Part shown: positions 1-21,293 of the stretch, piece by piece
How the letters are laid out: every line of letters begins with the position of its first letter
How positions within the stretch are numbered: position 1 is the first letter of the stretch
Source of the DNA: a virus
DNA: 21,293 bases
Strand: one strand, 5' to 3'
Virus record (IMG/VR): IMGVR_UViG_3300043313_001159
Span: 1-21,293 of that record
Translations under genes and position numbers: made by a program
The notes under the pieces: model-generated
What the model was told of the DNA's origin: nothing
Seen by the model: only the letters and a program-made list of their open reading frames with translations
Databases searched by the model: none

Positions 1-64
1 GGTCGTGCTGCCAGCGCTTGGCGGCACCGAGGCGGGCGCGGAGGTTGCTTCGCTGCGAGCTCAT
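1..64 (-). CDS. partial leftward gene, N-terminus only, unknown function
   Basis: An ATG at 64 opens a reading frame that runs leftward off the window edge. The 21 visible residues begin MSSQRSNLRAR and continue with a basic, helix-like stretch. No family can be named from so little. It faces away from the rightward operon starting at 309, so the space between looks like a divergent control region. A plausible leftward promoter lies at 205-234. The Shine-Dalgarno match before this ATG is weak, so the start, and even the gene, is uncertain. It could be a phage early gene or host DNA. Confidence 0.35.
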   Translation of the reverse strand, partial: MSSQRSNLRARLGAAKRWQHD

Positions 65-83
65 GCCTACATAAGAGCACGGA

Positions 84-163
84 CATTGCACTGCTGAATA
101 GCGTGATGAATGCGGCTTTGCCACTGCTGAAGCATGCTCTAACGTCATTAGTGCAATGCACTG
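84..163 (+). repeat. three spaced copies of an operator-like motif
   Basis: CATTGCACTG (84-93), CTTTGCCACTG (116-126) and CAATGCACTG (154-163) lie in the same orientation about 33-38 bases apart, close to whole helical turns. The first two are each extended to CACTGCTGAA (89-98 and 122-131). This pattern fits binding sites for a dimeric regulator. The ribbon-helix-helix protein encoded at 309 is an obvious candidate ligand, but that is inference. Confidence 0.45.
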
Positions 164-179
164 TTTCGTCATTGACGTT
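141..179. repeat. nested inverted repeat, operator-like
   Basis: A perfect palindrome AGTGCA-A-TGCACT lies at 150-162. It is flanked by a wider inverted pair, AACGTCA at 141-147 and TGACGTT at 173-179. CGTCATT is also directly repeated at 143-149 and 167-173. The element overlaps the third motif copy and lies downstream of the candidate leftward promoter, where a bound repressor could block transcription. A role as an operator is inferred. Confidence 0.45.
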
Positions 180-204
180 TCGCTCAGGAGTAATAGTCCA
201 CACC

Positions 205-234
205 ATTATCAGTACTTTCCATGAGTTTTGTCGA
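205..234 (-). promoter_or_regulatory. candidate leftward promoter
   Basis: Read on the minus strand, TCGACA (229-234) matches the -35 consensus at five of six bases. GATAAT (205-210) matches the -10 consensus at five of six, and the spacer is 18 bases. A transcript would start near 198 and run through the palindromes toward the partial gene at the left edge. It is only a consensus match, but it lies in the most AT-rich part of the window. Confidence 0.35.
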
Positions 235-308
235 AAGGCTTGTTTTGCCCCTTTCCATAAGCAATGGTGCTTTCACCAAGCCGACAAACTCACCCACCAA
301 GGAAGCCC

Positions 309-479
309 ATGACAGTCACCCGGAACGTCTCCCTCCCGGAGGAGGTCGACGCCCGCCTCAAGACCCTGACCCGCGAGGAGATGCCGAACTTCTCCAAGCT
401 CGTCTCCCGGCTGCTCACCCGCGAGCTGGACCGCCTCGACACGGCCCGCGCCCGCAAGGCCGAGAAGAGGACCACGTGA
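309..479 (+). CDS. small ribbon-helix-helix (CopG/Arc-like) DNA-binding protein
   Basis: This 56-residue protein has the ribbon-helix-helix layout. A short strand-like segment (TRNVSLPEEV, about residues 4-13) is followed by a helix, a turn around MPNFS (about 25-29), and a second helix ending in a basic tail. Proteins of this fold bind DNA as dimers and often repress their own operon. The ATG at 309 is preferred over the in-frame upstream ATG at 264 because AAGGA lies just ahead of it and the upstream 15 residues do not look coded. The stop overlaps the GTG start of the nuclease gene (GTGA), so the two are translationally coupled. It may bind the repeats at 84-179; that is inference. Confidence 0.65.
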   Translation: MTVTRNVSLPEEVDARLKTLTREEMPNFSKLVSRLLTRELDRLDTARARKAEKRTT

Positions 480-790
480 GCACGACCTACCCGTCCCAGT
501 CGCCTGAGTACAAGCGGGCGTACGAGTTCAGCAGGCGACTCAAGCAGTTCGACATGACACGAGAGCAGTACGACGCGATGGTCATCGCGCAGAGCGGTCT
601 GTGCGCAATCTGTGACCGTCAGCTTCGTCGCCCGTGCATCGACCATTCGCGCGTCACCGGCCAGGTCCGCGGACTGTTGTGCCAGGACTGCAACGGCGGT
701 ATCGGCCTGCTCGGCGACGACTTCGAGCGGGTCAAGCGTGCAGTCGAGTACCTCAAGCGCTGGCCTGCTGCCCTGGACGCTGACGCATGA
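476..790 (+). CDS. endonuclease VII-like HNH nuclease (recombination endonuclease family)
   Basis: This 104-residue protein carries the endonuclease VII signature. C43xxC46 precedes an IDH motif (D56, H57), followed by TGxVRGLLC and C69xxC72-N73, the zinc-binding Cys4 and catalytic His/Asn pattern of the family. In T4 the family resolves branched DNA before packaging; in other phages it acts as a nicking or homing-like nuclease. The start is the GTG at 476, inside the stop of the preceding gene. The longer frame back to 221 has no coding character. The stop overlaps the next ATG (ATGA at 787-790). The gene is unusual in lying on the opposite strand from the packaging genes. Confidence 0.85.
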   Translation: MSTTYPSQSPEYKRAYEFSRRLKQFDMTREQYDAMVIAQSGLCAICDRQLRRPCIDHSRVTGQVRGLLCQDCNGGIGLLGDDFERVKRAVEYLKRWPAALDADA

Positions 791-1104
791 CCGACGAGAA
801 GAACGTCCGCCGCTACCGGGTCGAGAAGGTCCCGCTCAAGCCGGGCGAGCGGCCAGTCCTGACCCACGAGCCCAAGCCCGAGCTGCCTAGCCCAGTGCTC
901 GCCTCTCGCGGCGATGAGTTCGCAAGGATCAACCGCCGGAAGAAGTCCATCCGCACCCAGATCCTCACCACCTGCAGGGCCATCCAGAACATTGCCGACA
1001 CGTTCGGCGACTCCCCCGAGCTGCAGGCCGACCGGGCCGAGCTGGTGGCGCTGCTCGACATCCTGGACAACGGCCTCCCTGACGATGACAAGGACGACTT
1101 GTGA
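787..1104 (+). CDS. hypothetical charged protein, 105 residues
   Basis: This protein was not recognised. It has a basic, Pro-rich N-terminal third (about residues 1-40), then predicted helices around residues 45-70 and 75-98, and a very acidic end (DDDKDD). It has no signal peptide, membrane segment or cysteine pattern. Its ATG overlaps the nuclease stop and its own stop overlaps the lipoprotein GTG, so it is a coupled member of a four-gene operon. The C-terminal segment with QADRAELVALLDILDNG could form an amphipathic helix for oligomerisation. No function is assigned. Confidence 0.7.
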   Translation: MTDEKNVRRYRVEKVPLKPGERPVLTHEPKPELPSPVLASRGDEFARINRRKKSIRTQILTTCRAIQNIADTFGDSPELQADRAELVALLDILDNGLPDDDKDDL

Positions 1105-1430
1105 CCATCACGACCAAGGTCACCGCCGCACTGGCGCTGGCCGCAGCCCTCACCGCTCTGTCAGGCTGCAGCGACGAGCCCGAACACCCGTACACCTACC
1201 GGGAGCTGGTGAACGCCGACGTCGAGTGCGACGCCGAGGCGCTCGGCGAGGCTCTGAACGGGACGTCGTCGCCGAACGAGGCCAGGGAGGACGTCGAGGG
1301 AGGGTTCTCCTCGACCGACGTGGACTGCCTTGGCGACAAGCTCCCTGAGCTCACCGACGCCCAGCTGGACGACTGGTCGGACTACGTCGAAGAGGTTCAG
1401 GCGGCGGAGCTGGACGCGAAGTACGACTGA
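1101..1430 (+). CDS. small secreted lipoprotein
   Basis: This 109-residue protein has a classic lipoprotein signal peptide: a Lys at position 6, a hydrophobic Ala/Leu core (about 8-20) and a lipobox LSGC ending at Cys23, the expected lipidation site. The mature part is acidic and has two further cysteines (43 and 76) that could form a disulfide. The start is GTG 1101, overlapping the previous stop. Phage-encoded lipoproteins are known in other systems to block superinfecting phages at the cell surface. Such a role fits a gene in an operon outside the structural block but is not shown by the sequence. A general surface or moron function is equally possible. Confidence 0.75.
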   Translation: MTITTKVTAALALAAALTALSGCSDEPEHPYTYRELVNADVECDAEALGEALNGTSSPNEAREDVEGGFSSTDVDCLGDKLPELTDAQLDDWSDYVEEVQAAELDAKYD

Positions 1431-1449
1431 CCCCCCAGCACGAGAGGGC

Positions 1450-2247
1450 TCAGCCGAAGTACTGGGCGATGTCGTCGGTCCGGGTGTCGTGGTACGTCCG
1501 GAGTGTGGTCGCGATGTCGGAGTGTCGAAGCGCCCTGCTGATCAGCATCACCGGGGCACCACGGTCCAGCGCAGTGGAAGCGAACCAATGACGGAGACCG
1601 TGCACCGTCATCCCCTCGATGCCCACCCGGTCGAACGCCCGCCGCAGCCCCTCGCGCACCGAGTCCGGCTTGTCCCACTCGGTGATCCCGTGCACGCGTT
1701 CCAGCAGCCACTCAGGGCACCACACGTCGGCCTCCGCGGTCTTGGGCACCACGATCCTGGTGACGGTCGGCTGGCCGGTCTGCCTCAGGGTCTGCACCTG
1801 TCGGTCGATGCGCAGGTGCCGACCGTTGACGGAGTCCCTCGTCACGGCTGACAGCTCACCGAGACGGAGCCCGACGTACATTGCCAAGAGGCCGCGCGTC
1901 TCGTACTTCGACGTCATCAGCGCGAGCCTGAGGTCCTGTTCCGACGGCAGGTCGTACCTCCTGGGCACCGCCCGCCCGATCCTCAGCTTGTAGCCGAACA
2001 CCGTGCGCGCGGCGATCAGTGCGTTGCGGCGTGTGTTGGGGTTCGGCAGCCGCCAGGCTGCCTCCTCGACTCGCTCCCGCGTGACGGCCGAGACCGGCTC
2101 GTCGTGGCCGATCCCGAGCTGGGTCAGGCACCGCAGGTAGCAGATCCGGGTCGAGGGCCTCAGGTCCCGTTCCAGGGCGACCTGATTGAGCCGACCTCCC
2201 ACGGTCTGGCCATCACACTGTTCATTCAGTTCTGTCGCTGTCGTCAC
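1450..2247 (-). CDS. int: tyrosine recombinase integrase
   Basis: This 265-residue site-specific recombinase has the full catalytic set in order: Arg128 (in GLRLGELS), Lys169 (VPKT), His216 and Arg219 (HGLRHW), His242 (LRHSD) and the Tyr252 nucleophile (TYHD). The N-terminal roughly 90 residues would be the SAM-like core-binding domain. There is little room for a separate arm-binding domain. The GTG at 2247 is chosen because AGGAG lies seven bases upstream; the open frame continuing to 2346 lacks such a site. It should integrate and, with an excision factor not seen here, excise the phage. Its 3' end faces the lipoprotein gene with only 19 bases between them. Confidence 0.9.
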   Translation of the reverse strand: MTTATELNEQCDGQTVGGRLNQVALERDLRPSTRICYLRCLTQLGIGHDEPVSAVTRERVEEAAWRLPNPNTRRNALIAARTVFGYKLRIGRAVPRRYDLPSEQDLRLALMTSKYETRGLLAMYVGLRLGELSAVTRDSVNGRHLRIDRQVQTLRQTGQPTVTRIVVPKTAEADVWCPEWLLERVHGITEWDKPDSVREGLRRAFDRVGIEGMTVHGLRHWFASTALDRGAPVMLISRALRHSDIATTLRTYHDTRTDDIAQYFG

Positions 2248-2400
2248 TACGTCGCTCCTGTTTCCAGGATGACTTCGCACAATCGCCAACAATAGCTGGG
2301 GAAAGCCTCCGTGCGGAAGCTTCCTGCTTGCCCATGCGCACATCATGGCGCACGCCGGTTCGCGCGTGGTAAGTCATCACACTGTTCGGTCAGCGCTGAC
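2211..2400. promoter_or_regulatory. int: integrase upstream region with direct and inverted repeats
   Basis: The space between the integrase start and the next gene, plus the first integrase codons, is rich in repeats. CATCACACTGTTC occurs at 2211-2223 and 2375-2387; with TCAG two bases further on in both copies, 17 of 19 bases match. GATGACTT (2268-2275) and AAGTCATC (2371-2378) form an inverted pair. GTCAGCGCTGAC (2389-2400) is a 12-base palindrome. An imperfect 20-base inverted repeat lies at 2303-2322. Such elements are typical of integrase arm sites, excision-factor sites or operators. No attachment core or clear promoter could be identified. Confidence 0.45.
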
Positions 2401-2406
2401 TGTAGC

Positions 2407-2556
2407 TCACCTGTCGCCGTCCTCGCGGTCCTTCCGGTCGCGGCGCATCAGGAGCTCGATCCGATACCCCTTGAGCAGCGCGATCACCAGCACCAGCGCC
2501 AACGGCGCGATCGCCACGATCGCGATCAGGGCGACGTCCCGAGCCTCACCGGTCAC
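2407..2556 (-). CDS. 49-residue single-span membrane protein
   Basis: A GTG at 2556 begins immediately after the TAG stop of the fibre gene, with no spacer. The product has a short polar N-terminus, one hydrophobic span (about residues 8-28, Ala/Ile/Leu/Val only) and a highly charged tail rich in Arg, Asp and Lys (29-49). This is the last gene of the structural block before the integrase. Its size and topology would fit a small holin-like or regulatory membrane peptide, but no endolysin gene is nearby, so a lysis role is conjecture. The hydrophobic span and abutting start make a real gene likely. Confidence 0.6.
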   Translation of the reverse strand: MTGEARDVALIAIVAIAPLALVLVIALLKGYRIELLMRRDRKDREDGDR

Positions 2557-4020
2557 CTACACCCACCGGGTCCCGTCCCACCAGGACATGTTCTTCGGCA
2601 CCGGGCTCCCGGCGCTCGTCGCAAACGCCCCGATGATCGGCTCGTTGTACTCGACCTTCAGCCACACCGCGTCGACGTTGTAGGGGTTCGCACCGCTGAT
2701 GGCGGTGACCTTGATCGTGCCCGCCTTCGCGGTCGTGGACCCCAGCGCTCCTGCCGACAGGTTGAACTCGAAGTCCCGCGGGGTGGAGCTCGCCGGGATC
2801 ACCATGCTGTACGCAGTGGTGTCGCCTGCGCCGAACGCCAGGGTCATGGTGCCACCACCCGGCATCACCACCCGCGCGCCCATGGTCATCTTGGTGACCG
2901 TCGCGTAGTCGCTGATCGAGTTGAAGTTCGCCCCCACGTTGACGGTGATGACGTTCCCGATGGTTGCGTAGGTCACGTCCGGCGCACCGAGGATGTTGTT
3001 CGGATTGGTGATGCTGTTCTGGCTGGCGATCGTCAGGCCGTAGCCGGTCATGACACCGGACCCGGCACTGATCCAGATGTCACCGACCGCAGGGTCGGCC
3101 GGTGCCGTCTTCGAGACGGTGGTCTTGCTGCCCCCGCTGCCGCCTCCCGCCGGGCCGGTCGGACCGACCAGACCCTGGGGTCCGGTGGGTCCCGGAACAG
3201 TGCTGGCCGCTCCGGTGGCACCAGTAGCGCCAGTGGAACCTGCGGGTCCAGTCGGCCCCAGCAGACCCTGCGGACCGGTAGGTCCGGTGTCGCCCTTGGG
3301 TCCTGAAGGACCAGTGGCCCCGGTCTCCCCGACCGCGCCCAGCCCGGTCAGTCCTTGAGGACCGGTCGGACCTGGCAGACCCGTCGGGCCGGTGCTGCCG
3401 GTTGGCCCGGTCGCTCCGGTCGCACCGGATGTCCCCGGCACTCCCTGCGCACCGCTGGGGCCCTGCGCTCCTGGTGCTCCGGCGGGGCCTGTGGGGCCGA
3501 CCGCGCCTTGCGGGCCCGTGGGTCCCACCTCACCGCCGCCAGTGCCCCCACCCGTGCCTGCGGGTCCCTGCGGTCCCGTCGGACCGGTCGCGCCGACCTG
3601 TCCGGGCACGCCCTGCGGACCCTGGACGCCCTGTCCGCCCTGGGCTCCAGCGGGTCCCGACGGGCCGGTTGGTCCGGGCACTGTCGAAGCAGCGCCCGTC
3701 GCCCCCGTCGGGCCGCTGGTCCCTCGCGGTCCGGTTGCGCCGGTCGGCCCCGTGACCGTCGACGCCGCGCCCGTGGCACCCGTGGGTCCGGTGGATCCCG
3801 TGGGTCCCGACACCGTCGACGCTGCACCTGTCGGCCCGGTGCTGCCGGTGGGTCCCGTGGATCCGGTGGGTCCCTGCGCACCGCTCGGTCCTGAGGGTCC
3901 CGAGGGACCGGTCGGACCCCGCGGACCGGGGACCCCGACGCCCACGTCGGTGGACACCGCGCCAGGCGTGAGGACCTCCAGGTCGAGCGCCAGCTGCTCG
4001 CCGACCACGATGTCAGTCAT
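2557..4020 (-). CDS. collagen-like tail fibre protein
   Basis: The 487-residue product has three parts. Residues 1-31 are a non-repetitive head that probably attaches to the tail tip. Residues about 32-294 are Gly-X-Y triplets dominated by GPTG, GATG and GPQG, expected to form a collagen-like triple helix, broken by a Gly-rich patch (about 155-165) and four AASTV interruptions. Residues about 295-487 are Thr/Val/Gly-rich and beta-like, ending in a tryptophan-containing motif (SWWDGTRWV). Such proteins usually form trimeric fibres or decorate tails and may bind the host. The ATG at 4020 follows the previous stop after one base. The antisense strand is open only because of the repeat composition. 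Confidence 0.85.
3139..3927 (-). repeat. Gly-X-Y coding repeat tract
   Basis: Nearly 800 bases encode collagen-like triplets. The DNA consists of short degenerate GGN-CCN-ACN-type units rather than exact long repeats. Slippage or recombination here could change fibre length by multiples of nine bases without breaking the frame. Confidence 0.8.
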
Positions 4021-4021
4021 C

Positions 4022-4372
4022 TCAGACAGCCTCTCGGGTGACGTCGGGTGCGGCGGTCAGGCCACCGGCGACCACGGTCTGGACCGAGGTGTCGTCGCTG
4101 TACCAGTCCACCTGGATGTCGTAGAACGCCTTCGGCGGCAGGTCGCGGGCGTTCTTCGGGGACAGGTTCGCGACGATCGTGTTGCCGGTGACCTGCACGT
4201 CGAACGCGGCAGCCACCTCGGTGTCGTCGTACTGCTCGCGGACCTGGGCGGTGACCGTGGCCTCCGTCAGGTCGGCGGGGGTGGTCTTGGCGGCGTCGGT
4301 CCACAGCGTCAGCTTGAGGACGAGCGAGTCGCCTCTATAGTGCGCGAGGTTCGCCTTCATCGGGATAGGCAT
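4022..4372 (-). CDS. small beta-sandwich minor tail protein
   Basis: This 116-residue protein begins [16 protein letters not shown] and alternates hydrophobic and polar residues. It has the pattern ([12 protein letters not shown], then [11 protein letters not shown], then YDIQVDWY) seen in immunoglobulin-like or BppU/LtfC-type beta-sandwich domains of phage baseplates and actinophage minor tail proteins. The ATG at 4372 has AAGGAG eight bases upstream. It lies directly before the collagen-like fibre gene, with one base between stop and start, so it may be the adaptor or collar on which the fibre sits. The family assignment is by pattern and is only moderately sure. Confidence 0.6.
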
Positions 4373-4413
4373 GACTCACTCTCCTTCACTTCTAGTGTGC
4401 GGCCTGGTGACTC

Positions 4414-5328
4414 TCATGGCGTCACGTCCCAGTCCCACTCGACTTCGATGGCCATGTACGCCACGTCGAAGGTGCCGTTGGGTCCTCTGGCACGCAGAGT
4501 CATCTCGCTCTTACCTGCCTTCAGGGCTGTCAAGCGAGACGCGGGGAGTCTGCCCTCGAACCAGCCAGACACGTAGCGCGTGAAGGCGGTGGTCACGGGA
4601 ATGCCACCGCTCAAGGCGATGCCGTCGTACGGGCTGGGGCTTCCGAAGTACACCGCTCCTTCGAGAGTGCTTGCAGCTGAGTTCCTGACCCGTGTGATGG
4701 CCCTCCACCGGACCTGGACGGCGTCGGCAGGGATGGCCGCCGCGGTGGTCATCGCGCCGATGGTGGTCAGGTAGTACTGCCCGCTGGGTGGCTTGAACGC
4801 GGCCTCGACTGCGGCGTCGAACCCGACGTTGTCCATGGTGGAGTAGCCGGTGTCGTCGTCGGTGTGGACCGACGAACCCCACGACGAGTTGGCGTTGATC
4901 TGGGGGGTCTGGTTGTAGGTGATTCCACCTGGCCCGCCGAACTGGGCGCTGCTGACGAAGTGGTCAGTGGTGTTGGTGTCGGTGCCGTTCCCGATTCGGA
5001 AGTAGTAGTCCACCGCGGTCATGGGGATGATCACGCTGCCCCCCGTTTCCTCCGGCGGCAGCGGGTGCTCGTACCACTGCAGGATGCAGAGCAGGTCGCC
5101 GCGCGCCTCGACCTCCACGATCGCCCCAGGGGTGGGCATCCCGTGCAGGGGCACTACACCAGTGATCACCTCGTCGAGGATGATGACCGTGCAGGTGTCG
5201 TTGTCCGCCTGCACGGACTGCACCCACCCGGCCGAGGGCCGCTTGAACGGCGTCGGGTGGCCGGGGTCGTACCGGTCGTCGCGACGCGAGCGCGGGACCC
5301 GTGGTGGCTGGGCGGCGAAGGGCTTCAT
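4414..5328 (-). CDS. minor tail protein B: shared N-terminal module, unique C-terminal domain
   Basis: This is a 304-residue protein. Residues about 8-90 closely resemble the N-terminus of the upstream neighbour, beginning PRVPRSRRDDRYDPGHPTP and ending in a motif with EARGDLL and a WYEHPLP-like end. The rest is a Ser/Thr/Gly/Tyr-rich, beta-type domain without a recognised family, plausibly host-facing. The ATG at 5328 has AGGAGG seven bases upstream and overlaps the neighbour's stop (ATGA). A longer open frame to 5595 runs inside the neighbouring gene and is rejected. The order, after the hub gene and before the fibre, fits a tail-tip or receptor-binding component. Confidence 0.75.
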   Translation of the reverse strand: MKPFAAQPPRVPRSRRDDRYDPGHPTPFKRPSAGWVQSVQADNDTCTVIILDEVITGVVPLHGMPTPGAIVEVEARGDLLCILQWYEHPLPPEETGGSVIIPMTAVDYYFRIGNGTDTNTTDHFVSSAQFGGPGGITYNQTPQINANSSWGSSVHTDDDTGYSTMDNVGFDAAVEAAFKPPSGQYYLTTIGAMTTAAAIPADAVQVRWRAITRVRNSAASTLEGAVYFGSPSPYDGIALSGGIPVTTAFTRYVSGWFEGRLPASRLTALKAGKSEMTLRARGPNGTFDVAYMAIEVEWDWDVTP

Positions 5329-6131
5329 GGCGTCGCCTCCTCGGGCAGGCAGCTCTCGCGCCACCTGATCTGGGTGACGACCGCGCTGGTGCGGGTCTCG
5401 AAGACAAGGCGCTCCTGCGGGTACGCCCCTTCGGCGAACGCCCCCTCCCAGTTGGCGGCCGGGTCCTGTCCGTTGTTCCATCCGTAGGGGTCTTCCCAGC
5501 CCTCGGGGGACACCTGGTAGCCGAACTGCAGGAGCTCGATAGCCACGTCCTCGTTGTCGATGCTGTTGCGGATGAAGTACCAGTAGCTGTCCCACAGGCT
5601 CACGCCGTCACCGTCGGTGAACGCGGCGCTGGTGTAGATGGAGGATCTCAGGCCCTGCGGCTCGGCGGCCAGCTCACAGGTGATCTCAATGTCGTAGACC
5701 TTGTCGTGGTCGAGGATCAGGCCGGGGATGCCGAGGTCGGCGTTGAGTCCGTGTGTGCAGACGATCTTCCCGCCGGTGTAGGTGGCGGTGGTGTAGCCGA
5801 GGTCGGCGATGGTGACGTCGGCCAGGTCGACGGTGACCCAGGGACCAGGTTCGCAGCCAGTCTCGGGCTCGGGCAGCGGGCCCTCGTACCAGAAGGGGAT
5901 GACCAGGAGGTCGCCTCTCGTTTCGACCTCCACGACCGCGCCGACGAGAGGACGCTCGCCGAGATAGATCACGCCACTCACGTCCTCGTCGAACATCTTG
6001 ACGGTCACCGTGTCGTCCTGCAGTGACGTCACGTACCCCGCTCCAGCGCGCTTGTAGGGGCTGGGGTGGCCTGCGTCGTAGCGGTCGTCACGCCGTGAGC
6101 GTGGCACGCGGGGCGGTGGCGGGGCGCGCAT
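5325..6131 (-). CDS. minor tail protein A: paralogue of its neighbour in the N-terminal module
   Basis: This is a 268-residue protein. Residues about 7-92 (PRVPRSRRDDRYDAGHPSP, then a small beta-rich domain ending VETRGDLLVIPFWYEGPLP) match the next gene's N-terminus. The C-terminal part, about 95-268, is unrelated to the neighbour: acidic, rich in Trp, Tyr and Gly, with several possible beta strands. The ATG at 6131 shares a base with the previous stop (TGATG). The common module probably docks both proteins on the tail hub while the distinct ends have different targets; that is inference from the architecture. Confidence 0.75.
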   Translation of the reverse strand: MRAPPPPRVPRSRRDDRYDAGHPSPYKRAGAGYVTSLQDDTVTVKMFDEDVSGVIYLGERPLVGAVVEVETRGDLLVIPFWYEGPLPEPETGCEPGPWVTVDLADVTIADLGYTTATYTGGKIVCTHGLNADLGIPGLILDHDKVYDIEITCELAAEPQGLRSSIYTSAAFTDGDGVSLWDSYWYFIRNSIDNEDVAIELLQFGYQVSPEGWEDPYGWNNGQDPAANWEGAFAEGAYPQERLVFETRTSAVVTQIRWRESCLPEEATP

Positions 6132-7495
6132 CAGCCTGGGTCCGTGACGTTGAGGCTGCGGGTCCTGATCCGAGCAGGTGATTCTCCCGAAAGATCCAGC
6201 TCTATGCTCGCGACGTAATGCGCCTCGGTGCGCCCGGCGTACTTCACCCGGACTTTGTCATCTGGTTCGAGCCAGTACAGCCCAACGGCGTCAATGTCGA
6301 CGGAGCGGATCACCCCGCCGCGTCGGTGCAGCAGCCGCTTCGCCCGCTTCTTCTGGGCGTTGACGTTGGAGTTGTTGATCCTCTTGACGTTCTTCTCGAT
6401 CACGATCGGGGCTCTCCCGAACCGATCGCCCCAGGCGATGGATCCGGTGGCGTGGGCCTGGATCTGCACGTTGACGCGGGGATCCCCGGCCTTCGGGTTC
6501 GGGATCGGCTGCAGCTCGTCGTCATCGTCGGTGTCGTCGGGGTCGACCTTCTCCCCGTCCTCGGTGGTGTCGTCCGGGTCGTCCTCCTTGTCACCCGACT
6601 CGGCCTCCCGCTTCTTCCGCGCGGCCAGCGTCTGCGAGATCGTCTCGTGAAGGTTGATCACCACACCGTTGATCGCACCCTCGCGCGTGACCGCGGTGGT
6701 GAGCGCGACCAGGTTGCCACCGGGTCCGTCCTCGATCACCGCGACCGGGTTGGAGACGGTGCCGATGTCGGGCTCCCCGTCCGCGCCGGAGAGGGTCTCG
6801 TTGTCGTCGTTGGTCAGGGCACGTCTGATGACCAGGTTGCCCTCGCTGTCGTAGAACGTCTCCATCCCGCGAGACGCAGCGATCGCCATCGCCATCTCCC
6901 ACCGCGAGGTGCCTGCCTCGGAGACGGTGTGGGGCTCGCACTTGGTGTTGCTCGCGGCCTCGATCGCGTGGATGGTGAACACCTTGTCCGGCAGCGCCTC
7001 CTCGGTGATCTCCTTGATCGCGTTCCTGATCGTTTGCTTGTTGTAGCTTCTCTTCTTCTCGTAGATGTACTGGTCGACGACGAACGCGTAGTCAGCGCAC
7101 TCGATCGTCTGGATCAGCGACGGCCACTCCGAGGTTGTCGTCACGATGGGGTATTCACCTTGTTTGAGCCAGGGCAGCCAGGTGCCGTCCGAGCGGTCGA
7201 TCCGGCACCACAACTTCACGACTTGGCCGAACGGCGCGAGCGGGTCGGACGCCTGATCGGGCACCAGCTCGCCGACGGTGCCGACCTCCAGTGTCAGGTG
7301 CCGACGGATCGGGTCGGAGCTGTCGAGGGAGAGCGTCCCGCCGACGATCGGCAGGTCCGTGTACAGCTGCACCTCGACGCCGCCCTGCCAGCGGTAGATG
7401 TTCGCCAACCACTCCAGGGTGTGCGGCTGACTGCTCCTTGCCTCGAACTCAGCCGCGTCCTCTGCGGAGAATCCCCTGTCCGTCAGCCTCGCCAC
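6131..7495 (-). CDS. tail hub / minor tail protein (DUF5047-like)
   Basis: This 454-residue protein lies downstream of the tape measure gene. Its first third (VEVQLYTDLPIVGGTLSLD, then SDPIRRHLTLEV) resembles the DUF5047/Gp37-like minor tail family of actinophages, thought to form the tail hub. A striking acidic low-complexity stretch, mostly Asp and Glu, occupies residues about 297-328, followed by a conserved-looking C-terminal region. The GTG at 7495 is supported by GAGGTG seven bases upstream; part of that site is the stop of the HNH gene. The name is from pattern and position; baseplate or hub assignment is likely but not certain. Confidence 0.7.
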   Translation of the reverse strand: MARLTDRGFSAEDAAEFEARSSQPHTLEWLANIYRWQGGVEVQLYTDLPIVGGTLSLDSSDPIRRHLTLEVGTVGELVPDQASDPLAPFGQVVKLWCRIDRSDGTWLPWLKQGEYPIVTTTSEWPSLIQTIECADYAFVVDQYIYEKKRSYNKQTIRNAIKEITEEALPDKVFTIHAIEAASNTKCEPHTVSEAGTSRWEMAMAIAASRGMETFYDSEGNLVIRRALTNDDNETLSGADGEPDIGTVSNPVAVIEDGPGGNLVALTTAVTREGAINGVVINLHETISQTLAARKKREAESGDKEDDPDDTTEDGEKVDPDDTDDDDELQPIPNPKAGDPRVNVQIQAHATGSIAWGDRFGRAPIVIEKNVKRINNSNVNAQKKRAKRLLHRRGGVIRSVDIDAVGLYWLEPDDKVRVKYAGRTEAHYVASIELDLSGESPARIRTRSLNVTDPG

Positions 7496-7501
7496 GAGAG
7501 A

Positions 7502-7984
7502 TCACCTCGGGTGGTCGAGCCTCCAGTGGCAGGACCCGCAACGAGCGCTGTAGTGCTCAGGGTGCAGGCAGTAGACGAGGCCACGAGGACCAACGAGTTC
7601 CTCGGGGCACCCGTGGTCGTACGACCAGTGGTGCGCAGGCTTCCCACAGTCAACGCAGACCTGGTCGGCTGCACGACCCTTGACCTCGGGGAGGTGCAGA
7701 TGCGCGGCCCAGTAGGTCGTGGAGAGGCGAGGTCGCCTTGACTCCAGGACCACGTAGGGCGAGCCATGCTTGCGATTCCGGTCGTAGTGCAGGCGGCAGT
7801 AGCTCGCTGTCGTAGCTGGATCGTCGCAGCCGTCAGCTGCGCACTCAATCTCAGGACGTGGTGGCGGCTCCCACTCGGGATCGCCGTGATCGCGCCAGCG
7901 GTAGTAGTGCTTGTTGCACCACCCGCGCGCCTTGTGGGGATCGGAGCATCCGTCGATCGAACACTGGACGATACTGTTTGCCAT
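7502..7984 (-). CDS. free-standing HNH endonuclease with two zinc fingers
   Basis: This is a 160-residue protein. Two tandem fingers of the form C-x4-C-x9-C-x3-H (about residues 8-27 and 48-67) end in RxHGDP and RxHGSP. The C-terminal domain has C110-V-D-C113, WSYDH (H124), a GLxYxL strand, RC149xxCH153 and a final DH, an HNH nuclease pattern. Phage genes of this kind usually act as homing endonucleases that spread themselves between related phages. It separates two minor tail genes. The ATG at 7984 has AGAGGTG upstream, and the stop lies inside the next gene's ribosome binding site. The C-terminal domain is shared with the HNH gene at 17537-18175. Confidence 0.8.
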   Translation of the reverse strand: MANSIVQCSIDGCSDPHKARGWCNKHYYRWRDHGDPEWEPPPRPEIECAADGCDDPATTASYCRLHYDRNRKHGSPYVVLESRRPRLSTTYWAAHLHLPEVKGRAADQVCVDCGKPAHHWSYDHGCPEELVGPRGLVYCLHPEHYSARCGSCHWRLDHPR

Positions 7985-8016
7985 GTCGTGCCACCTCTTA
8001 CCCAGGTGAATCGGCA

Positions 8017-8046
8017 GCCCGTCAGGAGCTCGAACTCCTGGCGGGC
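8017..8046 (-). promoter_or_regulatory. stem-loop upstream of the tail-region HNH gene
   Basis: GCCCG and CGGGC, one mismatch, then CAGGAG and CTCCTG form a 12-pair stem around a six-base loop, in the 85-base gap before the HNH start. As minus-strand RNA it would carry one C-A mismatch. It ends 33 bases before the HNH start codon and has no U-tract, so it is not a typical intrinsic terminator. Confidence 0.5.
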
Positions 8047-8069
8047 ACTGGCCTCCATCATCCCACTCA

Positions 8070-9194
8070 TCAGCCCACCGTGACCGTGCGGGTCCTGGTG
8101 TGGAACCCCTCGCCCGCTCCGCCGAAGCGCAGTTTGATGCCGTGCGTGCCGCGGTTGAAGCGGACGTGGTACGGACCCTGGCCGTAGTACTTGCCGACCT
8201 TGTTCTCGATGGCTCCGTCGACGGTCCACTCCCACGTGTCGCCCTGCCCGGTGGAGGTGTCGGTGAGCTGGACCCACTCGTTCGCCGCGGGCGTGAGGTT
8301 GCTGATCGCGAACGACGCCTCCGGCGGGTTCGTCATCTTGTCCAGGTCGCCTACCCGGTGGATCAAGGGAGCTGATCCGTCGATCTCGACGTAGTCGATC
8401 GTGACATACCGCAGGTCTGCATTCTTCTGTGTGGCTTGCTCGATCTCCACGTCCAGCGGGATCACGCGCATGTCGTCGAGAAGCAGCGCCGCGTCACCGC
8501 CGGACTGCACCACGAACGGGCGAATCCTCCCCGACTCGGGGAAGACCACCCTGCGCAGCGCGTTGTACTGCCCGAGGTTGCGGGTCAGCAGGGTCATCGA
8601 CCCGCGTCGGGCCTCCCTGCTGTCGGACACCATCACCGGGTACTGGTTGCCCATCACCGCGAACTCGTTTACCCGAGCGGTGTACGTCGGTCCGTCCATC
8701 TCGACCAGGCAACAGTCGGCATAGTGGCTGAGCTCGTGCACCGACCGGACCAGGACGTGCCCCTTGTCGGGCTCGTCCTTGAAGCCGATGTCCTGCAGCT
8801 CGCCGTTGAAGTGCACGATCTGCGAGGACAGCGCACCGCGCGACACCGGATACCGGGTGGGTGGCGGGTCGTCACCGAAGGCGTACTCGTGCGGGCCGAT
8901 CTTGGAGGACAGCACCACGAACCACTGGGTGGGCCGACGTGGGGTCTCGAAGTCCCTGAACGAGGCGGTGGTCTCCTGCGCCTGCCAGCCGACGCGGTGC
9001 GCCACCGACGACCAGAGCCCTCGGCGGTCGGGTATCTCCCTCTCGTAGATCCGGGTGCCGGTGTTGTCCTTGCCGAGGCTGCGGAGTTGCAGCCGCATCA
9101 CGTCATAGCGTTCACCAGGAATGAGTCCGCTGAGATAGATCTTGACCGAGAGGGTCTCCAGGTCTTCCTTGACCACGCTGATGCCGAGTGCCAT
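8070..9194 (-). CDS. minor tail protein with C-terminal PKD-like domain
   Basis: This 374-residue protein is encoded directly after the tape measure gene, the usual place for the distal tail or first minor tail protein. Residues about 1-285 are beta-rich and contain two central cysteines (DCCLVE). Residues about 287-374 have PKD character: PPEASFAIS, then TDTSTG with a WEWTVDGA segment, then a run ending TRTVTVG. PKD domains bind surfaces or stabilise extracellular assemblies. The ATG at 9194 overlaps the tape measure stop (TAATG). The stop overlaps an ATG at 8070 that leads into the HNH gap. The distal-tail role comes from gene order. Confidence 0.7.
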   Translation of the reverse strand: MALGISVVKEDLETLSVKIYLSGLIPGERYDVMRLQLRSLGKDNTGTRIYEREIPDRRGLWSSVAHRVGWQAQETTASFRDFETPRRPTQWFVVLSSKIGPHEYAFGDDPPPTRYPVSRGALSSQIVHFNGELQDIGFKDEPDKGHVLVRSVHELSHYADCCLVEMDGPTYTARVNEFAVMGNQYPVMVSDSREARRGSMTLLTRNLGQYNALRRVVFPESGRIRPFVVQSGGDAALLLDDMRVIPLDVEIEQATQKNADLRYVTIDYVEIDGSAPLIHRVGDLDKMTNPPEASFAISNLTPAANEWVQLTDTSTGQGDTWEWTVDGAIENKVGKYYGQGPYHVRFNRGTHGIKLRFGGAGEGFHTRTRTVTVG

Positions 9195-11539
9195 TACGCC
9201 ATCCTCCGCACGCTCTCGGACCGGGCCGCGTCACGACGCGCCTCGATCCGGTGGGCGATCTCTGTACCGTCGAGGTAAACCGCAACCGGGGTCTGGCGAG
9301 GAGCGATACGGACGGGCCCCTGGGTGCCGCCGCCTCCGCCGCCTCCGCCGCCTCCGTTCTGGGACGGTCCCGCAAGCACCGACGGGGCCGCACTGCGCAG
9401 CGCGCCGGTCGGGTCGACACCCCCCTGCGTGACGACGTTGATCAGCTTGGTCTCGGTGGCGGTCAACTCGGCGAAGACGCTGCGCACGAGGGCCAGCCCG
9501 AGCGGGTCGACCATCGGGATGATCGTGGCCTCACGGGCCACACCGTCGGGCTCGGCGAGATCTTCGAGCTCCGCGTTCACCTCCGCGGTCGCCGCGTCTT
9601 CGGCGACCGGAGCTATGGGCACGGACATGGCAGCGTCCGCGGCGGGGAAGGACAGCGGGATCGTCACCAGCTGGCCCAGCCCCTTCACATCCTTCTCGGC
9701 CTGCGAGATGTCGGCACCGACGGGCACGTCACGGGGCAGCCCGAACACGTTGGTCAGGACCCGGTTGATCTCCTTCGTGTCGACGCCCGCCTCGATCAGC
9801 AGCCCGCGGGTCTCCTGGCGCACCTGCCGGTACCAGGCGTCCTCGTCGAAGCCGGGCACGATCTCCGCGCGGCGGGCACCCTCGTCGAGGCCCTGCTGCA
9901 CGAAGCCGGAGATCTGGGAGACCAGCTCCTGCTGCTTGTCGCCGAGGTTGCTGATCTGGTTCAGGTTGAGGTTCGCCGGGAGCTCGACCGGCGGGACGTC
10001 GTTGTCGGTGCCCTTCTCGTTGATGCCCTGGATCGTGGAGCGGATGTCCTCGATCAGGTCGTCCTTGGAGATGATGAAGTCGACCGTGAGACGCCTGGTC
10101 CCACCGATCCCCGCGAACGCCTTGATCGTGGCTTCCAGGGCGTCCTCCGCTGCCTTGCTCAACTTCTCCAGCGAGGCGGCTGCCTGCTCCACCGCCTGCT
10201 CGGCGGTGACCATCGAGTCCTCGAACGTGTCGCCGAGGCTGGAGGCGTCGTCGTCGACGCCGGTGACCGTGTCGGCGACGGTGTCCAGGCTCCCCACGAG
10301 GAAGTCGATCGCCTTCATCGCGTTGTCGAGCCCCAGGGCGATGACGTCGAAGAAGGGAAGCTTCTGGACCTGGTCGCCCGCCCAGACGTAGATCCGCACG
10401 AAGTCCTGGATGATGTCGGCGAAGTCCTGGAGCATGTCCGTGCCGGTCTTCAGCGCGGGCAGCGACAGGGAACCGAGCGCCTGCCACGTCTGCGTGAAGG
10501 TGTCCTGCAGCGACGACAGCTTGCCCTGCAGCGTGTCGGCCATGTCAGCCATCGCCGTCGGGTACGCCTTGCCCAGCTCCTGCCGCAGCAGGGTCACCGC
10601 GTCGGCGGTCAGCTTCCCGTTGGTGGCGAGCTCCTGCACCTCGGCGACCGTCATCCCCAGCGCCTCGGCCATCGTCTGCCAGACCGGAACACCGGCCTCG
10701 GCGAGCTGCTGCATCTCCTCGAAGGTCGCCTTGCCCTTGCCCTCCATCTGGGCGAACACGGTGGCGATCTGGTCGAGCGGGACACCGGTCGCAGCAGCGA
10801 CGGAGCCGATGTCGTCGAGGTAGGAGGGGATCTCGTCCAGCTCGACCCCGGCCGCCACCAGCCGCTTGGTCGCCTCAGTGGCCTGGTCCAGCTCGAACGG
10901 GGTCGACTTGGCCCAGCCCTGCAGGAACGTCAGCGCCTCCACACCCCGGCCCTCGGAGAGCGCGTCGAGCTGGACCGTCAGTGTCTCGATGTCAGCCGCG
11001 GCCAGCCCGGACGCGATGCCGATGGCACCGATCCCGACTGCTGCCGCGCCGAGCCCGACAACCGCCACACCGCCAGCAGTACCGGCACGCTTGAGCAAGC
11101 CAGGCAGCGCCTTGAGAGCATCAAGACCACCCCCGGACGTGCTGGCTGCGAACTCGGTGAGTAGCAACCGGAGCTCCGACAGCTGCGAGGTGTCGACGTC
11201 GACGGCCACGTCGACGACCGGATCCATCTTGTCGAGCGTCTTGATGGTGCGTTGCAGCTCGCCGATCCGCTTCAGAGCCGGTTTGGTGTCGGCGTTGATG
11301 TCGGTGCGCAGGTCCTCGACGATCGAGCCGCGAAGCCGGTCGATCTCCTTGCGGGCGTTCTGGATCGCCTCGTCCTCGACGCTGATCTTGGTGGTCTCGC
11401 TGTCGATCGCGGCGAGTGCCGTCGCCGTCTCCTGCGACGCCTTCTGAGCGTTGGCGAGCGACTGCATCATCGGTTCGAGACCGGTGACCACACCGCGGGA
11501 GTCCGCGGTGATCTTCATCTCGATGTCGTTGGAGGCCAT
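9194..11539 (-). CDS. tail tape measure protein
   Basis: At 781 residues this is the longest gene here, placed as expected after the tail chaperones. It has a coiled-coil-like N-terminus (about 25-125), a Gly/Ala-rich hydrophobic segment (about 156-182), and a region with FLQGWAKSTPFELDQATEA, then GKGKATFEEMQQLAEAG, that matches the conserved N-terminal tape measure domain. It sets tail length and probably enters the cell during DNA injection. The ATG at 11539 overlaps the previous stop (TGATG); the open frame above it is inside the neighbour. An 11-Gly run near the C-terminus is encoded by an exact nine-base tandem repeat. A tail this short should be modest, roughly 115 nm by the usual residue-to-length rule. 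Confidence 0.9.
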   Translation of the reverse strand: MASNDIEMKITADSRGVVTGLEPMMQSLANAQKASQETATALAAIDSETTKISVEDEAIQNARKEIDRLRGSIVEDLRTDINADTKPALKRIGELQRTIKTLDKMDPVVDVAVDVDTSQLSELRLLLTEFAASTSGGGLDALKALPGLLKRAGTAGGVAVVGLGAAAVGIGAIGIASGLAAADIETLTVQLDALSEGRGVEALTFLQGWAKSTPFELDQATEATKRLVAAGVELDEIPSYLDDIGSVAAATGVPLDQIATVFAQMEGKGKATFEEMQQLAEAGVPVWQTMAEALGMTVAEVQELATNGKLTADAVTLLRQELGKAYPTAMADMADTLQGKLSSLQDTFTQTWQALGSLSLPALKTGTDMLQDFADIIQDFVRIYVWAGDQVQKLPFFDVIALGLDNAMKAIDFLVGSLDTVADTVTGVDDDASSLGDTFEDSMVTAEQAVEQAAASLEKLSKAAEDALEATIKAFAGIGGTRRLTVDFIISKDDLIEDIRSTIQGINEKGTDNDVPPVELPANLNLNQISNLGDKQQELVSQISGFVQQGLDEGARRAEIVPGFDEDAWYRQVRQETRGLLIEAGVDTKEINRVLTNVFGLPRDVPVGADISQAEKDVKGLGQLVTIPLSFPAADAAMSVPIAPVAEDAATAEVNAELEDLAEPDGVAREATIIPMVDPLGLALVRSVFAELTATETKLINVVTQGGVDPTGALRSAAPSVLAGPSQNGGGGGGGGGGTQGPVRIAPRQTPVAVYLDGTEIAHRIEARRDAARSESVRRMA
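9327..9353 (+). repeat. three exact nine-base tandem repeats (CCGCCGCCT)
   Basis: The unit CCGCCGCCT occurs three times without a mismatch, followed by a partial copy. It encodes most of a polyglycine run in the tape measure protein on the minus strand. Gain or loss of a unit keeps the frame. Confidence 0.9.
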
Positions 11540-12012
11540 CAGCTCAGCACCTCCCGCACCGCTTCGTCGATCGACTTGTTGATCTTCGGCAGCCACTCGC
11601 GGACGGTCGGCCACATGAAGTAGCCGTGCTTCCCCAGGTGTGGCAGGAACTGCATGGTCGTCCTGCGGCGCACGAAGTACGCCCGCCCGAGCGGCGACCG
11701 GGCGGCGTAGGCGACCTTCTTGGGCTTCCGGCCGCCGTACTCTCCGCCGTAGTACAGGGCCTGGTCCAGGGAGCTGCCGCTGGCGGCACCGAGCACCGCG
11801 ACGCCGACGTGGTCCTTCTGGACGAGCAGCGCGTTGGCGGCATGCCGCTGAATCGACGTGAACGTCGCACCATCCATGGCGCGCACCATCGGTGCGGACT
11901 CGCGCTGGATCGTCTCGACCGCCTTGGTCTGCACCGTCCGAGGAGCCTCGCGGAACTTGCGGTACGTGCTGTTGAACCCGACAAGCTCGACCCGCGAGGA
12001 CAGGCCACCCAT
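11539..12012 (-). CDS. probable tail-completion protein (HK97 gp10-like)
   Basis: This is a 157-residue basic protein. Features include YYGGEYGGRK (about 90-99), then a stretch with RTTMQFLPHLGKHGYFMWP (about 122-140) and an end of TVREWLPKINKSIDEAV. The pattern of a G(N/G)E(F/Y)GG motif, then a Phe-rich patch, then G-Y-F-x-W-P before a C-terminal helix is that of the HK97 gp10 family of neck or tail-completion proteins. Its location is odd: that gene usually lies before the major tail gene, but here it sits between the chaperones and the tape measure. The ATG at 12012 has AAGGAG immediately upstream, containing the TAG of the frameshifted chaperone. Assignment is moderate. Confidence 0.6.
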   Translation of the reverse strand: MGGLSSRVELVGFNSTYRKFREAPRTVQTKAVETIQRESAPMVRAMDGATFTSIQRHAANALLVQKDHVGVAVLGAASGSSLDQALYYGGEYGGRKPKKVAYAARSPLGRAYFVRRRTTMQFLPHLGKHGYFMWPTVREWLPKINKSIDEAVREVLS

Positions 12013-12014
12013 GG

Positions 12015-12448
12015 CTACTCCTTCCTGGAGAGCAGGTCGATCATCGTCAGGACGACGTCCTCGTCCTCCTGTTCCAGCTGGGAGACCGGGATGCCGGTTC
12101 TTACGGAGAGGGTGCAGAGGAGTCGGCCCCAGGACTGCTCCGGGAACCCTTGCGTGGCTTGGCCTTCGTAGGGTCCGGCTCCTCGTCGGCCCCCTTGTCG
12201 TCGCGCACGCCCTCGACCGAGACGCACACCTGGTCGAACGCCTCGTACGTCTTGAGGTCACCGTTGAGGTCCCCGCGACGGACCGCGGCGTGGTGGCCCA
12301 GCCAGGTCAGCATCCCGAGGGACATCTGCTCGACCAGCGCGCTCTTGCGGTACTTGGCCTCCCACGCCCGGATGTCCCGACCGTCGTAGGCGGTCTCGAT
12401 CGCGCGTCCGTCGTCGAGTTCGAGCTTGACCCGCTGACCCAGGCTCAC
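12015..12448 (-). CDS. tail assembly chaperone G-T, made by -1 ribosomal frameshift
   Basis: The frame of the G protein (from GTG 12448) is followed by an overlapping frame one base back that stays open to TAG at 12015-12017. A -1 shift would add about 43 residues after residue 101, including SWGRLLCTLSVRTGIP and DVVLTMIDLLSRKE, which resembles the T domain. The fused product would be about 144 residues. G and G-T act together as chaperones that load the tape measure during tail assembly. The best slip site I find is GGGTTCC at 12149-12143, but it is not a textbook heptamer. The T frame has no good independent start, and the next gene begins right after its stop. Confidence 0.75.
12101..12448 (-). 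CDS. tail assembly chaperone G (unshifted product)
   Basis: This is a 115-residue protein starting at GTG 12448, which overlaps the major tail protein stop (GTGA). The N-terminal half (MSLGQRVKLELDDGRA, then AWEAKYRKSALVEQ and LTWLGHHAAVR) matches the small helical chaperone found after the tail tube gene of many siphophages. The C-terminal tail is Ser/Pro/Lys-rich and ends with TAA at 12101-12103. Normally most ribosomes finish here and a minority shift to make G-T. Identification rests on position, the overlapping open frame and sequence pattern. Confidence 0.75.
   Translation of the reverse strand: MSLGQRVKLELDDGRAIETAYDGRDIRAWEAKYRKSALVEQMSLGMLTWLGHHAAVRRGDLNGDLKTYEAFDQVCVSVEGVRDDKGADEEPDPTKAKPRKGSRSSPGADSSAPSP
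12143..12149 (-). other. candidate -1 frameshift site
   Basis: On the minus strand GGGTTCC is read G GGT TCC in the G frame and GGG TTC after slipping back one base. The Gly codon re-pairs well (GGT to GGG); the second codon pairs poorly. Other shift points between 12227 and 12121 are possible because the second frame is open throughout. Confidence 0.4.
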
Positions 12449-12846
12449 GTCAGCGCGACCTTGTCGGGCTGGCCGACGATGTCGAGGACCTGGCTGAACG
12501 CCAGCGGGCTACCGGCCGTACCGCCGAAGCTCGGGGCCGAGGTGGGCTTGCAGGTGCCGGAGCGCCAGGCCGCGGCGGGCTCACCGAGCGCCACCTCGAA
12601 CTCGATCTCGCTGACCGGGTCGGACTCATAGGAATCCGCGATGATCTCGCAGAGTCCGTTGACGTCAGTCCAGTCCTGGAAGCCCTCCAGGTTGAGCTTG
12701 TACGACGCGGTTGCGAAGGTCTCGGTCCCGCAGAACGTCTCGATCTCCTCGGTCGAGGGCTCGTCGGTGACTTCGGCGCGGTTGAGCTGGCACTCGAACT
12801 GCTCGTCCCCCAGCCGGAGGGTGAGCTTCTTGAGCAGGGTGGCCAT
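12445..12846 (-). CDS. major tail (tube) protein
   Basis: This 133-residue protein is rich in beta-type alternation (KKLTLRLGDEQFECQLN, then TFATASYKLNLEGFQDW, then EIEFEVALGEP), the style of small lambda gpV-like tail tube subunits. It lies between the tail terminator and the chaperones, the standard place. The ATG at 12846 has AAGGAG six bases upstream; the longer open frame to 12942 lies inside the previous gene. It should stack in rings to form the tail shaft. It lacks a large C-terminal Ig-like domain, so it is at the short end for the family. Confidence 0.75.
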   Translation of the reverse strand: MATLLKKLTLRLGDEQFECQLNRAEVTDEPSTEEIETFCGTETFATASYKLNLEGFQDWTDVNGLCEIIADSYESDPVSEIEFEVALGEPAAAWRSGTCKPTSAPSFGGTAGSPLAFSQVLDIVGQPDKVALT

Positions 12847-12862
12847 CGTGATCTCCTTGTTG

Positions 12863-13252
12863 TCAGGCGCGGACGCGCACGGTGATGGCGTATCCGGGCA
12901 GGTCCTGACCGGAGACTGTGACGGTGATCGGGCGGGCATCAACCGGCTCGATCAGCGCGATGCCCGGCACCGTGGCGCTGGCAAGCGCCGAGGTGACGAG
13001 CTGGAGGATCCGGGACAGCGCGACCTGCGCATCCCGGTCGTTGTTGCGGCTGACGACCAGCGTCAGCGGGTAGGTCCACGTGCTGTCGCAGAAGCCGCCC
13101 AACGTGTCGAGGTAGTCGACCGAGGGCTGGCCGATCACCACCGCCGGAGGCCGCACGATGTCGGCGACGTACCAGTGGACGCGGACCAGGTCCTTGAGGA
13201 CGTCGGCCAACGCCTGCGCGATGTCGACGGACAGCTTCTCGGTGACGGCCAT
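12863..13252 (-). CDS. tail terminator-like protein
   Basis: This 129-residue protein combines N-terminal helices with beta strands (YPLTLVVSRNN, then a long helix DAQVALSRILQLVTSAL, and a final strand GYAITVRVRA). That is the alpha/beta pattern of small tail terminator or tail-completion proteins such as lambda gpU or Gp17-type. Its position between the head-tail connector and the major tail protein supports this. The ATG at 13252 overlaps the connector stop (TGATG). It would cap the tail tube so that the head can join. Confidence 0.6.
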   Translation of the reverse strand: MAVTEKLSVDIAQALADVLKDLVRVHWYVADIVRPPAVVIGQPSVDYLDTLGGFCDSTWTYPLTLVVSRNNDRDAQVALSRILQLVTSALASATVPGIALIEPVDARPITVTVSGQDLPGYAITVRVRA

Positions 13253-13593
13253 CAGGACACCGCGATCACTCTGTGAGGAGCTTCAAGAGCTGCCACGTCG
13301 GAGTCATAGGCCGGGACGCGGGCGGAGACGAAGTCGCCGCCCCCGCCCGTCAGACCGACGATGCCCTCAGGTGAGTTGCGCCGCGCCGCGAGGCGCTGCG
13401 CGCGCAGGAAGACCGCCTCGATGAGGTCGTGGTCGAACGCGGGGTCGCCGAAGTCGTCGACCGGGTAAAGGACGACGCGACCCTGCTGGACGAGTGCTGC
13501 GTCGAGCGACTGCTGCAGCACCACATCGTCGGCCGTGTCGGCAGCCTCCAGACCCAACCAGCTCTTGAGATCCGCCAACGTGGGAATGCTCAT
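13252..13593 (-). CDS. head-tail connector protein (gp6-like)
   Basis: This 113-residue, mostly helical protein starts with TLADLKSWLGLEAADTADD and then a LQQSLDAAL helix. This start is typical of gp6-like head-tail connectors, which form a ring under the portal. The ATG at 13593 overlaps the HNH stop (ATGA). Its ribosome binding site (GGAGGG, seven bases upstream) lies inside the last codons of the HNH gene, so connector expression is now tied to that gene. The C-terminal region ends with a Gly-rich loop and a short strand. Confidence 0.75.
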   Translation of the reverse strand: MSIPTLADLKSWLGLEAADTADDVVLQQSLDAALVQQGRVVLYPVDDFGDPAFDHDLIEAVFLRAQRLAARRNSPEGIVGLTGGGGDFVSARVPAYDSDVAALEAPHRVIAVS

Positions 13594-14045
13594 CTCTGTG
13601 CCCTCCGCTTCTGCTGCTTCTGCTCGTTGTGGCAGATGCGGCAGTAGCCCGCGTGGCGGTTCTCGTCGTTCTCGCCGTAGGGGTGTCCGCGCTTGCAGAC
13701 ACGCATACGACGAGCCTCTCCACGCACGCCCGCAGCGCGGTCAATGCTGTTGACCACGTTGGTCACCGGCTCCAGGTGTGCTGGGTTGCAGCACGGGGGG
13801 TTCTGGCACAGGTGATCCAGCACCAGCCCCTCAGGAATCGGACCCACGAGCGCTTCGTAGACGATCCGGTGGACCACCGTTGACCCTTGCCCGTTGAGCG
13901 GGTGCGTCTGCCCGTAGCCACGCGCGCCGTTGAGTCGAGCACCGGTCCATTCCCAGCAACCGTTCTCAATCTCGACGATGCGCGACGTGATGCGTGCGGG
14001 CAGGACGTCACTCAGCACTTCCGGGTCAAGGGTCATGGTGGTCAT
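13590..14045 (-). CDS. HNH homing-type endonuclease
   Basis: This is a 151-residue protein of the HNH_3-like kind. It shows GCWEWTGA (29-36), GYGQ (43-46), HRIVYE (59-64), GPIPEGLVLDHLC (68-80, catalytic D77-H78), NPPCCNPAHLE (82-92, with N87 and H90), then a C-terminal zinc motif (C117KRGHPYGEN, C135RIC138). Such nucleases often invade phage genomes and recognise neighbouring sequence. It lies between the major capsid gene, three bases after its stop, and the connector gene, whose start it overlaps. The start is ATG 14045; a second ATG three codons later is possible. The nuclease role is clear; homing is inferred. Confidence 0.85.
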   Translation of the reverse strand: MTTMTLDPEVLSDVLPARITSRIVEIENGCWEWTGARLNGARGYGQTHPLNGQGSTVVHRIVYEALVGPIPEGLVLDHLCQNPPCCNPAHLEPVTNVVNSIDRAAGVRGEARRMRVCKRGHPYGENDENRHAGYCRICHNEQKQQKRRAQR

Positions 14046-14047
14046 TG

Positions 14048-15178
14048 TCACGCGCCTGCAGAAGCCTCGACGAGCGCGGCCGGACGGGTGACCACGGTCT
14101 TGCATCGGGTCTCGGCCAGGGCGTCGAAAATATTCTCGGCCCAGTGGGTGCCGTGAGAATCCGTGACATAGAGCACCACACTGTTGCGTCGGTAGTGCTG
14201 GACACCGGCCCGGAAGTCGCCGACCGTGACCGTCCCCTCGGCAGCCGCGGGGTCGTGCACGATGGTCAGACCCCAGTACGGATCGCCCCGGAACATGCCC
14301 ATCGAGGCGATGTCGATGTCGACCGCGTCGTTGGGGTGCACGATCGCTGCGTTGGCGTTGAAGCCAGCCGCCTCGACCGTCGCCATCCCGGCCCTGATGG
14401 CTCCGCTCACACCGGAGCCTGCGGGACCCGTCACCGTCGGCAGGGTGGCAGCAGCCACCGCGGCCTTGGCCTCGGCCTCGACCTTGCGGGACACCTCGCG
14501 CTGCAGCTCGCCGTTGATGAACGAGCGGACCGCGGGAGCGTCCTCGGCGAGCTGCCGGGTGAAGCTCGTGCGACCAGCGATGGTGTCGAGCGAGGACGAG
14601 GTGACGTCCGGCTCCCACTCCAGCTCCGGCTTGCTGGCCTTCTCCGGGACGACCGCGGCGGCACCGGACTTGAGGGTCCAGACGATGTAGTCGATCGCGT
14701 TGGTCGAGACCGTGACCACGTTGGTCAGCGGGATCAGGATGCTCCGCGGCTCCGGAGGCGACAGGTCGTAGACCGGCATCGAGGGAAGCGCGTCGGCCAT
14801 CGAGACCAGCGAGTGCGGGAGCGCCCGCTCCTGCAGCTCGATCTCGTACTTGCCGGACGTGCCGCGGTGCGGCCACTCCATGAACTGAGAACTACGGATG
14901 AACTGCTCGCCCCAGTCGAGCGGGCGCTCCTCGGTGGTGACAGCGGCACGGCGCTGGGTGGACTTGGCCATCCGGCCGTCGAGGGCGTCGGCCGCGGACT
15001 GGGCGTCCATCAGCTTCACGAGCCGCTCGATCTGGCCGTCGAGGTTGGTGCCACGCTCTTCGAGACCCTTGAGGGCGTCCGAGCCGGGGTCGTAGTCGTC
15101 GGCCTCGATCAACGCAAGGGCTGCGGATCGGACCTGGTCTCGCTCTTCACGCAGGTGGTTCAGGACATCAGCGGACAT
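14048..15178 (-). CDS. major capsid protein, HK97 type
   Basis: This is a 376-residue protein. Residues about 1-90 are helical and charged, like the scaffolding delta domain removed by the prohead protease. The remainder has the HK97-fold pattern: a central IPLTNVVTVSTNAIDYIVW region, KPELEWEPDVTSSSLDTIAG, a helix with FINGELQREVSRKVEAE, and AAIVHPNDAVDID before the C-terminal strands. It assembles the icosahedral shell. The ATG at 15178 has AGGAGG eight bases upstream, which lies in a strong predicted hairpin (15183-15227). The frame continues upstream to 15211 without a better start. Position after the protease supports the call. Confidence 0.85.
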   Translation of the reverse strand: MSADVLNHLREERDQVRSAALALIEADDYDPGSDALKGLEERGTNLDGQIERLVKLMDAQSAADALDGRMAKSTQRRAAVTTEERPLDWGEQFIRSSQFMEWPHRGTSGKYEIELQERALPHSLVSMADALPSMPVYDLSPPEPRSILIPLTNVVTVSTNAIDYIVWTLKSGAAAVVPEKASKPELEWEPDVTSSSLDTIAGRTSFTRQLAEDAPAVRSFINGELQREVSRKVEAEAKAAVAAATLPTVTGPAGSGVSGAIRAGMATVEAAGFNANAAIVHPNDAVDIDIASMGMFRGDPYWGLTIVHDPAAAEGTVTVGDFRAGVQHYRRNSVVLYVTDSHGTHWAENIFDALAETRCKTVVTRPAALVEASAGA

Positions 15179-15182
15179 GGGA

Positions 15183-15227
15183 AGCGCCTCCTGGGACGCT
15201 CGCAGGATCACGAGCGGGGGAGGCGCT
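15183..15227 (-). promoter_or_regulatory. hairpin that buries the capsid gene ribosome binding site
   Basis: In the minus-strand transcript AGCGCCTCC (15227-15219) pairs with GGAGGCGCT (15191-15183), nine pairs. Inside it CGCTCG (15216-15211) pairs with CGAGCG (15202-15197), six pairs, with an eight-base loop. GGAGG in the 3' arm is the capsid gene Shine-Dalgarno, four to eight bases from the ATG. There is no U-tract. It may act as a translational switch, RNA processing site or stabiliser. Confidence 0.65.
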
Positions 15228-15268
15228 GATGCGTCGGGTGTGCGCCTACTGCAACTTCGGCGGCCGAC

Positions 15269-15282
15269 GGTTCACCTGAACC
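15269..15282. repeat. 14-base perfect inverted repeat
   Basis: GGTTCA-CC-TGAACC lies in the 129-base gap between the protease and capsid genes, with CGAC and GTCG further out. It could be a small hairpin or an operator-like site upstream of the capsid gene. No promoter motif was seen next to it. Confidence 0.4.
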
Positions 15283-15307
15283 GCTGTCGTCGACCAGGCT
15301 ACGCCAG

Positions 15308-15874
15308 TCAGTGGTTCCAGGCGAGCGCCCGCATCCTGCGCGCCTCACGCTCGGCCTCGACGGCGTCGGCCCCGCGCACGCTGGCGACCATGGCGTGCTC
15401 GGCGTAGGCACCGTGATCGACGAGCGCGACACCGAGCAGGTACGCCTTGCTGTGCCGGACGTGGAGCCCGTCGGCTCGGCGCTGCACCTTCATCCAGTCG
15501 GCCATCGGCCGGAACGTGATCGAGCACTGGTCGAGCGACCCGTCGAGCGCGAGCTCGCGAGCCTCCTCGCCGTTGGCGGTGTTGGAGAACTTCGCGTTGA
15601 TCCACAGCCCGTCAGCGCGGTCCTCCACGTTGAGGGCGTGGCCGACCAGCGGGCCGCCGTGCCGGTGCCACATCTTGGTGCGGTGCGGGGCCTTCGAGGC
15701 CGAGGCGAAGGTCTTGGGCTCCATCAGCTCCCAGATCTCGTGGTCGATCTGCGCCTCCACGCCGTACGGCACAGCCCGCATCAGGATCGTGCCCTTCTCG
15801 ACGTCGACGGCCTCGACGTCGGCGACCCGCTCCTGGACGCGGCGGTACCGCTCGGGGATCAGGGCGTCGTTCAC
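15308..15874 (-). CDS. prohead protease, HK97 family
   Basis: This is a 188-residue protease. A HRTKMWHRHGGPLVGHALN segment carries the catalytic His (about 70-72), and LDGSLDQCSITF carries the nucleophile Ser118. This is the usual pattern of the U35/S78 prohead proteases that trim the capsid delta domain. The order portal, protease, capsid supports it. The start is GTG 15874 with AGGGGG upstream, overlapping the stop of the small basic gene (GTGA). Next to the nucleophile, Cys117 replaces the more usual small residue, which is worth noting. Confidence 0.9.
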   Translation of the reverse strand: MNDALIPERYRRVQERVADVEAVDVEKGTILMRAVPYGVEAQIDHEIWELMEPKTFASASKAPHRTKMWHRHGGPLVGHALNVEDRADGLWINAKFSNTANGEEARELALDGSLDQCSITFRPMADWMKVQRRADGLHVRHSKAYLLGVALVDHGAYAEHAMVASVRGADAVEAEREARRMRALAWNH

Positions 15875-16044
15875 GACTTCCCCCTGGTGCTGCCGCTCTT
15901 GGCCTGCGCCGACTTCTTCTTCGCCGACTCCTGCTCCGGCTCGACCTTCTCGGCGACCGTGTCGGCCGCCTCGGCGGCCTTGCGGCGGGCGTTTCGGTTC
16001 AGCGAGCGGACTCGCGGCCGACGGGTCATGCGTCCTCGTGCCAT
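15871..16044 (-). CDS. small very basic protein between portal and protease
   Basis: This is a 57-residue protein rich in Arg, Lys and Ala. The N-terminus is MARGRMTRRPRVRSLNRNARR, then an acidic patch (VAEKVEPEQE) and a Lys/Ser tail. It has no recognised family. The ATG at 16044 has GAGGAG seven bases upstream, and the stop overlaps the protease GTG, so it is coupled into the head operon. Such small basic proteins may bind DNA or RNA in the head or help assembly; nothing in the sequence decides between these. The open frame extending to 16374 lies in the portal gene. Confidence 0.65.
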   Translation of the reverse strand: MARGRMTRRPRVRSLNRNARRKAAEAADTVAEKVEPEQESAKKKSAQAKSGSTRGKS

Positions 16045-16067
16045 GGTGTTGCTCCTCGTGATCGTGA

Positions 16068-17477
16068 TCAGTGACGCCATGCCTGGGTGCTCCGGATCGC
16101 CCGCACCGACGCCGGTTCGAGCTCCGGCTCCGGAACCGGGGCCGGAACCGGGGCAGGCGATGACTCCGGCTCCGGCTCCGGCTGCGCGGGAAGCGGCGGC
16201 AGGCCCTCGGACTCGCGCCACTCGTCGACGGTCATCAGCCCGGCCGCGACCGCGGCAGCGCCGGTCTCCACCCGCTCGGACAGCGGCGGGTTGGCGAAGC
16301 CGTCGAGGTTCACCTTGACACCCTGGGTGCCGGGCAGCAGCGCGGTGAGCGTGTCCTCGACCGCGGAGATCCACGGGGCCAGACCGAAGTCGCGGTGGTT
16401 GAGCCAGGCGTCGCGGATGTTGCTGTACGTCGCGGAGTTCGTCATCGTCACGCCGAGCGTCTCCGGGCTCAGCCCGAAGGCGTAGGCGACGTCGGAGATC
16501 GACAGCCGCTTCACCTCACCGAGAGCGGCGTCGACCGGGGACAGGTTGAGCGGCTGGAACGAGGTGAACGAGTTCAGCACCGCGATCGAGCGGCGGTCGC
16601 CGCCGTGGCTGGCCATCCACTTCCGCTTGAGCTCCTCGGCCTGCTCCTGGGTCATCGAGTTCATCGTCGAGTCGACCTTCAAGTAGCCCGCGGGGATCCC
16701 GGACCGGAAGGTGCCGGACGCATAGGAGTCCACCTGCCCCGCAAGCTTGAACGCCTGCGGGCTGGCCTCGAAGACACCCATGGAGTGGCCCTCGGCGTCG
16801 ACCGCCGAGTGCGGGTTGCGCAGCGTCACCAGGCGGTAGGTCACCGCGCCGAAGGACAGGTAGCCCTGCCGGTCGAAGACCGCCTTCTCCTCGGCGGCAC
16901 CGTCCGCGCCGAGCACCCAGTGCAGCGCGCCCTGGCTGTCGCGCTCGGTGGAGAGCAGCTGGGCGTTCACGTTGCGCAGCGTCCCGGCCAGCGGCTGACC
17001 GGTCTCGTCGAGCTGGGTGATGAACGCGCCGACGCCCCACCAGATCGCGTCGGCGATCCAGCTGCGCCAGACCAGCGACCGGGGCAGCTTCACCACCTCG
17101 GGGTAGACGTCCTCGGCGTACCTCGCGTCCGGGCGCAGCAGCATAGGGTCGGTGATCCAGCGCGGCCGGTAGGTCGGCTGGCCTCCGAAGCCCAGCTCCA
17201 GCACCCGGAACGGGGCCGCGGTCAGCGGCCCGGTAATCAGCGAGGTGGCCCTGGTGACCACCGGCAGCCCGGCGGCGTAGCCGTTGGTCCAGGGGCCGTG
17301 CGGTCCGATCGGATAGGACAGGCCGCCGCTGTCGAGGCCCATCCAGTAGATCGGCGGTTGCCCGGACGGGTTGATCCCCTCAGTCGGCTCCCAGCCGCCT
17401 TTCATCAGATCACCCGAGGTGCGGGTATATCGGGCGCGGTGAGCGACCTTGAGCTTCGTTCGGGGTGGGATCGGCAT
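16068..17477 (-). CDS. portal protein
   Basis: This is a 469-residue HK97/SPP1-type portal. Recognisable features include VVTRATSLITGPLTAAPFRV near residue 75, a middle region with a FKLAGQVDSYASGTFRSG helix (about 230), MTQEQAEELKRKW, then SVDAALGEVKRLSISDVAYAFGLSP-like elements in the stem and clip. The C-terminal about 60 residues are Pro/Glu/Ala-rich repeats (PEPEPE, APVPAPVP) and probably disordered. It forms the 12-mer through which DNA enters. The ATG at 17477 has GAGGT upstream. It lies behind the terminase, but an HNH gene has been placed between them. Confidence 0.9.
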   Translation of the reverse strand: MPIPPRTKLKVAHRARYTRTSGDLMKGGWEPTEGINPSGQPPIYWMGLDSGGLSYPIGPHGPWTNGYAAGLPVVTRATSLITGPLTAAPFRVLELGFGGQPTYRPRWITDPMLLRPDARYAEDVYPEVVKLPRSLVWRSWIADAIWWGVGAFITQLDETGQPLAGTLRNVNAQLLSTERDSQGALHWVLGADGAAEEKAVFDRQGYLSFGAVTYRLVTLRNPHSAVDAEGHSMGVFEASPQAFKLAGQVDSYASGTFRSGIPAGYLKVDSTMNSMTQEQAEELKRKWMASHGGDRRSIAVLNSFTSFQPLNLSPVDAALGEVKRLSISDVAYAFGLSPETLGVTMTNSATYSNIRDAWLNHRDFGLAPWISAVEDTLTALLPGTQGVKVNLDGFANPPLSERVETGAAAVAAGLMTVDEWRESEGLPPLPAQPEPEPESSPAPVPAPVPEPELEPASVRAIRSTQAWRH

Positions 17478-17536
17478 CTCGACCTCGTGTGGAAGACAAC
17501 GGGGAGTGCCGACCTGGCCCAGCTACTGTAACGCCG

Positions 17537-18175
17537 TCAGTGGTCGAAGGCCCAGTGGCACGGCTTGCAGCGCGGCTCGTAGTCCCAAACACTCAGCGAG
17601 TAGGTGAGCCCGTGCTCGTCGAGGACTTCGATGTCGGCCTCGTGGTTGTAGGCCCATTCCCGCCCCATCGCGCCGCAGTCGACACACCGGTACTCCCACG
17701 CCGAACCGCGCTCCTTGGTGACCAGGCTGTGGATGGTGGCGTACGACGGAAGGTTGGACACGTCGTCGCGAGTGCAGCCGCACGACAGCGACTGTCCCCA
17801 GCGCAAGTTGGATCCCATGACGACGTCGCGGGTGCCGCACCTGCAGACGACCTCCCACAGTGGTCGAGTGCTCCCATTGGGAAAGACATGCGTACCTGCC
17901 CGAGCGATCACGGTCCAGGACCCGAACGTCAGACCCGTCAGGTCGATCAGCACACGAGCGCTGGTGATCTCCTTGCGGAGGCATCCGCACGATCGACGCG
18001 AGCCGTCGCGCAGCTGGTTGACCGTCACCAGGACGGACGGAGCCTCAGGGCACGAACAACGGCACCACCACCGCACATGGACCTTGCCCTTAGGCGAGAC
18101 GTAGTCCGGGCCTCTCTCCACGACGGTGAGCCGTCCGTGCACCTCGCCAGTGCGGTCGATCAGTACGCTGCCCAT
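17537..18175 (-). CDS. HNH endonuclease with duplicated N-terminal zinc-binding domain
   Basis: This is a 212-residue protein. Two tandem copies of a Cys-rich domain (about 7-66 and 77-134) each run from a GRLTVVER- or GSWTVIAR-type strand through a W-x-C-x-C motif to an SCGC motif. The C-terminal domain (about 161-212) has YRCVDCG, WAYNH, a GLTYSL strand, RCKPCHW and a final DH. This HNH-like pattern is shared with the tail-region gene at 7502-7984. The ATG at 18175 is chosen because GAGAGGAG lies five bases ahead; a TTG at 18190 is weaker. It sits between terminase and portal and is probably a homing-type nuclease. Confidence 0.8.
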   Translation of the reverse strand: MGSVLIDRTGEVHGRLTVVERGPDYVSPKGKVHVRWWCRCSCPEAPSVLVTVNQLRDGSRRSCGCLRKEITSARVLIDLTGLTFGSWTVIARAGTHVFPNGSTRPLWEVVCRCGTRDVVMGSNLRWGQSLSCGCTRDDVSNLPSYATIHSLVTKERGSAWEYRCVDCGAMGREWAYNHEADIEVLDEHGLTYSLSVWDYEPRCKPCHWAFDH

Positions 18176-18199
18176 GTCGACTCCTCTCAAGTCGGCCAG

Positions 18200-18230
18200 A
18201 GCCGGGCTGCGGTGACCGCCGCGCCCGGCT
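18200..18230 (-). promoter_or_regulatory. stem-loop between terminase and HNH gene
   Basis: AGCCGGGC and GCCCGGCT form an eight-pair outer stem, with GCGG and CCGC pairing inside around a three-base loop. It lies in the 64-base gap and ends about 25 bases before the HNH start codon. It lacks a U-tract, so it looks like a translational or processing element rather than an intrinsic terminator. Confidence 0.5.
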
Positions 18231-18239
18231 CGCTCATTG

Positions 18240-20045
18240 TCACCAGATCGCGGGGACCCCGCCAGCGTTTCGTGCCCGGTCGACGGCCCAGCAGGCGCTC
18301 TTCACGACGTCGGCGCGGCTCTTCGACACCAGCCGTGCACCGTCGGAGCTCGGTAGCACCCGCAGCGCCAGAACCTGCTCGGTGAGGTCCGGGCTGGAGT
18401 CGTGGGACAGCAGCCCGTCGTCGGCGAACCGGCGCAGGTCCATCGCCGCCTGCCGGGTGGTGCCGCCGACGGGCTCGACGCCCACCAGGCCGGAGGCGAT
18501 CGACTTGCCGACCAGCAGCACGCCCGCGCCGGACGCCTGGGCCGCGGCGATCGCCGCCGGGACGTCGTCGTAGGTCTTCGAGGTGACGCCGACCCGGCCG
18601 TCGCCGAGCGGCTCGGCCAGCGAGCACGCGGCACCGGACTGGAACCACGCCTCCACCGCCGCCACCGCGGGGACGCCGGGCACATGCCCGTTGAACGCCT
18701 CCCACTCGCTGTCGGTGAAGACCGATTCACCTGTCGGCGTGAGGGCGTCGACCCACCACGCGGAGTTCAGGTACTGGCTGGCGAAGCTGGCCAGCGGATC
18801 CGGGTCGTCCGGGTCGGGTTCGGCGGTGCCTGCCAGCGCCTGCTCGTACTTGGTGGCGATGAACGCCCGCCGCTCCGCAGTCCAGTGCGGGCTGGCGGCC
18901 CGCCAGACGGCCTCCTCGCCGATCAGGGCGTCCTTGGGGGCCGCCCACATCAGCAGCAGCGTGGAGGCGTCCTCGAAGCCGTTCGCGAGGGCCGCGGTGA
19001 TCCTGCGGCGCATCAGCGGAGTCGCCCGCCGGTGGCTCGTGGAGACCAGATGCAGCTGCGGGTTGCAGCGCTCCAGCAGGGACGGCTCCAGACCGTCGTC
19101 GACCACCGAGACCGGCACCCCGAACGCCTCGTCGACGATGCCGTAGCCGACGTCGTAGCCGTAGGTGGAGTCCTTGCCGCGGATCACGAACCGGGAGCCG
19201 TCGGGGGCCTCGATCTCCTCGGCACCGGTGCGTCGGCGAAGCGACCAGCCGGTGGTCTTGGCCCAGGCCCAGGTCTTGCGGTGATGCTCCAGCACGATCG
19301 CGGTGTCCTTGCCGCACAGCAGCACCAGCTGCTGCTCGCCGAAGATCTCGGCGTGGGAGGTGCGGTACACCGAGGCGGTGCGGAGACGCACCGACTTCCC
19401 AGCGCGTCGGGGGGTGGACTCGATGACCGTGCGGAAGCACAGCGACCCGTCCGCGCGGTGCGCCCACTGCATCCGGAGCGCGAACCGCTGCCACCAGCGA
19501 AGCCGGATCCCAAGCTCGTCGGCGATCCACTTCTCGGCCTCGACGCCGTAGGAGCCGACCGCGTCGTCCGGAGGCGGACTCATGTACAGCGGCCAGGCGG
19601 CGTCCGCCGGGATCGGGAGAAGGTCGGCCAACCACGCGACACCCTCGACCGACTTCGGATCGAAGACCGGGGTGTTGGGGTCTTCCGACTTCACACAAGG
19701 AGAGGGGCGGAGATTCCCGTGGGGAGGGCCCCCCTCAAGAACCGGCAAGGATCCTGCGGCCTTCTCGACCCTGGCTTCGGCCTTGGCCTTGTCGATGACT
19801 CCCTGCTGTCCGGACTTGTCGGAGCAGGGTCGGCACTGGATGGCCCAGGTGTCGGGGTCGAACTGCCGGTGCGCCTGCCCCATGGCGATCAGCTCACCGC
19901 GGCTGGGGGTGTGGTGGATGACCCACTTGTCGCCGAGCTTGACGATCCGTGGGCAGGTCGCGCACGTGGTCGGGAGCTGTCGCTCCATCAGTGCTCGGGC
20001 TCGGGTGACGTCCCTGCCGCCCCACACTCCGGTGCCCCTGGTCAT
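18240..20045 (-). CDS. terminase large subunit with N-terminal zinc-binding extension
   Basis: This is a 601-residue packaging motor. The ATPase domain has a Walker A-like TPRRAGKS (about 211-218) and Walker B GIVDEA (about 302-307), followed by a coupling region with STSHRR. The C-terminal third should be the nuclease domain, although its acidic residues are not obvious to me. Residues about 28-79 add a zinc-ribbon or HNH-like module: C28xxC31, H44/H45, and CRPCSDKSG (C71, C74). The ATG at 20045 overlaps the methyltransferase stop (TGATG). It should cut concatemers and drive DNA into proheads. The fused N-terminal part is often a separate gene elsewhere or absent. Confidence 0.9.
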   Translation of the reverse strand: MTRGTGVWGGRDVTRARALMERQLPTTCATCPRIVKLGDKWVIHHTPSRGELIAMGQAHRQFDPDTWAIQCRPCSDKSGQQGVIDKAKAEARVEKAAGSLPVLEGGPPHGNLRPSPCVKSEDPNTPVFDPKSVEGVAWLADLLPIPADAAWPLYMSPPPDDAVGSYGVEAEKWIADELGIRLRWWQRFALRMQWAHRADGSLCFRTVIESTPRRAGKSVRLRTASVYRTSHAEIFGEQQLVLLCGKDTAIVLEHHRKTWAWAKTTGWSLRRRTGAEEIEAPDGSRFVIRGKDSTYGYDVGYGIVDEAFGVPVSVVDDGLEPSLLERCNPQLHLVSTSHRRATPLMRRRITAALANGFEDASTLLLMWAAPKDALIGEEAVWRAASPHWTAERRAFIATKYEQALAGTAEPDPDDPDPLASFASQYLNSAWWVDALTPTGESVFTDSEWEAFNGHVPGVPAVAAVEAWFQSGAACSLAEPLGDGRVGVTSKTYDDVPAAIAAAQASGAGVLLVGKSIASGLVGVEPVGGTTRQAAMDLRRFADDGLLSHDSSPDLTEQVLALRVLPSSDGARLVSKSRADVVKSACWAVDRARNAGGVPAIW

Positions 20046-21214
20046 CAGCTCGCCGCCTCCTCAGGCTCCGGCTGCTGCCGCTTCACCCTGACCTTGATCA
20101 GCGGCAGGTACTGCTCCTCCGACTCCACGGCCAGGCAGCGCATCCCTTCCAGCAGGGCGGCCTCGACTGTCGTTCCGCTGCCAGCGAACGGGTCGAGCAC
20201 GGTCGCACCTTGAGGTGCTACCAGCCGCACCAGCCACCGCATCAGGGCCAGCGGCTTGACGGTGGCATGGGCGATGCCGCCCACCTTGGGCCGCTCCTTG
20301 ACGCCAGCCTTGGAGCAGTAGAAGTACCTCGCCTGCTCGAACTCGACGGTCTCGTCGAGGAGGACGTTGGCCGGGTAGCGCCCGCCGTCGTGGTTGGTCG
20401 GAGTGAACGACGAGCCCTCGTGGAACATGCCGGATGCTCCCGGCGTCCTGTCGTCACCGGCCATCGTGGTCCGCTTGGTGGTGATGCGGTTGACCTTGTG
20501 CTCGCCGTTGGACTCGATCCGGCAGCCGTCGATGTTGAGGGCCCCGGTGCCGTGGGTCAGCACGCAGCTGGCGACCGTCCCCTTGAACGGCTTCCTGGCC
20601 AGCACGATCGGCTCCATCGCGGGCTTGAGGCGGGTGTGCCAGCCGTCCCACTGCTTCGCCTCCGGTGTAGCCGGGGCGTACGTGTGGTGCTGTGCCTCGA
20701 CCTGCTCGGGGTCGAACATCCACGGCCGGGTGTAGCCGTCCTTGCCGGACAGCGCACCGGTGTCGCGGAGCGAGGCGATGTTGTCCTTGCCGACGAACTG
20801 CTCGTGACCAGGCCGCACCCCGACGTACTCGGTGCGCTCCACACCGGCCTGCTTGTCGATGGCCTTGCCGACGTTCTGGTCACCGGCCGGGAAGCCCTGC
20901 CCGTACAGCCAGACCAGCGAATCGCGGATCTCGAACCCGGCGTCCTCTACCGCGCACGCCATGCGGTGGTAGGTCCGGGTGCCACCGAAGGCCAGCAGGT
21001 GACCGCCGGGCTTCAGCACCCGCAGCACCTGGGCCCACAGCTCGACCGAGTAGGCGATCCCACCGCCGTCCCACGCCTTGCCCATGAAGCCGAGCTCGTA
21101 GGGCGGGTCGCAGACCACCGCGTCGACGCAGGCGTCGGGCAGTCCGGCGAGGACGTCACGGCAGTCGGCATGCCCGATCCAGACCCTGTCGTCCTGGTAC
21201 CACGCGGAGGTCAC
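20045..21214 (-). CDS. DNA methyltransferase (N4-C / N6-A, motif order beta)
   Basis: This is a 389-residue methyltransferase. The catalytic DPPY (36-39) comes first and the AdoMet-binding DPFAGSGTT (about 341-349) comes near the C-terminus, the beta-class order of amino-methyltransferases. A long central stretch (about 100-300), probably containing target recognition, separates them. The start is GTG 21214; no strong Shine-Dalgarno is visible. It overlaps terminase at its stop, suggesting expression with packaging genes and a possible role in protecting the phage from host restriction or marking packaged DNA. No partner endonuclease gene is visible, so it is probably an orphan enzyme; target bases are unknown. 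Confidence 0.9.
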   Translation of the reverse strand: MTSAWYQDDRVWIGHADCRDVLAGLPDACVDAVVCDPPYELGFMGKAWDGGGIAYSVELWAQVLRVLKPGGHLLAFGGTRTYHRMACAVEDAGFEIRDSLVWLYGQGFPAGDQNVGKAIDKQAGVERTEYVGVRPGHEQFVGKDNIASLRDTGALSGKDGYTRPWMFDPEQVEAQHHTYAPATPEAKQWDGWHTRLKPAMEPIVLARKPFKGTVASCVLTHGTGALNIDGCRIESNGEHKVNRITTKRTTMAGDDRTPGASGMFHEGSSFTPTNHDGGRYPANVLLDETVEFEQARYFYCSKAGVKERPKVGGIAHATVKPLALMRWLVRLVAPQGATVLDPFAGSGTTVEAALLEGMRCLAVESEEQYLPLIKVRVKRQQPEPEEAAS

Positions 21215-21253
21215 TGACGCAGGGGCGTCGTTTGTCGCAGGGTTGACATAACG

Positions 21254-21293
21254 TCAGTCTGCACCCTCGCGCAGGGCGGCGCGGTCCTCACGC
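21254..21293 (-). CDS. possible C-terminal end of an upstream gene
   Basis: A minus-strand frame ends in REDRAALREGAD and a TGA at 21254-21256, running off the right edge. The charged, helix-like composition resembles the end of a normal coding gene, and it lies 39 bases upstream of the methyltransferase start. Another frame, stopping just before the methyltransferase GTG, is also open. The call is weak. Confidence 0.35.
   Translation of the reverse strand, partial: REDRAALREGAD

Follow-up and report, generated by a model that had tools for sequence, protein, structure and literature searches.

Conservation of a predicted hairpin that pairs the Shine-Dalgarno sequence of the major capsid gene in a phage family

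Hairpins that inhibit translation at ribosome binding sites are already a known kind of element in phages. The product of T4 soc is a capsid decoration protein. In phages MS2 and R17, coat protein binds an operator hairpin and represses the replicase, and the letters of the loop matter for this interaction. According to the portions of the T4 work used here, hairpins at the ribosome binding sites of e, soc, 49 and I-TevI lower initiation, and for gene e the hairpin has a 100-fold effect and late promoters remove its 5' arm (PMC3014915). The excerpts on actinobacteriophages that we drew on describe SAS as near-identical 13-bp motifs repeated at many genes of cluster K mycobacteriophages and Microbacterium phages of cluster EF (PMC3203893, PMC7302621), and 17-bp inverted repeats with invariant letters in cluster O mycobacteriophages, 34 copies of which occur in Corndog (PMC4351075). 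In the open-licence literature, which was covered incompletely, we found no description of an inhibitory hairpin on the major capsid gene of a tailed phage.

The capsid gene and the hairpin before its start

The DNA analyzed here (the window) is one virus record of 21,293 bases, and its late genes lie on the minus strand. Its host is probably actinobacterial, to judge from composition and distant phage relatives. The features at the capsid start, with SD for Shine-Dalgarno, are as follows.

14048..15178, minus strand: major capsid protein gene, ATG start at 15178-15176, 376 aa; phrog_10 major head protein, E 6e-18
15183..15191 (15191-15183), minus strand: 3' arm of the outer stem, GGAGGCGCT; from sequence, fold and an exact 9-nt inverted repeat
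15187..15192, minus strand: SD sequence AGGAGG, 8 nt 5' of the ATG; its GGAGG (15191-15187) is wholly paired in the predicted fold
15197..15203, minus strand: 3' arm of the inner stem, GCGAGCG, from the predicted fold
15210..15216, minus strand: 5' arm of the inner stem, CGCTCGT, from the predicted fold
15219..15227 (15227-15219), minus strand: 5' arm of the outer stem (anti-SD), AGCGCCTCC; from sequence, fold and an exact 9-nt inverted repeat
15308..15874, minus strand: prohead protease gene, Pfam PF04586 Peptidase_S78, E 2.4e-9; stop codon at 15310-15308

The capsid protein had no Pfam match at 1e-3, and its relatives align at the same start. Between the end of the protease gene and the capsid ATG are 129 nt. 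Genes for the portal (PF04860), head-tail connector, tail terminator and tape measure were also found among the late genes, plus an integrase gene. A further minus-strand ORF of 487 aa (2557-4020) carries long Gly-Pro-Thr collagen-like repeats and is probably a tail fibre gene.

A sequence-only reading of the window had placed the whole GGAGG in a nine-pair stem enclosing a six-pair stem, and these pairs and their coordinates were right, the strand being minus. In the 9-bp outer stem, GGAGG pairs fully with CCTCC across a 27-nt gap, and the inner stem consists of six Watson-Crick pairs and one U-G pair. Folded alone, the hairpin reached -28.1 to -28.2 kcal/mol (z -5.0 to -6.0), a value equalled by none of 200 shuffles. 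It persisted in the fold of a 184-nt stretch from the protease stop into the capsid gene, which is unremarkable overall (z -1.56). The cost of opening the SD was computed at 14.3 kcal/mol, and when the 46 nt upstream were shuffled with the SD side fixed, 1 of 200 shuffles matched the window in how tightly the SD was closed.

Since such hairpins are picked by eye by a reader, stability against shuffles alone is insufficient. Moreover, loose pairing is frequent by chance in GC-rich DNA: among 61 other genes from the contigs compared here, 38 have at least five upstream pairs in the SD zone, and the same is expected in 28 of the 37 family members described below after context shuffling. Therefore, an observation in a single sequence does not suffice, and the comparison with relatives is decisive. 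Indeed, several family members, each taken singly, are unexceptional in SD closure; with their 5' context shuffled, 107 (L017), 59 (L012) and 51 (L019) of 200 shuffles closed the SD as well. The rule of at least five pairs was judged uninformative and replaced by a fixed-window z-score and swap tests.

Pairing across the capsid gene family

The capsid protein matched 344 of 50,697 phage records, all of them distant (<60% identity), and two scans of bacterial genome contigs revealed no relatives. In IMG/VR, successively wider alignments raised the number of loci from 5 to 26 and finally to 49. Scanning with a DNA pattern of the hairpin added L033 and L084, contigs that the widened alignment later reached too. 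The pattern scan returned 58 stretches, and those directly before an ORF of >300 aa were capsid genes of the family, except for L080, where the match precedes a 357-aa ORF and the hairpin lies within a longer frame. The comparison set was drawn from the window and IMG/VR contigs and comprised 37 non-identical start regions of capsid genes, from a family with 41-76% identity. Left out were near or exact duplicates (L011, L021 and L026, of L010, L020 and L025), entries from the same contigs as earlier ones or with upstream regions identical to theirs (L002-L006, L013 and part of L109-L155), a gene cut at its 5' end (L027), a locus too close to the contig end (L149), L032 (25% identity, match from residue 144) and L156 (23% identity). 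Capsid starts were picked manually near the aligned N-terminus, and those with an SD were preferred.

A hairpin with a paired SD zone is predicted in 36 of the 37 members. It is missing in the lineage of L137, four records with identical upstream regions (L137, L138, L140 and L141), which presumably makes capsids without it. Relatives without pairing, set beforehand as the outcome refuting the sequence-only reading, were seen in just this one of the non-identical members. The median fixed-window z-score was -2.52 at capsid starts (26/37 at or below -2) and -0.11 at other genes of the same contigs (3/61 at or below -2). In the swap test, the pairing of each 5' stretch with its own 3' stretch was compared with its pairing with the 3' stretches of relatives, using preset windows and no selected structure. 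The native arms paired better than expected in 34 of 37 capsid regions (p 2e-9) and in 20 of 61 other genes (p 0.998); as the sequences are related, all p-values overstate independence. L007, L008 and L012 failed the first swap test and were counted as failures; the likely cause is that their hairpins are short and fall partly beyond the fixed windows. A strict automatic rule for compound hairpins accepted 22 of 23 capsid starts in the first set of relatives, whereas among the other SD-bearing starts on those contigs it accepted 6 of 50; in cultured phages, it accepted 9 of 57 SD-bearing non-capsid starts. The median cost of opening the SD was 8.7 kcal/mol for 19 capsid genes, a set from which the window, L015, L031 and L033 were lost in ORF filtering, versus 4.9 kcal/mol for 47 other genes.

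Several pair types occur at all six positions of the inner helix and at SD positions 2-4 of the outer helix. At SD position 3, for example, we counted C-G 29 times, G-C three times, U-A once and U-G once, with three members unpaired, in predicted folds, which bias such counts towards pairing. The inner stems vary from CGCTCG/CGAGCG in the window to CACGC/GCGTG (L007), GCACTC/GAGTGC (L024) and GCGTCG/CGACGC (L031), and the outer stems track changes of the SD, as in GGAGG, GGGG and GGAC, each with its complement. The loop measures 4-14 nt across members, and neither its sequence and size nor the internal loop is conserved. Covariation in the same gap of related phages had been proposed as a check: at the level of the family, pairing is kept across widely differing letters, whereas in the close group the effect is small, as the stems are nearly invariant and the one pair with a double change was reached by 28 of 500 shuffles. 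This weak close-group covariation is not our main argument. Judged by these sequence comparisons, the hairpin is a real, conserved RNA element.

A covariance model built from nine members had the capsid-start hairpin as its sole match within the window. Among 28 sources, two of which (L027 and L032) have no readable start, it found 20 capsid starts at E <0.05, including the duplicates L011 and L021. One more match below 0.05 was the reverse strand of one such capsid start, and the others up to E 1 were reverse-strand or weak. The model missed L007, L008, L025, L026, L028 and L029, whose letters differ. When up to 3 mismatches were allowed, the motif of the 5' arm matched 12 times, versus 15.96 expected, in this record, which may be a fragment. 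Rfam gave no match up to E 5 in window positions 14900-15500 and none at the gathering score in 7 further loci.

A simple 8-bp stem, CCTCCGAG/CTCGGAGG, buries the capsid SD in 4 of 17 cultured phages examined from the 344 matching records: the Gordonia phages Upyo, Mahdia and Gustav and the Nocardia phage NS-I. This count was made by reading these stems; the automatic compound rule rejected all four simple hairpins and accepted Armstrong and FlameThrower. In the remaining 13 phages the capsid SD was mixed or open. The IMG/VR relative L106 has a 7-bp version of the simple stem. Since the covariance model does not find the simple hairpins of Upyo, Mahdia, Gustav and NS-I, their common origin with the compound hairpin is not established.

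Two further observations concern the protease-capsid boundary in other phages. In L089, L090, L095, L103 and L106 (Gordonia/Nocardia phages), an extra TCGGAG is located where the protease gene ends or close by; by pairing with the anti-SD arm, it could release the SD in an attenuator-like alternative fold. The Arthrobacter phages Galaxy, Abidatro, Maja and Leona (L093, L104, L101 and L097) have a terminator-like hairpin just 5' of the capsid start, followed in the first three by a T run.

The leader and the probable role of the closed start

The distance from the protease stop to the capsid ATG is 120-189 nt in the members where it is readable. In the window, this leader contains a candidate promoter.

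15296..15301, minus strand: TAGCCT, a -10-like TANNNT just past the protease stop; candidate capsid promoter

A TANNNT is present at -230..-80 in 32 of 37 members versus 15.0 expected from shuffles, with a recurrent -10-like site about 120-190 nt 5' of the ATG, often TACGCT or TACCGT; the -35-like signal at a spacing of 17-18 is weak. The site past the protease stop may thus be the capsid promoter, located upstream of the whole hairpin. In many members the TANNNT is followed by GCGGTTA or GCGGTTTT, a candidate promoter or leader motif. In the hairpin region itself (-80..-19), this sigma-70-like pattern, the only one scanned for, was found in 0 of 37 members versus 8.0 expected.

Two other functions of the region were considered and rejected. 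An intrinsic terminator would require a T run, which is absent after the window hairpin (TCCCATG follows the arm); in L023, a member of the family, five T precede the ATG. As for a leader peptide or translational coupling, the protease ends 120-189 nt upstream and no SD-bearing leader ORF is conserved across the family. A TTG with AAGGA lies 57-65 nt 5' of the ATG in L014 and L016-L020, followed by a short LRTSPA/LLTSPA frame running into the hairpin; it occurs in 6 of the 20 members listed, and the reading frames differ between them. The leader of the window also contains a second hairpin, GGTTC-AGGT-GAACC (15288-15266), which in L009 reads GGTCC-AGGC-GGACC, with one U-A to C-G exchange.

The direct observations are the pairing, its position at one gene and its conservation through sequence change. 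The reading that we favor, and consider probable, is that the leader hairpin acts in cis by occluding the SD and keeps capsid translation low by default, selection acting on the pairing and not on the letters. What appears to be selected is the occlusion of the SD, as the pairing is kept while loops and letters are not. At the computed opening costs, initiation would be rare at equilibrium, as expected for a gate that needs opening. In vivo, the hairpin would lower the initiation of capsid translation, and late in infection something would open it. Since the candidate promoter precedes the entire hairpin, both arms would be present on capsid transcripts, and the opener would therefore most simply be RNA processing or a trans-acting factor. 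The sequence-only reading had taken the closed capsid start to be maintained and hence probably regulatory, and the pairing in 36 of 37 members and its survival through extensive sequence change agree with this. The routes of opening that it put forward, an RNase, a protein switch or a tie to head assembly, would be candidates.

In operons transcribed by the host polymerase, promoters and SD strength are usually considered to set when and how much capsid protein is made. This picture is at odds with a closed start, kept through sequence turnover, before the gene of the most abundant virion protein. Capsid protein is needed in large amounts, which makes strong closure by default a paradox unless an opener is known. 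The simpler version in the cultured Gordonia phages Gustav, Mahdia and Upyo opens the question to a bench test in a laboratory host. Rather doubtful is a broader generalization, in which a closed-by-default capsid hairpin in a wide set of tailed phages would be opened by processing or an assembly-linked signal and would delay capsid translation or match it to head assembly; its letters would evolve fast, and two or more capsid lineages, about 25% identical, would have gained or retained it.

Tentatively, the hairpin could instead serve the stability or processing of the mRNA, by shielding the 5' boundary of the capsid mRNA or by being cut by a double-strand RNase, which would free the SD and give the capsid mRNA its own abundance. 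The hairpin lies at the boundary between a gene of low need (protease) and one of high need (capsid), its long helix is kept while the loops vary freely, and the four Arthrobacter phages have their terminator-like hairpins at the same boundary. This is an argument from position, and a shield could do without the SD, whereas the stem includes the SD zone in all members but one.

An autogenous switch, in which free capsid protein or a capsid-protease complex would hold the hairpin shut until assembly withdraws the protein, seems unlikely. It would be consistent with a hairpin found at the capsid gene only, in one copy in the window, and analogous to RNA operators of the repressor type, but the lack of conservation in the loop and internal loop is unusual for a specific protein site, and the loop variation disfavors a protein that reads the loop as MS2 coat protein does.

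We regard timing of the T4 type as quite unlikely. The hairpin would then serve to silence read-through transcripts, with capsid mRNA that lacks the anti-SD made from a late promoter located within or just past the 5' arm. The anatomy is the same, with the SD buried by an upstream arm, and T4 e offers a precedent in the part of the source used (PMC3014915). However, the -10-like site recurs far upstream and TANNNT is absent from the hairpin region, which makes escape through an internal promoter unlikely as far as that pattern goes, phage-specific promoters of another type being outside the scan.

Very unlikely is an inverted repeat that functions at the DNA level, for example as a protein operator, and overlaps the SD by coincidence: inverted repeats have been reported ahead of gene starts in phages of clusters O and EG, but in the excerpts used these keep their letters and occur in many copies per genome, whereas here the letters change, the pairing stays and the window has one copy. 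Finally, a by-product of GC-rich sequence and an unavoidable GGAGG, with no selected structure, is hardly credible, since it is contradicted by the z-score and swap tests, in which other genes from these contigs served as controls, common as chance pairing of the SD zone is.

Comparison with described hairpins and repeats

The MS2/R17 operator resembles the capsid hairpin in being a hairpin at a phage translation start that is tied to the coat protein. It represses the replicase and not the coat gene, however, and the loop is variable here.

The inverted repeats of cluster O, considered above as an operator-like alternative, likewise occur in actinobacteriophages. In contrast to the repeats as presented in the excerpt, the window hairpin is single-copy and its letters change with the pairing kept. 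SAS and ESAS are also elements at actinobacteriophage translation starts, and the extended form has inverted repeats upstream, according to the sections consulted. Compared with that account, we found one copy at one gene with varying letters, in a record that may be a fragment, and not a repeated motif.

The closest likeness in kind is with the hairpins of T4 e, soc, 49 and I-TevI and of Aeh1 mobE, where, in the portions of the source used, the SD and/or the start codon is paired at the start of a phage gene. In the predicted folds the SD is likewise paired in a helix in the window, as is the SD zone in 36 of 37 members. Compared with T4 e as described there, the hairpin region has no promoter-like TANNNT (0/37) that could act as a late promoter. 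Compared with the T4 hairpins of that account, the gene here is the major capsid gene, and the letters of its hairpin change widely across the family.
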